From: Synechococcus sp. RS9909
Lineage (GTDB): Bacteria > Cyanobacteriota > Cyanobacteriia > PCC-6307 > Cyanobiaceae
Length of the DNA: 64,000 nt
Assembly (NCBI RefSeq): GCF_014279595.1
Contig: NZ_CP047943.1
Span: 1,054,001-1,118,000 of the forward strand
Direction: 5' to 3'
Below the pieces are notes generated by a model. The model was not told the DNA's origin. It saw only the letters and a program-made list of their open reading frames with translations, and ran no database searches. Made by a program: the position numbers and the translations under genes. This document shows positions 1 through 64,000 of this stretch, piece by piece (positions within the stretch are counted from its first letter, which is position 1; each line of letters starts with the position of its first letter).

Positions 1-794
1 GGCCGGCGTGTCAGCGCAGGGGTGAGCTGCCAGCGGGATCCGATCAGATCTGTCGGTAGCTCAAATCCAGCTGATTGGATCAAGGATCCGGCGGCGGCGG
101 CTGCCCCGCCGTGGAGGCGGAGAAACGAGCGATCGAAAGCAGCCGCGAGGTTCAGAGCGCCATCCTCACGCCGAACAAGACCCACATATCCACCCGCACC
201 CACCGCCATGTGAATCACGTTTTCGGCATAAGCCTTCGCCCGCTCGGTAAGGACACAGCCAGCGCCAATCCGCGATGCACCGGTGTTGGTGTCCCGGCGA
301 TGGTCGGGGATGCAGTGATTCACCAGACCCGCGGCCACCAGAACCACCCTGGCTTGCACCACCTCTGACGCTCCACCGGGGATGGACAGGAGCCGGACGG
401 AGCGTGCGCTGGGTCCCGCCTCCTCCAGAAGAGCACGCGTTTGAAAGCGAACCGTCGCACCGGCCTGTGAGGCGGCCTCCATCAGAGCCTGATCGAAACG
501 CTCACGGGAGAGAACCCAGCCTCCGGGTAGAGACAGAAGCGCGGACTGACCCTTGAGGCCGATGTGCAGTCGCTCCAACGGAACGGCACCAGCCCGTTGC
601 ATCAGATCACCTTGATCGACAGCATCCAGAACCGCCTGAGCCTGGGCGTTGAAACAACAGCCACACACCTTCCAACGCGGAAAGGCACGCTGCTCCACCA
701 CAAGAACGCGCAATCCCCTTCGAGCGCAGTCGAGAGCGGCCAACCCACCGGCAACGCCAGCACCGATCACCACCACATCCCAGATCGTCGCCAT
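1..794 (-). CDS. FAD-dependent oxidoreductase (geranylgeranyl-reductase-like), 3' end off window
   Basis: The minus-strand frame is open from ATG at 794 to the left edge (about 264 codons), so the C-terminus is missing. The N-terminus is a Rossmann FAD-binding fold: DVVVIGAGVAGG near residues 6-17, then VLVVEQRAFPRWKVCG, typical of the geranylgeranyl reductase / aromatic-ring hydroxylase flavoproteins. The ATG overlaps the TGA of the upstream methyltransferase by one base, so the two are translationally coupled. Such pairs often sit beside type III polyketide synthases. None is visible here, but one could lie beyond the left edge. The substrate cannot be read from the sequence. Confidence 0.8.
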   Translation of the reverse strand, partial: MATIWDVVVIGAGVAGGLAALDCARRGLRVLVVEQRAFPRWKVCGCCFNAQAQAVLDAVDQGDLMQRAGAVPLERLHIGLKGQSALLSLPGGWVLSRERFDQALMEAASQAGATVRFQTRALLEEAGPSARSVRLLSIPGGASEVVQARVVLVAAGLVNHCIPDHRRDTNTGASRIGAGCVLTERAKAYAENVIHMAVGAGGYVGLVRREDGALNLAAAFDRSFLRLHGGAAAAAGSLIQSAGFELPTDLIGSRWQLTPALTRR

Positions 795-1528
795 CAGGAG
801 AACGGAGACCAGATCAAGCGCTGCCGCTCTGGCCAGAACGGCACAAGTTCAGCTGTTGTGAGGCCCGCTTCTGCCGCCAGACGTCGCAGCTCTGCTGGCG
901 TGAAAGCGGCCCGAACGGAAAGAGGGCCATCGGTGTGCACCACCCAGGATCGACTCAGTAGACGCGTTCCGCACCAGGCGAGCCCATAACCCAGTCTGCT
1001 GCGAATCAGATCATCCACTACCACAAGTCGCCGCGCCCTGGCCGCCATCACCCGCAACAGCGTCACCACATCAGCGTCGTCGAGATGGTGGGCAAACAAA
1101 GTGCAGAACACCACATCAACGCGCTCTGGTCCTGGATCCTCGAGTGCATCGGCAACAAAGAACTCAACCGCTGATCCCCTCCGGAGAGCGTTACTGCGCG
1201 CGATGCGGATCGCCTCTGGATTCAGGTCGCAGGCACGGATCGAGAGCTGCAAACCTCTCCGACGGGCCATCCAATCCAGGTCGATGGCCGTATCACCACC
1301 ACCACACGCCAGCTCCAGAACACTGAGTGGTGCCTGTGTCTCGCTTGAAGGCAGGCTGAGAAGCGCTGAGAACACGCCAGTAGAACTGCGGCTGAGCGCA
1401 TTGATCAGCCGCAGTCCCTGAAGTGCGCGATGGTGCTCAGCTGGATCCAAACCCGGCTGATCCATCACCTCAGGCTGCCGGTCGCGTCGCATCAAGGCCC
1501 GGCCCCAGCTCATTTCAGCCCCAGGCAT
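794..1528 (-). CDS. class I SAM-dependent methyltransferase
   Basis: The protein has about 244 residues if started at MPGAEMSWG; a start 15 bases later at MSWGRAL is equally possible, and the longer frame to 1621 reads like leader sequence. The SAM-binding motif I is VLELACGGGDTA, followed by the acidic loop ACDLNPEAI and motif FCTLFAHHLDD. The segment RQPEVMDQPGLDPAEHH followed by an 'ALQGLRLIN' helix is typical of methyltransferases found near polyketide or quinone-like pathways. It is coupled (TGATG overlap) to the following flavoprotein, suggesting the two modify the same small molecule. Substrate unknown. Confidence 0.8.
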   Translation of the reverse strand: MPGAEMSWGRALMRRDRQPEVMDQPGLDPAEHHRALQGLRLINALSRSSTGVFSALLSLPSSETQAPLSVLELACGGGDTAIDLDWMARRRGLQLSIRACDLNPEAIRIARSNALRRGSAVEFFVADALEDPGPERVDVVFCTLFAHHLDDADVVTLLRVMAARARRLVVVDDLIRSRLGYGLAWCGTRLLSRSWVVHTDGPLSVRAAFTPAELRRLAAEAGLTTAELVPFWPERQRLIWSPFS

Positions 1529-1712
1529 TGCTTCTAAGCTAACCCCGCCGACCTGACTTGACCTTGGCAAGGCGGGAACCAGCGGACGGAAGAACTCGAG
1601 ACCGCCTGCGGCGCAACGCATAACAAATGCAGCATCGACGCCGTGGCAAAAACGCCCAAAAAGGCCAGAGCAAGAAATAAAGTGTTACAGTCCAGTTCGT
1701 TGGAGTCTTCAT

Positions 1713-2684
1713 ATGTTCACGATCGAGAAAGCTCGGCAAATTTTTCCTGAGACGAGAACGGCTGATGCGGTTCCCGCTATCACAGCCCGTTACAAGCTCC
1801 TCAGCGCAGAAGATCAACTCGCTCTCATCTGGTTTGCCTATCTGGAAATGGGCCGAACCATCACGGTGGCAGCACCTGGAGCCGCACGGATGGCCCTGGC
1901 AAAACCAACCCTCGACGAAATCGAGGCGATGACTTTTGACGAGCAAACAAAAGTGATGTGTGATCTTGCCTCCAAGATCAACAGCCCGATTTCAAAGCGG
2001 TATGCCTATTGGTCAGTCAATGTGAAGCTCGGTTTCTGGTATGAGCTCGGCGAGCTCATGCGGCAAGGAAAAGTTGCCCCCATCCCCCAAGGATACAAAC
2101 TCTCCGCCAATGCTTCCTCCGTCTTGGAAGCTGTCAAAAAAGTTGAACAAGGCCAGCAGATTACATTGCTGCGCAATTTCGTGGTCGACATGGGCTTCGA
2201 TCCAAACATCGATGACGACAAAATCGTTGCTGAACCGATCGTCATTCCAACACCTGCAGAGGAACGTGAAACCATTACGATTCCTGGGGTGCTCAACCAA
2301 ACAGTCTTGAGCTACATGCAACTGCTCAATGCCAATGATTTTGATCAACTTATTGAGCTTTTTCTTGAGGATGGCGCCCTGCAACCTCCATTTCAAAGAC
2401 CAATTGTTGGTCGTGATGCCATTCTGAAATTTTTCAGGCGGGATTGCCAAAACCTTAAATTGATTCCTCGCGGCGGTTTTGGTGAGCCTGCAGAGGGTGG
2501 CTTCAATCAAATCAAAGTGACCGGGAAAGTCGAGACACCCTGGTTTGGACGTGAAGTCGGCATGAATGTTGCCTGGCGTTTTCTGCTTGATGAAAACAAT
2601 AAAATCTATTTTGTTGCGATTGATCTCTTGGCATCTCCAGATGAGCTTCTAAAGCTGGGTGCAGACAAACTCAGTGGCAAGTAA
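1713..2684 (+). CDS. ocp: orange carotenoid protein
   Basis: This 323-residue photoreceptor quenches phycobilisome excitation under strong blue light. Residues 1-160 are the helical, carotenoid-holding N-terminal domain (QLALIWFAYLEMG, KLGFWYELG). A linker at about 165-190 joins it to an NTF2-like C-terminal domain (NANDFDQLIELF, LQPPFQRPIVG, NVAWRFLL). The carotenoid-contacting aromatics are present: Tyr43 and Trp109 in the N-domain, Tyr201 and the Trp of VAWRF in the C-domain. The N-domain salt-bridge Arg is present (R154), but my alignment from memory puts Asp244 where Synechocystis OCP has Glu244. A ketolase gene and frp follow directly, which points to the FRP-regulated OCP1 group. Confidence 0.97.
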   Translation: MFTIEKARQIFPETRTADAVPAITARYKLLSAEDQLALIWFAYLEMGRTITVAAPGAARMALAKPTLDEIEAMTFDEQTKVMCDLASKINSPISKRYAYWSVNVKLGFWYELGELMRQGKVAPIPQGYKLSANASSVLEAVKKVEQGQQITLLRNFVVDMGFDPNIDDDKIVAEPIVIPTPAEERETITIPGVLNQTVLSYMQLLNANDFDQLIELFLEDGALQPPFQRPIVGRDAILKFFRRDCQNLKLIPRGGFGEPAEGGFNQIKVTGKVETPWFGREVGMNVAWRFLLDENNKIYFVAIDLLASPDELLKLGADKLSGK

Positions 2685-3411
2685 ATCGTTAGCTCATGAT
2701 TTTAAGGGGCTAAGCCTGGCGGCAATCATTTTAGGTGCTTGGCTTTGTTCCCTTGCCTTCGGTCTCGAGCTTGAGTTGGGATCTTATCACCCGGTTCTAA
2801 TTGCTCTCTTCGTAGCATTCAAGGCCTTTTTGCATACGGGTCTGTTCATTATTGCGCACGATTCGATGCACAACAGCCTGCTGGCTGGGAAGCCAGAGGC
2901 CAATCGAAGAATCGGAAGCCTCATGCTCTTTCTCTACGCCGGTCTTGAGTTTGATTTGTGCCAGCGTAATCACAAGCTTCATCACCAGTTTGCGGAAACA
3001 AAGAACGATCCCGATTTTTCACCAGACAACGGCGCCAGTATTGCCAGCTGGTACGTCCATTTTATTGGAAACTACATCCACCCCTCACAACTGATCAAGT
3101 TGATGATTGGCTGGTCGATGATCTATTGGCTTGCCAGCACGGTTAACGCGTCTCCATTTGATAATGTACTCACCTTTTGCGTGCTTCCACTTGTCTTGAG
3201 CTCTCTTCAGTTGTTCATTGTTGGCACCTGGTTGCCACATCGGCATGGCACCGATGCACCCAAAAGCCCAACACCGAGAAGCCTCTCTCTCAACCCAGTC
3301 GTGTCATTCGCGGCATGTTATCACTTTGGCTATCATCGTGAACATCACGAGTCTCCTGCCACTCCCTGGTTTGAGCTTCCGTGGCTTAATCTTGCCAACA
3401 AAGCAGCTTAA
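2659..3411 (+). CDS. crtW: beta-carotene 4-ketolase, CrtW type
   Basis: A membrane di-iron fatty-acid-desaturase-like enzyme that adds keto groups to beta-carotene, giving echinenone or canthaxanthin, the chromophores OCP needs. The three histidine clusters are visible: HDSMHN, HKLHHQF followed by NDPDF, and HREHHESP near the end. Several hydrophobic helices lie between them. The frame opens with GTG at 2659 inside the ocp 3' end. Another GTG at 2674 would shorten it by five residues; either way the gene overlaps ocp and is probably co-transcribed and coupled. The length of about 250 residues is normal for CrtW. Confidence 0.92.
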   Translation: MQTNSVASKSLAHDFKGLSLAAIILGAWLCSLAFGLELELGSYHPVLIALFVAFKAFLHTGLFIIAHDSMHNSLLAGKPEANRRIGSLMLFLYAGLEFDLCQRNHKLHHQFAETKNDPDFSPDNGASIASWYVHFIGNYIHPSQLIKLMIGWSMIYWLASTVNASPFDNVLTFCVLPLVLSSLQLFIVGTWLPHRHGTDAPKSPTPRSLSLNPVVSFAACYHFGYHREHHESPATPWFELPWLNLANKAA

Positions 3412-3444
3412 GTTCATTCAATCCTCTCGTTAACGCCAAATCTC

Positions 3445-3765
3445 ATGTCGGCAACTGACTGGTCACAAGATGAAATAGTCGTTGCTCGTCATGCTTTCGA
3501 GCGAGGCAATCAGAAATCAATCGAGGTTCTCATTGCATCTCTTCAGGAACAAGTCAATTCGCTGAACACAGCAGAGTCAATCTGGAAACTTCATGATTTT
3601 CTCAGCACAGAGCGTTTTGATTATGAAGGCAGATCCGAATTTGATGACGCTAAAATCCTGTTCATCCTGGCCGACATGGTGAAGCGCAAATTAATTTCAA
3701 GGCAAGACCTTGTTGGCTTAAGCGACAAAAAAATAAGCAAAATTAAAGCCATGGCGATGTTTTGA
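3445..3765 (+). CDS. frp: fluorescence recovery protein
   Basis: This 106-residue helical protein binds photoactivated OCP and speeds its return to the orange form, ending energy quenching. The conserved patch SIWKLHDFLSTERFDYEGR contains the Trp, His, Asp and Arg that correspond to the functional Trp50/His53/Asp54/Arg60 of Synechocystis FRP. It begins 33 bases after the ketolase stop, in the order ocp-crtW-frp seen in many Synechococcus. The presence of frp predicts that the neighbouring OCP depends on FRP for recovery. Confidence 0.93.
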   Translation: MSATDWSQDEIVVARHAFERGNQKSIEVLIASLQEQVNSLNTAESIWKLHDFLSTERFDYEGRSEFDDAKILFILADMVKRKLISRQDLVGLSDKKISKIKAMAMF

Positions 3766-3836
3766 AACCTGGGGTCAGTGCACGATTTCCCGCGGCAGCG
3801 CTGCTGACGCCCGTAGCAGCCCCCAACCCGCGACGA

Positions 3837-3855
3837 CTTTTAAGTAAATTTTAAA
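3837..3855 (+). promoter_or_regulatory. candidate Pho box upstream of the SphX-like gene
   Basis: Read on the reverse strand the site is TTTAAAAT-TTA-CTTAAAAG, two YTTAA-type octamers 11 bases apart. This is the layout of the cyanobacterial PhoB (SphR) box, though the match to the CTTAACCT consensus is loose. It lies about 50 bases before the SphX-like ATG. A weak GCTGCT/AGCAGC hairpin at 3800-3820 may end the frp transcript; it has no T tract. Confidence 0.35.
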
Positions 3856-3906
3856 CATCAATCACAGTTGATCGGACTAGCTTGCAAGAGTCAGCTCCCG
3901 AACCCC

Positions 3907-4950
3907 ATGGGTGTCAAGCATTCAGGCTGCCGCTCTCTATGGCTTGCCGTGCCCGCTCTCGCAGTCGTCGTAGCAGCCTGCACCGCCAAAGCGCCAACAA
4001 CAGACACGATTCGGATCAGCGGTTCCAGCACAGTGTTTCCCGTGATCGAACGAGCCATCACGGCCTACCGCAAGACCAGAAACGGTAAGGATGTGAAGCT
4101 GGTGCTGAACGAAGTCGGAACAACCGGTGGCATCCGTGAGTTCTGCGCCGGCAAGATCCCGATCGCCAATGCCTCACGGCCGATCAACAGCAGTGAGTTG
4201 GCAACCTGCGCAGACAACGGAGTCACGTTTATCGAACTGCCGTTGGCCTTCGATGCCCTCAGCGTGGTGGTGAACAGCGACAATGACTGGGCCAAGAGTA
4301 TCAGCACCAAAGAACTGGCACGCACATGGGGAAAACAAGCGGAAGGGAAGGTCACGACCTGGCGTGATATCAACCTGGATTGGCCTGATCGGCCATTGAA
4401 GCTGTGTGTACCTGGCACAGACTCCGGAACCTATGACTATTTCAATGAAGCGATTAATGGTAACAAAACAGACGCCAGGTCGGATGTACAAAGCAGCGAA
4501 GACGATAATGTGCTCGTGGAATGTGTTGCCAGCAATCCAGATGCCATGGCCTATTTTGGCTTTGCTTACTATCAAGCAAATAGACAGAAACTCAAGGCCC
4601 TCTCGATTATCGGAACAGAGGGAGAGTCTGTCCCCCCATCGGTAGAAACGGTACAGGACGGAACCTATAAGCCGCTGTCCAGGCCGCTGTTTATCTATGT
4701 GAACGATCAGCAGATGCGAAACAACAACGAGATTCGCAGATTTGTGGAGTACACGTTAAGCAATGGCCTGCGTTTCGTCGATGAAGCCGGCTATATTCCT
4801 CTCCCTGCAGACACCTATCGGATTGTCGAATCAAAACTCCATCGCCATATTCTCGGCACATCATTTGGTGGCGAACTGCCAGTGGGAGTCAGCTTCAGTG
4901 ATTCTCTGAGAAGAAGTTTTGAGGAAACACGTAAACCTGAATTCCGCTGA
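3907..4950 (+). CDS. SphX/PstS-family phosphate-binding lipoprotein
   Basis: This periplasmic phosphate-binding protein delivers phosphate to an ABC importer or acts as a phosphate store or sensor. The ATG at 3907 gives a clean lipoprotein signal ending in VVAAC; an upstream TTG at 3868 adds 13 unlikely residues. The mature part shows RISGSSTVFPVIE (phosphate loop), EVGTTGGIREFC, ANASRPI and PGTDSGTYDYF, the PstS/SphX pattern. No pstCAB genes are nearby. It runs toward arsJ, whose stop lies only 20 bases away on the other strand. A possible Pho box lies upstream, so induction by phosphate starvation is likely. Confidence 0.9.
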   Translation: MGVKHSGCRSLWLAVPALAVVVAACTAKAPTTDTIRISGSSTVFPVIERAITAYRKTRNGKDVKLVLNEVGTTGGIREFCAGKIPIANASRPINSSELATCADNGVTFIELPLAFDALSVVVNSDNDWAKSISTKELARTWGKQAEGKVTTWRDINLDWPDRPLKLCVPGTDSGTYDYFNEAINGNKTDARSDVQSSEDDNVLVECVASNPDAMAYFGFAYYQANRQKLKALSIIGTEGESVPPSVETVQDGTYKPLSRPLFIYVNDQQMRNNNEIRRFVEYTLSNGLRFVDEAGYIPLPADTYRIVESKLHRHILGTSFGGELPVGVSFSDSLRRSFEETRKPEFR

Positions 4951-4969
4951 ATAACACCGTCGATCCAAC

Positions 4970-6223
4970 TCAAACGGCTGCACTCAAATGTCTCGGCGGC
5001 AGTGGAAGTTTCGTGCTTGCCATAAAGGCCAGAGCCACCAAAACCGCAGAGGCCCACAAACAGGCTTCGATCCCACCTATCAAGAAAAGTGCACCGGAAA
5101 GTAGAGTTCCGAGAAGACGACCCGCCGCATTAGCCATGTAGTAAAAGCCAACGTTGAGGCTAACATCCTCGGCTTCGGTATAAGAGAGGATCATGTAGCT
5201 GTGAATGGACGAATTCATCGCGAAAACAACCCCGAAAGCAGCGAGACCGACAACGACCGCGACACCAGGATGAGCAACATTCCGCCAAAGAGCGATCGAG
5301 ATCAAAGCGGGAATGGCAGTGAGCACCGCAGCCCAGAACTGAACCGCTGACGGTCCAGGCGGCTGGGTCCGACCCCAGGCTCGGCGCAGGCTGGGAGCGG
5401 AGCCCTGCACGATCCCGTAGCCGATCACCCAAAGGCCCATGAAGCCGCCCACCTCCCAGAATTTCCAGCCAAGGGCCTGATCCAGAAACACCGGCAAAGC
5501 CACCACAAACCAGACATCGCGGGCCCCGAACAGGAAGAAGCGGGCGAGGGAGAGCACATTGATGCCCTCGCTCTTCGAGAACAGCGACTTGAAGGCGGGC
5601 TTCGTCTTCATCCTGCCGATGTCGCGGGGCAACAGCATGGTCACCAGAAAAAACACAGCCAGCCAGGCCGCCATCACCACCACCGCCTTGTTGAAGCCCA
5701 CGGTGGTGAGCAGCACACCACCCACGAAAAAGCCCAGGCCCTTGAGAGCATTCTTAGCGCCGGTGAGGATGGCCACCCAGCGAAACAACTGGGTCTCGCC
5801 CCGGGCCTGGTCGTCCGGGGTTTCCGGCACCACCACCCGGATCGCGCTCTTGGCGCTCATTTTCTCGAGATCCTTCGCGATGCCGCTGAGGGCCTGACAG
5901 GCCATCACCCAGACCACAGACAGCAGCTTCGGCCAGGTTTCAGCCACCGGCACCAGCAGCAACAGGGCGACAATCTGCATCAAGGTGCCCACCCAGAGGG
6001 TGAGCTTCAGACCGAAGCGGGCACCCAGCCAGCCGCCGTAAAGATTGGTGAGAATTCCGAAGAACTCATAGAAGATGAACAGGAAGGCAATCTCGAGAGT
6101 GCTGTAACCGAGCTGTAGGAAGTGGAACACCACCAGCATGCGCAGCGCTCCATCGGTGATTGTGAACGACCAGTTGTTGGCCGTCACGATGGCGTACTGC
6201 TGAATCGGCGAGAGGTTGCGCAT
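4970..6223 (-). CDS. arsJ: ArsJ-type MFS exporter of 1-arseno-3-phosphoglycerate
   Basis: A 417-residue major facilitator protein with about 12 hydrophobic helices. The chosen start is [18 protein letters not shown]; longer frames simply read through the GAPDH gene. Its ATG shares one base with the upstream GAPDH stop, so the pair is coupled. ArsJ plus a dedicated GAPDH is an established arsenate-resistance route: the dehydrogenase joins arsenate to glyceraldehyde 3-phosphate and ArsJ exports the unstable product (Rosen and colleagues). Early motifs ITDGALRMLVVFHFLQLGYS and FGILTNLYGGWLGARFGLK fit ArsJ. The match rests on family pattern plus gene context. Confidence 0.88.
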   Translation of the reverse strand: MRNLSPIQQYAIVTANNWSFTITDGALRMLVVFHFLQLGYSTLEIAFLFIFYEFFGILTNLYGGWLGARFGLKLTLWVGTLMQIVALLLLVPVAETWPKLLSVVWVMACQALSGIAKDLEKMSAKSAIRVVVPETPDDQARGETQLFRWVAILTGAKNALKGLGFFVGGVLLTTVGFNKAVVVMAAWLAVFFLVTMLLPRDIGRMKTKPAFKSLFSKSEGINVLSLARFFLFGARDVWFVVALPVFLDQALGWKFWEVGGFMGLWVIGYGIVQGSAPSLRRAWGRTQPPGPSAVQFWAAVLTAIPALISIALWRNVAHPGVAVVVGLAAFGVVFAMNSSIHSYMILSYTEAEDVSLNVGFYYMANAAGRLLGTLLSGALFLIGGIEACLWASAVLVALAFMASTKLPLPPRHLSAAV

Positions 6224-7248
6224 CAGCGGGCCTCCAGGGCGGCAACATGACAGGCCAGATCCGCCATGCGGCAGCTGTAGCCCCATTCGTTGTCGTACCA
6301 CGCGAACAGCTTGAGCTGGTTGCCATCCACCACCATCGTGGAGGGGGCATCGATGATCGAACTGCGGCTGTCGTTGGTGTAATCGCACGACACCAGGGGG
6401 CGCTCCTCGTAGCCGAGGATTCCCTTGAGCGGCCCTTCAGCGGCGGCCTGGAGGGCGCCATTCACCTCCGCCACGGTCACATCGCGCTGGAGTTCGAATA
6501 CGGCGTCCGTGAGCGAGCCGTTGAGCAGGGGAACCCGCACCGCGTGGCCATTCAGCTTGCCCTGGAGTTCGGGGAAGATCATGGCGATCGCTTTCGCCGA
6601 ACCGGTGGTGGTGGGGATCAGGGAGGTGAGACCGGAGCGGGCGCGGCGCCAATCGCTTTTAAACGCATCGATCGGCACCTGGGTGTTGGTGATGTCGTGA
6701 ATCGTGGTGATCATGCCGTGCACAATCCCGAACTGCTCCTGCACCACCTTCACCATCGGCGCCAGGCAGTTGGTGGTGCAGGAGGCAGCCGTGACCAGGC
6801 GATGGCGGGCCGGGTCGTAGAGCTGTTGATTGATGCCGAACACGATATTGAGCGCTTCAGCGCCGGCCACGACGCCCTTGACCGGACAGGCCACAACCAC
6901 CCGTTTCAATCCAACGCTTTCGAAATAGGGCGCAAGCGTTTCGGGGGTCTTGATCTTGCCGCTGCACTCCAGCACCATCTCCACCCCCTGCTCCCGCCAG
7001 GGCACCGCGGTGATGGCGCGCTCCTGCGACCAGCCCACCGCTTGCCCATCCACGCTGAAACCGGAGGCTTCGGCGTTGAGGCTGCGATCCCAGCGGCCAT
7101 GCACGGAGTCAAACTCGAGCAGATGGGCGGCGATTGCGGCGTCTCCGGCGGGGTCATTGATCTGAACGATCTCGATACCGGGGCGACCCCACAGGGCCCG
7201 GAACACCAGCCGACCGATGCGGCCGAAGCCGTTGATGCCCACTCTCAT
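6223..7248 (-). CDS. ArsJ-associated glyceraldehyde-3-phosphate dehydrogenase
   Basis: A 341-residue GAPDH beginning [14 protein letters not shown] (NAD-binding). The catalytic cysteine is in [13 protein letters not shown] and the family ending [12 protein letters not shown] is present. It lies in one operon with arsJ and diverges from arsR, so its job here is probably arsenate detoxification: forming 1-arseno-3-phosphoglycerate rather than, or besides, normal glycolysis. The ATG at 7248 is preferred over a longer frame that adds eight residues without homology. An ArsR-type palindrome lies 30 bases upstream, suggesting induction by arsenic. Confidence 0.93.
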
Positions 7249-7277
7249 AGCCGATGCAGCAACTGCACCCACTATCC

Positions 7278-7293
7278 ATCAAGACGAGTTGAT
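7278..7293. promoter_or_regulatory. candidate ArsR operator
   Basis: ATCAA-N6-TTGAT is a perfect inverted repeat in the divergent gap between the arsenate GAPDH/arsJ pair and arsR/acr3. ArsR/SmtB-family repressors bind such short AT-rich dyads. A second weaker dyad, CAAT-N8-ATTG, lies at 7363-7378 close to the arsR start. A single site in the gap could control both directions. Confidence 0.55.
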
Positions 7294-7388
7294 ATGTTTT
7301 ATGGCGCGGTTAAGGGGCGGCGCATCAGTGGGTTGCTGCGGCTCCAGCGACAGCAATCGCAGCAATTAGATTTGATTGAACTGCCGAG

Positions 7389-7727
7389 ATGCCCGTGTCC
7401 CTCGCCCCAGCGCCCCCGCCTCCGGCACTGGATCCGGACCAGGCCCGAGCGCTGCTCAAAGCCCTGGCTGATCCGATCCGCCTCCAGGTGATCGAAGCCC
7501 TTGGTGACGGGGAACGCTGCGTCTGTGATCTCACCGAGCAACTGGGTCTGGCCCAGTCGAAACTCTCCTTTCATCTCAGGGTCCTGAAGGAAGCGGGGCT
7601 GCTGGTCGACCGTCAGAGCGGCCGTTGGGTGTACTACCGCTTGCGAACGGAATCGATTGAGCAGCTGCGTGGCTGGCTGCAGGGCCTTGCTGCCCACTCC
7701 GCAACTCCTGCCAAACCCTGTCGCTGA
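7389..7727 (+). CDS. arsR: ArsR-family arsenic-responsive repressor
   Basis: This 112-residue winged-helix repressor has the metalloid-binding pair in [12 protein letters not shown], the place where ArsR proteins bind As(III). The recognition helix follows ([19 protein letters not shown]), then the wing [11 protein letters not shown]. It is read divergently from the GAPDH/arsJ pair and four bases ahead of acr3. It probably represses both transcripts through the 7278-7293 palindrome until arsenite binds. An Ala/Pro-rich N-terminal extension of about 15 residues is unremarkable. Confidence 0.93.
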
Positions 7728-7731
7728 GGCC

Positions 7732-8760
7732 ATGAGCATCTTCGAGCGTTTCCTCAGCCTGTGGGTGGCCCTCGCCATTGCGGCAGGCGTGGCTCTGGGG
7801 GCCCTGTTTCCCCAGATTGCTGAGGACGTGGCCACTCTGGATGTGGCCCGGATCAATCTGCCGATCGCCCTGCTGATCTGGGGGATGATCTACCCGATGA
7901 TGCTGGCGGTGGATTTCGGCTCCATCGGGGCCCTGCGGCGTCAGCCCAAGGGGTTGGTCGTCACCGTGGTGGTGAACTGGCTGATCAAGCCGCTCACGAT
8001 GACGGCCATCGCCTGGCTGTTCATCCGCGGCCTCTTCGCCGCCTGGATTCCGGCGGCGATGGCCGATGAATACATCGCCGGCATGATTCTGCTGGGGGTG
8101 GCGCCGTGCACGGCCATGGTGTTTGTGTGGAGCCGCCTCTGTGCCGGCGATGCCAATTACACGTTGGTTCAGGTCGCGATCAACGATCTGATCCTGGTGT
8201 TTGCTTTCGCGCCGCTCGCCGCGTTCCTGCTTGGCGTGAGCCAGGTGTTGGTGCCGTGGGACACCCTGCTCACGGCGGTGGGGCTGTTTGTGGTGGTGCC
8301 TCTGCTGGCGGGGTGGTTCACGCGGCTGCTGTTGCGATCACCGGGGCGGATCGAGCGGTTGGAGCAGCGGCTCAAACCCCTGGCGATCGTGAGCCTGATT
8401 GCCACCGTGCTGGTGCTGTTCATGGTGCAGGCGAAGGCGATTCTCGCCAATCCCCTGGCGATTGTGTTGATCGCCATCCCTCTGATTGTGCAGACCTATC
8501 TCATCTTTTGGATCAGTGCGCAATGGATGCGCCGCTGGGGGCAACCCAGGGCGATTGCGGCGCCTGGAGCGATGATCGGCGCCTCGAATTTCTTTGAGCT
8601 CGCTGTGGCTGTTGCCATCAGCCTGTTTGGACTCAACTCCGGTGCAGCCCTGGCCACCGTGGTGGGCGTGCTTGTGGAAGTTCCCGTGATGCTCTCCCTG
8701 GTGGCCATTGCCAATCGCAATCAACGCTTGTTCCCGGATCAAGCGGCTGCATTGCGCTGA
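7732..8760 (+). CDS. arsB: Acr3-family arsenite efflux transporter
   Basis: A 342-residue protein with about ten membrane helices, of the Acr3 (ArsB) bile-acid/arsenite permease family. It exports As(III) using the proton gradient. The signature [19 protein letters not shown] contains the conserved functional cysteine. The ATG at 7732 follows a GAGG Shine-Dalgarno and lies just after the arsR stop, so the two form an operon. Its last 22 bases overlap the end of the convergent oxidoreductase gene. Confidence 0.93.
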
Positions 8761-10085
8761 AGACACCAGTGCTGCGCGGCCATCTGCACCGGATCCCAGG
8801 GGCTGGAGAGGGGGGGTGTGTAGCAGAGATCGAGATCACTGATCGCCTCGATCGTGAGTTCATGAAACAGGGCCTGCGCAAACGTGTCGAGCCGTTTGGC
8901 CACCTCGGCTCCCGCTGGGCCCACCATCTGCGCCCCCAGGAGGCGTCCGCTTCGGTCATCGCCTGTGATCCTGAAGTGCAGGCTGCCCGCACCGGGCACG
9001 TAGGCCTTATGGCTCCAGCACTTGAAGGCCGCGCTCCGGGCCTGCCAACCTGCAGCCTCGGCTTCGCTGCTCCGCAACCCCGTGCGGGCCACCACCTGAT
9101 CAAACACCTGCACCACTTGGCTACCGAGGGTGCCGGCGTAGTGACGCGATCCACCAAGGGCGTTCTCACCGGCGATGCGACCCTGCTTGTGGGCGTTGGT
9201 GCCAAGGGGTTGATAGCCGTGGCGCTGCAGCAGGCGGTGGTAGGTCTCCACGCCATCGCCGGCGGCCCAGATCTGATCAACGCCCGTGCGCATCTGCCGG
9301 TCGACCACCATCGCGCCGCCTGCCCCCAGGGCAATCCCGGCGCTGGCGGCCAGCTCGGTGGCGGGCACCGCCCCAACGGCCAGCAGCACCATCTCGGTGT
9401 GAATCATGCTGCCATCACTGAGCTCCGCAGCCAGAGCGCGCCCCTGGCGGTGGATCGCACGCAAGCGCTGATTGAGATGCAGGCTGTGGCCGCGTTGCAG
9501 GAGGGCCTGCTGAAGCGATGAGGCAAGACTTGCGTGAACCGTGCGCAACAGCGCCGTGTTGTGCTCCACCACGGCCAGCTGCAAGCCGCGGCGATGCAGG
9601 GCATCCGCCATCTCCAGACCGATGTATCCGCCGCCCACGATCACGGCATGGCGGGGCTGCTGCTCGAGCAGAAAGCTCTGCAGTCGAAGTGCATCCCCCA
9701 TCCAGCGCAGGCTGAACACACCCTCTTCGTCGACGCCCGCGAGTTGCGGCCGCCTTGCGCGGGCTCCGGTGGCCAGGATCAAGCGGTCGTAGGGAATCCG
9801 ATGGCCCTTGTGGGTTTCAACGGTTTGGCGGCTGGCATCCACAGCCACAGCGGTGGTGTGGGCCTGAATCTGCAAACCAAGCCGCTCCAGCTCCGACAGA
9901 CTGCGATGGGCCAGTTGCTCGGGCATGGCGGTTTGGCCGCTGATCAGAAAGGGCAGCCCGCAGATGCTGTAGTTGGGGTAGGCGTCCCTGAGCAATACGG
10001 ACACCTCTGCGTTGGTATCGAGCTCACGGATGCGAATCGCCGCACTGATGCCAGCGTCACTGCCTCCAATGATCAAGACGTGCAT
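8739..10085 (-). CDS. pyridine nucleotide-disulfide oxidoreductase (CoA-disulfide-reductase-like)
   Basis: A 448-residue flavoprotein: N-terminal FAD fold ([15 protein letters not shown]), a single redox cysteine in [13 protein letters not shown] as in CoA-disulfide and NADH oxidases, a second Rossmann motif for NAD(P)H ([18 protein letters not shown]), the second FAD motif ([11 protein letters not shown]) and a dimerisation domain. The ATG at 10085 is preferred to an in-frame TTG six bases earlier. It converges on acr3 with a 22-base overlap. Position suggests a redox role in arsenic handling, such as reducing disulfides formed during arsenate stress, but this is inference; it may be an unrelated thiol-redox enzyme. 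Confidence 0.82.
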
Positions 10086-10425
10086 GGTCAAGCAGGAAAC
10101 CGAACAGCCGTACCTTTTGTACTGAAGCCTTGGCTTACAGACGTGATGTCAGACACCTAGGAGTTTGTTGCCGATAGAGTGAGGGGGCGTGGCATCACGC
10201 AGGAGATCGACGTCCTCGATGTGGACAGCAGCTGTTCGACTCCCTGGACAGGTCATGCCATGACTTCCCTGCAAGTCACCGGGGCAGCTCCTCGACAAAA
10301 GCGTGGGAAGAGATGCACCCGACCATCAAAGGCGATCCGGCTTACCCTCAGGATCATGAGTTGTCGCTCAAAAGAAAGACCCAGCGAGCGTCTAAAAGAG
10401 ACGAACAAATCTTACGCTCGAGAGA

Positions 10426-10587
10426 CTAAAAAGCATCAGAAAACTTCTCGTTCACAGCACAGTACTGCTCAAGGTAAGCAACAAGAGCTTGCTGAACAAA
10501 ACGGTTCAAAGTCGTTTGGCGATATCTGGAAAGACGCTTGGCATCTTCGTAGAGTGAATCTGAAACCTTAAAGGTAACACGCGCCAT
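10426..10587 (-). CDS. 53-residue ribbon-helix-helix protein
   Basis: A small open frame starting MARVTFKVSDSLYEDAKRL and continuing with RQTTLNRFVQQALVAYLEQY, the beta-strand plus two-helix layout of CopG/Arc-type DNA-binding proteins. It resembles the mini-protein at 16295-16462 (shared VSD-L--AK pattern and a YC ending), so the two may be paralogues. It lies alone in the gap between the oxidoreductase and pstS, read away from pstS. It may be an antitoxin that lost its toxin or a small regulator of the neighbouring phosphate genes. No toxin gene is visible beside it. Confidence 0.7.
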   Translation of the reverse strand: MARVTFKVSDSLYEDAKRLSRYRQTTLNRFVQQALVAYLEQYCAVNEKFSDAF

Positions 10588-10852
10588 AAGACTCATTCAA
10601 TTCAAATCTATTTCAATCGAGATGCGCGCAAGCGCGATCAAGAGAAGATTAAGGTGCAATCGGAACTACTTGGCACAAGAGCGAGAAAACGAAAAGCCAA
10701 TAAGTTGAGCTTATAGACGTATAACCTTGGCATAATCCATAAACTAAAACGCGCCGATACATTGAGTGCAACTACAAGGAGGGAGTGTGCTCATTAGTCT
10801 CTAAAATACTTAATTCACATCTCAAACAAAGAACAACCCCCCTTAAAGAACA
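10588..10852. promoter_or_regulatory. divergent control region between the RHH gene and pstS
   Basis: This AT-rich gap must hold the promoters of both neighbours. A GATTAAGG at 10647-10654 matches the core of the direct repeat upstream of the MFS gene at 13.4 kb. A CTTAATTC near the pstS start resembles half a Pho box. No complete site could be assigned. Confidence 0.3.
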
Positions 10853-11875
10853 ATGCAACGACAAGCAAAATTAAAAGCAGCTTGCACATTGGCTGTCATC
10901 AGCGGTGCCCTTTTGACCACAGCATGCACGAGCGGCACAAACAACACAGCAAGCTCCGGTTCTACAGAGGCTGTCAAAGGGAATCTGGATGCAGCTGGCG
11001 GCACATTTCCCGCCAACATCTATATCCGATGGTTCAAAGAATTACAGCCAGAGGGAATCAATGTGAATTACCAGGCGGTAGGATCAGGAGCTGGCATTAG
11101 ACAATTCACTGCTCAAACAGTTGATTTTGGTGCGTCTGATGCCCCGATGACAAAAGAGCAGACGGAGAAAGTCGAGCGTGGAGTCATTCAAATACCGATG
11201 ACAGCCGGTGGAATCGCGGTTGCATACAACAATGCCGATTGCGAATTAAAGCTCTCACAAGATCAACTGGCAGGAATTTTCCTTGGAAAAATCAAGAATT
11301 ACAAGGAGTTAGGTTGTAACGACAAACCAATTTCTGTTGTGCACCGATCAGATGGATCCGGTACAACATTTAATTTCACAAAGCACCTTTCTGCCATCAG
11401 CAAAGATTGGGAGAATGGACCAGGCACTGGCAAGTCTGTGTCATGGCCTACGGGAGTCGGTGCCAAGGGAAATGAAGGTGTCTCCGCTCAGGTCAATCAG
11501 ATTGATGGTGGTCTTGGCTATGTCGAAATGGCGTATGTAAAGAATAAGCTAAAAGCGGCAAGCCTGCAAAATGCTTCTGGAGAGTTCGTTAAGCCAACGA
11601 ATGAGACTGAATCGGAAGCATTAGGCTCTATCGACTTAGGACCAGAGCTCATTGGCGGAAATCCAAATCCTGCCAAGGGATATCCCATTGTCACATTCAC
11701 ATGGGTGTTGGCCTATGAGAAGGGGAATGGAGAAAAGACAGCGCTCCTCAAAAAAGTGTTTAATCATATGCTGTCTGAAAAAGCACAAGCTATGGCGCCA
11801 GAGCTGAGTTATGTTTCGCTACCTCCAAGTGTGATTGCAAAATCAAAAGCAGCCGTGGATAGGATTAGTCAATAA
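10853..11875 (+). CDS. pstS: PstS phosphate-binding lipoprotein
   Basis: A 340-residue high-affinity phosphate-binding protein. The N-terminal signal ends at a lipobox-like LTTAC. Phosphate-site motifs are AAGGTFPANIYIRWF, VGSGAGIRQFTAQTVDFGASDAPM, HRSDGSGTTFNFTKHL and the terminal hinge region. This is the classical PstS subfamily, distinct from the SphX-like protein at 3.9 kb. No transporter permease or ATPase genes are adjacent. Codon use is AT-rich compared with the arsenic genes, which may reflect an ecological phosphate island. It converges on an MFS symporter across a bidirectional hairpin. Confidence 0.94.
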   Translation: MQRQAKLKAACTLAVISGALLTTACTSGTNNTASSGSTEAVKGNLDAAGGTFPANIYIRWFKELQPEGINVNYQAVGSGAGIRQFTAQTVDFGASDAPMTKEQTEKVERGVIQIPMTAGGIAVAYNNADCELKLSQDQLAGIFLGKIKNYKELGCNDKPISVVHRSDGSGTTFNFTKHLSAISKDWENGPGTGKSVSWPTGVGAKGNEGVSAQVNQIDGGLGYVEMAYVKNKLKAASLQNASGEFVKPTNETESEALGSIDLGPELIGGNPNPAKGYPIVTFTWVLAYEKGNGEKTALLKKVFNHMLSEKAQAMAPELSYVSLPPSVIAKSKAAVDRISQ

Positions 11876-11896
11876 GGCATAAAACTTAGCAAAGAG

Positions 11897-11921
11897 GTAG
11901 GGGGCATAATGTGCCCCCTAC
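11897..11921. terminator. bidirectional hairpin between pstS and the MFS gene
   Basis: GTAGGGGGCA and TGCCCCCTAC form a perfect ten-base-pair stem with a five-base loop, between two converging genes. A long T run is missing, so it is a strong stem but an imperfect intrinsic terminator. Confidence 0.75.
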
Positions 11922-11940
11922 TGCTTATACCTGCCTCAAG

Positions 11941-13365
11941 TCAAACAGACTCAAGATCGCGACCATTGGGCTCAATTCGATACAGGAACGTAACGATGGC
12001 ACCAAGGATGGAAGTCAAAGCAAGAAGCGGAAGCAAACGTCCCGTGCCAAGATTCTGCAAAAGAACCGGAAAGAAGAATGCCGTGAGCACAGCACCCACC
12101 TTTCCAGATGCAGCAGCAAAGCCTGCGCCTAACCCCCTCACGCTGGTTGGAAATAACTCTCCAGCAAGTAGGTAAGTGATGGCATTGGGACCGAAATTTG
12201 TTGAAATTTGGAAGAGGAAAAATCCGACGACAATAATGGTCACATTAGAACCGGACGAACCACCGAGAGTCGCCACCGACAATCCAATCGCGCAACCAAT
12301 AAATCCAATGACTTGCAAAGGAATGCGACCCCACTTATCTGCGAGGAAAATAGCCAAGATGATTCCAATTACAAAGCCGATGTCAACCAGAGAGGCACCA
12401 CGAGCTCCCAGCAAGTCATCGTGGATAACAGATGCAACAGTGTGAGCATTGGTCTTATTACCAAAAGCTGCACCAACGATCACGGGTGTGAAGATTCCAA
12501 TTCCATACGTTGAGAGATCTTGCAAGAACCAGGGGATAGAAGCAAGGATCGTGGCTCTGAGAGTTCTGCCTGGAATAAACAAAGCGCCAAAACCCGACAG
12601 AGCAGGCTGGTCATTCCCAGCCTGATTAGATTTGGGTTGCGCAACAATCTTCAAGGATTTGCGGTTAAGCAATCGACTGAGATTAAAAGTAGCTTTTTGC
12701 TCAAATCCTTTTTGGAAAAGCCACAAACTACTTTCAGGAATAAGGCAGCGTCCCCAAATGACAAGCGCGACGGGGAGCATGGGGATCACATAGAAAGCCC
12801 TCCATGTTTGCAGCTCAGGCTTCCATGAGAGAACAACAGTGGCAATAATCGTTCCAAGAAAAACACCTACGGCTTGAAAGCTGAAAGCACCTAATACAAG
12901 CCTACCCCTTATTTTAGCCGGAATATTCTCAGATATAACGAGGTGTGCCATCGGGTAATCGGCTCCCAAAGCAACGCCCACAACAAAGAGAGAACCAATA
13001 AGTGTGGGAGCATTCGGAGCCACTGATGCCACAACAAGAGCAATCAGCATTAAAATCATTTCACCAATAAAAATTGGCTTCCGACCAAAGCGGTCTCCCG
13101 CACCACCAAGAAATAAAGCACCAATCAAAATTCCAAAAAGAGTCGCTGCGGTAAAAAAACCTTTGTCGGAAGCGTTGAGACCAAACTCTTCACTGACGAG
13201 AGGTAAGGCAATTCCACTCATGAACACGATCAGTCCTTCAAAAAACTTTCCTGCGGTGGAAAGGAACCAGACCAACCACTGCATTTGCGAGAGTGGAGCG
13301 GAAGGCAGCTTCGATCCATCATCCCAAATGGGAACATCTTCAATGTACTGCTGGACTGATTTCAT
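11941..13365 (-). CDS. MFS transporter, Pho84/PHS-like (putative phosphate:H+ symporter)
   Basis: A 474-residue, 12-helix major facilitator protein. Helix 4 carries VGVALGADYPMAHLVISE, close to the G-G-DYP-----SE signature of phosphate:H+ symporters such as Pho84. MFS signatures GDRFGRKP and ADKWGRIP follow helices 2 and 8. It begins MKSVQQYIEDVPIWDDG, a cytosolic leader of about 25 residues. Lying tail to tail with pstS, it probably moves phosphate or a phosphorylated or organic anion. Sugar or aromatic-acid transport is a possible alternative. A 9-base direct repeat upstream (13431-13451) may be its control site. Confidence 0.8.
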   Translation of the reverse strand: MKSVQQYIEDVPIWDDGSKLPSAPLSQMQWLVWFLSTAGKFFEGLIVFMSGIALPLVSEEFGLNASDKGFFTAATLFGILIGALFLGGAGDRFGRKPIFIGEMILMLIALVVASVAPNAPTLIGSLFVVGVALGADYPMAHLVISENIPAKIRGRLVLGAFSFQAVGVFLGTIIATVVLSWKPELQTWRAFYVIPMLPVALVIWGRCLIPESSLWLFQKGFEQKATFNLSRLLNRKSLKIVAQPKSNQAGNDQPALSGFGALFIPGRTLRATILASIPWFLQDLSTYGIGIFTPVIVGAAFGNKTNAHTVASVIHDDLLGARGASLVDIGFVIGIILAIFLADKWGRIPLQVIGFIGCAIGLSVATLGGSSGSNVTIIVVGFFLFQISTNFGPNAITYLLAGELFPTSVRGLGAGFAAASGKVGAVLTAFFFPVLLQNLGTGRLLPLLALTSILGAIVTFLYRIEPNGRDLESV

Positions 13366-13430
13366 GTGAAAAATGAAACTAATTTAATATAATGACAGCC
13401 TCGACTTGATCAACAAAAAGCGAGGAAGCC

Positions 13431-13451
13431 TGATTAAGGCTGTGATTAAGG
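13431..13451 (-). promoter_or_regulatory. 9-base direct repeat upstream of the MFS gene
   Basis: Read toward the MFS gene the sequence is CCTTAATCA-CAG-CCTTAATCA, two identical copies 12 bases apart. Pho boxes are pairs of CTTAACCT-like octamers 11 bases apart, so this is a Pho-box-like site with one extra spacer base. A TATATT -10-like element lies between it and the start codon. Confidence 0.45.
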
Positions 13452-13606
13452 AAGTATAAGCCAAGCTGATCAAAGAGGGTGGGGCAAAGCTCTCCAACCA
13501 TCGAGCGAGTGACGTGAGCGAAGATCCCCCGATAAGGCGATGAATTTTTTAGGGAGCGAAAAGTAGAACAAGGAAGTCCTCAAAACTGACCCTCACGCAT
13601 AGCTTT

Positions 13607-14128
13607 ATGGCGAAACTAAGCAAAGTTGCGGCTGATATAAATCGCGACAAAACACGGTATCGCTTGTGTGTCATCGATCTCGATACGAAGACGATTGAGT
13701 CAATTGTCTTCGCAGAAATAGTTGATTGCATCCGGGGAGGCAGTTACCAGAGGATCGTGCACGCATACGACAGGGAAATCGGAGCGATAGAATTTATTCA
13801 TGAAAAACTAAAGGCAAATTTGGATGAGGCGGAAATATTCAGCTCAAACCCACGGACAGGCACATTGACATTTTCCTCAAAAAGCGTCGCCGAATGGCGT
13901 CAGGTTCGCCGCATTGAGGACCTTGCTGGAGGCGTCAAGATAGATCATTTAATCCTTACAATTGAAACAGCGAAGACATGGAGGCTGGAGAAATCGTTTT
14001 GGTTGAATCTGATGAACGTTGCCGATCGAAGTCTTGTCTTCATCGGCAACGCTAGTGAGGTTGATCTGGATCTAGAATTACTCGAGTCAATGGAATGGAT
14101 GGTCTTCAGGGATGAGGTGGGGTGCTGA
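13607..14128 (+). CDS. hypothetical protein, 173 residues
   Basis: A complete frame beginning MAKLSKVAADINRDK and ending just before a strong terminator. It has no signal peptide or membrane helix. Predicted strands and helices alternate (YRLCVIDLDTKTIESIVF, KIDHLILTIETAK, SLVFIGNASEVDLDLE), suggesting a small alpha/beta domain. I recognise no family. Composition is AT-rich like its surroundings. It lies alone, converging on the porin gene. Confidence 0.7.
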   Translation: MAKLSKVAADINRDKTRYRLCVIDLDTKTIESIVFAEIVDCIRGGSYQRIVHAYDREIGAIEFIHEKLKANLDEAEIFSSNPRTGTLTFSSKSVAEWRQVRRIEDLAGGVKIDHLILTIETAKTWRLEKSFWLNLMNVADRSLVFIGNASEVDLDLELLESMEWMVFRDEVGC

Positions 14129-14171
14129 ATCACTTGATGGAGACTTGAACGACAAGCTCTGAATCAAAACA

Positions 14172-14201
14172 TGAAAAAACCCCCTCAACTTGAGGGGGTT
14201 T
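14172..14201 (-). terminator. intrinsic terminator of the porin gene (bidirectional)
   Basis: AAACCCCCTCAA and TTGAGGGGGTTT form a perfect 12-base-pair stem at 14177-14201 around a single loop base. On the minus strand it is followed by a run of T, so it ends the porin transcript. It can also serve the converging hypothetical gene. Confidence 0.9.
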
Positions 14202-14226
14202 GCACCGATGAGTTGATTCTGAAAGA

Positions 14227-16101
14227 TCAGAACTTGAAGGTGGTCTGGATCAGACCGCCCCAGAGGTTGAACTGACCGTCGTAACCCTGGCCGTTCTGAA
14301 CCAGATTGCGGGTATTCTGGCCCATCGGACGAGACATGTAGAAGATCGCCGGGGTCACAGCGATGTTGTCGGTCACCTGGAAGTTGTAGTACCACTCGAA
14401 GACATAGTTGCCATCGAAGGGAGTGTCGCTGCAGAAGCCATCGAACTTGCCGGTGCAGTCCTCAAGCTGGGTGGCGAAGGTGGGCTGACCGAAGGCGAAG
14501 CCGAAGTCGTTGCCCTTGAGGAACACGTCATCCCACTTCATGCCCACCATCCAGCTCTGGCTGGTGACCGGGGAACCGGGCAGCTTGTCGTTGGTGGTGT
14601 TCTGGTTGATCGCCCAACCCACGGAGAAGGAGGGGATCCAACCTGCGTTCTTGGGCTGCCAGTAGGCGTTCAGGGCGTAGCTGTTGGTGCTGCCACCGCT
14701 ACGGACGGCATAACCGTTGTTGTCCTCAACATCAGAGAACAGGGAACCACCGGTCAGACCAGCAGCGTTGTACTGCTGCTGGTAGCAGTCGTTGTTCCAC
14801 TTGCCGTCGAATTTGGCGAAAGTGGTGCCGCGGCGCAGGCCATTGCCGGAGTCGCACTGACCGTAGCGGTAGGCGAAAGCCAGACCCCACTCAGGGCCGC
14901 CATAACCGATCTGAGCCAGGAAGCTGGCTTCCGAGTTGTCGGTCATGAAACCACCATCATTAGGATTGGTGATGTTGCCGTTGCCGTCATCAGCCACGTA
15001 GTTGACCGACACGCTGAAGGCATTGGCGCCCTTCTTGGTGTTCTGCTTCCAGTAGGCACCGATCAGCTGACCGGTCTCCTTGTTGTACACACCACTGGTG
15101 CCCATCAGACCGGTCCAGTCGAGGATTTTGATGGCACCCTTGTTGTAGACCGATGGCCACATGGCCAGGGCCTCGGTGTTCCGGGCCAGAGCACCGGCAA
15201 TCACTGTGAACTCTTTACCGACGGGGAACTTGTAATACAAGCGGTCCAGCTGCACCGCATTGTTGATCGTACCGCTCGCACCGGAATCGGTGGCGATATC
15301 GAGAGCAGTGAGGTTTACACCCGCACCACCGAACGCGTTCTTACCCTTGGTGAAGTTGCCAGCGCGCAGACGGGCATACAGCTTGTCCTTACCGGTGAAG
15401 CTGGTGTTGAACGCCAGACGCTGGTCGTAATTGAAGGTAAAGGCGCCGTAGTTGGCGTTGTAGGCGTTCGCGCCACCCTTGAAGCCGTTGCTGGAGTACG
15501 ACTTGCTGTTCTTGTAGGTCTTGCCTTTGTCGGTGTAACGCTTCACCGAAGCGGTGCCGGTCTTGCCGTTGAACTTGTAGTTGCGGTTCCGGTAGACGTA
15601 CTCGGAACCATTGTTGCCACCAGCGTTGACAGCACCGGTCACGAAGGTGGTCTTGCCCTTCAGTTTGGTGGTGGTGGAGAACTGAGTGGCTTCCAGTTCG
15701 CCCACTTTGGCTTCGAGGCCATCGACGCGGCCCTTGAGGATCGCCAGTTCACGCTCGAATTCCTTCATCAGGCGCTTGAGCTCGTCGGTCACTTCGGTGA
15801 CGCGGTCGAGACAGGCGTTCAGCAGGGCGGCCGCTTCAAAGCGGGTCATGGCGCGCTGACCGCGGTAGGTGCCGTTGGGGTAACCGGCAACGCAGCCGTA
15901 ACGCTCGATCAGGTTGCTCAGCGCCTGGTAGGCCCAGTCGGTCGGATACACATCCGAGAACTGGGTGATGCTGGTGACCTGCTCGCCGGAAGCGGCGTAG
16001 TCAGACACGCCATTGATGTTCAGCTCAGCAGCATTTGCCGCCACAGGAGCCAGAAGGCCCAGGGCAGCAGGCGCCACCAGCAGTTGCTGGAAAAGTTTCA
16101 T
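14227..16101 (-). CDS. cyanobacterial outer-membrane porin (SLH domain + OprB-type barrel)
   Basis: A 624-residue major porin of the SomA/SomB type. The start MKLFQQLLVAPAALG is preceded by GAGGA and gives a signal peptide ending ANA-AELN. Residues about 40-95 are an S-layer homology domain that anchors the barrel to the cell wall (SDVYPTDWAYQALSNLIERYG, MTRFEAAALLNACLDRV). A coiled coil follows (about 95-130, ELKRLMKEFERELAILK), then a long beta-barrel rich in Gly, Asn and aromatics ending in Phe. It passes small solutes and ions across the outer membrane; iron uptake has been proposed for relatives. Its codon use and GC content are higher than those of its flanks, as expected for a very highly expressed gene. 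Confidence 0.93.
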   Translation of the reverse strand: MKLFQQLLVAPAALGLLAPVAANAAELNINGVSDYAASGEQVTSITQFSDVYPTDWAYQALSNLIERYGCVAGYPNGTYRGQRAMTRFEAAALLNACLDRVTEVTDELKRLMKEFERELAILKGRVDGLEAKVGELEATQFSTTTKLKGKTTFVTGAVNAGGNNGSEYVYRNRNYKFNGKTGTASVKRYTDKGKTYKNSKSYSSNGFKGGANAYNANYGAFTFNYDQRLAFNTSFTGKDKLYARLRAGNFTKGKNAFGGAGVNLTALDIATDSGASGTINNAVQLDRLYYKFPVGKEFTVIAGALARNTEALAMWPSVYNKGAIKILDWTGLMGTSGVYNKETGQLIGAYWKQNTKKGANAFSVSVNYVADDGNGNITNPNDGGFMTDNSEASFLAQIGYGGPEWGLAFAYRYGQCDSGNGLRRGTTFAKFDGKWNNDCYQQQYNAAGLTGGSLFSDVEDNNGYAVRSGGSTNSYALNAYWQPKNAGWIPSFSVGWAINQNTTNDKLPGSPVTSQSWMVGMKWDDVFLKGNDFGFAFGQPTFATQLEDCTGKFDGFCSDTPFDGNYVFEWYYNFQVTDNIAVTPAIFYMSRPMGQNTRNLVQNGQGYDGQFNLWGGLIQTTFKF

Positions 16102-16294
16102 GGGGTCCTCACACCATGGATTTGAGAAGGGACAGAAGTCCCGTCGCATGCTGTCCCGCTTGATACAAAAGGTCTCAATGGAATGAACACATGGACAAGC
16201 GTCCAGCAAAACGCATTAATAAGTGTCTACCGCGAAAACGCGAATACCTTTTCCGGGACAAGATAAATTTGTTTCGTGTGAGGTTTTTTTGCAT

Positions 16295-16462
16295 TTATCG
16301 GTGGTTTCTACCTCCATGAGCATCAGGTAGGCTCTCGCTTTTAGCACAGTAGTCCTTGAGCGCATCGCTCAGTAGCTGGCCCAGATTTTTGTCATCAAGC
16401 ATCGAAGCCAACTTTGCTCGTTTATGAAGCTCATCCGAAACCTGGCAAGTAATGTGTCGCAT
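16295..16462 (-). CDS. 55-residue ribbon-helix-helix protein
   Basis: A small frame beginning MRHITCQVSDELHKRAKLAS, continuing with DDKNLGQLLSDALKDYC. The strand-helix-helix pattern is that of CopG/Arc-type DNA-binding proteins. It resembles the mini-protein at 10426-10587. It is read in the same direction as, and just upstream of, the porin, separated by about 190 bases, so it could be a porin regulator or an orphan antitoxin. Confidence 0.68.
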   Translation of the reverse strand: MRHITCQVSDELHKRAKLASMLDDKNLGQLLSDALKDYCAKSESLPDAHGGRNHR

Positions 16463-16668
16463 GATTGATTGAAGTGAATCGAGCTAACAGTAGCAATACA
16501 AGGGGGCGAGTGACGAGCACTCCCAAAAGCTCCGAAGAGGGTGTCCTTGATTGCCTTAACAGTTTGGGCAATAGTTCACGAAGCCATAGACAGAAAAGTT
16601 CTAGCTTCTCGAGTGTTGCCCCAAAAGGCAACCTGCAAATAATCGAGGACGGATGTGCTCGAGACGAA

Positions 16669-17367
16669 CTAGGAAGCGAACGAATCGCTTTTCACCTTGC
16701 TCGCAAGGATTGCTGCTTGAGCTCTAGACCTGACAGCCAGCTTCGAATAAATTGAATTGAGATGGGATTTTACCGTCTCAATGGAAACAAAAAGCTGTTC
16801 AGATATTTCCTTGTTGGAGAGCCCATCGGCTAGAATGTAAATGACTTCGAGCTCTTTCTTGCTCAAATCATCCCAGCCAGGTGGTCTTATCATGCTGATT
16901 TTGTCCTGCACATCAGATGGGATGTATGTGCCGCCAGAGACGACGCGTTCCAGTGCCTTGTAAAAGTCCCCATCGACACCTCCACCAATAGAGCTAATGA
17001 ATACAACGCCATCCGCACCCGAATCCATTGCTTCCATGACAACATCCTGGCTTTCTCGCCTCAAAAAGATCACACATTTTGTTAGAGGGGAAACGGACTT
17101 GACTCTTTCGACAAGATTAATACCATAACCCTGCGCCAATTCCTCTGTGCAAAAAAGAATATCGGGCTTTTCCGTTTGCGAGCAGGAGACGGCCTCCTGC
17201 TCGGTTGTGAAACAGCCAATCAGTGATTGACGCACTTGTTGAACATATGAGAAAGCAGCCAACGTCAGGGGATCACCGAATGCAGCGACTGTTTTAGCTG
17301 AACGAAACAGCGGTGTTGCACGCTGAATTAATTGATCAGAAACAGGAGAATTATGGGGATACCTCAT
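16669..17367 (-). CDS. LuxR-type regulator with a degenerate receiver domain
   Basis: A 232-residue protein. Residues about 160-225 are a LuxR/NarL helix-turn-helix (DLSKKELEVIYILADG, LSNKEISEQLFVSIETVKSH, LNSIYSKLAVRSRAQA). Residues about 25-145 resemble a response-regulator receiver but lack its phosphorylation chemistry: the strand-1 acidic pair is reduced to one Asp (AFGDP), the phospho-Asp position reads PDILFCTEE and the conserved Lys is absent. It probably does not respond to a kinase in the standard way. Similar pseudo-receiver LuxR proteins occur in marine Synechococcus. Targets unknown. Confidence 0.85.
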   Translation of the reverse strand: MRYPHNSPVSDQLIQRATPLFRSAKTVAAFGDPLTLAAFSYVQQVRQSLIGCFTTEQEAVSCSQTEKPDILFCTEELAQGYGINLVERVKSVSPLTKCVIFLRRESQDVVMEAMDSGADGVVFISSIGGGVDGDFYKALERVVSGGTYIPSDVQDKISMIRPPGWDDLSKKELEVIYILADGLSNKEISEQLFVSIETVKSHLNSIYSKLAVRSRAQAAILASKVKSDSFAS

Positions 17368-17672
17368 AAACGAAGCATGTCAGGCTGAACCGATGGTCAG
17401 CATAGAAAATCATAGGAGTGTCTGATGTCGTTCAGGTCACAGATTGGCTCTCTAGAAACCAAAACCTTGAAGAAATTCACAATCCACAGGATGAGGTGGT
17501 CTTTAACGGTGCGCGGAAGAAGGCCTTGTGTTGCTGGGCGAGCTCCTTGAACTCCAGGGTGAGGCCAGCTTCCTGAAGATCGAGCAACCAGTTGTCGGGT
17601 TCAGATGGTGATGAAGCCAAGGATCTGATCCGCTGGTGAGAACGAGCGCCTCGGACCCGCCAGTCAAAGGAT

Positions 17673-17765
17673 TTGATCTACTCACTCGGGGTGCGCCTTC
17701 CTGTCGCCATTGCTCGGAAGGCAGGCCTGCACGACAACCAGACCGTGGAGCTCAGCTTGGCGGCC
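17673..17765 (+). pseudogene. MazE/AbrB-type antitoxin fragment
   Basis: The plus frame reads YSLGVRLPVAIARKAGLHD followed by NQTVELSL. This is the swapped-hairpin DNA-binding core of MazE antitoxins (normally preceded by a WGNS start, here degraded). The frame then runs into unrelated sequence and no MazF toxin follows. It is read as a decayed antitoxin gene. Confidence 0.6.
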
Positions 17766-17879
17766 AGGCTGGAAGCCTATCGGCCGATGTCCGGCGAACC
17801 CATCGAAGCCATGGCCTGGGTACCGCCCACCAGCAACAAGTTCAGATCGCCATGGGCCACCAGTTCCACATTGGGCACC

Positions 17880-17973
17880 AGCCGTGGAGCAGAGATCGCG
17901 CCAGATGGGCGGCATCAGCGGGAGAGCGCATCAGATGCACCGTTTCCATCAGGCTGTTGTCAGTACCAAGCGA
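17880..17973 (-). pseudogene. YefM/Phd-type antitoxin C-terminal fragment
   Basis: The minus frame reads NSLMETVHLMRSPADAAHL then ARSLLHG, the usual C-terminal toxin-binding segment of YefM/Phd antitoxins (pattern ET-YL--SP-NA--L--S). The N-terminal DNA-binding half and any RelE/YoeB toxin are missing. Confidence 0.55.
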
Positions 17974-18114
17974 CATCCAATCACCGCCTTGAAGCCCAGG
18001 CCCATGCGGACGTTGCGGTGCCACCGCAACAGCTCAGATTTGTTTCCGCTGATCCGGTTGGCACTCAGCCAGCGCCTGGTTCCGGCCACTAACGAGTTCT
18101 TGCGACCAGGATCA

Positions 18115-18144
18115 ATGTGTAGACACGCGCTAAGCTCTACACAT
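18115..18144. promoter_or_regulatory. palindromic operator of the first vapBC pair
   Basis: ATGTGTAGA and TCTACACAT are a perfect nine-base inverted repeat with a 12-base spacer, ending 16 bases before the vapB start. VapB-VapC complexes usually repress their own promoter through such a dyad. Confidence 0.7.
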
Positions 18145-18160
18145 CAGCACCTGTCGGCCC

Positions 18161-18385
18161 ATGCGTACCAACATCGTCATTGACGACCAGCTGATGCGCG
18201 ATGCCATGCAAGCCAGTGGTGCGCGCACCAAGCGAGAAGCTGTCGAACGCGGACTGCGGACCCTCGTCAGGCTCGAGCAACAACAGCACATCAAAGCCTT
18301 TCGCGGCAAGCTCATCTGGGAGGGTGATCTTGATGACTCGCGCATGAGCCATCGCCCCGATCCTCAGGCCCAGGCCCAACGGTGA
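18161..18385 (+). CDS. vapB: VapB-type antitoxin
   Basis: A 74-residue antitoxin. The N-terminal ribbon-helix-helix (MRTNIVIDDQLMRDAM, TKREAVERGLRTLVRL) binds DNA, and the C-terminal part (FRGKLIWEGDLDDSR) wraps the toxin. The stop overlaps the GTG of the following PIN toxin (GTGA). The palindrome at 18115-18144 should be its operator. Confidence 0.88.
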   Translation: MRTNIVIDDQLMRDAMQASGARTKREAVERGLRTLVRLEQQQHIKAFRGKLIWEGDLDDSRMSHRPDPQAQAQR

Positions 18386-18771
18386 TCGTTGTCGACTCCT
18401 CGGTCTGGATCAACTTCTTCAATGGCGTGCACAGCGCAGAGGTGGACCGACTCGATGCGTTGCTGGGCCACACACCGATCGCCATCGGGGATCTCATCCT
18501 GGTGGAGGTCCTCCAGGGCTTTCGCAACGAACAGGATGTTGCCACCGCGCGGCAGCTGTTTCGTTCCCTGCCGCTGCTGCCCATGGTCGGTGGCAGGAAT
18601 GCCACAACAGCAGCGGAGAACTGCCGCACGCTGCGGCGCAAGGGCATCACGGTGCGCAAAACCATCGACGGCCTGATCGCCACCGCCTGCATCGAAACCA
18701 ACCTGCCCTTGCTCTTCTCTGACCGCGATTTTCAGCCCTACGTGGACCACCTCGGCCTCGCGGTGGCCTGA
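18382..18771 (+). CDS. vapC: VapC PIN-domain RNase toxin
   Basis: A 129-residue PIN endoribonuclease with the metal-binding acids of the family: Asp5 in IVVDSSVWINFF, Glu42 in LILVEVLQG, Asp in KTIDGLIATACIE and Asp in FSDRDFQPY. All are intact, so the toxin should be active. It starts at GTG overlapping the antitoxin stop, the usual coupling that keeps antitoxin in excess. VapC toxins cleave tRNA or rRNA; the target cannot be read here. Confidence 0.9.
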   Translation: MIVVDSSVWINFFNGVHSAEVDRLDALLGHTPIAIGDLILVEVLQGFRNEQDVATARQLFRSLPLLPMVGGRNATTAAENCRTLRRKGITVRKTIDGLIATACIETNLPLLFSDRDFQPYVDHLGLAVA

Positions 18772-19052
18772 CACGCAGCACCGCTGAGGGGAATCCTCTG
18801 GGCAGTTCCGTCCTCTCTCCCCATGGACTGCCTGCCCACCAACGCCGCTCCAGCCTGGGCAGGCCGTTGACGCGCAACACCAGCCAGCTCAGGGCCGTGC
18901 AGTTGAGCAGATCAAACGCCTGTGTGGTCCCCTGAAACCCCAGGATCCCGGGGGAGATCCAGACCACCAGCCGGCGAGAATCCATAGAGCGCGACAACAA
19001 ACTGCGCCATAGGGTTCCATGAGTCTCTGGCCGGCTGTTTCAAGACACTGCG

Positions 19053-19481
19053 CTAGGCGAATGGGTCCGATTCCACTTGAATCAGCATCAGGACTGCTTC
19101 TTCTGGTCCGACCGCTCCGGATCGATGACCTTTGGCCTCACCAATTAAGCGACAATTCTGATCAGCACCGAAGGAGAGCTCGCCGGGCCCCATCTCGACT
19201 CGAGCACCATCCATCGTTTCGACGAACCAACAGCCACTGATTGGCACGATCCATTGTGGCGCGGGATTTTCATGCCAGCCGTAATCAACGCCAGGAACGA
19301 GGGTCAGAAAGAAGATTTTGGTTGGCTTTGGCGAAGCATCTGATTTCCAGATGCTTGTCATTCCCTCAATAAAGGTGGTTAACTCGAAATCAGCAAACTG
19401 GACCTTCTTCTGATGACTGATTCCCTCGCCATCACGCCACACATACCAAACATCAGACCCAGTCTTTACAGAACGATCCAT
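19053..19481 (-). CDS. cupin-fold protein
   Basis: A 142-residue protein. The cupin-like core is HENPAPQWIVPISGCWFVE followed by MGPGELSFGADQN, the pattern of a small beta-barrel (GWHENPAPQ, PGE). It resembles cupin proteins of unknown function in cyanobacteria. ATG at 19481 is preferred to a GTG nine bases upstream. About 280 bases on its 3' side (18772-19052) hold no convincing gene; the minus frame there reads RRLVVWISPGILGFQG, possibly a membrane-protein remnant. Confidence 0.75.
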   Translation of the reverse strand: MDRSVKTGSDVWYVWRDGEGISHQKKVQFADFELTTFIEGMTSIWKSDASPKPTKIFFLTLVPGVDYGWHENPAPQWIVPISGCWFVETMDGARVEMGPGELSFGADQNCRLIGEAKGHRSGAVGPEEAVLMLIQVESDPFA

Positions 19482-19678
19482 GCCAGGCACGCAACAGTCT
19501 CAAGTGAACTGTAAGCAGGCTCAGTGTTTTTGCACAGAACAGGTTGTACCCCCCTGCGTCCATTGCTTTCGCCAATCCTGGCGCACCTACAAGAACACGC
19601 TCAGGAACGGGCAGGGAGCGATCCCTCTCCCCCCAAAGAAGCTCGCGTCGCCGGGCCTCTACCGAGAAGGTCCAGTTG

Positions 19679-19891
19679 CTAGATGTCGGTGGGCAGCATC
19701 AGAGTGCGCCAATCCCCCCGATCGGTGCTCACCTCCACGCCGATCGAGGCCTGATAGGAATCCAGGGCCCGGTTGACGCTCCAATGGCGTGCTGCATCGA
19801 GGGCCTCCTGCAGAGACGGGAAGTGAACATCTAGACAGGGATGGGGCTGCATCGCAGCATCGATCAGGCGATAGCGACGGTCGTTTGACAT
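19679..19891 (-). CDS. small conserved-looking hypothetical protein, 70 residues
   Basis: The frame begins MSNDRRYRLIDAAMQPHP and ends near VSTDRGDWRTLMLP. It is soluble, without signal or membrane helix. Its ATG overlaps the stop of the next upstream small gene (ATGA), so the two are a coupled pair. The style resembles short cyanobacterial proteins of unknown function; no function is claimed. Confidence 0.6.
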   Translation of the reverse strand: MSNDRRYRLIDAAMQPHPCLDVHFPSLQEALDAARHWSVNRALDSYQASIGVEVSTDRGDWRTLMLPTDI

Positions 19892-20085
19892 CAGCTGAGA
19901 TTCGCCAGAGATGTGTCGCTCACTGGTGCACCCTCGAGTTCCAGTTCCCGCACCAGCTCAAAGGCGGTCCAGACGTCCTCCACCTCCCGGCAGTGATGGT
20001 CGGTGTCGCAGACCCGGTAGCGACCGGGTTGCAGCCGCTCAATCGAAGAGCCGCGCGGGGTGCAGGCAACAGCAAAGGCAGGCAT
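19891..20085 (-). CDS. small hypothetical protein, 64 residues
   Basis: Starts MPAFAVACTPRGSSIERL and continues with GRYRVCDTDHHCREVEDVW, an acidic helix and a short tail. The ATG at 20085 is chosen over a longer frame by six residues. It overlaps the following 70-residue gene. Two cysteines and two histidines in RVCDTDHHCREVED might bind a metal, but this is a guess. Confidence 0.55.
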   Translation of the reverse strand: MPAFAVACTPRGSSIERLQPGRYRVCDTDHHCREVEDVWTAFELVRELELEGAPVSDTSLANLS

Positions 20086-20257
20086 GAATCTCAGGCGTCT
20101 CAAAACTGTCTAGGCCCGGTTCGCGGACGCTGTTGTGATCGATGCAGCATTCAGCAACCGGCCGGCCAGTTCCGCCGCCTGGAGGCAGCTGGGAAGGCAC
20201 CGCATTGACAAGCGCTGCCATGCTGACCCCAAAGTCCGACTCTGGGAGGCCCGAACC

Positions 20258-20488
20258 ATGAAAGTCACCGTTGAACTATCGGACTCTGAGATGAGCGAAA
20301 TCCTTGACCTGACGGGCGAGCGCAAAAAAGGACCCGCCATCCGCCGTCTGATGGAGGAGGCTTTGCAGCTGCGGCGCAGGGCTCGGATTGCCCAGAAGTT
20401 TCTCAACGGTGAGTGGGGGGTGGAGTTGGACACCTATGAGGCCGACCAGGAGCGCGAACGGAGGCGCACTCAGGAGCTCAGTTCATGA
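20258..20488 (+). CDS. vapB: VapB-like antitoxin
   Basis: A 76-residue protein beginning MKVTVELSDSEMSEILDL, with a strand-helix-helix DNA-binding pattern and a charged C-terminal tail. A good GGAGG lies ahead of the ATG. The stop overlaps the start of the PIN toxin that follows. Confidence 0.82.
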   Translation: MKVTVELSDSEMSEILDLTGERKKGPAIRRLMEEALQLRRRARIAQKFLNGEWGVELDTYEADQERERRRTQELSS

Positions 20489-20889
20489 CCCTGCTCATTG
20501 ACACCAGCCTCTGGATCGACTTCACCCGGAGCCGCAGCCCGCTGGTCCTGAAACAATTCATTGCGCCATATGTGCTGGATCCCACAGCCCACCTGGCTGA
20601 ACCGGTGCGTTTCGAGGTGCTCCGCGCTGCGACGGGTCAAGAGGCTCGCCAGCTGCAGGCCCAGTTCGCCAGCTTGCCCCTGCTTGCCACCCCAGAGAAC
20701 CTCTGGCAACGGGCCATCGATCTTGGCCAGGCCTGCCGTCAGATCGGCCGCACGTTGCTGAGCCTGGATCTGCTGATAGCCGCTGTAGCCCTGCACCACA
20801 ACGCCGTGCTGGTCACCTTCGACGCCGACTTTGAAGCCATAGCCTCGGTGAGCGCCCTGCGTCTCAACCGCCTGACCCGCCCTGTCTGA
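20485..20889 (+). CDS. vapC: VapC PIN-domain toxin
   Basis: A 134-residue PIN domain with Asp6 (LLIDTSLWIDF), Glu in AEPVRFEVLRAA, Asp in LLSLDLLIAAVAL and Asp in VTFDADFEAI, so the metal-binding acids are all present. It overlaps its antitoxin by four bases. The nuclease gene at 20894 starts only four bases after its stop and may be on the same transcript. It is a different PIN lineage from the toxin at 18.4 kb. Confidence 0.88.
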   Translation: MTLLIDTSLWIDFTRSRSPLVLKQFIAPYVLDPTAHLAEPVRFEVLRAATGQEARQLQAQFASLPLLATPENLWQRAIDLGQACRQIGRTLLSLDLLIAAVALHHNAVLVTFDADFEAIASVSALRLNRLTRPV

Positions 20890-20893
20890 ACCC

Positions 20894-21652
20894 ATGACGG
20901 ACCATCCCGTCAAACGCCGCAAAAAGCTGATCCGCAATGACGCCCGGCCGCACCGCTGGGTGGCGTTGCAGCAAGACAAGCGCGCCAGGGGCCTGTTCTG
21001 GGCTGGTGGCGGGCTGCAGCGTTGCCGGAAGTTGTTGGCTGAACGCGTCAATGACGCCGAGGCCTGCTCCGCGTTGGTGCCTATCAGCGCAGAGCGGGTC
21101 CTGGAGCTGGTGCTCAGCCAGGAAGAAGCCAAACCCCAAACACGCACTCCAGGCCCCTGGCGGCTGGTGCTGCTCACCTCAGCGGTCTGGCTGGCCCTGC
21201 TCGCAGGGCTTGGTGGCCTGCCAGTTCATGCAGCTCCCGCCACCGTCGTCTCCGTTGGTGATGGCGACACCCTCAGGGTGCGCAAGGCGGGGCAGACCAT
21301 CACCATCCGCCTCGCCTGCATCGATGCGCCGGAACGCAGCCAGAAGCCCCATGGCAGCCAGGCCAGCCAGGCGCTCAAGGCCCTGCTCCCCATCGGCAGT
21401 GGCATCGATCTGCGGGTCAAAACCACCGATCGCTACGGCCGCTCCATTGCCGAGATCAGGCGAGGTGGCCGGAGCATCAACCAGGCCCTCGTGGCCTCGG
21501 GGGCTGCGTTTGTCTACTGGCAATACATCAAAGGCTGTGACCGGCAGACCTACAGCCGCCTGGAAACAGAAGCACGTCTCAAGGGCCTTGGCGTCTGGAG
21601 CACAGGCGGCGGCATCACCCGCCCCTGGGACTACCGGCGCGGGCGGCGGTGA
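20894..21652 (+). CDS. staphylococcal-nuclease-like protein with N-terminal extension and membrane anchor
   Basis: A 252-residue protein. Residues about 110-245 are a thermonuclease (SNase) domain: VVSVGDGDTLRVRKAG, IRLACIDAPERSQ, KTTDRYGRSIAEI and LVASGAAFVYWQY, with the catalytic Arg, Glu and Arg in place. Before it lie about 85 basic residues (MTDHPVKRRKKLIRNDARP) and one hydrophobic helix (LVLLTSAVWLALLAGLGG). The nuclease is therefore probably anchored in or secreted across the plasma membrane. The basic cytosolic segment is unusual for this family. It stands between a VapC toxin and the DISARM leader genes; a role in destroying incoming DNA is attractive but unproven. Confidence 0.85.
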   Translation: MTDHPVKRRKKLIRNDARPHRWVALQQDKRARGLFWAGGGLQRCRKLLAERVNDAEACSALVPISAERVLELVLSQEEAKPQTRTPGPWRLVLLTSAVWLALLAGLGGLPVHAAPATVVSVGDGDTLRVRKAGQTITIRLACIDAPERSQKPHGSQASQALKALLPIGSGIDLRVKTTDRYGRSIAEIRRGGRSINQALVASGAAFVYWQYIKGCDRQTYSRLETEARLKGLGVWSTGGGITRPWDYRRGRR

Positions 21653-21753
21653 AATAAGCGACTCCTGCAGGAGCTCCAGATTCGTGCTTCGCACAAGAAC
21701 GGAACCAGACTCCTGTGGGTGGTCCCACAATGAGGTTCTGCTGGCATTGATCA

Positions 21754-22269
21754 ATGAGCCGCGAGATTGATCCTTACCGGATTCCCAAGGCCCGCTGGGA
21801 GGTGGCTCCCGTTGCGGGCCTCGCTGCCATCGATATCAATGCCAATGGTGGTGCCTGGAGTGGCCGCGAGTTCATCGGTGAGTCCACCCTCGGCGGTGTC
21901 GCGGTTTACGCGATCTACCAGGCCCTGCTGACGGCACTGCGCACAGAAGCGCTGCGCAAGCGTGGCGCCATCGACCGGCAGACCCAGGTGCAGGCGATTG
22001 CCTCAAGCGTCTGGGAATCGGCCAAGCATGGTGCGGTCGTCAGCCTGGTGCTCAGCGTCGTCCTGCTGGTCTTTCCCTGGCTCGGCGTCCCCCTTGCCCT
22101 GGTTGGGTTCGTTGGTCTGGGCAAGGCCTCAGTGGATTTGCTCCATGCCTTCTGGGATGGTCTCGATGCAGAGCAACGCCAGGAGCTGCATCGCGCTGCT
22201 TTTGAGGCGGGTGTGAACCTCAAGCGGTTGCTGGCCAAAGGTGGTCCGGGTCAACAAAGGTTTGCGTGA
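21754..22269 (+). CDS. hypothetical membrane protein at the head of the DISARM region
   Basis: A 171-residue protein beginning MSREIDPYRIPKARW. One long or two short hydrophobic segments are visible (VVSLVLSVVLLVFPWLGV, PLALVGFVGLGKASV), with a Gly-rich stretch before and a helical basic tail. No family recognised. It lies about 80 bases upstream of the coiled-coil gene and in the same direction as all the DISARM genes. The 100 bases before it contain the palindrome CTCCTGCAGGAG (21662-21673) and a GTGGG/CCCAC hairpin, possible promoter elements. Confidence 0.72.
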   Translation: MSREIDPYRIPKARWEVAPVAGLAAIDINANGGAWSGREFIGESTLGGVAVYAIYQALLTALRTEALRKRGAIDRQTQVQAIASSVWESAKHGAVVSLVLSVVLLVFPWLGVPLALVGFVGLGKASVDLLHAFWDGLDAEQRQELHRAAFEAGVNLKRLLAKGGPGQQRFA

Positions 22270-22351
22270 TCTGCATCGTTCCTGATTCACCCGTCTGGGG
22301 GATGGCCCAATCCCAGCCGCTGCTGGCAAGTTGGGAGCATGGATCACAGCT

Positions 22352-22789
22352 ATGAGCAAAAGTTCTGCGCGCCGCTTCCCTGCCAACCCCCCGGATGAAG
22401 AGCTCCGGGAGACCTACGACGCGATGCGTTCGGCTTTGATCAGCGTGAACATCTCCCGCGGTATCTATCGCAGCCAGAGCGATAAGCGCGGTGTGGTGAT
22501 CGCGGAGCTGCAACGCGAACTGCAGGAACTTGAGGCCGATCTGGGCAATGAAGCCAGGGCCAAAGCCAGGCTGCATGCGATGAACAGCCGTCTGGTCACC
22601 GTGATCCGCGAACTGGAGGCCACCGGTGATGCCATCGCCGACACCGTGGAAGAAAGCGAGCAACAGAGCGGCTTCTGGCTGGTGCGGATGTTCCAGCGCC
22701 TTGTGCAATTGGCGCAGCAGTGGCGATCGGTGAAAGCCAAGGCCGCTGCCATCGCCAGGGAAGCCAACCAGATCGAACCCGAGGCCTGA
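22352..22789 (+). CDS. coiled-coil hypothetical protein
   Basis: A 145-residue, strongly helical and charged protein. The start MSKSSARRFPANPPDEEL is chosen over an in-frame TTG 21 bases upstream. The middle (VVIAELQRELQELEADLG and following) has heptad character and is probably a coiled coil. It ends three bases before the SAP/Rho-N-like gene and is in the same operon as drmD. Not part of the described DISARM core. No function can be assigned. Confidence 0.72.
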   Translation: MSKSSARRFPANPPDEELRETYDAMRSALISVNISRGIYRSQSDKRGVVIAELQRELQELEADLGNEARAKARLHAMNSRLVTVIRELEATGDAIADTVEESEQQSGFWLVRMFQRLVQLAQQWRSVKAKAAAIAREANQIEPEA

Positions 22790-22792
22790 ACG

Positions 22793-23173
22793 ATGGCATC
22801 CACCCCCTCGATCGCTGATCTTCTGGAGGCCACCAGCCGTGAGCTGGCCGGCACCGATGCCCGCGTCTACCGGCGCGTGGGCGAACACATCCAGCGCACA
22901 GAGCAAGCCATCGAGGTACTGCAGAGCCCAACACCAGAGGCACCATCCGCAGCGATGGCACTCCTGGGCCGGGGCAGCTTCCAGCAGCAGACGGTGGCCA
23001 CCCTCAAGCGGCTGTGCAAACAGCACCAGATCAAGGGCTACAGCAAGCTCAAAAAATCAGGTCTGGCGGCTGTTCTCGAGCAGCATGGCGTCGAGCCACC
23101 ACCACGGCCCCTGGAGAGCTTCAGCAAGAAGGAGCTGATCGGGTTGGTCAGGCAGTTGCTGGAGACCAACTGA
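22793..23173 (+). CDS. SAP/Rho-N-like DNA-binding protein coupled to drmD
   Basis: A 126-residue helical protein. Residues about 65-100 read TVATLKRLCKQHQIKGYSKL followed by KKSGLAAVLEQHG, the helix-extended-helix pattern of SAP/Rho-N/HeH nucleic-acid-binding domains. A second similar helix pair (SFSKKELIGLVRQLLE) closes the protein. Its TGA overlaps the drmD ATG by one base, so the two are translated in step. Close coupling to the helicase suggests an accessory that helps load DrmD on DNA; this is inference. Confidence 0.8.
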   Translation: MASTPSIADLLEATSRELAGTDARVYRRVGEHIQRTEQAIEVLQSPTPEAPSAAMALLGRGSFQQQTVATLKRLCKQHQIKGYSKLKKSGLAAVLEQHGVEPPPRPLESFSKKELIGLVRQLLETN

Positions 23174-26100
23174 TGGTGAGCACTGCTCCCAGCAAGACCC
23201 GCCTCAAACTCAAGCCCGGCTCGGTCGTCCGTTGCCGGACCCGCCGCTACCTCGTGGAAGAGGTGCAGCAGCCCGTTGAGGCCGGCGCCGACACGGTGGT
23301 GGCGATGGCCTGCATGGAAGACCAGGCGATCGGACAGCGGCTGACGGTGTTCCTTGAGCGCGAGATCGATTTCGAGGTCCTGGGTGAGAGCAGTTGGGAG
23401 GTGGTGGCCCAGAGAGGCTTCGATCAGCCCAAGCAGTTTTCGGCCTACCTCAACACCCTGCGCTGGAACTGCGTCACAGCCACTGATGCGGAGCTGTTCC
23501 AGGCCCCCTATCGGGCTGGAATCGATGTGAAGGCTTATCAGCTTGAACCGCTCCGCAAGGCGCTGCAGATGCCTCGCGTGGGGCTGTTCATCGCTGACGA
23601 CGTGGGCCTTGGCAAGACGATCGAGGCGGGCCTGATCCTGCGAGAGATGCTGTTACGACAACGCATCCGGCGGGTGGTGATCAGCTGCCCTCCTTCGGTG
23701 CTGCGGCAGTGGCAAGAAGAGATGGCGAGTCGCTTTGGCTTGGCCTTCACCGTGATGGACAGGGCCTATGTGGCCAAGGTGCGCCAGGAGCGTGGCTATG
23801 GCACAAATCCTTGGAGCACAGGGAACCGCTTCCTGATCTCCCATGCGCTGCTGCGCAACAGCGACTACGCAGCACCACTGATCGATTGGCTCGAGCAAGG
23901 GAGAGGTGCAGAAGACCAGGCCCCTCTGCAGAGCTTGTTGATCCTTGATGAGGCCCACAACGCGGCCCCTGCCAGCAACAGCCTTCGCTATGCCATTGAC
24001 TCAGGCCTGACCCGCAGCCTTCGTGATCTGGCGCCCCGCTTCGAGCATCGGATCTTCCTGAGTGCAACGCCCCACAACGGACACAGCAACAGCTTTACGG
24101 CGTTGCTGGAGTTATTGGATCCAGCGCGGTTCACCCGTGGGGTGCCGTTCGAACAGGGAGATCTGGATGCAGTCCTCGTCCGCCGCCTGAAGGACGATCT
24201 ACGCCGCATCGGCGAGGAGTTCCCGGAGCGGATCGTTGAGCCGTTGAAGAAGCCCAAGGGTTCGCTTTCAGCCGACACCCCAGAGCTGGCACTCTCCCGG
24301 TTGCTTCAGCAGTACCGCAAACAAAGGGAGCGCAGGCTGCTGGCCGAAGGGGCCACCAAGCGCCAGCTCAATGCCGACCGGCTGGTGATCACCAACCTTC
24401 AGAAGCGTCTGCTCAGCTCGATTGAAGCCTTCGCGCGCACCTTGGCCGTGCATCAGCGCACCTTGGCCGAGAAGCAACAACAGCAACGAGACGCCCAACT
24501 TGAACTGCTTCAAGGAGGGGTAGACGCAGACAGTGATCTCGCGGAACTCAACGATGACGAGGTGCTGAATCTGGAGGAAGCCCAGACCCGGGCTGCCCTG
24601 CGCCAGACCATCGCAGCCGATCAAAGCGATCAGCAACTGCTGGAGCAGATGGCCTCTATCGCCGCTGCCCAGAGAGGCAAGCCAGATCCCCGCATCGAGA
24701 TGCTGCAGGAATGGATGGGCCAACACCTCTGCTCAGGCCTTGGCACTGATGACCTGCAGTGGAAGCCCACTCGGCTGCTGATCTTCACGGACTACGTCGA
24801 TACCAAGCGCTACCTGGAACGGCAGTTGGCGGCACTGCTTGGGGAGCGGGAGGCCGAGCAACGGGTAGCCAGCTTCAGCGGCGGGATGAGCGAGGAGAAC
24901 CGCGAACGGCTGAAGGCTCAGTTCAACGCCGACCCTGATCAAGAGCCGTTGCGGATCCTGATCGCCACCGATGCTGCCCGGGAGGGGGTGAACCTGCAGA
25001 ACCACTGCAAGCACCTGATCCACTTCGATATCCCCTGGAACCCCAGCAAGTTGGAGCAGCGCAACGGCCGTATCGACCGCAAGCTGCAGCAGGCCCCGCA
25101 GGTGTGGTGTCACTACTTCCTGCTGGAAGACCGCCCGGAAGATCGGGTGATGGACGTGCTGGTGAAAAAGACGGAAGTGATCCGACAGGAGTTGGGATCC
25201 CTCTCTCCACTGGTGCAGCGCCAGGTTGATGAGGCCTTCGAGGCGGGGATCGATCTGGACAACCTCGACGACTTGCAGGGGCAACTCGAGGGAATGGATT
25301 CAGCCACCACCGATCGGGGCGTGCTGCTCACCAAAGCTCGAGAAGAACTGGAAGCCAGCCGTCGTGTGGCTGAACTCGAGCAGCAACAAGACGCTCTCCG
25401 GCAACTGCTGTCGAAGTCAAAACAGTGGCTGGCCTTTGCTCACGACCGCTTCCGTCAGGCGCTCAACTGCTCCCTGGATCTGCTGGGTGTGTCAGGGCTG
25501 GAACAACACACCGACGAGCGTGGGCAAACCTGCTGGCGCCTGGCCAACCCAGAGGAGTTGCCCGCTCAGACACGTGACAAAAGCTGGGAAAACACCCTCG
25601 ACAGCCTGCGGGGCGTGAAACCCGCCAAGGCCTATCTCGATGAATGGCGCCGGGAGAATCCAGTACGGCCTGTGATCTTCTCGGACCCCGGACGGCTGAG
25701 TGCGGAGTCGGTGCATCTGCATCTGGAGCACCGCCTGGCCCAACGCCTACTCAGTCGTTTCCTCAGCCAAGGCTTTCTGCACCACGAACTGAGCCGAGCC
25801 TGCGTTCTGCCCAGCCGTGATCCCCAGCCCAAGGTGGTGGTGCTTGGGCGCCTGTCGTTGTTCGGTCAAGGTGCTGCCCGATTGCATGACGAGCTGATCA
25901 CGGTGGTGGCCGATTGGCATCCAGGCGATGACCGGCAGAGCGCGCTGCAGCCACTGCCAGCAGCCACGAAAGAGACCACGTGGAAACTGCTTCAAGACGC
26001 CTTGAAGGAGGCCGAGAGCGGTGGTCTCCCCAACGTTGACACCAGTCGCTTCCAGGCCATGGCCGAACACGACGTGCAGGCTCTGTTGCCCCTGCTCAAG

Positions 26101-26514
26101 CAGGAGTCGGAGACCGCATTGGCTGACGCAGCAGAGCTGCTGAAGCAGCGGGGTGGATCGGAGGCTCAGGCCCTCAAGGATGTGCTCCGCGGCCAGCGCA
26201 AACGCATCAATTCCACCCTGCGTCAACGCACCAGAGAGCTCGGGAAGCTGGAGAAAAAGGCGGCTGATGCGGAGCCAACGGGCCTGATTCCCGGCCTTGC
26301 TGATCAGGTGGATGTGCCAGCGCTCGATCTCTCCAAGTTGTCCAAGAAAGAGCACGCCCAACTGCGATCCGATCAACGGCACTGGGAGCGCAGGCTGGAA
26401 ACAATCGAAGCTGAACTCGGCAGTGAGCCGCAGCGGATTGTGGAGAGCTACCGAGTGGTGACCCACCGGTTGGAGCCGGCCGGGCTTGTGTACCTCTGGC
26501 CGATCAGCGGATAG
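23173..26514 (+). CDS. drmD: DISARM SNF2-like helicase DrmD
   Basis: An 1113-residue SNF2/DEAH ATPase, the signature helicase of class 1 DISARM. Motifs: DDVGLGKTIEAGLIL (Walker A, about residue 142), LLILDEAHN (Walker B, about 258), LSATPHNGHSNS (motif III, about 296), IFTDYVDTKRYL and ATDAAREGVNLQNHCKHLIH (about 598), then EQRNGRIDR (motif VI). A long helical C-terminal part follows. The ATG at 23173 overlaps the preceding stop. The methylase gene starts two bases after its stop. All ATPase residues are intact. Confidence 0.93.
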   Translation: MVSTAPSKTRLKLKPGSVVRCRTRRYLVEEVQQPVEAGADTVVAMACMEDQAIGQRLTVFLEREIDFEVLGESSWEVVAQRGFDQPKQFSAYLNTLRWNCVTATDAELFQAPYRAGIDVKAYQLEPLRKALQMPRVGLFIADDVGLGKTIEAGLILREMLLRQRIRRVVISCPPSVLRQWQEEMASRFGLAFTVMDRAYVAKVRQERGYGTNPWSTGNRFLISHALLRNSDYAAPLIDWLEQGRGAEDQAPLQSLLILDEAHNAAPASNSLRYAIDSGLTRSLRDLAPRFEHRIFLSATPHNGHSNSFTALLELLDPARFTRGVPFEQGDLDAVLVRRLKDDLRRIGEEFPERIVEPLKKPKGSLSADTPELALSRLLQQYRKQRERRLLAEGATKRQLNADRLVITNLQKRLLSSIEAFARTLAVHQRTLAEKQQQQRDAQLELLQGGVDADSDLAELNDDEVLNLEEAQTRAALRQTIAADQSDQQLLEQMASIAAAQRGKPDPRIEMLQEWMGQHLCSGLGTDDLQWKPTRLLIFTDYVDTKRYLERQLAALLGEREAEQRVASFSGGMSEENRERLKAQFNADPDQEPLRILIATDAAREGVNLQNHCKHLIHFDIPWNPSKLEQRNGRIDRKLQQAPQVWCHYFLLEDRPEDRVMDVLVKKTEVIRQELGSLSPLVQRQVDEAFEAGIDLDNLDDLQGQLEGMDSATTDRGVLLTKAREELEASRRVAELEQQQDALRQLLSKSKQWLAFAHDRFRQALNCSLDLLGVSGLEQHTDERGQTCWRLANPEELPAQTRDKSWENTLDSLRGVKPAKAYLDEWRRENPVRPVIFSDPGRLSAESVHLHLEHRLAQRLLSRFLSQGFLHHELSRACVLPSRDPQPKVVVLGRLSLFGQGAARLHDELITVVADWHPGDDRQSALQPLPAATKETTWKLLQDALKEAESGGLPNVDTSRFQAMAEHDVQALLPLLKQESETALADAAELLKQRGGSEAQALKDVLRGQRKRINSTLRQRTRELGKLEKKAADAEPTGLIPGLADQVDVPALDLSKLSKKEHAQLRSDQRHWERRLETIEAELGSEPQRIVESYRVVTHRLEPAGLVYLWPISG

Positions 26515-26516
26515 CC

Positions 26517-29500
26517 ATGGCACGACGTTCTCCTGCGATGGATCCTGAGCTCAAGGCGCATCAGGAGTGGCTCGGCTACCTGCAGCCCGTTGGCTTGGTG
26601 GTGGCGCCCGCGGCCATGCAAGAGGCCGGCTGGGTGGTGACCCGCAGCGGCATTGAGTTGATCGAACGGCAAGCGCGCTACCGGGCTGCCCTTGAGCCAC
26701 TGGATGACACATCTGATCCAGACGACAGCGACACAGAGCACGGCTTTCGATCCCTGCTGGATCTGCTCACCGAACACCTGGGTTGGGATAGCGATCAACT
26801 GGACCGGAGCCCCGAGGCCATCCAGGCTCACACCAAAGAGCTGCCTGAGCTGGGCGACACACTGACGCCGACTGCAGTGGTTCCTGCTGCCTCCGGTGAG
26901 GGGGCCCAGCTGCTTGTGGTGGAGTTGCCGCTGGCTGCAGCCTTCGATCAGAAGACCACCGATGGCGAGCACCTCTGGCGCGCTAGCGCCTCGGAGCGGC
27001 TGGAGCGGCTGCTGCGTGAAACCGGCGTGGAGGCGGGCCTGCTGTTCAACGGCAGCCAGCTGCGCTTGGTGGTGGCCCCGAAGGGAGAGAGTTCGGGCTA
27101 TCTCACCTTCCGGCTGAGCGAACTGGCTGAAGTGAGCGGCCGGTTGATGCTTTCGGGCCTCGATCTGCTCTTGGGCCAGAGCCATGTGTTCCTCGATCCC
27201 GATGGCTACCGGCTCAGCGACGTGCTCAAGAAGAGCCGCAGTTTCCAGGCCGTGGTCAGTAATGCCCTGGCTGATCAGGTGTTGGCTGCGTTGTGGGATC
27301 TGCTGCGGGGATTTCAGCAGGCCGATGAGCTGAGCAAACAGCAAGACAACCAACTACTGGGAGATCTACCCGAGCGGGATCCCCAACAGCTCTATGGCGG
27401 CTTGATCACCATGCTGATGCGGCTGGTGTTCCTGCTCTACGCCGAAGACGAAGCGCTGATGCCCTGCGATGCGGTGTATGAGCAGAACTACAAACTCAGC
27501 GCGATCTTCGAGCAGCTGCAGCAAGACGAAAGCGAATATCCCGACACGATGGAGCAGCGCTTCGGTGCCTGGGCGGGGCTGATGAGTCTTTGCCGCTTGG
27601 TGTTCGACGGTGGCGGCCCAACAGTCGACTACCTGCCAGCGCGCCACGGACAGCTGTTCGATCCTGATGTCTACCCCTGGCTGGAATCGCCTTGGATCAG
27701 CGATCGGGTGGTGCTGGCGGTTCTTCGCAATCTGCTGATCGTGCAGGGCGAGCGGATCAGCTACCGGGCCCTGGATGTGGAGCAGATCGGCTCGGTCTAC
27801 GAAGGGATCATGGGCTACGCGGTTCAGCGCATCCCAGGCCGTTGCATTGGCTTGAAGAGCAAACCGCAAGGTGCCAAGAAGCAGATCACGACAGCCGTTG
27901 ATCTCGATGCGCTGCTGGAGTTGCCGGGGGCGAAACGCAAGAAGTGGCTGGAAGATGAAGCCGGCACAACCCTGCCGACCAAAGCTGCAACCGCTCTGAA
28001 GGCTGCCGACTCAGAAGATACGTTGGTTGAAGCCTTGGCGCCACGGATCAATCGAGACCTCTTCGATGGGCCGCAGGCAGCCGGAAGCCTGGTGTTCCAA
28101 CCCACCGAAGAACGTCGCCGCAGCGGTAGCCACTACACGCCGCGTTCACTCACAAGACCGATCGTTGAGGAGGCTCTACGCCCGTGGATGGAACGCTGCG
28201 AGTACAGGCCAAAAGCCTCCCAGATCCTTGACCTGAAGATCTGCGACCCAGCGATGGGTTCAGGGGCTTTCCTTGTGGAGAGCTGCCGCTACCTGGCAGA
28301 ACTCTTGGAGCAGGCTTGGAGCCGTGAAGGCTTACCAGACGCCCTCAAGCCGGGTGGTCATGCCCTCGGCGAAGAACCCCTGATCTATGCCCGCCGATTG
28401 ATTGCGCAGAGCTGCCTCTATGGGGTGGACAAAAACCCCTTCGCGGTGAACCTGGCACGCCTCAGTCTCTGGCTGGTGAGCCTCAGTAAAGATGCTCCTT
28501 TCACCTTCGTGGATCATGCCTTGAAGTGCGGTGATTCCTTAGTCGGGATGGAGCGCACCGAAATCGAAGCAGCACTCAAGGGCGCAAGCCTTCAGCGCGA
28601 ACTCCAGATTAACTACATCGAGGAGGTGAAGCAACAGGAGGCGAAGAGCTTTGCGCTGTTCCATGCCGACAGCCGCAGCGATGCTGACGATGAACAGAAG
28701 CGCAAGGCACTCGAAGAGTGGAATGCCAGCACGGCCTATCTGCGAACCGTTGGCGATCTCTTGGTGGCGGCATTCTTCAACGGCAAGAAGCCGAAGGATC
28801 GTGAAGAGCTGAAGACGATCTATCTAGAAGCCACGCTGAAACACAACACAGCGGAAGAACTGGAAGACGAACTGGCGGAACCGCTGGAGCGGCTGCGGGA
28901 GGGCGAGAAGGGCCTTCAGCCGCTGCACTGGCAGCTGGCCTTCCCGGATGTATTCGGCCGGCCAGAGCCGGGCTTCGATGTGTTCGTGGGCAATCCACCC
29001 TTCGCTGGCAAGAACACCATCGCCGAAGGCAGCCCCGAGGGGATCCTCGACTGGCTCAAGCAGCTGCACCCCGAGAGCCACGGCAATGCCGATCTGGTGG
29101 CCCACTTCTTCCGCCGCTGCTTCCACTTGCTCCGGCCCGGTGGCTCGCTGGGGCTGATTGCCACGAACACCATCGCCCAGGGCGACACCAGGAGTACTGG
29201 CTTGCGCTGGATCTGCCTGAACGGCGGCACGATCTATGCGGCGCGCAAGCGCTACAAGTGGCCCGGTGTGGCATCGGTGGTGGTGAGCGTGGTGCACCTG
29301 TTCAAGGGCGTCTACGCGGGCGCAAAACTGCTTGATCGGCGAGCGGTAAAGAAAATCACGGCATTTCTGTTCGCCAACGGCGGCCACGAGGATCCGAAGC
29401 AGCTAGCGGCCAACTCTGGCAAGAGCTTCCAGGGCTCGATCGTGCTGGGCATGGGCTTCACCTTCGATGATTCAGGCCCGGCCGACGACGACACCCCAGG

Positions 29501-30677
29501 CATACCCTCGCCGATTGCCACGATGCAGCGGCTGATCGCAGCGAATCCGAAGAACGCCGAGGTGATCTTCCCCTACATCGGCGGGGAAGAGGTGAACAGC
29601 AGCCCTACCCACGCTCATCACCGCTATGTGATCAATTTCGGGGAGAGGAGCGAGGAAGAGTGCAGGAAAGAGTGGCCGGAATTGATGCAGATTGTGGAGC
29701 GGAAGGTGAAGCCAGGAAGGCTGGCCCAGAACCGCGAGATCCGCTCGCGCTACTGGTGGCGCTTCGGGGAGACATGCCCAGCTCTGTATTCGGCGATTGC
29801 GGGGTGTGAGCGGGTGCTGGTGATCCCCTGCATCAGCAACACCCTGGCGTTTGCCTCGTTGCATCCGTCAGTTGTTTTCTCCCACAAGCTGATTGTTTTC
29901 CCATTACGAGAGGCTTCGGCTTTGGCTCTGGTGCAATCACGAATTCATGAGTTCTGGGCTCGTTCGTTTGCCTCATCCATGAAAGATGACCTGAACTACT
30001 CACCCACCGACTGCTTCGAGACCTTTCCCTTCCCCGTTGCCCTGCTCGATTCCACCGCCAGCAATCACATTCATATCGGGATCCATCAGTCCCTCGAAGC
30101 CATCGGCGAGCACTACCAACGATTCCGCGCCGGGTTGATGCTGAGCAACAACGAAGGCCTCACCAGCACCTACAACCGCTTCCACGATCCCTCCGAAACG
30201 AGCAACGAGCTTCTGGAGCTGCGACGTATCCACAGCGAGATGGATCAGGCGGTGCTGGCCGCCTACGGCTGGAAGGATGTGCCTACCACCTGCGGCTTCG
30301 GGCTCGACTACCTCGAAACCGAAGACGACGCCCAGCTCCCCGACGATCTGCAGGAACGCATCGACAGCGGCGACCTGTTCTTCTGGGACGCCGGTGAAGC
30401 CATGGCCTTTGAGTTGCAGCTGCGCTCCTGCGAAGCCATCAAGGGCAGGAAGAAACTGCCCTGGCGCTACCGCTGGCCCGATGCCGTCCGCGATGACGTA
30501 CTCGCCCGCCTGCTGGCCCTGAACGCCGAGCGCTACGCCGAAGAGGTGGCCCAAGGGCTGCATGGCAAGGGAGGGAAGAAGCAATCCACAGCCGCTCCTG
30601 CTGGCGGCAAACGCCGGGGCCGGCCTGTCAAGGCAGCCGACTCGGCCGATACTGAGCAAATCGGACTGGCGCTATGA
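26517..30677 (+). CDS. drmMI: DISARM N6-adenine DNA methylase DrmMI
   Basis: A 1386-residue protein that should methylate adenine to mark host DNA as self. The SAM-binding motif ICDPAMGSGAFLVESCRYLA is near residue 575 and the catalytic VFVGNPPFAGK (NPPF) near residue 824. The N-terminal 500 residues resemble the nuclease-like/helical part of type IIG-style enzymes (YGGLITMLMRLVFLLYAEDE, DVEQIGSVYEG). The C-terminus after residue about 1000 should hold target recognition (RSRYWWRFGE, YSPTDCFETFPFP). The frame is unbroken. Its last four bases overlap mntA (ATGA). The recognised sequence cannot be predicted by eye. Confidence 0.92.
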   Translation: MARRSPAMDPELKAHQEWLGYLQPVGLVVAPAAMQEAGWVVTRSGIELIERQARYRAALEPLDDTSDPDDSDTEHGFRSLLDLLTEHLGWDSDQLDRSPEAIQAHTKELPELGDTLTPTAVVPAASGEGAQLLVVELPLAAAFDQKTTDGEHLWRASASERLERLLRETGVEAGLLFNGSQLRLVVAPKGESSGYLTFRLSELAEVSGRLMLSGLDLLLGQSHVFLDPDGYRLSDVLKKSRSFQAVVSNALADQVLAALWDLLRGFQQADELSKQQDNQLLGDLPERDPQQLYGGLITMLMRLVFLLYAEDEALMPCDAVYEQNYKLSAIFEQLQQDESEYPDTMEQRFGAWAGLMSLCRLVFDGGGPTVDYLPARHGQLFDPDVYPWLESPWISDRVVLAVLRNLLIVQGERISYRALDVEQIGSVYEGIMGYAVQRIPGRCIGLKSKPQGAKKQITTAVDLDALLELPGAKRKKWLEDEAGTTLPTKAATALKAADSEDTLVEALAPRINRDLFDGPQAAGSLVFQPTEERRRSGSHYTPRSLTRPIVEEALRPWMERCEYRPKASQILDLKICDPAMGSGAFLVESCRYLAELLEQAWSREGLPDALKPGGHALGEEPLIYARRLIAQSCLYGVDKNPFAVNLARLSLWLVSLSKDAPFTFVDHALKCGDSLVGMERTEIEAALKGASLQRELQINYIEEVKQQEAKSFALFHADSRSDADDEQKRKALEEWNASTAYLRTVGDLLVAAFFNGKKPKDREELKTIYLEATLKHNTAEELEDELAEPLERLREGEKGLQPLHWQLAFPDVFGRPEPGFDVFVGNPPFAGKNTIAEGSPEGILDWLKQLHPESHGNADLVAHFFRRCFHLLRPGGSLGLIATNTIAQGDTRSTGLRWICLNGGTIYAARKRYKWPGVASVVVSVVHLFKGVYAGAKLLDRRAVKKITAFLFANGGHEDPKQLAANSGKSFQGSIVLGMGFTFDDSGPADDDTPGIPSPIATMQRLIAANPKNAEVIFPYIGGEEVNSSPTHAHHRYVINFGERSEEECRKEWPELMQIVERKVKPGRLAQNREIRSRYWWRFGETCPALYSAIAGCERVLVIPCISNTLAFASLHPSVVFSHKLIVFPLREASALALVQSRIHEFWARSFASSMKDDLNYSPTDCFETFPFPVALLDSTASNHIHIGIHQSLEAIGEHYQRFRAGLMLSNNEGLTSTYNRFHDPSETSNELLELRRIHSEMDQAVLAAYGWKDVPTTCGFGLDYLETEDDAQLPDDLQERIDSGDLFFWDAGEAMAFELQLRSCEAIKGRKKLPWRYRWPDAVRDDVLARLLALNAERYAEEVAQGLHGKGGKKQSTAAPAGGKRRGRPVKAADSADTEQIGLAL

Positions 30678-30985
30678 GCCTCGCCCTAGCCCAACCCCAG
30701 CTCGACACCATCGCCGACGCCTGTCGGCGCCATCACGTGGCGCGGCTGGATGCGTTCGGTTCCGTGCTGAGGCCTGATTACAGGCCTGGAGAGAGCGATA
30801 TCGATCTGCTGGTGGAGTTCCAGCCCCTCGACCCCGCCACTCTCTACAAGGCCTACTTCGCGCTGCTGAATGAGCTGCGCATTGGTCTGGCCTCTCGTGT
30901 CGACCTGGTCATGGCCGATGCCGTCCGCAACCCCTATGTCAAACAGACCATCGAGGCGAGCAGGCAACAGATCTATGCAGCGTGA
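30674..30985 (+). CDS. mntA: MntA nucleotidyltransferase antitoxin
   Basis: A 103-residue minimal nucleotidyltransferase. The GS...DxD catalytic signature is complete (DAFGSVLRPDYRPGESDIDL), followed by the third acid in SRVDLVMADA. Proteins of this type transfer AMP to a tyrosine of the partner HEPN toxin and thereby silence it. The start overlaps drmMI by four bases and its end overlaps hepT by eleven, so it is embedded in the DISARM operon. Nothing in the sequence suggests decay. Confidence 0.92.
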   Translation: MSLALAQPQLDTIADACRRHHVARLDAFGSVLRPDYRPGESDIDLLVEFQPLDPATLYKAYFALLNELRIGLASRVDLVMADAVRNPYVKQTIEASRQQIYAA

Positions 30986-31331
30986 CCCCCGGGCCTATCT
31001 GAGCGATATCCTGGAGGCGGCAGCTGCCATTCAGGACGCAACCAGAATGATTGGCGAAGCTGACTACAGCCAGTCGAGGCTGATTCGCTCGGCCGTAGAG
31101 CGTGAGTTCATCATCATCGGGGAAGCCCTGAAGGTGATCGCACAGCGAGATCCACAACTCTTTGCTGTGATCCCAGAAGCGAGGCAAATCATTGATTTCC
31201 GAAATCTGCTCACCCACGAGTACATGAATGTCAGTGATCCAGTGGTCTGGGGTGCGATCCAAACAGATCTGCCGGTTCTGATCGAGCACTGCACACAGCT
31301 GCTTAACCAGTTCGAAGAGGGGCAGAGCTGA
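30975..31331 (+). CDS. hepT: HepT HEPN-family RNase toxin
   Basis: A 118-residue all-helical HEPN protein (DUF86). The RX4HXY catalytic motif is present as R76-N-L-L-T-H81-E-Y83, within IIDFRNLLTHEYMNV. Tyr83 is the residue that MntA-type antitoxins AMPylate. The chosen ATG at 30975 lies inside the mntA 3' end; a longer upstream frame is only mntA read out of frame. drmA starts three bases after the stop. HepT toxins cleave tRNA or mRNA when freed from MntA. Confidence 0.92.
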   Translation: MQRDPRAYLSDILEAAAAIQDATRMIGEADYSQSRLIRSAVEREFIIIGEALKVIAQRDPQLFAVIPEARQIIDFRNLLTHEYMNVSDPVVWGAIQTDLPVLIEHCTQLLNQFEEGQS

Positions 31332-31334
31332 CCC

Positions 31335-34300
31335 ATGGCCACCTCCGCTGAGATCCGCCAACAGCTCGTCGCCGCCCTGCGCAGTGATCTGATCGGCCCC
31401 GGCTGGGACAACAAAGCTCGCCGGCATGAACAGCTCAGCCAGCCCCCATCGGTTTGGTACACAACCGGCTTCCTGGTTCCTCATGTCTTCCAGCAGGAGG
31501 CGGATCGAACTGGCAATGAGGGCCAGTCGAGTTATGCCGATCTGGCTGGAGAAGACGAGAGCAACGACGCCGCCAATCGGCTGGAGAAGAAAGAGCGCGA
31601 CGAAGACGCCAACGACTCTCTCGATCAGGGCAACAAGCGCCGGTCCTGGTTCCCGTCATCGCTGGGAATGAGCTTCATCCTCGAGCGGGGAAGCACTCTC
31701 GAGGCAACAGTCACCTGGGGCGATTACAACCCACCGGCTGATGGCGACGACCCAAAGCTCTGGCTTCGCTCTCCGCAGAAGGCCGAGCAGACTTTCACCA
31801 TCTCGGGGCCAGGTACGAGCCCCGACATTCCCTTAGAAGGCAACCCAGAAGGGCTTTGCCTTCGTTGGATTGCCAGGCAAGCCCCGAAGAAACTCGGTTA
31901 CCCCAGCGACCAACTGTCGGTTTCGTTGTTTCTGCTCAATAAGCGCAAGCCGCCTGAGAGCAATCAGATTCGCCACCGCGATCCACACACGGCTTTTCAG
32001 GCTGAGCTGAGCGTGCAATGCCGAGAAGGCTTTCCGCCGCGTCGGGATGCTCTGCAGAACGCCACCAACCAAGACAACGACGAAGCCCTCGCTGCTCTCC
32101 AGTACCGGCGTGACTTCTGCTTCGCCAGCGGTCACAACGTGGCGGTGAACGCTGAAGGAATTGCTGAGGAGCGACCTGATCGCGCCTTCACACTCACCAG
32201 CACCTGGTTGCCCACCGCTGAGGTGATGCGGGTTCTGCCTGAACCGCCTGCAGAGGCACGCAACGTGCCGATGGGCATGGAAGCCCTTGCCGATCTCGCG
32301 CAAAGCGAGCAGGTGATCGATCGGCTGCTGCCGATGGTGAAGGCCTATCGCGGCTGGATCAGCCAACAACCCAAGCATCCAGTCAGCGACAAGGATCAGA
32401 ACGACACTGCCAAGCAGCTCCGAGCCCAAGCAGAAGACTGCGCCAAGCGCATTGAGAACGGCATCCAGTTACTGAGTGATCCGCTCGTGCGAGAAGCCTT
32501 CCGCACCATGAATGTGGTGATGGCCAAAGCTCAGCGGCAGCGCTCAGCCTTCACCGCCAAGGTCGCCCCTGACCAGATCGGTATCGCTGAGGGAACCCGC
32601 ACTCCGGGTTGGCGTTTCTTCCAGCTGGCCTTCGTGCTGATGAATTTGCCGGGCCTAGCCCAGCCCCTCACAGATCAAGGAAAGATCGACCGGGAGACCG
32701 TTGAACTGCTCTTCTTCCCCACTGGGGGTGGCAAGACTGAGGCCTACCTGGGCTTGGCGGCATTCACCTTGGTGTATCGCCGACTAGCCCATCCCGGCAT
32801 CGAGTCGGCCGGCGTCACGGTGTTGATGCGCTACACCCTGCGTCTGCTCACGCTGGATCAGCTCGGCCGCGCTGCCACCTTGATCTGCGCCTTGGAGTTG
32901 GAGCGTCAGGAACGCGCCAAGGCTGGAGATCGCTACTTGCTGGGTGAGTGGCCTTTCGAAATCGGCATGTGGGTGGGTAAGGCCGCCACGCCCAACAAGC
33001 TCGGTGGATCAGGCGATAGCGATCAGAACTCCACCCACGCGCTGCTCACCAAGTGGAAATCGGGCAAACGCGACCGGCCGATTCCGATCGAAACCTGCCC
33101 TTGGTGCAATCGCCCGTTAGCCCATGAAGGATTCCTTCTTCTGCCTCCCAAGAAGCCGGATCGCTTGGAGATCTATTGCCGCGAACCCCGTCTTCCCGAG
33201 TCCAAGCAGGAACACGCCCACATGGGTCCTTGCCCGTTCAACCGCTCCATACCGCTTCCAGTGTTGGCGGTGGATGAGCAGATCTATCGCCGTCTGCCCT
33301 GCTTCTTGATCTCCACGATCGACAAGTTCGCTGCACTGCCCTGGGTCGGGAAGACCTCGTCCCTCTTCGGCAATGTCAGTCACTACCAGCTGCCAACCGG
33401 TGCAGGTGTCGCTGGCTTCTGGGGCCCCGCTGAAAAGCCCAGCGGCCTCAAGATCCCCCACGGCCGTCTTCTGCCTCCGGAGCTGGTGATCCAGGACGAA
33501 CTCCACCTGATCAGCGGCCCACTGGGAACCCTCGCCGGTCTCTACGAGACGGTGATCGAGCGGTTGATGCGACCAACGCCAGAGTCGCCCCCACCCAAGA
33601 TCGTCGCCTCCACTGCAACCGTGCGGCGGGCAGAGGCGCAGATTCGGGCCCTGTTTGGCCGCTCACAAGCGCGGGTGTTCCCGCCTCCTGGGCCTGAACG
33701 AGAAGACAACTTCTTCTCGCGGACTGTCGACGATCCCAACCAGGCGCGCCTCTATGTGGGGCTCTCAGCTGCAGGCCGCAACCTCAAGGGTGTTCTGCTG
33801 CGCAGCTATCTCGGCTTGATGGCAGCAGCCCAAAAGGCCTGGGATGACAACAAGGCCATGGGCGAGAAGAACCCAGCGGATCCCTACATGACCTTGCTCG
33901 GATACTTCTCCAACCTCAAGGAACTGGGGGTCACCCGCAGCATCCTGGAAGACGAACTCGGCGCTCAGCTCGAAGAGTTCGCCAACAACCGAGCCATTGA
34001 GGGAGTCGATAACCCCTTCGCCAAGCGGCGGCGCCCGGAGATGCCCGAGGAACTGACCTCACGGGTGAACACCGCCAAGATCAGCGAAACCAAGGACCGC
34101 CTCTCCAAGCCCTACGTCGACAAGCAAAAGCTGGATGTGGCCTTGGCCACAAACATGATCTCGGTGGGTCTAGACATCGCTCGGTTGGGCCTGATGGTGG
34201 TGCTCAACCAGCCCAAGACCGCTGCTGAGTACATCCAGGCCACCAGCCGCGTGGGACGACAGCTCAGCGACAACCCTGATACCAACAAGCCAGGGCTGGT

Positions 34301-34874
34301 GTTGGTGCTGTTAAACCCCAACCGTCCCCGGGATCGCTCCCACTTCGAGCTCTTTCCCTACTGGCACCAAACCTTCTACCGGCATGTGGAGGCGACGAGC
34401 TGCACACCCTTCGCTAGCCGGGCCATCGATCGGGGGCTTCCTGGTGTGGTGGTCGCGATGGCACGGCACAGCGAAGCGCAACTCGCCCCCCCGTCGGGAG
34501 CCATGTCGGCCGACGCCTTGCAACGAATCAAAGGGGAAATTGCTGAGGTCTTGCAGAACCGCTGCATGGCAACGGGAGCCGCCGATGCTGATCACAGCCA
34601 ACTGCTGCCAACAGAAGTACGTCAGCAGGTGATGGACCTGATGGAGGCCTGGTGGAAGCTGACCCAACAACCGGAAGCCAAGCTCCAGTACTGGACCCAT
34701 GAGGAGAAGGGCTCGGGAGCGGGGCTACTGCACACCCCGCTCGATACGGATGTCCTCTACGCCAGTGATGGCTACAAGCAGTTCTCCACCAACTGGAGCC
34801 TGCGTGATGTGGAGCCCACCGTGCCGATTCGCTTGGTGAACTACCGCGATGAGATCACCGCAGACGACGAGTGA
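31335..34874 (+). CDS. drmA: DISARM helicase DrmA
   Basis: An 1179-residue helicase-like protein. LLFFPTGGGKTEAYLGLAAF is the Walker A motif (about residue 461), VIQDELHLISGPLG the Walker B (about 720), VASTATVRRAEAQIRAL motif III, and ATNMISVGLDIARLGLMVVL with YIQATSRVGRQ (about 969) the C-terminal helicase motifs. A possible zinc site lies at TCPWCNRPL. The N-terminal 400 residues are specific to DrmA. It is followed after eight bases by drmB, with which it forms the DISARM core complex. Intact. Confidence 0.92.
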   Translation: MATSAEIRQQLVAALRSDLIGPGWDNKARRHEQLSQPPSVWYTTGFLVPHVFQQEADRTGNEGQSSYADLAGEDESNDAANRLEKKERDEDANDSLDQGNKRRSWFPSSLGMSFILERGSTLEATVTWGDYNPPADGDDPKLWLRSPQKAEQTFTISGPGTSPDIPLEGNPEGLCLRWIARQAPKKLGYPSDQLSVSLFLLNKRKPPESNQIRHRDPHTAFQAELSVQCREGFPPRRDALQNATNQDNDEALAALQYRRDFCFASGHNVAVNAEGIAEERPDRAFTLTSTWLPTAEVMRVLPEPPAEARNVPMGMEALADLAQSEQVIDRLLPMVKAYRGWISQQPKHPVSDKDQNDTAKQLRAQAEDCAKRIENGIQLLSDPLVREAFRTMNVVMAKAQRQRSAFTAKVAPDQIGIAEGTRTPGWRFFQLAFVLMNLPGLAQPLTDQGKIDRETVELLFFPTGGGKTEAYLGLAAFTLVYRRLAHPGIESAGVTVLMRYTLRLLTLDQLGRAATLICALELERQERAKAGDRYLLGEWPFEIGMWVGKAATPNKLGGSGDSDQNSTHALLTKWKSGKRDRPIPIETCPWCNRPLAHEGFLLLPPKKPDRLEIYCREPRLPESKQEHAHMGPCPFNRSIPLPVLAVDEQIYRRLPCFLISTIDKFAALPWVGKTSSLFGNVSHYQLPTGAGVAGFWGPAEKPSGLKIPHGRLLPPELVIQDELHLISGPLGTLAGLYETVIERLMRPTPESPPPKIVASTATVRRAEAQIRALFGRSQARVFPPPGPEREDNFFSRTVDDPNQARLYVGLSAAGRNLKGVLLRSYLGLMAAAQKAWDDNKAMGEKNPADPYMTLLGYFSNLKELGVTRSILEDELGAQLEEFANNRAIEGVDNPFAKRRRPEMPEELTSRVNTAKISETKDRLSKPYVDKQKLDVALATNMISVGLDIARLGLMVVLNQPKTAAEYIQATSRVGRQLSDNPDTNKPGLVLVLLNPNRPRDRSHFELFPYWHQTFYRHVEATSCTPFASRAIDRGLPGVVVAMARHSEAQLAPPSGAMSADALQRIKGEIAEVLQNRCMATGAADADHSQLLPTEVRQQVMDLMEAWWKLTQQPEAKLQYWTHEEKGSGAGLLHTPLDTDVLYASDGYKQFSTNWSLRDVEPTVPIRLVNYRDEITADDE

Positions 34875-34882
34875 GCTGAACC

Positions 34883-36793
34883 ATGCCCGCTAGCAACCGC
34901 CGCAAACAAGCTCCACCTCCCTTGGGGGAAGCCCGCCAGAGCCAAGTGCTGCAGATGTATGGCCCTGGGGCCATGGTCGATCTCCCCGACTATGCGGTGC
35001 TGATCGGTGGCCTCGATTTTTGGAACGATCGCGGCTGTGATCCGATCCACGAACCACGCCTGCTGCGCCTGGCACAACAGGCCACGGGTGCTGCTCGCGT
35101 GGAGCTGCGCACGCCACCGAAAGAGATCGATCCGCTGAAGAACATCAGTGGCTCAATCAAGGCGTTGCGCTTCCCGGAATGGTCGGTGGTGCAGAAAAAG
35201 ATCCCTGATCGCCAGGCCTTCGGGGTGAACTGCAGAGCCCGTCTGTTGGTGCACTACAACGACGGCTGCATCAAGGATTGGAAGAAGTATCAAGACCAAG
35301 ACGGCGAACACCCCCTGGTGCCCGTGCGTTTCGTGATGGCATGCCCCCATGGCCACCTCAGCGACATTCGCTGGCGCGACTTCTGCTTCCGCCAGTTCGG
35401 CTGCAAGAACACCGAACGCCTTTATCTGCTGGAAGCTGGCACCGGAAACGACTTCACCCAGATTTTTGTGCAGTCGGAGAGCGGGGTGACCCGCAAGTTG
35501 GCTGACGCCTTGATCCAGGAGATGAACCCGCTGGGTGAATGCAAGGGCCACACCCCTTGGTTGGGTCGCTTCAGCCGTGATGACGAGAAATGCCAGACGG
35601 ATGGCAAGCCCACCCCAAGCAGGCTCTTGGTTCGTTCAGCGACGAACGCCTACTTCAGCGAGACGATCTCGGTGATCTCTCTGCCAGAAGAGGCAGGTGG
35701 ATTGGCCAAGCGGGTCACTGAAATGAAGGATGACCTTGAGGCGATCGAGTCAGAAGCAGAAATTCCGATGGCTCTGAAGTTCAACCCAAGGTTGAAGAGT
35801 GTCTTCGAAGGAGTTGAGCCTGCAGCCTTGTGGAAAGCGATTGAGGCACAGCGGGGAGGCCCAACAGGTGAGGTTCCGCAACCCAAGGACGAGGAACTGC
35901 GGCTTCTGGTGGGTCCGATGGAAGGGGTCTCCAGCTCTGCAGAGGACAGTCACTTTGATGCTGCGATCTGGACCCCGGACTATTCACCACAGTGGTTCCA
36001 GAAGGCGATCAAACGCGTTCTGCTCGTCAGGCGCCTTCGAGAAGTCCAGGCCTTGGTGGGTTTCACCCGTTTCACGGCTCGCACGAGCAGCCTTGGCGGA
36101 CTCCCAATCGACACCAGCAGGAGCAACGCGCGTGCTCCTCTAGCGAATGATCTGCGCTGGCTTCCCGCTTCAGAAAACAAGGGGGAGGGAATCTTCATCG
36201 AGTTCGATCCCGCCACAATCAAGGCATGGGCGTCCAGTGATGCTGTGATGAGCCGCGCTGCTCAGTTCAGCAAGGCTTTTGAGAACGAATGGCTCAAGTC
36301 GCGGGGGCTCGACACTGATCAGTTCCCGTTCCCAGGAGCGCCGTACATCTTTCTCCACAGCCTCAGCCATCTGCTGATCACCGAAATGGCCTTGGAGTGC
36401 GGCTATGGCTCCAGCTCAATCAGAGAAAGGATCTACGCCAACTCCGAGATCGGTTACGGCATTCTCTTGCTCACGAGCTCATCGGGCTCTGAAGGCACGC
36501 TGGGTGGCCTGGTTGATGCGGGCAAGCGGATCGTTCCTTACCTGGAACGGGCCTTCGAGCGAGGTCAGCTCTGCAGCAACGACCCCTTCTGCTCTGAGCA
36601 TGATCCCAACCACGAATTCGATATCCGCCCAACCCATGGCGCTGCTTGTCATGGCTGTGAGTTGATCGCTGAAACCTCCTGCGAGCAACGCAACGAGTTC
36701 CTCGACCGGGCCCTCGTCAGCCGGACCGTTTCGGTGGTTGATGACGCCGATGACCCGAGCTTCTGGAGCTACATCAACCCTGAGGCCCACTGA
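34883..36793 (+). CDS. drmB: DISARM DUF1998 protein DrmB
   Basis: A 636-residue protein whose C-terminal third is the DUF1998 domain that defines DrmB (APYIFLHSLSHLLITEMALE, YGILLLTSSSGSEGTLGGLV). Near the end, conserved cysteines and histidines (LCSNDPFCSEHDP, HGAACHGCELIAETSC) probably bind zinc. The N-terminus starts MPASNRRKQAPPPLGEARQS then QVLQMYGPGAMVDLPDYAV. It partners DrmA and overlaps drmC by one stop/start base (TGATG). Confidence 0.92.
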   Translation: MPASNRRKQAPPPLGEARQSQVLQMYGPGAMVDLPDYAVLIGGLDFWNDRGCDPIHEPRLLRLAQQATGAARVELRTPPKEIDPLKNISGSIKALRFPEWSVVQKKIPDRQAFGVNCRARLLVHYNDGCIKDWKKYQDQDGEHPLVPVRFVMACPHGHLSDIRWRDFCFRQFGCKNTERLYLLEAGTGNDFTQIFVQSESGVTRKLADALIQEMNPLGECKGHTPWLGRFSRDDEKCQTDGKPTPSRLLVRSATNAYFSETISVISLPEEAGGLAKRVTEMKDDLEAIESEAEIPMALKFNPRLKSVFEGVEPAALWKAIEAQRGGPTGEVPQPKDEELRLLVGPMEGVSSSAEDSHFDAAIWTPDYSPQWFQKAIKRVLLVRRLREVQALVGFTRFTARTSSLGGLPIDTSRSNARAPLANDLRWLPASENKGEGIFIEFDPATIKAWASSDAVMSRAAQFSKAFENEWLKSRGLDTDQFPFPGAPYIFLHSLSHLLITEMALECGYGSSSIRERIYANSEIGYGILLLTSSSGSEGTLGGLVDAGKRIVPYLERAFERGQLCSNDPFCSEHDPNHEFDIRPTHGAACHGCELIAETSCEQRNEFLDRALVSRTVSVVDDADDPSFWSYINPEAH

Positions 36794-37581
36794 TGACACT
36801 CACCCTCCCAGGGCAGACCTTGCGAGGAGTAGCGGCAAAGTTGCGGCAGCTCAGTTATGTGCCCACCAGTTGGCAGGGCGTTCTGGCAGGGCTCAATGCC
36901 GATGGCCGCAGCCAGTTAGAGACTTTCTTGCATGACCTCGTGCGCGAGGGCGGGTCCCCGCAGTTGATGGCAATGGTGCTTGAGCACTTGGCTTATCAGC
37001 GGGAGGCCTTGCAGCGGGAGCGCGATGCCTGGAGCTTTGTGTGGTCGGGGCCTGAGCCTGCCCATGCAAAGACAGCTGACACTTTCGCCACCGTGGATCA
37101 GCTCATCCAAGAGGCACAGACCAGCCTCTTGATCGCGACATACAACATCGGTCTCTCCAATCAGTTTCAGGAGCTTTTGGAGTCAATCGCGGACCGGCTG
37201 CTAAGCGGAAGGCTTCAACGGGTGGAGTTGTTCTTTCATCCGATCCAGATCGCGGATCAACTGGGATCGGAGCCGCTGCGCATGATTCGGCAGTGGTTCG
37301 ACAAGGAGGTGTGGCCCTGGCCGGCCAAGCCACTTGTGTATGTCGATCAAAGGCTTTCTTCATCCAGCGCTGAGCGCTGTTATCAGCACGCCAAGGTTGT
37401 GGTCGCCGATGCCGACACAGACCGATCAAGCGCCCTTGTCACCAGTGCCAACTTCAGCGAGACGGCGCAGCGCCATAACTTCGAAGCCGGTTGGCTCGTT
37501 CGGCAGCCCTGGCGCGCTGATCAGGTCGCCAAGCATTTTCAGCAGATGGTGGAGGAAGGATTGTTTGCGGAGGTGCCTTGA
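36793..37581 (+). CDS. drmC: DISARM phospholipase-D-like protein DrmC
   Basis: A 262-residue PLD-superfamily protein with one HKD motif, HAKVVVADADTDRSSALVTS followed by ANFSE (His, Lys, Asp and the Ser/Asn of the active site). An N-terminal helical part precedes it. DrmC is the last and least essential component of DISARM, presumed to be a nuclease or nucleic-acid-binding subunit acting as a dimer. It ends the operon; the 177 bases after it are AT-rich and contain no gene or clear terminator. Confidence 0.9.
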   Translation: MTLTLPGQTLRGVAAKLRQLSYVPTSWQGVLAGLNADGRSQLETFLHDLVREGGSPQLMAMVLEHLAYQREALQRERDAWSFVWSGPEPAHAKTADTFATVDQLIQEAQTSLLIATYNIGLSNQFQELLESIADRLLSGRLQRVELFFHPIQIADQLGSEPLRMIRQWFDKEVWPWPAKPLVYVDQRLSSSSAERCYQHAKVVVADADTDRSSALVTSANFSETAQRHNFEAGWLVRQPWRADQVAKHFQQMVEEGLFAEVP

Positions 37582-37758
37582 AATCTATCACTATAAATTT
37601 TTACTTAAATCCCAGCTTGAATTATTTTCCGTCTCCACATCTTCAATCCAAGAGCTCAAATCTCGACCACTGCTTTTATCTATAAATCCAGTAAAACAGA
37701 AATCGCCTTTCCATTGCTGCTGCAGCGGCCCGTTGCAGCTGAGGGCTGCATCGCCAGT

Positions 37759-37929
37759 TCAGGCGGCGAGCAGCTCCAGCAACCGACCTGAGTCATCGAC
37801 CAGGCGATGACGTTTGCCGGTGGATTCAGCTCGTCGCATGGCGACGCGATAAGCGTCGGTCTGGTTCTGCTTGCTCTGGTGGTGATGCCAGTGGCCGTGT
37901 TGGTCCTGCCATTCGATGTTGACGGGCAT
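37759..37929 (-). CDS. small cyanobacterial hypothetical protein, 56 residues
   Basis: Starts MPVNIEWQDQHGHWHHHQSK and ends with a DDSGRLLELL-type acidic tail. His- and Gln-rich first half, basic middle (RVAMRRAESTGKRHRLVDD). Its style is that of short proteins common in Synechococcus. The ATG at 37929 is preferred to the longer frame up to 38076. Confidence 0.65.
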   Translation of the reverse strand: MPVNIEWQDQHGHWHHHQSKQNQTDAYRVAMRRAESTGKRHRLVDDSGRLLELLAA

Positions 37930-38044
37930 GGCTGACAGCCAGAGCAGCATGAGACCGATGAGTCTGGCAGCGCAACAACTGATCTGTGGCACCAAGGGCA
38001 TCAGCAACCAGACCGAATTGGCGATCGCGCTCCTCGTTGCCCCC

Positions 38045-38332
38045 TCAGCGCTGCACCACCTCGATTCGCTCCACAACGAGATCGAGTGCGCGGGGATGGG
38101 AATGGCGCAGGACCTGCTCCACCTGCTCCTGCATTTGGTCGGCGGTCAACGGTGCCGGGAACCACTGCGAGCGAGTGAAGGATCGCCAGGCCTGCTGCCA
38201 GCGCTCCACGCGCAACTGAGCATCCGTGCGACTGGCATCTGAGATGAACACCCGGGAGGTTTCGTTCGGCCACAGCACCCGGTAGGTGATCCGCAGCTTC
38301 TGGCTCTGCTGTTGCAGCGGAGTGGTGATCAC
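38045..38332 (-). CDS. hypothetical protein, 95 residues
   Basis: The GTG start at 38332 overlaps the stop of the upstream truncated Nif11-like gene (GTGA). The product reads SQKLRITYRVLWPNETSRVF, then a helical RWQQAWRSFTRSQWFPAPL and a VVERIEVVQR end. It appears intact and soluble. No family recognised. Confidence 0.55.
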   Translation of the reverse strand: MITTPLQQQSQKLRITYRVLWPNETSRVFISDASRTDAQLRVERWQQAWRSFTRSQWFPAPLTADQMQEQVEQVLRHSHPRALDLVVERIEVVQR

Positions 38333-38496
38333 AGCCGCTCCCGCGCGCCATCCCAGCCACCCGTCAGCGCGGTGGCCTCATCTGGGGCTACCGGCTGATC
38401 ACCGCGTTGCTCCTGCCGCTCCTCCTCGATCGCCCGCTGCAGGGCACGATCGGCCTCCACATCGGCCACAAAACGCTCCAGCTCGGACCAGCTCAT
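38329..38496 (-). CDS. shortened Nif11-like protein
   Basis: A 55-residue frame starting MSWSELERFVADVEADRALQ, the N-terminal helix of Nif11-like (leader-peptide-type) proteins. It then jumps from LQRA directly to IEEERQEQRGDQ. Compared with the second copy at 41334-41566, the middle (KHCRSREEL ... YRITRIDLQRA) is missing, as expected from a deletion between two LQRA-coding repeats. It is probably a remnant, though still open. Its first 65 bases lie in the perfect direct repeat. Confidence 0.6.
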   Translation of the reverse strand: MSWSELERFVADVEADRALQRAIEEERQEQRGDQPVAPDEATALTGGWDGARERL

Positions 38497-38499
38497 CGG
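38431..38499. repeat. 69-bp direct repeat, copy 1
   Basis: These 69 bases are identical, in the same orientation, to 41501-41569. The repeat covers the first codons of two Nif11-like genes. The ATPase gene lies entirely between the copies, so recombination between them would delete or duplicate it. Confidence 0.92.
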
Positions 38500-38529
38500 G
38501 AAGAAGCAAGTTGGCGGTGACATCACCAA

Positions 38530-41211
38530 TCACACCACCTGAACCTCCGGATCCACGCTGTGAGCCAGGTATGCCACCGGCAGCATCAAGGCACTCGGCA
38601 AAAGGCAGACGAGCAGCTGCATCAGGTTGAGGGGATGTGTGCCGAAAAACGTATTCATCCAAGCGCTTTGGCTGAAGACCGACTGAACAATCAAGGTGGC
38701 CGTGATGCCGAGTGGTACTGCCGGCGCTTCCCGCACACTGCGCCACCCCAAGCGATGCAACTCTGGTAGGCGCCGATGCCAGTGGCTGATGCTGATCAAA
38801 TACACCAAATGGGCTAGAACGAGTCCCTGCACCGCCATGGTGCGTGCCAATGCGAGATCGCCAGTGGTGATCTCAGCCCACAGAAACAGTCCAAAGATCA
38901 CAGCCCAGTTGAACATCGACACCGTCACCACACGACGGATCAGCGCTGGCGTGAGCAGGGGCTGCTGCGGAGGGCGGGGCGGTTGCGTCATCAAGGCAGC
39001 CGCAGGTGGCTCAAAAGCCAGCGCCAGCGACATCGTCAGTGAGCACACCATATTGAGCCACAGCACCTGCAATGCAGTGACGGGCAGGGGCATGCCGAGG
39101 ATGGCGCCGAGCAGGATCGTCATCGAGGCCCCGCCATTCACCGGCAGTACAAAGGCCAAGGTTTTACGCAGGTTGAGATACACCGTTCTCCCTTCCTCCA
39201 CGGCCGCTTCGATCGTGGCGAAGTTGTCATCGGTGAGCAGCATGTCGGCGGCCTGACGCGCCACCTCCGTACCACCCTTGCCCATCGCGATGCCGATGTC
39301 GGCCTGTTTCAGGGCAGGTGCATCATTCACCCCATCACCGGTCATCGCCACCACCTCGCCGTTGGCCTGCAGCGCACGCACCAGCTCGAGCTTCTGAGCA
39401 GGGGCCACCCGCGCAAACACATTCACCTCTTGCACCTGCGCTGCCAAATCATCCGGGCTGAGTTGAGCGAGCTGCCGCCCATCGATGCCCTGGCCGCCAT
39501 CGCTGATGCCGATCTGGCGGGCAATACTCAGCGCTGTTTGCAGGTGATCACCGGTGATCATCTTCACCGCAATGCCAGCGCTCTGACAGTCCGCCACAGC
39601 CCTGATCGCCTCCGGGCGCGGTGGATCCTGCATTCCCTGCATCCCGATGAACCGCAGATCAGCGCTCACATGGCAGTGATCCAGTTGGACCTGATCGCGA
39701 TGAGCCGCACCAATGGCAAAGGCCAACACCCGCTCACCTTGTGAGGCCATGGCGGTAACGACCTTTTCAATCGCCACCCGATCCAACGGTTGTGGGTGCC
39801 CGGCAGTGTCAAGTTGCGAGCTACAACGTTGCAAAACAGCTTCCACGGATCCCTTGAGAAGGATCCGCTCACTCCCATGCAAGGTGGCCATGAACTGCTG
39901 CTCGGATTCAAACGGAATCGAGTCGCGGCGCGGATGACGGGCGTGAGCCTGGCCGTGATCCATCCCCACGGAATGGGCGGCAGCCAGCAGCGCTGTTTCC
40001 GTTGGATCGCCCATCCAGATATCGCGCTCACTCGGGCGGGCGTCATTACAGAGCAGACCAGCCAGGAGGGTTTCTTCCATCGCCAGGTTGGGGTGATCAA
40101 ACCCACTGGCTGATTGCGCAGGCTCGCCGTTCCCCGGCCATAGCTCCTCGAGAGCAAGGAGCTCGCCACCGGCGTAGAGGTGGCGCACCGTCATCCGGTT
40201 CTGTGTGAGCGTGCCTGTCTTGTCGGAACAGATCACCGTGGTGCTGCCCAGTGCTTCCACTGCCGGCAACTTGCGGATGATCGCTTGGCGGCGCGCCATG
40301 CGCTTCACACCAATCGCCAAGGTGATCGTCACGATGGCGGGTAATTCCTCGGGGATAGCACCCACCGCTAGAGCCACAGCGCCATCGAACATCTCGTCGG
40401 CACCACGTCCCCGCATCAGCCCCACCGCAAAGGTGAGCGCTGCCATCACCACAATCACCTTTAACAGCGTGCGACTGAAGCGCGCGAACTGACGTGTGAG
40501 CGGTGTGCTGAGACTGATCTGTTCCTGCAGTGATCGCGAAATGCTGCCTACTTCGGTGGCATCGGCCGTGGCCACCACAACACCATCGGCCTGACCTCCA
40601 GTGACATAGGTGCCCGCATACGCCATGCCAACCCGCTCAGCCAGTGGGGCATCGGCAGCCACAGCCAACGTGCCTTTCGCGACGGGCAGCGATTCACCTG
40701 TGAGCGCTGATTCATCGGTTTGCAGCTGGCGTGCTGTTATCAGTCGCAGATCAGCTGGCACCTTCACGCCAGCCTCCAGCCGCACCAGGTCTCCGATAAC
40801 CAGCTCCTCGGAGGGAACGCGCATCGGAACACCACTGCGCACCACATCCACCTCCGTACGCACCGCTTTCGCCAACGCTGCAATGGCACCCTCGGCTTTG
40901 CTTTCCTGCACAAAGCCGATGACGGCATTGATCACCGTGACACTGATGATGACCAAGGCATCACGGGGGTGGCCGAATCCGACTTTCACACCTCCAACAA
41001 CAAGCAGGGTGATCAACAGTGGATTGTTGAACTGACAAAGCAAGCGCAGCAGCGGTGGCGTTCCACCCTTCTCTTTCAGCTGGTTGGGGCCATCGCACTG
41101 CAAACGCCGCTGCGCCTCAGACTCATCAAGGCCTCTGGCGGCGTCGCTGCCCAGTGTGCGCAACACCTCGGTAGTGCTTTGGGCATAGGGCTTGGTCGTT
41201 GCCAGATCCAT
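38530..41211 (-). CDS. P2-type cation-transporting ATPase (PacL/Pma1-like)
   Basis: An 893-residue P-type ATPase: actuator motif TDESALTGES, the membrane ion-binding segment AVGAIPEELPAIVTITLAIG, the phosphorylated Asp in VICSDKTGTLTQN (about residue 330), and the hinge VAMTGDGVNDAPALKQADIG. The PEELPA sequence and lack of N-terminal metal-binding cysteines point to a Ca2+, Na+ or H+ pump rather than a heavy-metal pump. It extrudes a cation across the plasma membrane at the cost of ATP. It lies between perfect direct repeats and may have arrived, or been duplicated, by recombination. Confidence 0.9.
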   Translation of the reverse strand: MDLATTKPYAQSTTEVLRTLGSDAARGLDESEAQRRLQCDGPNQLKEKGGTPPLLRLLCQFNNPLLITLLVVGGVKVGFGHPRDALVIISVTVINAVIGFVQESKAEGAIAALAKAVRTEVDVVRSGVPMRVPSEELVIGDLVRLEAGVKVPADLRLITARQLQTDESALTGESLPVAKGTLAVAADAPLAERVGMAYAGTYVTGGQADGVVVATADATEVGSISRSLQEQISLSTPLTRQFARFSRTLLKVIVVMAALTFAVGLMRGRGADEMFDGAVALAVGAIPEELPAIVTITLAIGVKRMARRQAIIRKLPAVEALGSTTVICSDKTGTLTQNRMTVRHLYAGGELLALEELWPGNGEPAQSASGFDHPNLAMEETLLAGLLCNDARPSERDIWMGDPTETALLAAAHSVGMDHGQAHARHPRRDSIPFESEQQFMATLHGSERILLKGSVEAVLQRCSSQLDTAGHPQPLDRVAIEKVVTAMASQGERVLAFAIGAAHRDQVQLDHCHVSADLRFIGMQGMQDPPRPEAIRAVADCQSAGIAVKMITGDHLQTALSIARQIGISDGGQGIDGRQLAQLSPDDLAAQVQEVNVFARVAPAQKLELVRALQANGEVVAMTGDGVNDAPALKQADIGIAMGKGGTEVARQAADMLLTDDNFATIEAAVEEGRTVYLNLRKTLAFVLPVNGGASMTILLGAILGMPLPVTALQVLWLNMVCSLTMSLALAFEPPAAALMTQPPRPPQQPLLTPALIRRVVTVSMFNWAVIFGLFLWAEITTGDLALARTMAVQGLVLAHLVYLISISHWHRRLPELHRLGWRSVREAPAVPLGITATLIVQSVFSQSAWMNTFFGTHPLNLMQLLVCLLPSALMLPVAYLAHSVDPEVQVV

Positions 41212-41333
41212 GACGTCAGCCCAGCGTTGATGCGCCTTTGCGCAGTGTTAATGGAGAGTGAGCAAGACACGCACAGCAAAAGAAGCGCAGTGCCGCTGCG
41301 CTACCTGCGAATCCATCCAGGATGCTCCGGACA

Positions 41334-41566
41334 TCACCAGTGGCCCAGAGACCGTGAAACGCGCTGATGGCATCCCTGAGCCGCCTGCTCCTGTTCCCGC
41401 TGCTCCTCCTGCCAGGCGCGCTGCAGATCGATCCGCGTGATCCGGTAGCCGAGGCGCCGTGCCGCGAGATCAGCTCCTCGCGGGAGCGGCAGTGCTTGAG
41501 CGCCCGCTGCAGGGCACGATCGGCCTCCACATCGGCCACAAAACGCTCCAGCTCGGACCAGCTCAT
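41334..41566 (-). pseudogene. frameshifted Nif11-like gene
   Basis: The start MSWSELERFVADVEADRALQ and KHCRSREELI are followed, after a one-base loss near 41466-41470, by the rest of the family in the next frame: AARRLGYRITRIDLQRAWQE, EEQREQEQ and a stop at 41334. Restoring one base gives a normal Nif11-like protein of about 78 residues. The upstream end lies in the 69-bp repeat. Confidence 0.72.
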
Positions 41567-41569
41567 CGG
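41501..41569. repeat. 69-bp direct repeat, copy 2
   Basis: Identical to 38431-38499 and 3070 bases away from it. Sequence outside the 69 bases differs on both sides. Similarity resumes weakly on the coding side because both copies derive from a Nif11-like gene. Confidence 0.92.
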
Positions 41570-41637
41570 AGGGGAAGCCCTGGGTCTCTCACCATGCCAA
41601 GGGTGTCTGAGCTGCGCCAACCATTGACGAACCGTCT

Positions 41638-42456
41638 TTAGCGATTTGGTGTTGGAATGATTTTCAATGCCCTCAGGCTCTCCCGCCCGAGCTGCTCGCG
41701 CTTGGGCGCATCCGCCGAGCCGTTCATCGCGATGTTCAAGGCAAAGGGGTACACCTGATCACCCCGCTTCACCCAGCCCACCCACCAGCCAACACCCGCT
41801 CCAGGCGCGTTCTGCCAGCCGGTCTTGGCATGCAAGCTCCAGCCTGGTCCTCCATCGATGCGGGTGATCTCCGCCACCTGCTGTTGCGCAGCCGCAGGGA
41901 AGGGCAGCGTTCGCTTGGCTAAGCCAGCGAGAAACTGCGTCTGCTCGATGGCGCTGATCGCCAGGGGCCCACGCAACCAGAAGGTGGTGACATTGCTTCC
42001 GATCTGCTCATTACCGTAGTGAAGACGCTGGATGGCGGCCTGCATGCGCGCTAGCCCGATGCGACGTGCCAGTTCCTGATAAAGGGGCACATTCGACACG
42101 CGGATCGCGCCACGCATGCCCATCGGCTCGAGCCACTCGCGCATGAACGGATTGGGATCACCCGTGTAAGGAATCAGCTGATCCACGCTGGCCACCACCC
42201 CGAGCGACAGCGCAATGAGACTGTTGGGGATCTTGAAGGTGGAGGCAGGCGAAAAGCGCTGCTCAGCGCGCTGGCGGTTGGTGCCGCGCCAAGCGCGTTC
42301 GCGCTCATCGAGCAGCACAAAAGTGCCATCCACACCGGCCTTTTCAAACAAAGGCCTCAGGGAAGGTTCCTCGCGCCAGGTCAACGCCATCACCTGGTTG
42401 GCGCTGATCAAGGTGACGGCCACACCAGCCACCGATGCCCGCAGACCAAAAACCAT
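41638..42456 (-). CDS. class D (OXA-type) beta-lactamase-like protein
   Basis: A 272-residue exported serine hydrolase if started at MVFGLRASVAGVAV, which gives a signal peptide; a longer frame starts at 42504. All class D landmarks are there: PASTFKIPNS (catalytic Ser and Lys, the Lys normally carbamylated), SNVPLYQ (SxV), HYGNEQIGS (YGN), FWLRGPLAISAIEQ and LHAKTGW (KTG). It should open beta-lactam rings or act on peptidoglycan precursors in the periplasm. A structured inverted-repeat element lies about 50 bases upstream. Chromosomal OXA-like enzymes are known in several environmental bacteria. Confidence 0.9.
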   Translation of the reverse strand: MVFGLRASVAGVAVTLISANQVMALTWREEPSLRPLFEKAGVDGTFVLLDERERAWRGTNRQRAEQRFSPASTFKIPNSLIALSLGVVASVDQLIPYTGDPNPFMREWLEPMGMRGAIRVSNVPLYQELARRIGLARMQAAIQRLHYGNEQIGSNVTTFWLRGPLAISAIEQTQFLAGLAKRTLPFPAAAQQQVAEITRIDGGPGWSLHAKTGWQNAPGAGVGWWVGWVKRGDQVYPFALNIAMNGSADAPKREQLGRESLRALKIIPTPNR

Positions 42457-42504
42457 CAGGGCTGCCCCTCTATGAGCATTGTTGACATGGACTTGCATCA
42501 GCAC

Positions 42505-42561
42505 TGAGCCAACCGGCCGGAAATCCGGCCGGCGGGAGGCATAGCCTCCCGAGGTGGCTCA
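42505..42561. other. 57-base sequence able to fold into a three-way junction
   Basis: An outer stem TGAGCCA (42505-42511) / TGGCTCA (42555-42561) encloses two perfect adjacent hairpins: CCGGCCGG-AAAT-CCGGCCGG (42513-42532) and CGGGAGGC-ATA-GCCTCCCG (42533-42551). It lies upstream of the beta-lactamase and over the stop of the Phd-like relic. It could be a double terminator, a structured leader or a mobile-repeat remnant. The match to attC sites is poor. Confidence 0.7.
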
Positions 42562-42729
42562 GATCACCGACATCGTGGTGTCTGGGGTTCCCTGGAAAGA
42601 CCGGGCCATCGCATGGGCATCTTCTGCAGGAATCAGGCGCAGCTTCTTGACCGGCTTGCCGCGCCGACCGATCGCGATGGTGAGCCGCTCATGGCCATAG
42701 GCCTTGATGCCAGCCGGGCAGACGTGCAT
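42559..42729 (-). pseudogene. Phd/YefM-type antitoxin remnant
   Basis: A 56-residue frame (MHVCPAGIKAYGHERLTIAI, then GRRGKPVKKLRLIPAED). The IGRRGKPV segment matches the IARRGKPVVRLVP core of Phd antitoxins, but the N-terminal part between MHV and the core is shortened. No partner toxin is present. An intact small gene of unknown role is possible. Confidence 0.4.
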
Positions 42730-42809
42730 CAGCAGGAAGCGGACTGCGCAGCAGGGAGCAGAGGGACGAGCCATGGAGAGAACTGGCGTGGACACGGCAT
42801 CGCCATGGC

Positions 42810-42985
42810 GGGCTGGGCCTCCAGGTGTTCGGCTCGGTGATTCACAGGTTTGCGCGACCGGGCAGCGATCTGGATCTGCTGGTTGGTGGAGTTCCCGGCC
42901 AGCCCCAGCTTTGAGCAGGTCATGGACCTCAAGCTGGCGCTGGAGGATCTGCTGAGCGTTCCGGTGGACCTGGTGACCCGCCGCG
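42810..42985 (+). pseudogene. broken MntA-type nucleotidyltransferase
   Basis: The plus strand reads QVFGSVIHRFARPGSDLDLL, the GS...DxD signature of minimal nucleotidyltransferases. It then needs a frame change to continue as VEFPASPSFEQVMDLKLALE and DLLSVPVDLVTRR. The break coincides with a tandem TGGT duplication at 42880-42887, which adds four bases. The N-terminus is also degraded and no HEPN partner follows. Confidence 0.7.
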
Positions 42986-43243
42986 TCAGCTGTTGCCGGT
43001 GGTCTGCGATCGATCGGCCGTGGGAGGGGGCTCCAGCCTCTCCGACAGCCACACTTTGATGATCGATTGGCGTGTCACGCCGAGGCGCGACGCCTCACGG
43101 TCGAGTTGTTCGACCATCCAGAGCGGAAAGTCAACATTGACGCGCTTCTGCTGCAGACGGGGGCGCCGGGCGGCGTTCAGATCCAGCGCGTTCAGCACCG
43201 AATCGCCGCTCTCAAAGGATCGGTCGAAATCAGAGCTGTTCAT
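42986..43243 (-). CDS. BrnA/CopG-type antitoxin
   Basis: An 85-residue protein whose core is KRVNVDFPLWMVEQLDREAS followed by RLGVTRQSIIKVWLSERL, the ribbon-helix-helix of antitoxins paired with BrnT. It starts ten bases after the stop of a BrnT C-terminal fragment, so it seems to be an antitoxin whose toxin has been lost. The frame itself is intact. Confidence 0.78.
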   Translation of the reverse strand: MNSSDFDRSFESGDSVLNALDLNAARRPRLQQKRVNVDFPLWMVEQLDREASRLGVTRQSIIKVWLSERLEPPPTADRSQTTGNS

Positions 43244-43253
43244 AGAGCTGACT

Positions 43254-43345
43254 TTACTCAGGGCGTGATCGACGGACGGAGATGAGTCGGATGGCCTGGC
43301 CGTGCAGGGTGATCACGGCTGACCCGTGCTTGCGCGCGGGGATCT
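43254..43345 (-). pseudogene. BrnT toxin C-terminal fragment
   Basis: The minus frame ends KHGSAVITLHGQAIRLISVR followed by RSRPE and a stop. This matches the end of BrnT RNase toxins (…IRLISARRA…), lying directly ahead of the BrnA-like antitoxin as in intact operons. The N-terminal two thirds, with the catalytic residues, are missing. Confidence 0.55.
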
Positions 43346-43424
43346 CCAGGTGATCCGATCGCCCTGGTGGAGTCCTGCCATCGCGCTGTGGAGTGGATCC
43401 TCGCCTCACATTCCGTCCGGGGCG

Positions 43425-43745
43425 TCAGGGGATGGTCATCTCGCAGTACTCGCCGGGGCGCAGATCAGCCACCACATCCACCACCTGGTCGGCTGCAGCC
43501 TTAATGCGTGGCCAGCTGGTGGTGGAGAGCACCAGGATTGCGATTCTGCGCTCCCGCAGGTTCTGCTGATAGCGGAGGTTGGCGTCCGTGGTGATCAGCA
43601 ACTCAAAGCCCTCCTGCTCAGCCAGTCGGATCAGCTTGCCATTGGTCACGGTCGACCAACCCCTCTCGTAAGCCGTCATTACCTCGTGCGCCGTTAGCGC
43701 TCGACGCAACGGTGCCGGTGTTCCCTGGTCAAACAGAATGCGCAC
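43425..43745 (-). CDS. DUF5615 PIN-like toxin
   Basis: A 106-residue PIN-like protein (VRILFDQGTPAPLRRALT, EQEGFELLITTDANLRYQQN, IAILVLSTTSWPRIKAA). The acidic residues LFDQ and TTDAN are those of the Mut7-C/PIN-like nuclease group. It starts at a GTG sharing one base with the stop of the DUF433 gene. With that partner it forms a complete toxin-antitoxin pair, apparently the only intact one in this part of the window. Confidence 0.85.
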   Translation of the reverse strand: MRILFDQGTPAPLRRALTAHEVMTAYERGWSTVTNGKLIRLAEQEGFELLITTDANLRYQQNLRERRIAILVLSTTSWPRIKAAADQVVDVVADLRPGEYCEMTIP

Positions 43746-43984
43746 TACGCCGGGGCTACAGAAGTGCTTCTGGCAGCGTGCTCCAGCACGTCTCGCGCCT
43801 GCTCGATCGTCACTCCCGGGAAGAACTCCACGAATTCGTCCAGAGAAACGCCGTCCTCCAGGTTCTGAAACAAAGCCGCCACCGGAATCCGCGTGCCACG
43901 GAACACCCAGACACCACTGACGCGCTGGGGATTCCGTTCGACCGCCGGGCAGTCCGCCCAATCCAGCTGGCTGGTTGTCGGCAT
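43745..43984 (-). CDS. DUF433-family antitoxin
   Basis: A 79-residue protein: CPAVERNPQRVSGVWVFRGT, RIPVAALFQNLEDG, FVEFFPGVTIEQARDVLEHA. This is the DUF433 winged-helix-like fold, the standard partner of DUF5615 toxins. MPTTSQLDW (ATG 43984) is preferred over a start nine residues earlier. It is coupled to the toxin by a TAGTG overlap. Confidence 0.85.
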   Translation of the reverse strand: MPTTSQLDWADCPAVERNPQRVSGVWVFRGTRIPVAALFQNLEDGVSLDEFVEFFPGVTIEQARDVLEHAARSTSVAPA

Positions 43985-44148
43985 GGCGGCTGCCAGATGG
44001 GGGCAACTCAATCGTAAGCAGGCTGCCCGGATCAGGTTTTTGCCGCCTCCGCCAAACCCCGGAGCCCTTGCGGATCAAGCAGCGCTCCCCGGCGATCACG
44101 ACAATCCGCACCCGGGCGGTGTCAGTCACGCCCCAAGGATCTTGACGG

Positions 44149-44181
44149 GGCCAAAACCCTTGAAAGGCAGGGGTTTTGGCC
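44149..44181. terminator. perfect 11-base inverted repeat
   Basis: GGCCAAAACCC and GGGTTTTGGCC with an 11-base loop, next to the tRNA remnant. It may be a terminator for the lost tRNA or element; no long T run follows on either strand. Confidence 0.5.
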
Positions 44182-44204
44182 CAGAATCCGGGTGCTAACT
44201 GAAA

Positions 44205-44251
44205 TGGGTCGCCTGAGATTCGAACTCAGGACCAATCGGGTAAAAGCCGAC
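44205..44251 (-). pseudogene. 3' half of tRNA-Lys(UUU)
   Basis: On the minus strand the anticodon arm (GTCGG-CTTTTAC-CCGAT, anticodon TTT), a five-base variable region, a perfect T arm (CTGAG-TTCGAAT-CTCAG) and the 3' acceptor strand GCGACCC plus A are all present. The D arm and the matching 5' acceptor GGGTCGC are missing. A tRNA cut at the anticodon stem is a typical attachment-site copy left by an integrating element. Confidence 0.82.
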
Positions 44252-44566
44252 AGATTTCAGCCTTTTTTCTCCGCTATGACTGGTGTCTCATCGAAAAGTC
44301 TCCAGAAATGTCTCCTGGATTCGGAAATTCACCAAGCGAAACCCGGTGATGCGGACATGGATCCGTCATCGGGACAAGCGGCCAAACCTGCCGCTACCAC
44401 CCTGACCAGCACTGACCATTGAAGCCATCGCGTCATTGACCAAAACCGGCCAGGCAACAGGATCTCCGTGAGCCCCAGACAACCCCAACAGGCCTGCCAG
44501 CAAGTCAGCACCGATAGCGGCAAGGCTCCTCAGCAGGCACCATGGGTAGTGGCAACGGTGATCTGG
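44252..44566. other. gap next to the tRNA remnant
   Basis: No credible gene. A plus-strand frame runs out of the tRNA remnant but resembles the spurious proteins often called across such sites. A GTG at 44468 could extend the next gene upstream by 33 residues. Confidence 0.5.
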
Positions 44567-44851
44567 ATGACCACGAGCTTCAACACGCAGAACCTGCGGG
44601 GCCAGTTGCTGCTCTTCCGCTGTCTGGACACGGGGTTCGTCACCACCGCACCGGCGCTGACCCGCTACCAGCAGGGCAGAGGAATCGATCCTGCCCGGCG
44701 CGAGTTGGTGGGTGAACGCAGCCCCCACTGGCACAAACAAACGCCTGTGACGATCTGCGAGCACTGCGGCATGGCGGTCAAGGGCAACCAGTGGGCGTTT
44801 CGCCAGCATCAGCAGACCAAACGCTGCCGAAGGGCACAGCAAGGAACGTGA
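44567..44851 (+). CDS. small protein with a zinc-finger-like motif
   Basis: A 94-residue protein if started at MTTSFNTQNLRGQ; an upstream GTG at 44468 is possible. The end reads TICEHCGMAVKGNQWAFRQH and QQTKRC, a Cys-x2-Cys ... His-x5-Cys arrangement that should bind zinc. The stop overlaps the start of the next gene (TGATG). Possible DNA or RNA binding; no family recognised. Confidence 0.6.
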   Translation: MTTSFNTQNLRGQLLLFRCLDTGFVTTAPALTRYQQGRGIDPARRELVGERSPHWHKQTPVTICEHCGMAVKGNQWAFRQHQQTKRCRRAQQGT

Positions 44852-45033
44852 TGGCCCATCCCCTCTGGTTGCTGCTGCCCTGGGCGCTGGTGGCCCTCTC
44901 GGCCGGCGTGAAGTTCTGGCGACTCACCAGCGCCTGGCGACAACGGGGGAAGGCCAGCACCAATCGAACCGACACGGACGCTGCCCGGCAGGCCCTCGAG
45001 CGGATCTGGGAGCAGGATCAGCAGAGGCGATGA
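44851..45033 (+). CDS. single-pass small membrane protein, 60 residues
   Basis: Starts MAHPLWLLLPWALVALSAGV (one membrane helix), followed by a basic segment and an ARQALERIWEQDQQRR helix. It is coupled to the zinc-finger-like gene before it and overlaps the lipoprotein gene after it by four bases (ATGA). The pattern fits small conserved Synechococcus proteins of unknown role. Confidence 0.68.
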   Translation: MAHPLWLLLPWALVALSAGVKFWRLTSAWRQRGKASTNRTDTDAARQALERIWEQDQQRR

Positions 45034-45284
45034 GGCCAGGTACGGCTCTGCCGTTGATGCTCCTGCTTGGAGCCTGCAGCATCCAGGCTGAGAACAGCCA
45101 TCGCAGCCCTTGCCTGGATGGCGGATCCTCGTGTGCGGCCGCCCAGGCGCCTGCAGGGATGCGTCAGGTTCTCAAGGGTCACAGGATGGTGAGAACCAAA
45201 TGGATGGAGAAAATCAACAAGGAATCAGGCGTGCCCGATATTGGCGTCAAGGCGGAGTGGAAAGCGATTACTGAATTCCGCTGA
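45030..45284 (+). CDS. small lipoprotein-like protein, 84 residues
   Basis: MRPGTALPLMLLLGACSIQA is a lipoprotein signal with lipobox LGAC. The mature part has two further cysteines (SPCLDGGSSCAAAQ) and a basic tail. It overlaps the preceding membrane-protein gene by four bases. Function unknown. Confidence 0.6.
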   Translation: MRPGTALPLMLLLGACSIQAENSHRSPCLDGGSSCAAAQAPAGMRQVLKGHRMVRTKWMEKINKESGVPDIGVKAEWKAITEFR

Positions 45285-45721
45285 TCAGCATCTAGGGGCC
45301 TGAATGCGAAGCCTCAGACGCCAATGAGCGCCAGAATGATGACGCGACAGCGAATGGAGGCAGAGGGTGTCGGGGGATTGCCACTGGAGAAGCCCCGACT
45401 CATTGCAGTTCCTGCATACTCATTGCTGAGTATTGTATCTCCCGCGATTCAGTTGTTAGCCTCAGAGAGGTGGCCGATCTCGACTGAATGGTTTCAGAAG
45501 ATTTCGTGGAGTTTATCTACCGCTCCGCTTGCAGCCTGACGTTACAAAAGCGAATCAGATCATGCACATCAGCGGAGCAAATCGCTGAGATCGCGCAGTC
45601 GTGCGGCTTGACTGTTTGACGACAATTAGGTGGGCGGGCGCTGCCAACTCAGGTTCCAGGCCACTGATCGCCTCCATGGCGACATCGTCAGCGGGCTCCA
45701 CCACCAACGGGTGGGAGCGGC
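45285..45721. other. intergenic stretch without recognisable features
   Basis: About 440 bases. A 71-codon plus-strand frame at 45324-45539 has no supporting start site, motif or partner. Nothing else was seen. Confidence 0.6.
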
Positions 45722-46579
45722 TCAGCAGCTGGGCGCCAGCTGGCGCTCGCGTTCCCTGAGCCAGGTGCTGACGCATTGCACGCAGGCTTCCGTCGATTCG
45801 TAAGGCAGCACATTGCGGCCGGCGATGGTCTCGATCGCTGCAGCAGGCAGTTTCTGCCGGTAGGTGGCGAGGCGCTGATCGACATCATCCCAGTCGCGCG
45901 AGCGGCCGATGCCCGTTGCCGAACGGCCGAACACCACCAGCAGAGGGAGGCTCAGCTGGGTGAGTTGGGGGTCCCAGTCACGCCGCCAGAATCCCGCCAG
46001 AAACGAATACACGGCCCATCGGCTCTCCATCGCGCGCGATCCCTGCCTGAGGGTCTCCAGCCATTCCTCATCCACCGCGTCTGCATCGGCAAACAGGTTC
46101 TTTTTAGAGAACGACAACAGAAAACTGCGTCGCCTCGCGTAGCGATAGAAGAGGTTGCCGATCGGGCCTTGGAACAACCAGCGCCAGAGCCGCTGGGAGC
46201 GCTCGATCGGGAAGGGTTCCTGCAGCACCCGCCAGCCCGGCGGACTGATGGCCACCAATCCGCTCACCGATTCCGGGGCCTGCTGGATCAAGGCCAGGGC
46301 GATGGGCAGGGAGCTGCCCTGGGTCACGAGCACCACTGGACCTGCGTTGCGCTCCTTTAGCAGGCTGACGAGTGGTTGCGCCCAGTCGTTGGGTGAGAGC
46401 GGTGCGGTGGAGCAGGGCGCGTTGCCGCATCCGATCAGATCGGGAGCCAGCAGTTCAGTGTCGGGACTGTCTCGATGCCAGCGTTGAATGAAGCGGTCCC
46501 AGAACCGTGAGGAGAGCCCCACACCAATCGGATGGATCAGCAGGAGTGTGGGTGTGGTTCCGTGATCGGTTGATGTCAT
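45722..46579 (-). CDS. alpha/beta-hydrolase-fold protein
   Basis: A 285-residue protein: LLLIHPIGVGLSSRFWDR (oxyanion region), LLAPDLIGCGNAP, and the strand-turn LVTQGSSLPIALALIQ at the nucleophile elbow, which differs from the usual GxSxG. A lid follows (residues about 125-190) and the DPQLTQLSLPLLVVFGRS strand carries the acid region. Enzyme activity is uncertain because the elbow is atypical. It overlaps the sod stop (ATGA), so it is co-expressed with the superoxide dismutase. Confidence 0.8.
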   Translation of the reverse strand: MTSTDHGTTPTLLLIHPIGVGLSSRFWDRFIQRWHRDSPDTELLAPDLIGCGNAPCSTAPLSPNDWAQPLVSLLKERNAGPVVLVTQGSSLPIALALIQQAPESVSGLVAISPPGWRVLQEPFPIERSQRLWRWLFQGPIGNLFYRYARRRSFLLSFSKKNLFADADAVDEEWLETLRQGSRAMESRWAVYSFLAGFWRRDWDPQLTQLSLPLLVVFGRSATGIGRSRDWDDVDQRLATYRQKLPAAAIETIAGRNVLPYESTEACVQCVSTWLRERERQLAPSC

Positions 46580-47265
46580 GCGAGTGCCTGGTTATAGCGT
46601 CGGTTCACCTCAGTCCAGTTCACCAGATCCCACCAAGAACTGATGTAGTCAACCCTGCGATTTTGATACTTGAGGTAGTAAGCATGCTCCCAGACATCGA
46701 GGCCGAGCAGCGGCGTACCGCTCTCGATCCCCGGGAGGTCCATCAAGGGATTGTCTTGGTTGGCTGTGCTGGTGATCGCCAGGTTTCCGTCGTCGGTGCG
46801 GATCAGCCAGGCCCAGCCAGAACCGAATCGGCTGGCGGCAGCTTGCGAGAATTCCTTTTTCATGGCGTCCAGCGATCCAAAGCTCGAGGTGATTGCTGCC
46901 AACAGATCGTCTGAGGGCATCCCGCCCTCGCCTGGCGGTGCCATCACTGCCCAGAATTGGCTGTGATTCCAATGTCCACCGCCGTTGTTACGCACTGCGA
47001 GCGGGAAGCGGGAGATCTGCCCCTGGAGTGTCTCGAGATCCAGGGATTGCAAGGCAGGGTTGGCCCTGATCTGGCCATTCAGGTTGCTCACGTAAGCGGC
47101 GTGATGGCGATCGTGATGGAGCGTCATGGTGCTGGCGTCGATCGCCGGTTCCAGGGCTTCCACTGGGTAGGGCAACGGTGGCAAGCTGAACTGGGCCCAG
47201 GCCGGTGCCGCAGCGGCAACCAACACCAGAAGTGCTGCGCAGCAGGTGCGAATCAGGCGCAACAT
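46576..47265 (-). CDS. sodA: exported manganese-type superoxide dismutase
   Basis: A 229-residue SOD with an N-terminal signal (MLRLIRTCCAALLVLVAAAA, cleavage after AWA), so it acts in the periplasm or thylakoid lumen. Metal ligands are in MTLHHDRHHAAYV, HWNHSQFW and LDVWEHAYYLKYQ. The GGGHWNHS and NQDNPL segments favour manganese over iron. ATG 47265 gives a better signal than one five codons earlier. Operon with the hydrolase. Confidence 0.92.
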   Translation of the reverse strand: MLRLIRTCCAALLVLVAAAAPAWAQFSLPPLPYPVEALEPAIDASTMTLHHDRHHAAYVSNLNGQIRANPALQSLDLETLQGQISRFPLAVRNNGGGHWNHSQFWAVMAPPGEGGMPSDDLLAAITSSFGSLDAMKKEFSQAAASRFGSGWAWLIRTDDGNLAITSTANQDNPLMDLPGIESGTPLLGLDVWEHAYYLKYQNRRVDYISSWWDLVNWTEVNRRYNQALA

Positions 47266-47423
47266 AAAGGGCAAGCGCAAGTGGCTCCAGCCTGACCGAT
47301 TCCAGGGCCTAGCCGCGGGAGAGCAAGGCGTAGTCGCTATCTCAACCTGTCACCGCGCGTGATGGTGCCGTGACACGCGCCGATCAGGGCCAAGATGAAG
47401 GGTGAGCCGATCAACATCTGCCC

Positions 47424-48034
47424 TTGATTCGCGCCAGAGCTGCCGTGGCCTGGGCTGCCGGAGAACCACTGGAGGTCACCGAGATCGAGGTGGCCCCGCC
47501 TCAGGCGGGAGAGGTGTTGCTGAAAGTGGTGGCCACAGGGGTCTGCCACACCGATGCCTACACCCTGTCGCGAGCTGATCCCGAGGGGCTTTTCCCTGCG
47601 GTGCTGGGCCATGAAGGCGGCGCCGTGGTGGTGGAGATCGGCGAGGGCGTGAACTCCGTGGCCGTCGGCGATCACGTGATTCCGCTCTACACACCGGAAT
47701 GCGGCAGCTGTCGCTTCTGCCGCTCCGGCAAGACCAATCTCTGCCAGGCGATCCGTACCACCCAGGGTCGGGGGCCAGCTGGCGTGCCTGGGACTGCGTG
47801 GCCCTGCTTGAGGATGGTCATCGTCGCGATGACCCATTGCTTGTGGATGTCGGCTCAGCCGATCCCTTCCTCGAGGAGCAACTGCGCACGAACGACCTCA
47901 AGGAAGCGGCTGCGCGTTGCGGCCAGCCGCTCTCGCTCACCCTGCACGAGGGCTACGACCACAGCTATTTCTTCGTGGCCAGTGTGATCGACAACCACTT
48001 GCGCCATCACGCCCGGGCGCTTGGGCTGAGCTAG
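47424..48034 (+). pseudogene. deletion fusion of formaldehyde dehydrogenase (frmA) and S-formylglutathione hydrolase (frmB)
   Basis: Bases 47424 to about 47777 (TTG start) encode the first ~117 residues of a class III alcohol dehydrogenase: [32 protein letters not shown] and [17 protein letters not shown]. The frame then breaks. From about 47780 to 48034, another frame reads the C-terminal third of S-formylglutathione hydrolase ([49 protein letters not shown]). A deletion has removed the rest of both genes. Neither enzyme can work, so glutathione-dependent formaldehyde oxidation from this locus is lost. Confidence 0.9.
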
Positions 48035-48048
48035 GAGCCTTGCCAGGC

Positions 48049-48531
48049 TCAGCTGCAGCCCTGCACGGAGATGCGGTAAGTGAAACCGGTGGCGGCCTGA
48101 TCGGCAGTGGCACCGATCTTGAAGTTCACCTGGCTCACGGTTTTGCCGGGCACCGCCTGCACATCCCACTGACGGCCCGTGCCAACGCCAGGAGTGAGGG
48201 AATCATTCACCACCTGCAGGTTCGAGCCATCGGTGAACTTGAGATAGGCCTGGATCGGATAGGTGGCGCTCACCGACGAATTGGCGGTGAAGAACAGCTT
48301 GTAGGAGCTGAAGGGCTGGGTCACGAAGAAATCCGTGTTCCAGTTGGGGCGACTGAAGGGCAGCGGATTGCCTGGGCTGATTGTTTTGGTCACGATGTCG
48401 GTGACACCGTTCCCGCCCACGGGGGTCAGGAACTGGCAGCTCTGAGCGAAGGCGGGCTTTGCCATCGTGAGCAGGCAGCCACTGGCGCAGATCACTGCGG
48501 CGCGGGTTAGGGAACGCATGGACATCGGCAT
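48049..48531 (-). CDS. secreted hypothetical protein
   Basis: About 160 residues starting MPMSMRSLTRAAVICASG (two nearby ATGs are alternatives), with a signal peptide cleaved after AFA. The mature chain is beta-rich (PFSSYKLFFTANSSVSATYP, GKTVSQVNFKIGA) with cysteines near both ends, possibly a disulfide-closed beta-sandwich. No family recognised. Confidence 0.7.
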   Translation of the reverse strand: MPMSMRSLTRAAVICASGCLLTMAKPAFAQSCQFLTPVGGNGVTDIVTKTISPGNPLPFSRPNWNTDFFVTQPFSSYKLFFTANSSVSATYPIQAYLKFTDGSNLQVVNDSLTPGVGTGRQWDVQAVPGKTVSQVNFKIGATADQAATGFTYRISVQGCS

Positions 48532-48556
48532 CAGTCCAGAGGCTAGGCGATGCGTT

Positions 48557-48868
48557 TCAGATCCCATCCTGCTCCTGCACATCGGCGCCGGATCCCACTT
48601 CGCTGGAAGCAGCCTGACCAGGTCTCCAGCCGCTGGCCCAGATCTCGCGGCAGCGGAGATTGAGGTCCTCTTGCTTCAATGACCAGAGCGTGAGGCAACG
48701 CTCCAGGTCATCTCGGATGTCCTGGGCACCGGGAAAATCCTTGTAGCGAATCATCAACATGGCAGCGCGGGTGAGCTGCTCCGGGCCCGGGTCACCGGTG
48801 TGACCCAGGAGTGCATCCACCGAGTCCCGATCGGTGCGGTAGAGGGGATGGACCTGTTCGTCGCTCAT
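48557..48868 (-). CDS. DUF3288 family protein
   Basis: A 103-residue protein starting MSDEQVHPLYRTDRDSVDAL, then ARAMLMIRYKDFPGAQDIR-like sequence (actual text AAMLMIRYKDFPGAQDIRDD). This matches the DUF3288 family, small soluble proteins almost confined to cyanobacteria. Function unknown. It diverges from the TerB-like gene across about 150 bases. Confidence 0.82.
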   Translation of the reverse strand: MSDEQVHPLYRTDRDSVDALLGHTGDPGPEQLTRAAMLMIRYKDFPGAQDIRDDLERCLTLWSLKQEDLNLRCREIWASGWRPGQAASSEVGSGADVQEQDGI

Positions 48869-49015
48869 CGGAGTTGCGGCTTGCTTATGCACAGACTCTG
48901 CAGCAATCGCTCCAGAACCGCAGCTGCTCTGGCGGGCTCTTCTGTGGCAATGGGCACACCAGCTGAGTCTGACCATGGGCCAGAACGGGACCACCTTGAT
49001 CAGGTTCTGGTGCCC

Positions 49016-49417
49016 ATGGATAGCTCCAAAGCATTCGCCGCCATCGCCCTGGCCGCTGTGTCCTGGGATGGAACGCTCACGCAGGCAGGCTCACGCAGCT
49101 TGCGTCATGCACTCGACTATCGCCAACCCTTTGCCACCTACCCCGCAGGCAAGATGGTAAGCCTCATGGATGAGTTGCTGCAGGCGCTCAGGCAACAAGG
49201 TGCGCAACGGTTGATGGTGACAGCTTCAGAAGCCCTCAATCCGCAGCAACGACGCACGGCCTATGCGATGGCAGCGGAAATCATGCGCTCCGATGGTCCC
49301 TATCAGGATGATGAGCTGAACATCCTCAGCAATCTCGCCGAGGTCCTGATGGTGGATGCACGGCTCACCAACGAGATTCAAAGCACCATGAACCTGTTGC
49401 ATGGCGAGCTGGGGTGA
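49016..49417 (+). CDS. TerB-like (tellurite-resistance family) protein
   Basis: A 133-residue all-helical protein starting MDSSKAFAAIALAAVSWDGT. The segments ALAAVSWDGTLTQAG and AAEIMRSDGPYQDDELNIL are the two acidic, EF-hand-like helix pairs of the TerB domain. Cyanobacterial TerB-like proteins are common and mostly uncharacterised. An upstream frame back to 48800 is the antisense of the DUF3288 gene. Confidence 0.75.
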   Translation: MDSSKAFAAIALAAVSWDGTLTQAGSRSLRHALDYRQPFATYPAGKMVSLMDELLQALRQQGAQRLMVTASEALNPQQRRTAYAMAAEIMRSDGPYQDDELNILSNLAEVLMVDARLTNEIQSTMNLLHGELG

Positions 49418-49427
49418 GTTCCGCCAT

Positions 49428-49459
49428 AAAAAAACCGGTCAACCTGGGAGGCCGACCGG
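49428..49459 (-). terminator. intrinsic terminator of the cyAbrB gene
   Basis: On the minus strand CCGGTC ... GACCGG forms a stem with a 13-base loop, followed directly by seven T. It lies about 35 bases after the cyAbrB stop and can also face the TerB-like gene. Confidence 0.85.
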
Positions 49460-49494
49460 GAGTCTGTGAGGCTTCAAATCCGAAGCTTGACGCT

Positions 49495-49899
49495 TCAGGC
49501 TGCGCTCACCACGTCGCCGGCATCGCCCTCGTTGGCGTCCTCATCCACGGCACCCATGGGGATCAGTTTGATCTGCTTGCGACCCAGCTTGATTTCGAAT
49601 TCATCGCCGGGTTCGAGATCGAGCATGACCGTGTAGGCCTTGCCGATCAGCAGATTGCCGTTGCCCTGCACCTTGGCGATGTAGCTGAGTTTGCGACCCC
49701 CTTTGCCGATCCCCTTGCTCGGAGCATCACCGAGGCTGACGCCTTTGGCCTCCAGAAGCGCTTCGTAGAAAGCAGTGAAATTCAGGCGCTCACCGCCGTC
49801 TTTTTTGGTGCTCACATAGCCGCAGGCGCGCACGAGATCCGATTTGGACACGTCGCTGAGTTCCTTGACCTTGGTGAGCAGTTCAGATCCGGTGAGCAT
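49495..49899 (-). CDS. cyAbrB transcriptional regulator
   Basis: A 134-residue regulator of the cyanobacterial AbrB family (relatives Sll0359 and Sll0822). The N-terminal half is helical (MLTGSELLTKVKELSDVSKS, DLVRACGYVSTKKDGGERLN) and the C-terminal half holds the AbrB-like fold (RKLSYIAKVQGNGNLLIGKA, EPGDEFEIKLGRKQIKLIP). These proteins control carbon and nitrogen metabolism genes. A perfect inverted repeat 15 bases upstream suggests autoregulation or another repressor. Confidence 0.93.
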   Translation of the reverse strand: MLTGSELLTKVKELSDVSKSDLVRACGYVSTKKDGGERLNFTAFYEALLEAKGVSLGDAPSKGIGKGGRKLSYIAKVQGNGNLLIGKAYTVMLDLEPGDEFEIKLGRKQIKLIPMGAVDEDANEGDAGDVVSAA

Positions 49900-49913
49900 G
49901 GCAACAGGTGAGT

Positions 49914-49932
49914 TGTTATGTGCAACATAACA
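49914..49932. promoter_or_regulatory. 19-base palindrome upstream of cyAbrB
   Basis: TGTTATGT-GCA-ACATAACA, a perfect inverted repeat with a three-base spacer, 15 bases before the cyAbrB ATG. The position, over the leader and start region, suits a repressor operator. Confidence 0.55.
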
Positions 49933-50154
49933 GACAATCGCGCCGCTGCCGATGCAAGGAACAATCCGGGAACGACGCAGTCCTGGTCGATCGAGTTGGC
50001 CCTTTTCAATGCAGGAAGCTCCGGATGATGCGATCGCTGCGTGCTGATCTGGCGCCGGCGAAGGCGTTGCGAATCCGATCCGATCCCAAAAACAGCCTGA
50101 AATCTGGGCCACTCCGCAGTGCTGCGCGGCATGGTGCAGAGATCGGAGACTGCC

Positions 50155-50349
50155 ATGTTCACGATCGAACGGATGTCGCCAGCGGGCTGGACGGCTGAAA
50201 TCGAATGCAAGACTGAATTTCGCGCCTTCTTGAATGCCCGCACCAAGTGCATGGCCACCGGCCAGGTCTATCGCGTGATCACCGGCGATGGTGATGTGGC
50301 TTGCGTGATCACGCTGGAGGAGTGCAGACGCCAATTTCAGGCCCGTTGA
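50155..50349 (+). CDS. small hypothetical protein, 64 residues
   Basis: Starts MFTIERMSPAGWTAEIECKT and continues RTKCMATGQVYRVITGDGD, VACVITLEECRRQF. It looks like a small beta-rich domain with two cysteines. The ATG at 50155 is preferred to one 36 bases upstream. It stands alone between cyAbrB and a secreted protein read the other way. Confidence 0.6.
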   Translation: MFTIERMSPAGWTAEIECKTEFRAFLNARTKCMATGQVYRVITGDGDVACVITLEECRRQFQAR

Positions 50350-50429
50350 CGCTTGTTCTGTCTGTCGCTGACCTGATGTTTCTTTCACGCTGCAGCGCAT
50401 GGCGGCATGCTCTGGTTCTAGCGGTGCCG

Positions 50430-50873
50430 TCAGGGGCAGGCGTCGTTCGCCGCCTTGCGGAGAGCATCGGCCTGGCGAGCAGCCTCAGCGCCGTTGACGG
50501 TGAAGAACGGAACGTTCTGATCGTTGGTGTACAGCACGGGTTGGCTGGCCTTCAGATCCACCTCCGCCTGCCGCCGGCAGCGTGCATAGGCGCCGTAATC
50601 CAGTCGCATCCGCTGGCCTGGGCTTGGCGCGTTGGCACTGGCTTCAGCTCCCTGGTTGGCGAGGCTCTCCAGCTGCGGACAAAGCTTCAAGCGCCGTTTG
50701 TGCACCAGCTTGACTTCCTCCCGCCAGGCCTGACGCGCCCATTGATCCCGCTGCTCCTGAAGCCTGAGGCAGTGCTCGGACGCCTTGTTGGCGCCGATCG
50801 CCTCCGCCCCGAGAAGCCAGGCCAGGAGCAGGATCCAACGATTGCTTCGAGTGGTGACAGAACGAACGGACAT
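50430..50873 (-). CDS. secreted hypothetical protein, 147 residues
   Basis: MSVRSVTTRSNRWILLLAWL is a signal peptide or anchor ending near AIG/ANK. The mature chain is basic and Gln/Arg-rich with several cysteines (EHCLRLQEQRDQW, RLKLCPQLES, AYARCRRQAEV, NDACP end) that could form disulfides. No family recognised. Longer starts run into the divergent symporter promoter. Confidence 0.65.
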   Translation of the reverse strand: MSVRSVTTRSNRWILLLAWLLGAEAIGANKASEHCLRLQEQRDQWARQAWREEVKLVHKRRLKLCPQLESLANQGAEASANAPSPGQRMRLDYGAYARCRRQAEVDLKASQPVLYTNDQNVPFFTVNGAEAARQADALRKAANDACP

Positions 50874-50921
50874 CAGGGCGTTGCCGAGGCAAGGTGTGGG
50901 ACTTGTTGAGGCTTTGCAGCG

Positions 50922-52307
50922 TTGGATGTTCTCAATGATTGGCTCTGGGGACGGGTGCTGATCGTCGCCCTCCTGGCGATCGGTCTGGTCTTGAGTGCAC
51001 GCACCCGCTGGGTGCAATTTCGCTACTTCGGAGCGATGTTTGCACTGCTGGGCCGCGCCTTTCAACAGGAGGGCAATCACCTCAGCTCCTTTCAGGCGCT
51101 TGTGCTCAGCGTCGCCGGTCGGGTGGGCGGTGGCAACATTGCCGGAGTCGCTGTGGCCATCAGCCTCGGCGGCCCGGGTGCTGTGTTCTGGATGTGGGTC
51201 ACCGGTTTGATCGGCATGGCCACCAGCTTCTTTGAATGCACGATCGCCCAGGTGTTCAAAATCGCCGAGGTGGATGGCACCTATCGAGGCGGACCGGCGT
51301 ATTACATCGAGCGCGGTATCGGCCTGCGCTGGATGGGCCTGCTTTTTTCTCTGCTGTTGCTACTCACCTTCGGCCTTGGTTTCAATGCGCTGCAGTCGTT
51401 CACGGTGGCCAGCGCCCTGGCCGACACCTTTGGCGTTCCACCCTCCATTAGTGGTGCGACGCTCATGGTGGTGCTGGGCGTGATCATCTTCGGGGGGGTG
51501 CGGCGGATCGCCGAGGTGGCGGAGGTGGTGGTGCCGTTCATGGCGATCGGCTACTTCCTGCTGGCGCTGGTGTCGTTGGTCATCCATGCCAGTGAAATTC
51601 CTGGCGTGTTGGCTGAGATTGTGCGGGGCGCCTTCGGGTTGAAGTCAGCCCTGGGTGGGGGGATCGGAGCGGCGGTGATGTTCGGTGTCAAACGCGGTTT
51701 GTTCTCCAACGAAGCCGGTCTCGGCAGTGCCCCCAACGTGGCGGCTGTGGCGTATGTGAAGCATCCGGTGGAGCAGGGGATCATTCAGGCATTCAGTGTG
51801 TTCATCGACACCATCGTTCTCTGCAGTTGCACCGCCTTTCTCATCCTTGTGACGCCCTTGTATCAACCGGATGGCGACGCGGTGGCGGTCACCCTCACCC
51901 AACAGGCGATGGGCTACACGATGGGCTGGTGGGGACAGGCCTTCATCACCGTCGCCCTGGTGTTGTTTGCCTTCACGTCCATCATCTACAACTACTACCT
52001 CGGTGAAAATGCTCTGAATTACTTCAGTGATTCCAACCAAACCCTGTTTCAGGGGTTGCGATTCGTCACCCTGGTGTTGATCATCTGGGGGGCCAGTCAG
52101 GACCTTGCCACGGTGTTTGGTTTTGCTGATCTCACCATGGGGCTGCTGGCGTTGGTGAATCTGGTGGCCTTGGTGATGTTGATGCCTGTGGGATTAAGGA
52201 TTCTCGCCGATTATGAGCGGCAGCGTCTCACTGGTTTGAGTCCCAGCTTTGTGGCGGCTGATCATGACCATCTGGGCATCGATCCCCGCAGCTGGCCGTC
52301 GGGCTGA
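50922..52307 (+). CDS. sodium:alanine symporter family transporter
   Basis: A 461-residue, about 11-helix protein of the AGCS family, which takes up alanine or glycine with Na+. Signatures: VAGRVGGGNIAGVAVAIS, GGPGAVFWMWVTGLIGM, TYRGGPAYYIERG and KRGLFSNEAGLGSAPN. The start is a TTG at 50922 (MDVLNDWLWG); no better start is visible. Probably expressed alone. Confidence 0.92.
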   Translation: MDVLNDWLWGRVLIVALLAIGLVLSARTRWVQFRYFGAMFALLGRAFQQEGNHLSSFQALVLSVAGRVGGGNIAGVAVAISLGGPGAVFWMWVTGLIGMATSFFECTIAQVFKIAEVDGTYRGGPAYYIERGIGLRWMGLLFSLLLLLTFGLGFNALQSFTVASALADTFGVPPSISGATLMVVLGVIIFGGVRRIAEVAEVVVPFMAIGYFLLALVSLVIHASEIPGVLAEIVRGAFGLKSALGGGIGAAVMFGVKRGLFSNEAGLGSAPNVAAVAYVKHPVEQGIIQAFSVFIDTIVLCSCTAFLILVTPLYQPDGDAVAVTLTQQAMGYTMGWWGQAFITVALVLFAFTSIIYNYYLGENALNYFSDSNQTLFQGLRFVTLVLIIWGASQDLATVFGFADLTMGLLALVNLVALVMLMPVGLRILADYERQRLTGLSPSFVAADHDHLGIDPRSWPSG

Positions 52308-52316
52308 GGCGGAACC

Positions 52317-52616
52317 TCAGCGCATCTCGATGGCGTTGAGGCGTTCCCGGAAGGAGCGTGGGGTGTCATTGGTGTCGTTGGCCTGGTTCGACAGCAAGGG
52401 GTCGTTAGAGCCTGATTCCAGGGCATTAGGTCGTCGGTACCCTCGGACCGACTGGCCCCGATGGGGCATCGCCTTCAGGGCAAGCTCCTGGGTTTTCGGA
52501 TCCCGGTTGAGGGGCTGATTCTTCAGTTCACTGCGCACCTGGTTGAGCAGGCGGTAATGGCCAGTGCTGCTGAACTTGCGGAGCAGGGCCTGATCCCAGG
52601 CCATCGAGCGTTTCAT
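52317..52616 (-). CDS. conserved-looking cyanobacterial hypothetical protein, 99 residues
   Basis: Starts MKRSMAWDQALLRKFSSTGH and continues YRLLNQVRSELKNQPLNRD, a basic helical N-terminus followed by a low-complexity polar tail (SNQANDTNDTPRSF). Its style resembles a family widespread in cyanobacteria. No function assigned. A one-codon-longer start exists at 52619. Confidence 0.7.
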   Translation of the reverse strand: MKRSMAWDQALLRKFSSTGHYRLLNQVRSELKNQPLNRDPKTQELALKAMPHRGQSVRGYRRPNALESGSNDPLLSNQANDTNDTPRSFRERLNAIEMR

Positions 52617-52781
52617 CATGGTTTCACTGTAATGGGGCCTTCCGGCTTGCCGTACACCAAAGGACCGCAGCAGCGCGGTTGACCGTGATAAATTGTCAGG
52701 AGCAACTGGAAGTCGTTTCGACTTCGACTTGGTTTCGATTCAGTCCTGGCGCTCCCGTTGCTGCACCTTCGCCCCCTCATC

Positions 52782-53384
52782 ATGACCGCCAACGGCTGCC
52801 TGCGTGTGGGCCAACAGGCCCCTGATTTCACCGCCACCGCAGTGGTTGACCAGGAGTTCAAGGAGATCTCCCTGTCTCAGTACCGCGGCAAGTATGTGGT
52901 GCTGTTCTTCTACCCCCTCGATTTCACCTTCGTCTGCCCGACGGAAATCACCGCCTTCAGCGATCGCTACGCTGATTTCTCCAGCAAGAACACCGAAGTG
53001 CTGGGCGTGTCGGTGGACAGCCAGTTCAGCCACCTCGCCTGGATCCAGACCCCCCGCAATCAGGGTGGTCTGGGTGACATCGCCTATCCCCTCGTCGCTG
53101 ACCTCAAGAAAGAGATCGCCAGCGCTTACAACGTGCTCGATGAAGAGGAAGGCGTTGCCCTCCGCGGTCTGTTCATCATCGACCCCGAAGGCGTGATCAT
53201 GCACGCCACCATCAACAACCTGCCCGTGGGCCGCAACGTTGATGAAACCCTGCGTGTGCTCCAGGCCTTCCAGTATGTGCAGTCGCACCCCGATGAGGTC
53301 TGCCCCGCCAACTGGACCCCTGGCGAGAAGACCATGAAGCCCGATCCCGTCGGTTCCAAGGAGTTCTTCGCAGCTGTCAACTGA
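52782..53384 (+). CDS. typical 2-Cys peroxiredoxin
   Basis: A 200-residue thiol peroxidase reducing H2O2 and organic peroxides. The peroxidatic cysteine is in [19 protein letters not shown], the resolving cysteine in [13 protein letters not shown], and [10 protein letters not shown] is also typical. The C-terminus is full length, so it should be the over-oxidation-sensitive type. A clear terminator follows. ATG 52782 is preceded by a weak ribosome site. Confidence 0.95.
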
Positions 53385-53423
53385 CAGACGCCTGCAAGTC
53401 GTCTTGATGTCTGAAGCACTGCA

Positions 53424-53446
53424 GCCGCCCCACGGGGCGGCTTTTT
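53424..53446 (+). terminator. intrinsic terminator of the peroxiredoxin gene
   Basis: GCCGCCCC-AC-GGGGCGGC followed by TTTTT, a perfect eight-base stem 40 bases after the stop. Confidence 0.92.
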
Positions 53447-56298
53447 CATGAGCGCGACAGCTCCTGCACCAAAGCCCCTTCCACCCGTCCGGTCATCAGG
53501 GCATTCAGGCCTTCAATCAGATTCGCGGCCATCGCCACACGACTGCCATCACTCACCACCACCCGGGTCAGGGTCGGCAGGCCGCCACGACGGGCCCGCA
53601 GATACACCGGCTCCACATACAACAGAGCATTCCCCAGGGGGACCACCAGGAGATTGCCCTGCACCACCTCCGATCCGGCCCGATCCCACAGTCCGAACTG
53701 TTGACTGATCGCCGGGTTCTGATTGATCAGGGCCTGGATCTGTTCCGGACCGAAGATCGGCACGTCGGAGGGGAAGCGCAGCAACACCAGCTCGCCGTAG
53801 TGCTCATCGTCGCTACGGGCCGCCAGCCAGGCTGAAAGATTCGGGCGGGCCAGGGGGGTGAGGGGCTGCAACAACAGGAATTCCGACGCTTCATTCGCCC
53901 TCAGTTGGGCTGTGATGTGATACGGAGCCACAGGAATCTGCTGCTTGCCATAGAGCTCCAGCGGCACCTGCCACACGTCATCGCCGCTGTAAAAGATGCG
54001 CGGGTTGGTGACGTGATAGCGAAGTAATTGCTGCACCTGAAGTTCAAACAGACTGGGCGGCACCATCAGATGCTGTCGCAAAGTGCTCGGCAGAGCGCTG
54101 ATCGGTTCAAACAGCTGGGGAAACAGGCGCTGCCAGCCCCGCACGATCGGGTCGTTCGGTTCCTGCACGTAGAGATGCACGCTGCCGTTGTAGGCATCCA
54201 CCACCGCTTTCACCGCATTGCGCGCATAGCGCAGCGGCCGGCCATCGGGAAGACTCGAGGCGTAGGGATAGGTGTTCGACGTGGTGAAGCCATCGACAAT
54301 CCAATATTGATGTTGCTCGCTGTCGTATCCGCTTGTGTCCGCCGGGATCGGCACCGACACCAGATAGGGTTCACCCCAGAACTGCAGAAAGGGCGCCAGG
54401 GCCTTCACCCGGCTTTTCACATCCCGGCGCAGCAACAGCCGGGATTCCGAGGTCAAGGAGCCGGTGTTCAGCAGGCGCGGTTCCTTGAGATACACCGCTG
54501 CTGCGACGCGATCCAGGCCGGTGCGCAGAGGCACCCCGGCAGCTCCGGAGTAGTGGTTGTAGATGTTGCGATCGCCTTCGGGGAAATCAAACTCCTCCAC
54601 CGTCGTCGGTGCCACGGCGTAGGGCGATGGCAACAACCCGAAATAGAGCGCGGCCCGGCCGATCGGCACATGCTCTTTCACGTCGGCCGCGCTGATCTGC
54701 AGGGCGGGGTTGCCTTCAATTCGGGTCGAGAGACCCAGATCGCTGATGAAATACTCCGGCAGGCCATCGGCAGCCCGGGTGTTCACCGGGCTCATTGTGA
54801 AGCCGAAGCCATGGGTGAACACGAAATGGCGGTTCAGCCAGGTGCGGGAGCGATCGGGCAGGGAGGCCTGATCCAGCTCCCGGGCCGCCAGGATCACCTG
54901 CTGGCGGCTGTCGGTGTCGTTCTGGAGTTGATAGCGATCCACCGCCGCGTTGGAAAAGCGGTAGTACACCCGCAGCTGCTGCAACTGGCGGTTGGTGGCC
55001 AGCAGCGGTTGGCTGTCCCAGAGGCGGATGTTGCGCAGGGTGCTCGCCCCTTTCTCCAGATCGGCCGGTTGCAAGCGCGGGGAAGGATTGATCTCCCGGC
55101 TGCTGATCGCGTCGAGTTGAAAGGCCCGCCGGGTGGCGGCAATCGCCCGCTCCAGATAGGGCGTTTCCAGCATCAGTTCCCGCGGCTTCACGACCAGCCA
55201 CTGCATCGGTGGCACCAGCAACAGTTCCGCCAACAGCGCCAGCGCCGCCACGGTTGCCACGATCAGACGCAGGCGTCGGCGCCGGATTGCCCCCGGGATC
55301 GGCACCACCAGCACCGCCAACAGGGCAAAGGCGATCGCTGCCAGTTGCCGCAGGGGCAGCACGAGATGCACATCGAGCCAGCCGGCGCCAGCCACCACGC
55401 CATCCTGCGACCAGAGCAACTGATGGCGTGACAGCCAGAGCAGGGCCGCGAACAGCAGGCACACCAGAGCGAGCAGGGGGCGCAACCGTTGTCGTTCCGC
55501 CCGGTTGAGGCCTGGAAAGGCCCAGTCCGTCAGTCCGGGGATGCGGCTGAGACGGGCCCAGAGGCTGGTGCTCAGGGTGAGCAGCAGTTGGATCAGCAGC
55601 AGTTCCAGGCCGAGGGCGATCGCCGAATAGCGTCCGAGGCCGAAGCTCACATCGGCGCCGAGCAGGGGTTCGCGTTCGCCCAGGGATGGGATCGTCAGTG
55701 CCAGCGCCCAGAGCCCCCAGGCGCGCCCCGCAGTGATGCAGAGGCAGATGCTGCCGAGCCCCTGGGCCAGCTGAAGGCCACCCTTCGGCCTGAGGCCCAG
55801 CCCCAGGCTCATACTTAGGAGCACCAGGGCCACGCCGGCCGGCCAGCCGGGCTGGATCGGCACGCTCCACCACTGACTCAGGGCAAAGGGATCGACCAGG
55901 GCCAGCCAGGTGAGCCGCAGCGCCATCGTCAGACTCGAGGCCGCCACCAGCAGACAGGCGGTGAGGGCGAGTCCGTAACGCCAGCCCTGCAGCGCCCACA
56001 GTCCCGGAGTCGTGGCCTGCGCGATGGCCTGTCTGGGGTGGGGTTCAGGCTCGGCGAGCCGCAACCAGCGCCGGCGCCACAACCACGTGGTAGCGGCGAA
56101 CAGGGCGGCGCCAGCGAAGGCGAGGGTCTGGAGCAGCCAGCGCAGAGCAAGCACGCTCTGCAACTGGAACTGGCCAAACCAGGCCCATTCGATCCGCAGC
56201 CGCAACAGCAGCCACACCAGGAGCAGGGCCAGAACAGTCCATGCACCGACTCGCAGGGCTCCAGTCCCCTTCCTGATCAGCACCCGCCGGCCGCTCAA
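53446..56298 (-). CDS. UPF0182 family membrane protein
   Basis: A 950-residue protein of the UPF0182 (COG1615) family. The N-terminal third has about seven hydrophobic helices (LLVWLLLRLRIEWAWFGQF, ALALLAELLLVPPMQWLVV). The rest is a large extracytoplasmic domain (HFVFTHGFGFTMSPVNTRAA, DGLPEYFISDLG, YWIVDGFTTSNTYPYAS). Widespread in cyanobacteria and actinobacteria; function unknown. The ftsH-like gene upstream ends 13 bases before it, so the two probably form an operon. Confidence 0.92.
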   Translation of the reverse strand: MSGRRVLIRKGTGALRVGAWTVLALLLVWLLLRLRIEWAWFGQFQLQSVLALRWLLQTLAFAGAALFAATTWLWRRRWLRLAEPEPHPRQAIAQATTPGLWALQGWRYGLALTACLLVAASSLTMALRLTWLALVDPFALSQWWSVPIQPGWPAGVALVLLSMSLGLGLRPKGGLQLAQGLGSICLCITAGRAWGLWALALTIPSLGEREPLLGADVSFGLGRYSAIALGLELLLIQLLLTLSTSLWARLSRIPGLTDWAFPGLNRAERQRLRPLLALVCLLFAALLWLSRHQLLWSQDGVVAGAGWLDVHLVLPLRQLAAIAFALLAVLVVPIPGAIRRRRLRLIVATVAALALLAELLLVPPMQWLVVKPRELMLETPYLERAIAATRRAFQLDAISSREINPSPRLQPADLEKGASTLRNIRLWDSQPLLATNRQLQQLRVYYRFSNAAVDRYQLQNDTDSRQQVILAARELDQASLPDRSRTWLNRHFVFTHGFGFTMSPVNTRAADGLPEYFISDLGLSTRIEGNPALQISAADVKEHVPIGRAALYFGLLPSPYAVAPTTVEEFDFPEGDRNIYNHYSGAAGVPLRTGLDRVAAAVYLKEPRLLNTGSLTSESRLLLRRDVKSRVKALAPFLQFWGEPYLVSVPIPADTSGYDSEQHQYWIVDGFTTSNTYPYASSLPDGRPLRYARNAVKAVVDAYNGSVHLYVQEPNDPIVRGWQRLFPQLFEPISALPSTLRQHLMVPPSLFELQVQQLLRYHVTNPRIFYSGDDVWQVPLELYGKQQIPVAPYHITAQLRANEASEFLLLQPLTPLARPNLSAWLAARSDDEHYGELVLLRFPSDVPIFGPEQIQALINQNPAISQQFGLWDRAGSEVVQGNLLVVPLGNALLYVEPVYLRARRGGLPTLTRVVVSDGSRVAMAANLIEGLNALMTGRVEGALVQELSRS

Positions 56299-56311
56299 TG
56301 ACCCAGCTCAA

Positions 56312-58117
56312 CTACCCAACGGTAGGGGCGGTGGCGGTTTCGTCGATGCCTGCAAGGGCGAGAAAGCGGTCGGTGTGCAGGGTTTCCTCTTCGATCAGGG
56401 CCTCCACCAGCCGATCCATCACCTCTCGCCGACAGCGCAGCAGCGCAATCGCCCGATCCAGCGCCGACTGCGCCAGCTGGCGCACCTGCAGATCGATTTG
56501 TCGACCTGTGCTCTCGGCGTAGTCCGGACGGGTCTGGATCAGATCGCGGCCGAGAAAGACCTCATGGCCCGCCCCCTCGAGAGCCACCGGCCCGAGGCTG
56601 GAGAAGCCGAAGCGGGTCACCATTTCCCGTGCCAGTTGACTGACCATCTTCAGATCGCCCGAGGCTCCCTGGGTCACTTCGCTGAGGCCGAAGACCACAG
56701 TTTCGGCGGCCCGACCACCCAGCGCCACCACCAGGCGAGCCTGCAGGGTGGCGCGGCTGATCAGGCCGGAATCGAGTCGCTCTTCATCGGGCCAGAAGCG
56801 GGTGAAGCCGCCCACGCCGCCACTGCGTGGCAACAGCGTCACCTTGTCGACCTTGTCGGCATGGGGGGTGAGCGCCGCCACCAGGGCGTGGCCGATTTCG
56901 TGATAAGCAATCAGGCGTTTCTTGGCGCTGTCCTGCAGCGGTGCGGCGGTGAGCCCCATCGTGATCCGCTCCAGGGCGGCCTCGATCTGGGCATCACCGA
57001 TCGCGCTCACTTGTTGCCTTGCCGTGAGGATCGCCGCCTCATTGAGCAGATTGGCCAGGTCGGCGCCGGAGAAGCCGGGGGTGCGCCGGGCCCAGTCCTG
57101 CAGCGAGACCTCTGGAGCCAGGGGACGGGTGCGGGCATGCACCCCCAGGATCGCTTCGCGGCCCTTGCGATCGGGAAGATCGACGTGGATGCGCCGATCA
57201 AAACGGCCCGGGCGCATCAGGGCCGTGTCGAGCACATCAGCCCTGTTGGTGGCCGCCAGCAGGATCACACCGGAGTTGTCGGCGAAACCATCCATCTCGG
57301 TGAGCAGCTGGTTGAGCGTCTGCTCCCGCTCATCGTTTCCGCCGCCGATGCCGGCGCCGCGTTGACGCCCCACCGCATCGATCTCGTCGATGAACACGAT
57401 GCAGGGAGCTTTCTCTTTGGCCTTTTTGAAGAGATCGCGCACCCGGCTCGCGCCCACGCCCACAAACAGCTCCACGAATTCGGAGGCGGCCATCGAGAAG
57501 AACGGCACCCCCGCTTCACCGGCGATCGCTTTGGCGAGCAGGGTCTTACCGGTGCCGGGAGGTCCCACCAACAACACGCCGCGAGGGATCTTGGCGCCGA
57601 TCTGAATGAAGCGTTCCGGTGTCTTCAGGAAGGTCACCACCTCCTGCAGTTCTTCCTTGGCTTCATTGATGCCGGCCACATCCTCAAAGCGGGTCGTCAC
57701 CTCCTCCTGGGATTTCACCCGCGCCTGGCTGCGACCGAAGCCCATGGCGCGATTGGCCACCTGGGCGGAGCGGCGCAACAGCAAGGAGAGCCCCACCACG
57801 ATCAGGGCGATCAGGGCGAGATTGCCGGCCAGGCCTGCAAGGGCCTGCTCCTGGCGCACATCTTTCACCGTGAGCGGGATGCCGGCCGCTTCGGCGGTGC
57901 GCAGCACCTGCTGGTCGTTGGCAAAGATCGGCACGTTGGTGGAGCGCCCATCCGGGTAGTGCACGATCACCTCGCGCCTGGCGGGAACGAGCTGCAGATC
58001 CTTCACCTTGCCGGCCTTGATCTGGCTGAGAAGCTCGCTGTAGGTCGGTGGCGGCTCGGGCTTGAAACGTGCCAAGGGATCTGCACGCTGTGCGGGGTCC
58101 GGTTGACCTGAACTCAC
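56312..58117 (-). CDS. ftsH: FtsH-family ATP-dependent zinc metalloprotease
   Basis: A 601-residue AAA+ protease with a membrane helix near residues 90-112 ([20 protein letters not shown]). Walker [19 protein letters not shown], Walker [15 protein letters not shown], second region [20 protein letters not shown] and zinc motif HEIGH are complete. FtsH degrades damaged membrane proteins, including photosystem II D1. Unlike most FtsH proteins it has one visible helix rather than two, so its N-terminus may be cytosolic. Confidence 0.94.
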
Positions 58118-58203
58118 GGCAACACTGCGTTGGCGGCAGCCTAGCGATTTGACGGAGAGACTCTCGGCAGGAGAAGATCATCGTTTGGCAGAGATCGCCG
58201 GCG

Positions 58204-58380
58204 ATGGCCGTACCCAAGAAGAAAACCTCCAAGAGCAAGCGCAATCAGCGCCACGCCGTGTGGAAAGCAAAAGCGGCCACCGCAGCCCAGCGGGCCCTCT
58301 CGATCGGCAAATCGGTGCTGAGCGGTCGTGCCCAAGGCTTCGTGTACCCCGTTGATGAATCAGCCGAAGCTGACGCCTGA
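58204..58380 (+). CDS. rpmF: 50S ribosomal protein L32
   Basis: A 58-residue protein beginning [20 protein letters not shown], the invariant N-terminus of L32, with an acidic cyanobacterial tail ending ESAEADA. The four zinc-ligand cysteines of some L32 proteins are absent, as usual in cyanobacteria. Confidence 0.96.
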
Positions 58381-58388
58381 TCGCTTGA

Positions 58389-59345
58389 TCATCTGAGCTG
58401 CACCTCACGAACCCGGCGGGTTTCCGTGAGGTGCACCACCACGGCCACATCCCTCGGGTTCTGCAAGACCGTTTCAGGGATGGCTGTTTCAATCATCCGC
58501 ACAAAACCCTCCAGTTCCTCTGCAGGCAAACGGATGCCGGTGCGCTGTTCCATCGCCCGTTCCTGCTCTTCCTTCCAGCGGCGCGAGGCGCTGGGGGAGG
58601 GAGCCTTCAGGTGCCAGAGGTCGTCGAGGCGATCCCAGATCGGCTGGTAGTGCACCAGCTGGTTCAGGGCCTGTGCACGCCCCTGTCGTTCGGCTTCGCT
58701 CAACGCCAAGGCGCTGATCGCCTCGAAGGACTCCGTCGAGGCATGACCCGGGCAGGCGCCGAGAAACCAGCCCTCCAGCAGCACCACCTGGGCGGTTTGC
58801 TGCTGCCAACCGCTGCGGTCGCCCCGGCCTCCGCGCAGCGATTTTTCAAATTGCGGCATCCTCAGCTCACCGCTGCGCCGCCAGCGCTCCAGGCTGGCGT
58901 TCAGCAGCTCCAGGTCATGGCTGCCCGGCAGGGCGCGGGGTACGCCCCAGGGGTTCCCGGCCATCGCCTGCTCCAGCTGCTCCCCCGGCCAGTAGAAATC
59001 GTCGATGGAGACCACGGCCACCGGGAGGTCCAGGTCGGCTGCGGCGCTGGCCAGCCACCGCGCCAGGGTGCTCTTGCCGCAACCGGGAAGGCCGCTCAGC
59101 CCGACCAGGCGGCGCTCCCCAGCACGGCAATGCCGCTCCAGCGCCGTGAGCAGGGGCAGGGCGATGGCCCAGACCCATGGCTCCGCCACCGGGTGGCCCC
59201 AGGCCTGGTGCTGAAACGCTGCGCCACCCCGTTGCTGCCAGCGCTCGAGCCAGCGGCCTGCATCCCCCACCTCCAGGGCCGTGAGCAGGTCCGCCAGTCC
59301 GGGAACGGCATCGATGGCGAAGGCGGGCTGGTGTTCAGGACCCAA
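58389..59345 (-). CDS. D-glycerate 3-kinase (P-loop type)
   Basis: About 318 residues. P-loop GLSGLPGCGKSTLARWL near residue 85, VAVVSIDDFYWPGEQL after it and ALPGSHDLELLNASLERWR match the plant/cyanobacterial glycerate kinases that close photorespiration by making 3-phosphoglycerate. The best start is unclear: a TTG at 59345 (LGPEHQPAFAIDAVPG) lies just inside the upstream ycf20 gene. Neighbour to a CbbY-type phosphatase, also a carbon-metabolism enzyme. Confidence 0.85.
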   Translation of the reverse strand: MGPEHQPAFAIDAVPGLADLLTALEVGDAGRWLERWQQRGGAAFQHQAWGHPVAEPWVWAIALPLLTALERHCRAGERRLVGLSGLPGCGKSTLARWLASAAADLDLPVAVVSIDDFYWPGEQLEQAMAGNPWGVPRALPGSHDLELLNASLERWRRSGELRMPQFEKSLRGGRGDRSGWQQQTAQVVLLEGWFLGACPGHASTESFEAISALALSEAERQGRAQALNQLVHYQPIWDRLDDLWHLKAPSPSASRRWKEEQERAMEQRTGIRLPAEELEGFVRMIETAIPETVLQNPRDVAVVVHLTETRRVREVQLR

Positions 59346-59667
59346 GTTTGTACGCCTCCAGCACCACGGCATACACCACGCCGATGCGCAGATTGTCGAG
59401 GGCGAGCCAGGCCAGGGGCCAGGGTTCCGCCTGAACACGGGTGCGCAGCCGCACCATCACCTCGATCATCGCCACCAGGCCGAGCACCACCAGCGGGCGC
59501 TGACCGATTTTCTCCAGGTAGTAGCTGGTGAGGTTGTTCCCCAGAAAAAAGCCGATCAGCAGGGTGAGCACGCCCACACTGCGCCGACGCCACGGCCCCA
59601 CAAAGCTCAGCAGCACGTGGTTGCCCAGGCGTTCCTGCAGCCGTTCGTAGCGGGTGAGCTGCGGCAC
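59335..59667 (-). CDS. ycf20: Ycf20 (DUF565) family protein
   Basis: About 110 residues. The conserved core is VLTLLIGFFLGNNLTSYYLE followed by a second helix VVLGLVAMIEVMVRLRTR, as in plastid and cyanobacterial Ycf20, which affects thermal dissipation of light energy in green algae. The GTG at 59667 (VPQLTRYERLQERLG) lies directly after the HAD gene stop and is preferred to the frame reaching 59745. It slightly overlaps the glycerate kinase. Confidence 0.85.
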   Translation of the reverse strand: MPQLTRYERLQERLGNHVLLSFVGPWRRRSVGVLTLLIGFFLGNNLTSYYLEKIGQRPLVVLGLVAMIEVMVRLRTRVQAEPWPLAWLALDNLRIGVVYAVVLEAYKLGS

Positions 59668-59669
59668 GA

Positions 59670-60446
59670 TCAGTTGCCGTCGGCCAGAAGGGACTGCAGA
59701 TACTCCAGCGTCACCACCCCGCTCGGGCAAGGGGGGCCTGACCATTGCCGCGCTGGGGCCTCCATCTCGCCGAGATGCTCAAAAGCGGCTGGATGGGATG
59801 CAGCGGCTGGCGCACCGTTGCCGAGCCTGGCGTGCAATCGCTTCTCCCAGGGGGAGGGGGTGAGCAGGCAGCGCAAGCCCGCCGCACTGGCGGAGCGCAG
59901 CCCCGCCTCGGAATCCTCGATCGCCACCACGCCATCGCAGTCAACACCGCTGCGTTCCAGGGCGAGTTGATAAGGGGCCGGATCCGGCTTGGTGGCGGCG
60001 ACATCATCGGCGCTGATCAGGCCCGCGAAGGGATGGCTCTCCGCAGCAAAGACCCCTGTCAGCAGGGCGTGCACCGAGGCAGCGCCGCTGCTGGTGACGA
60101 TCCATTGCCTCACCCCCGCCTGTTGCAGCGCTGCGATCAGGCGCGCCACCCCAGGCCGCAGAGCGATCGCGCCGCTGCGGGAGCGCGCCAGATAGTGCTT
60201 CTGTTTCAAAGCGCGCAACTGGTCGAGACGTGTGGCCTCCAGCGCTTCCCCCCGCTGGGCGGCGTAGGCCTCTATGCGCTGCCGCCCCCCCGCGATCGCG
60301 AGCAGCTCGGCGTAAAGGGTTCGGTCCCAGTGCCAGTCGAGTCCGGCCTCGCGGAAGGCGGCATTGAAGGCAGGGCGATGCCCCTCCAGTTCGGTGTCTG
60401 CCAGGGTTCCATCCACATCCCAGAACACGGCCTGCAGTTCAGCCAC
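59670..60446 (-). CDS. CbbY-type HAD phosphatase
   Basis: A 258-residue HAD-superfamily hydrolase. Motif I is FWDVDGTLADTELEGHRPAF, followed by NAAFREAGLDWHWDRTLYAE and LLAIAGGRQRIEAY, the cap pattern of CbbY. Motif II is IVTSSGAAS, motif III KPDPAPYQ and motif IV AIEDSEAG. CbbY removes xylulose-1,5-bisphosphate, a by-product that inhibits Rubisco. The GTG at 60446 (VAELQAVFWDVDG) fits better than the ATG at 60500. First gene of the ycf20/glycerate-kinase operon. Confidence 0.87.
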   Translation of the reverse strand: MAELQAVFWDVDGTLADTELEGHRPAFNAAFREAGLDWHWDRTLYAELLAIAGGRQRIEAYAAQRGEALEATRLDQLRALKQKHYLARSRSGAIALRPGVARLIAALQQAGVRQWIVTSSGAASVHALLTGVFAAESHPFAGLISADDVAATKPDPAPYQLALERSGVDCDGVVAIEDSEAGLRSASAAGLRCLLTPSPWEKRLHARLGNGAPAAASHPAAFEHLGEMEAPARQWSGPPCPSGVVTLEYLQSLLADGN

Positions 60447-60515
60447 TTGGATTCCCCCGAATGGAAAGCCAGCTTGAAGCAGGACCCACAATGCAGCCAT
60501 GTTCAGGCGTGGGCC

Positions 60516-62420
60516 TTGGCTGCAGCAACCCAGGGATCACGGCATCCACAGGTGTGGCAGCTGCCCCCCGCCTGCGGTGAGGATCCCCTCGCGGCTGTGC
60601 CCCTGCCCCTGCCGCTGCGGGCGGTGCTGGCCAGGCGCGGCCTGGACCGGGCCCAGGTGGAGGACTTGCTCCAGATGCCGCCTCTGCCTGAGGCCACCGA
60701 GCACTTCCCCCAGCTCGCCGTTGCGGTCCGTCGCCTGCGCCGGGCCTGTGATGGCGCTGAAGCGGTGGCGATCTGCGGCGATTACGACGCCGATGGCATG
60801 ACCAGCACCGCCCTGTTGATCCGGGCTCTCCGCGCGCTCGGCGCCAATCCGGTGGCGGCGATCCCCAGTCGCATGGACGATGGCTATGGCTTGAACCCGG
60901 GCATGGTCGAGCGCTTGCACGGCGAGGGGATCCGCCTGTTGGTGACGGTCGACAACGGCGTGTCCGCCGCTGAAGCGCTGAAGGCAGCAGCCCAACGAGG
61001 CATGGAGGTGATCCTCACGGACCACCACACCCTGCCCTCTCCGCCACCGGAGGCCCTGGCGTTGATCCATCCGGCCACCACCCCCGAGGCGTCGCCCTAT
61101 CGCGGTCTGGCCGGGGTGGGGCTCGCCTATGTGCTCGGCCATGCGCTTGCCCAGGCGATGGGGCGGCCGGAGGCGATCGAGACGGCGCGCGATCTGTTCT
61201 GCGTTGGCACCATCGCCGATATGGCACCGCTCACCGGAGCCAATCGCAATTGGTTGCGCCAGGGTTTGGCCACGCTCCATCGCAGTCGTTGCGAGGGGCT
61301 GCGCGCCCTGCAGCAACTCGCCGGCCTGGAGGAGACGCCCCTGCGCGCCGATGCCATCGGCTTTCAGATCGCGCCCCGGATCAACGCGGTGGGCCGCCTC
61401 GGCGATCCGCGCCTGGTGGTGGAGCTGCTCACGGCCGATGACCCTGGGGAGGCGATCGAGCTGGCCCGTCAATGCGATGCCCTCAACCGGCAGCGCCGGG
61501 AGTTGTGCGATGCGATCGAGGCGGAGGCGCTGGCGCTGTTGGATGCCGATGGCGACAGCCTGGCGCCGTTTCTGCTGCTCGCCCAGGGGCATTGGCACCA
61601 TGGCGTCATCGGCATCGTCGCTTCACGCCTGATGGAGCGCTTCCAACGCCCGGTGGCCCTGCTCGCCGGGGAGGGCGATGGACGCTTGCGCGCCTCCGTG
61701 CGGGCACCGGAGGGGTTTGCGGTGGATCAGGCGCTCACCAGCTGCGCCGAGCACCTCGAGCGTTTCGGCGGCCATCCCGCTGCGGGGGGGTTCACGGTGC
61801 GGGCGGAGGCGGTGCATGCGCTGCACGCCCAGCTCAACGGCCTGGCCCTGGCCTGGCAGCAGAGCCAGCCCCTGGGCCAACCGGTTCGCCCGGAAGCGCT
61901 GCTGGCGCTGGACCAGATCGATCGTCGTTTCTGGCAGCACCTGCTCGCCCTGGAGCCTTTCGGTGTGGGCCATCGCTCCCCCGTGTTCTGGGCGCGCGAC
62001 TGCCAGGTGCTCGAGGAGCGGCGCTTGCGCGGCGGCCACCTGCGCCTGAGCCTGCGCCAGGGTGAGGCCCGGTGCGAAGGAATCGCCTGGCGATGGGACT
62101 CGCCCGGTCCCGTCCCCGAGCGCCTGGATCTCGCCTTTCGCGTCGGTCTGAACCGCTGGAACGGTGAGGAACGGTTGCAGTTGGAGATCCTGGCCTTGCG
62201 CCAGCATCACGCCGAGATCCGTCTGCAACGCGCCAAGCAGATCTATGTCTGCCGGCGCTGTGGTGAGCAGCAACTGGAGCTACGCAACCCCTCGGGTGAT
62301 CGGATCCGGGCCCATCGACGGCCGGATGGCGCCATCCGCAGCGATGACTGTCGAGCCGACCATGCCTATGTGGCCGGACTGCTACAAGATGCGGCCATCG
62401 GACTCGGCCTTCAACCATGA
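60516..62420 (+). CDS. recJ: single-stranded-DNA exonuclease RecJ
   Basis: About 634 residues. The DHH phosphoesterase motifs are GDYDADGMTSTALLI, VTVDNGVSAAEAL, ILTDHHTLPS and GTIADMAPLTGANR; the DHHA1 part is GHPAAGGFTVRAEAVHAL. RecJ degrades 5' single strands in repair and recombination. The frame is open far upstream through the HAD gene; a TTG at 60516 or a start nearby is likely. A C-terminal CRRCGEQQLELRNPSG adds a possible zinc site. It overlaps the CLC gene by four bases (ATGA). Confidence 0.9.
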   Translation: MAAATQGSRHPQVWQLPPACGEDPLAAVPLPLPLRAVLARRGLDRAQVEDLLQMPPLPEATEHFPQLAVAVRRLRRACDGAEAVAICGDYDADGMTSTALLIRALRALGANPVAAIPSRMDDGYGLNPGMVERLHGEGIRLLVTVDNGVSAAEALKAAAQRGMEVILTDHHTLPSPPPEALALIHPATTPEASPYRGLAGVGLAYVLGHALAQAMGRPEAIETARDLFCVGTIADMAPLTGANRNWLRQGLATLHRSRCEGLRALQQLAGLEETPLRADAIGFQIAPRINAVGRLGDPRLVVELLTADDPGEAIELARQCDALNRQRRELCDAIEAEALALLDADGDSLAPFLLLAQGHWHHGVIGIVASRLMERFQRPVALLAGEGDGRLRASVRAPEGFAVDQALTSCAEHLERFGGHPAAGGFTVRAEAVHALHAQLNGLALAWQQSQPLGQPVRPEALLALDQIDRRFWQHLLALEPFGVGHRSPVFWARDCQVLEERRLRGGHLRLSLRQGEARCEGIAWRWDSPGPVPERLDLAFRVGLNRWNGEERLQLEILALRQHHAEIRLQRAKQIYVCRRCGEQQLELRNPSGDRIRAHRRPDGAIRSDDCRADHAYVAGLLQDAAIGLGLQP

Positions 62421-63784
62421 GCCTGGATACACGACGAAGCAAGGGGCTCTTCCCGGGCCTGATCGAGAGCCCCGCTTCGGCGCTTCCTTCGCTCATCCGT
62501 CACCTGATCGGCCTGATCGTGGTGGGCCTGCTCATCGGCCTCGCCTGCTGGCCCCTCAATCTCACCGACACGGTGCAGGACCAGCTCTATCGCCTGTTTC
62601 CCACCCGCCCCGATCGCCCCTGGAGCCTGGTGGGCGTGCTGTTCGCCCTGATGCCGATCGTGGTGATGCCCGTGCTGCTGCTGCTGCAGCGTGGCCCCTG
62701 GAAGGACGGCGCCGGTTCAGGGATTCCCTCCACCATGAACGGCCTGGAGGACCCCAGCAAACTGCCGAAGGCGATGGCGGCGGCAGGAACGGTGCAGCGG
62801 GGTGTGCTCTGGGGCATCGCCACCGTGGCCATGTTTCCGCTCGGTCGGGAAGGTCCGGTGGTGCAGTTCGGTGCCGCTGTGGCCCGCGCCGTTCACAAAC
62901 GTCTGGCGGGTTGGTTGCCGAGCCTCACCGAGCGACAGATGGTGGCGATCGGCGGCGGTGCCGGCCTGGCCGGTGGTTTCAACACACCCTTGCTCGGGGC
63001 GGTGTTCGCCCTGGAGGAACTCACCGCCGACTATTCGATCGTCACGCTTTGGCCCGCCCTGGTGATCAGCGTCTCCGCTGCCGGTTTCAGCCACTGGGGC
63101 GGTGAACCGATCTTCGGTCTCGGTGTGATCAACGTGATGGTTCCAGAGGAGGAGCAGCTGTTGATCGCCCTGCCGGTGGGGCTGGTGGGCGGCCTGGTGG
63201 GCGGCTTCTTCAACAAGGGGCTGGTCTGGGCCACCAGCCGGTTGATGGAGGTGGTGAAGCGCCGGCCGATCCGCGTCGGTGTGCTGCTCGGCGGGGGGCT
63301 GGCGCTTCTGGCGCTGCTCAGCTGGGGCACCAGCAGCTCCGATGGCGAAGCGCTGATCCGTCAGCTGATGGATGAAGGACTCCCCAACGCCGATCCCGCC
63401 GGCGGACAGTTTGCGGCGGGCTTCACCAGCCTCTGGATCATCGTGGTGCGCGTGATCGCGCCGATGATCGCCCTGGCGCCAGGGGTGCCTGGCGGTCTGA
63501 TCGACCCCTCACTCACGTTCGGGGCTGTCGTGGGCTACACCGTCTGCGCCGTTCTCGGCGTCAGCCAGCATCTCGGTATTGCCCTCGGCATGGCAGCGGG
63601 GCTGGCGGGAGCGACCCAGCTGCCCTTGGTGTCGATTGTGTTTGCCTGGCGACTCACCGGCGACCAGCAGCTGTTTGCCGGTGTCGTCCTTGCCGCTGTG
63701 ATCGCTGCCTATGTGGGCCGGCTCGTAGCGCGCCAGCCCGTGTATCACGCCCTCGGCGCGCTTCAGAGGGCGCCGCGCCGGTAG
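62417..63784 (+). CDS. CLC-family chloride channel/transporter
   Basis: A 455-residue membrane protein with the CLC selectivity motifs [25 protein letters not shown] and [16 protein letters not shown], plus [17 protein letters not shown]. The external gating glutamate is the E of GREGP. It probably exchanges or conducts chloride (possibly nitrate) across the plasma membrane. The start overlaps the recJ stop. Its 3' end overlaps psb30 on the other strand by 22 bases. Confidence 0.93.
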
Positions 63785-63870
63785 AAGAGGATGAAGATCA
63801 CGGCGGGGCCTGCCAGCGTGATCAGGGCCAGGGCAGCGAAGTTGGCGATCAAGTGGAAATCGATTCCCAT
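63763..63870 (-). CDS. psb30: photosystem II protein Psb30 (Ycf12)
   Basis: A 35-residue peptide: [20 protein letters not shown] then [15 protein letters not shown]. It has the single membrane helix and the basic YRRG ending of Psb30, a low-mass photosystem II subunit near PsbJ and cytochrome b559. It is convergent with and overlaps the CLC gene end. This is a firm cyanobacterial marker. The 130 bases beyond it hold no further gene. Confidence 0.9.
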
Positions 63871-64000
63871 GGGATGGCGCGGTGAGGCGGTGCAATCGTC
63901 GCATCAGGCTACGGGGCCTGCAGCCTCGAGCCAGCCCGCTCGGCCTGCCACTGTGATGGCTTGTCACAGCGACCGCTGATGCTCGATGGATCCGGCACCT

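Follow-up and report, generated by a model that had tools for sequence, protein, structure and literature searches.

A predicted SAP-type and coiled-coil protein pair leads DISARM and unrelated defence operons in picocyanobacteria

To our knowledge, the parts that mechanistically unrelated defences have in common are regulators described in Proteobacteria, namely BrxR and RptR. The BrxR/CapW proteins are WYL-domain regulators that lead diverse unrelated phage defence systems irrespective of the partner, and they are described as wHTH + WYL repressors found mostly in Proteobacteria (PMC9122601). The RMS-proximal repressor RptR is described in Gammaproteobacteria as a 79-aa homodimer that binds a TAGCTA palindrome and is encoded by a single gene (PMC12255303). 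Here, we analyzed 64,000 nucleotides of Synechococcus sp. RS9909 (hereafter the window; the genome is a single contig of 2.6 Mb), in which two small genes, o2 and o3, precede a DISARM operon. Like BrxR/CapW, this pair heads unrelated defence systems and is partner-agnostic, but neither o2 nor o3 had a wHTH/WYL (BrxR/CapW) match in PADLOC, Pfam or NCBIfam. RptR and o3 are likewise both small DNA-binding proteins, predicted as such in the case of o3, that head type I restriction-modification (R-M) operons, and in both settings TA genes are embedded in the same operon; the consulted section on RptR, however, names neither a pair nor a SAP domain (PMC12255303). The partner-agnostic leader of defence operons is a kind already known from BrxR and RptR, while the proteins, their coupling and their fusions appear new to us. 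A search of the CC-licensed PMC literature, with subscription papers outside its scope, gave no description of the o2-o3 pair, and queries on SAP-type genes beside defence systems and on cyanobacterial defence genes or pairs gave no match to it in the same literature. A SAP/coiled-coil pair leading DISARM, type I R-M, Ssp and other systems in abundant picocyanobacteria would be another such shared part, and perhaps a physical cofactor.

All features of the window given here are on the forward (+) strand. The 171-aa membrane protein o1 (21754-22269) is followed, after a gap of 82 bp, by the 145-aa coiled-coil protein o2 (22352-22789 from its ATG; an alternative TTG start at 22331 gives 152 aa). 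A leader of approximate extent (22312-22351), partly common to the nearest relatives, lies immediately 5' of o2. Three base pairs (22790-22792) separate o2 from the 126-aa SAP/Rho_N-like protein o3 (22793-23173), and the A at 23173 is common to the o3 stop codon TGA (23171-23173) and the ATG of drmD, the first gene of the partner operon (23173-26514; PADLOC DrmD, 1037.6 bits). Downstream, PADLOC and Pfam gave the order drmMI (26517-30677; PADLOC DrmMI, 1312.8 bits), an MNT/HEPN-type pair, drmA (31335-34874; PADLOC), drmB (34883-36793; PADLOC and Pfam MZB) and the PLD nuclease gene drmC (36793-37581; PADLOC and Pfam PLDc_2). All five DISARM proteins were called by PADLOC, with best E-values of 3.1e-67 to 0, and the operon, with drmD and drmMI together with drmA, drmB and drmC, is a class 2 DISARM. 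The MNT/HEPN-type pair is wedged between drmMI and drmA at 30674-31331, and it is absent from the close cassette of a congener (G120). An earlier sequence-only reading of this DNA had described three same-strand genes with tight junctions ahead of drmD, and its coordinates, order, strand and spacing were all confirmed. A promoter or terminator separating drmD from the trio was also named there as an observation that would speak against their connection; neither a consensus promoter nor a forward terminator-like site was found in this interval, in a scan based on the sigma-70 consensus that is not informative for cyanobacterial promoters.

The AF2 model of o2 contained a helix at residues 15-102 and a second one at 109-140 (mean pLDDT 70.5), which is consistent with the coiled coil that had been proposed for it, and residues W124 and K128 were invariant in both alignments. 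When the o2 profile was run against PDB sequences, no match was obtained at E 0.1. The o3 model showed N-terminal helices at 7-19 and 23-44, where the conserved motif D22-A23-R24 (DAR) is found, then helices at 68-77 and 88-97 (pLDDT about 85) in a C-terminal SAP/Rho_N-like domain at about 65-97, and a last helix at 112-125 beyond it. Both models were middling overall, with pLDDT of about 71 and pTM of 0.37-0.38, and Foldseek with the o3 model gave no match under E 0.9. A 20-sequence o3 profile nonetheless reached the SAP domain of Ku70 (PDB 1jjr, E=3.4e-6). The protein thus combines a helix-extended-helix arrangement with a profile match to a known SAP domain, in agreement with the SAP/Rho_N-type fold that had been claimed, though the score against Pfam Rho_N was 20.0 bits, below the cut-off of 24.9, and PF02037 SAP was not among the matches. 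Ku70 is a eukaryotic DNA-end-binding subunit; its likeness to o3 concerns the C-terminus, and o3 differs from it in its distinct N-terminal region and in being partnered by a coiled-coil protein.

A profile search placed o2 directly upstream of 49 of 49 SAP-type o3 frames examined, a count that includes the broken pair of L063 and one pair of a second class (L003), and leaves out the broken pair of L064, which had no profile match. The two genes overlap by 4 bp in 17 loci and by 17 bp in 10. A gap of 3-4 bp lies between them in the window, L034, L035 and L071, and with the starts chosen this gap is 28 bp in L067 and 58 bp in L068. Judged from gene order and spacing, o2-o3 is a real coupled pair and not a product of chance. 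A search for o3 relatives at E<=0.01 in 200 genomes of the Synechococcus/Cyanobium/Prochlorococcus order gave matches in 59, some of them weak or, as with the RpoC2 protein described below, of another kind; the named records (22 loci) belong to Synechococcus, Cyanobium, Vulcanococcus, Prochlorococcus, one Microcystis elabens strain and cyanobacterial MAGs. The window o2 was 88% identical to the o2 of L035, 57-62% identical to the largest other clade and 20-31% identical to the rest. A phage or plasmid origin of o3 was rejected: IMG/VR gave 20 pattern matches, of which 0 were confirmed (alignment A1), and relatives were absent from 50,697 phage records and 72,556 plasmid records (E 1e-3).

The genes found after o3 on its strand were labelled with PADLOC/Pfam on representatives and then by blastp to these representatives, and they proved diverse. 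A DrmD fragment follows in L034 and a DrmD-like helicase with a IIG methylase in L035. Type I R-M genes take the form of GmrSD-HsdR-HsdM-HsdS (L036, L043, L044, L046 and L052), of HsdR first (L040, L045 and L129; broken in L049), or of HsdM first (L039, L041, L048, L073, L122 and the second pair of L128; a fragment in L037). SspABCD follows in L056. An MkoA-like helicase, with AAA_11/12 and RNase_H_2 domains, is preceded by an HD protein in L054 and L062 and by a PDC-S48 exonuclease plus a second pair in L057, and it occurs with methylases and no such preceding gene in L142; DUF499/HmaC accompanies it in L057 and L062. The remaining arrangements are an HKD+Snf2 helicase with a IIG methylase (L050) and an N6/N4 methylase with HNH/ResIII (L058).

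A defence gene on the same strand was located within 5 kb downstream of 32 of the 45 pairs with enough sequence, 30 of them by script and two by hand (L037, with an HsdM fragment 90 bp downstream, and L058, with the methylase 1117 bp downstream), and the figure was 29/45 when loci labelled only by a fused protein (L068, L070 and L071) were dropped. The same labels were found within 5 kb upstream on the same strand in 0/38, a control that is not fully symmetric, as the labels were drawn from genes downstream of these loci (plus window genes). At a limit of 200 bp the window's own drmD was missed, because an upstream GTG lengthens its frame, and the window was counted at 5 kb via DrmMI. Moreover, 15/36 pairs were followed on their own strand, at up to 8 kb, by Pfam N6_Mtase, an independent family, against 0.14 expected (102 places in 105.8 Mb), the genome sizes being rounded, the 36 genomes having been chosen for holding o3 relatives, and the pairs being related by descent and so not 36 independent events. 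At 3 kb the count was 3/36, and the control with o1 gave 1/22, the single case being the window itself. This test left out the strong pairs of G008, G053 and G076, whose genomes are not among the 36, as well as the second fragment of the broken G149:C45 pair. By sequence comparison, these neighbourhoods show that in most loci the pair stands shortly ahead of unrelated defence systems that modify or translocate DNA. We give a probability of about 0.9 to the reading of o2-o3 as a module that is associated with defence and not tied to DISARM; most likely, it is a system-agnostic DNA-binding accessory, acting either as a tether or loader or as a BrxR/RptR-like regulator. The pair could also serve as a marker for defence operons, several of those it leads being weakly or partly labelled (L067-L071 and L057).

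In a tree of 39 joined o2+o3 rows (built without L045, L049, L058, L063-L065, L069, L073 and L122), the two DISARM pairs fell in separate starred groups. The 12 partner states on 28 labelled rows needed 13 changes, against a minimum of 11 and a shuffled mean of 20, suggesting that lineages tend to keep their partner but were re-paired. A different kind of association was seen in L067, L068, L070 and L071, where a second o2 domain is fused N-terminally to a protein of 854-1096 aa after o3 (E 1e-24 to 4e-28), whose frame, taken from the first start codon, overlaps the o3 end by 4-11 bp. Behind the fused protein, L067 has an HsdM-like gene and L070 a C5 methylase. Such fusions often mark physical partnership. 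The L070 protein is weakly DruF2-like (40.7 bits), and this family, consisting of the o2 domain and a C-terminal part, could form the centre of a defence system not yet described.

A SAP-type protein and a coiled-coil partner packed against a DNA-modifying or DNA-translocating enzyme fit a DNA tether or loader, and this is the mechanism that we tentatively prefer, at somewhat less than even odds. In such a mechanism, o3 would bind DNA via its SAP-like domain, and o2 would multimerise as a coiled coil and bind o3; together they would form a scaffold on DNA, holding or loading the enzyme of the operon, and translational coupling would co-produce o2-o3 with that enzyme. The protein o3 may have the role of DNA loader suggested for it earlier. 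One pair lineage goes with HsdM, HsdR, GmrSD and HKD-Snf2 as first genes, and so wide a range of first genes within one lineage argues against a specific protein-protein dock. A broader version of the tether, in which the SAP and coiled-coil scaffold is a universal plug-in with one docking logic for unrelated DNA-modifying immune systems, seems to us rather unlikely. If it were true, picocyanobacterial defences would be exchangeable cassettes placed behind one shared front end that provides the tether to DNA, and the operons with an o2 dock fused to the next large protein would represent the plug-in in miniature.

Alternatively, by analogy with BrxR/CapW and RptR, the pair could be their cyanobacterial counterpart, in which o3, with o2, would bind the o2 leader and repress or delay the defence operon. 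The pair stands first in the operon and is as indifferent to its partner as BrxR and RptR are, and o3 weakly matches PHROG 390, an Arc-like repressor (E=7.5e-5). A paralogous pair, longer than the one under study, is found in the same genome about 127 kb away (L002/L003). The sequence just ahead of o2 is also conserved, as a leader of about 40-60 bp: across 15 loci of one clade, mean pairwise identity was 0.60-0.61 in the 40 bp upstream of o2, 0.47 in the next 20 bp and 0.28-0.30 beyond -80, and five near relatives showed an ungapped pairwise identity of 0.50-0.59 over -60..0 vs 0.31-0.42 further out. However, SAP domains are not known as typical readers of operators, BrxR and RptR each consist of one protein where two are found here, the fusion of the o2 domain to large operon proteins would be odd for a regulator, and inspection of the o2 leaders by eye revealed no clear operator repeat. 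We therefore regard regulation as a serious contender with the odds against it.

The pair could also be a passenger, or a separate defence or addiction module that rides islands and has no function in the partner system. No recognised defence gene was found within 5 kb downstream of 13/45 pairs, and some of these are intact and reside in small genomes (L066 and L145). In addition, a second, longer pair class (L003, L116-L121 and L123), in which o2 has about 200 aa and more, showed neither a labelled defence gene downstream nor a conserved defence neighbour recognised among the shared frames, some of these loci lying on short contigs. This explanation is nevertheless improbable in view of the labels downstream of most pairs and upstream of none, the tight junction, in many loci, between the o3 end and the first enzyme gene, and the fusions of the o2 domain to a large protein.

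The link to DISARM was assessed from both sides. DrmD relatives (E<=1e-100) were found in 25/200 genomes, at 31 places; 30 of these loci were fetched, of which 27 include no less than 1.1 kb of sequence before drmD, three being too short. Some of the 27 are DrmD fragments, and remoter DrmD-like helicases, such as that of L035, fall below the E limit and outside the 27. The operon led by the pair in the window is of the class 2 type (PMC9142583); o2-o3 was upstream of drmD in 2/27 loci, the window and G078, and absent in 25/27; in L153 and L167, weak o3-like or o2-like frames lie upstream of drmD on the other strand. The DISARM operon of G120 matched that of the window with DNA identities of 89.5% over 23205-29713, 77% over 29932-30571 and 91.3% over 31331-37565, but the match begins inside the drmD start with neither an o2 nor an o3 frame ahead of it, and the MNT/HEPN stretch is missing. 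Among the 49 pairs, two precede an intact DrmD-DrmMI start (the window and L055, where o3 overlaps drmD by 4 bp) and two precede a DrmD fragment or DrmD-like helicase (L034 and L035). DISARM operons hence occur with and without the pair; it is neither associated with most of those in the group nor rare away from them, most partnered pairs leading other systems. The sequence-only reading had taken the trio for new DISARM accessories, with o2 as scaffold, o3 as loader and o1 as sensor, and despite the packing with drmD, repeated in L055, and the few loci described below where o1 lies near DISARM (G120), beside a DrmC-like frame (L179) or, as a similar frame, ahead of the pair (L068), a DISARM-specific function is refuted as a general statement by the drmD-locus and pair counts and by the two long, highly similar pieces of the pairless G120 cassette, and is therefore extremely improbable. 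The survey of drmD neighbourhoods that the same reading had recommended thus did not show a conserved trio, and homologues of the pair were mostly away from DISARM, the outcome it had named as contrary to its proposal.

As for o1, which we judged to lie outside the module, its strongest hydrophobic stretch was 2.55 on the Kyte-Doolittle scale, and none of the protein libraries searched (Pfam, NCBIfam and PHROG) gave a family name above cut-off. Its relatives were found in 56/200 genomes of the order, mostly at one place each and most with 52-72% identity (92% in G100). In 21 genomes, an o1 relative occurs together with a strong o3 (E<=1e-18), and among these, with a weak match in G012 set aside, o1 adjoins the pair only in the genome of the window, the next nearest spacing being about 23 kb, in G100. 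The G012 match (E 0.0098) is a 311-aa hydrophobic frame at L068:10919-11854 (-), 505 bp upstream of the L068 pair, and is one hint that o1-like membrane proteins could accompany the pair. Strongly hydrophobic same-strand frames were present within 1 kb upstream at 11 of the scanned o2 genes, window included, at no common distance. L057, where a hydrophobic frame lies 56 bp upstream of its pair, likewise points towards such an association. When 16 o1 loci were inspected, two had no o1 gene call and the rest had no neighbour common to all. Small groups do share neighbours: L180, L182 and L189 have several in common, an SNase stands before o1 in L181 as it does in the window, and the o1 of L179 has a DrmC-like frame beside it. 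In G120, o1 is about 1.4 kb from drmD, in opposite orientation and without o2-o3, so that DISARM may be taken up at a site next to o1. Membership of o1 in the module was rejected, as nearly all its relatives are away from the pair and have no common neighbour. Of the trio proposed as a unit, the pairing of o2 with o3 was thus upheld, and the grouping of o1 with them was not; nor did the idea of o1 as a membrane sensor of DISARM survive, since most of the genomes with an o1 gene have it unlinked, with L068 and G120 as exceptions.

Distant o2-like genes were found sporadically in other cyanobacterial orders, in 8 genomes of the same class outside the family. A small gene starts no more than 54 bp after the distant o2-like gene in 6/7 loci, and, by reading and unscored, it resembles the N-terminus of o3 and has another C-terminus. 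These distant loci (L104-L111), which are outside the pair counts, had no labelled defence gene within 9 kb downstream. In picocyanobacteria, the distant-type pairs of L114 and L057 end 4 bp ahead of an MkoA-like helicase frame, whole or partial, behind which come genes of type I R-M or DUF499, and L113 and L115, of the same type, had no labelled gene downstream. The defence pairs may have been recruited from an older cyanobacterial gene pair.

Some loci hold two pairs. L128:9546-16203 (Synechococcus sp. WH 5701) contains two same-strand SAP-type pairs about 5 kb apart, the second of which leads the HsdM-first operon, and L057:6147-10428 contains two different pairs in tandem, of the SAP type and then of the non-SAP type, ahead of the MkoA-like helicase and the DUF499 ATPase; an exonuclease-domain protein and a protein that looks hydrophobic by eye separate them. 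An RmuC gene (PF02646) was found at L060:6810-8249, and the same blast cluster (F21) is also present in L053, L056 and L073, so that RmuC or a gene of its cluster lies near four o2-o3 loci, possibly at an insertion hotspot. SAP-like sequence of the o3 kind was also observed in a protein named RpoC2 by sequence reading. In genus g21, RpoC2 is an open frame of 2046-2636 aa in 9/10 genomes (G195, G114, G192, G196, G199, G529, G530, G532 and G533), the tenth being without a match, and outside g21 it has 1307-1406 aa in 13/14 genomes with a match and 965 aa in one. The RpoC2 of G195 (L072:2776-10188) carries four o3-like SAP repeats.
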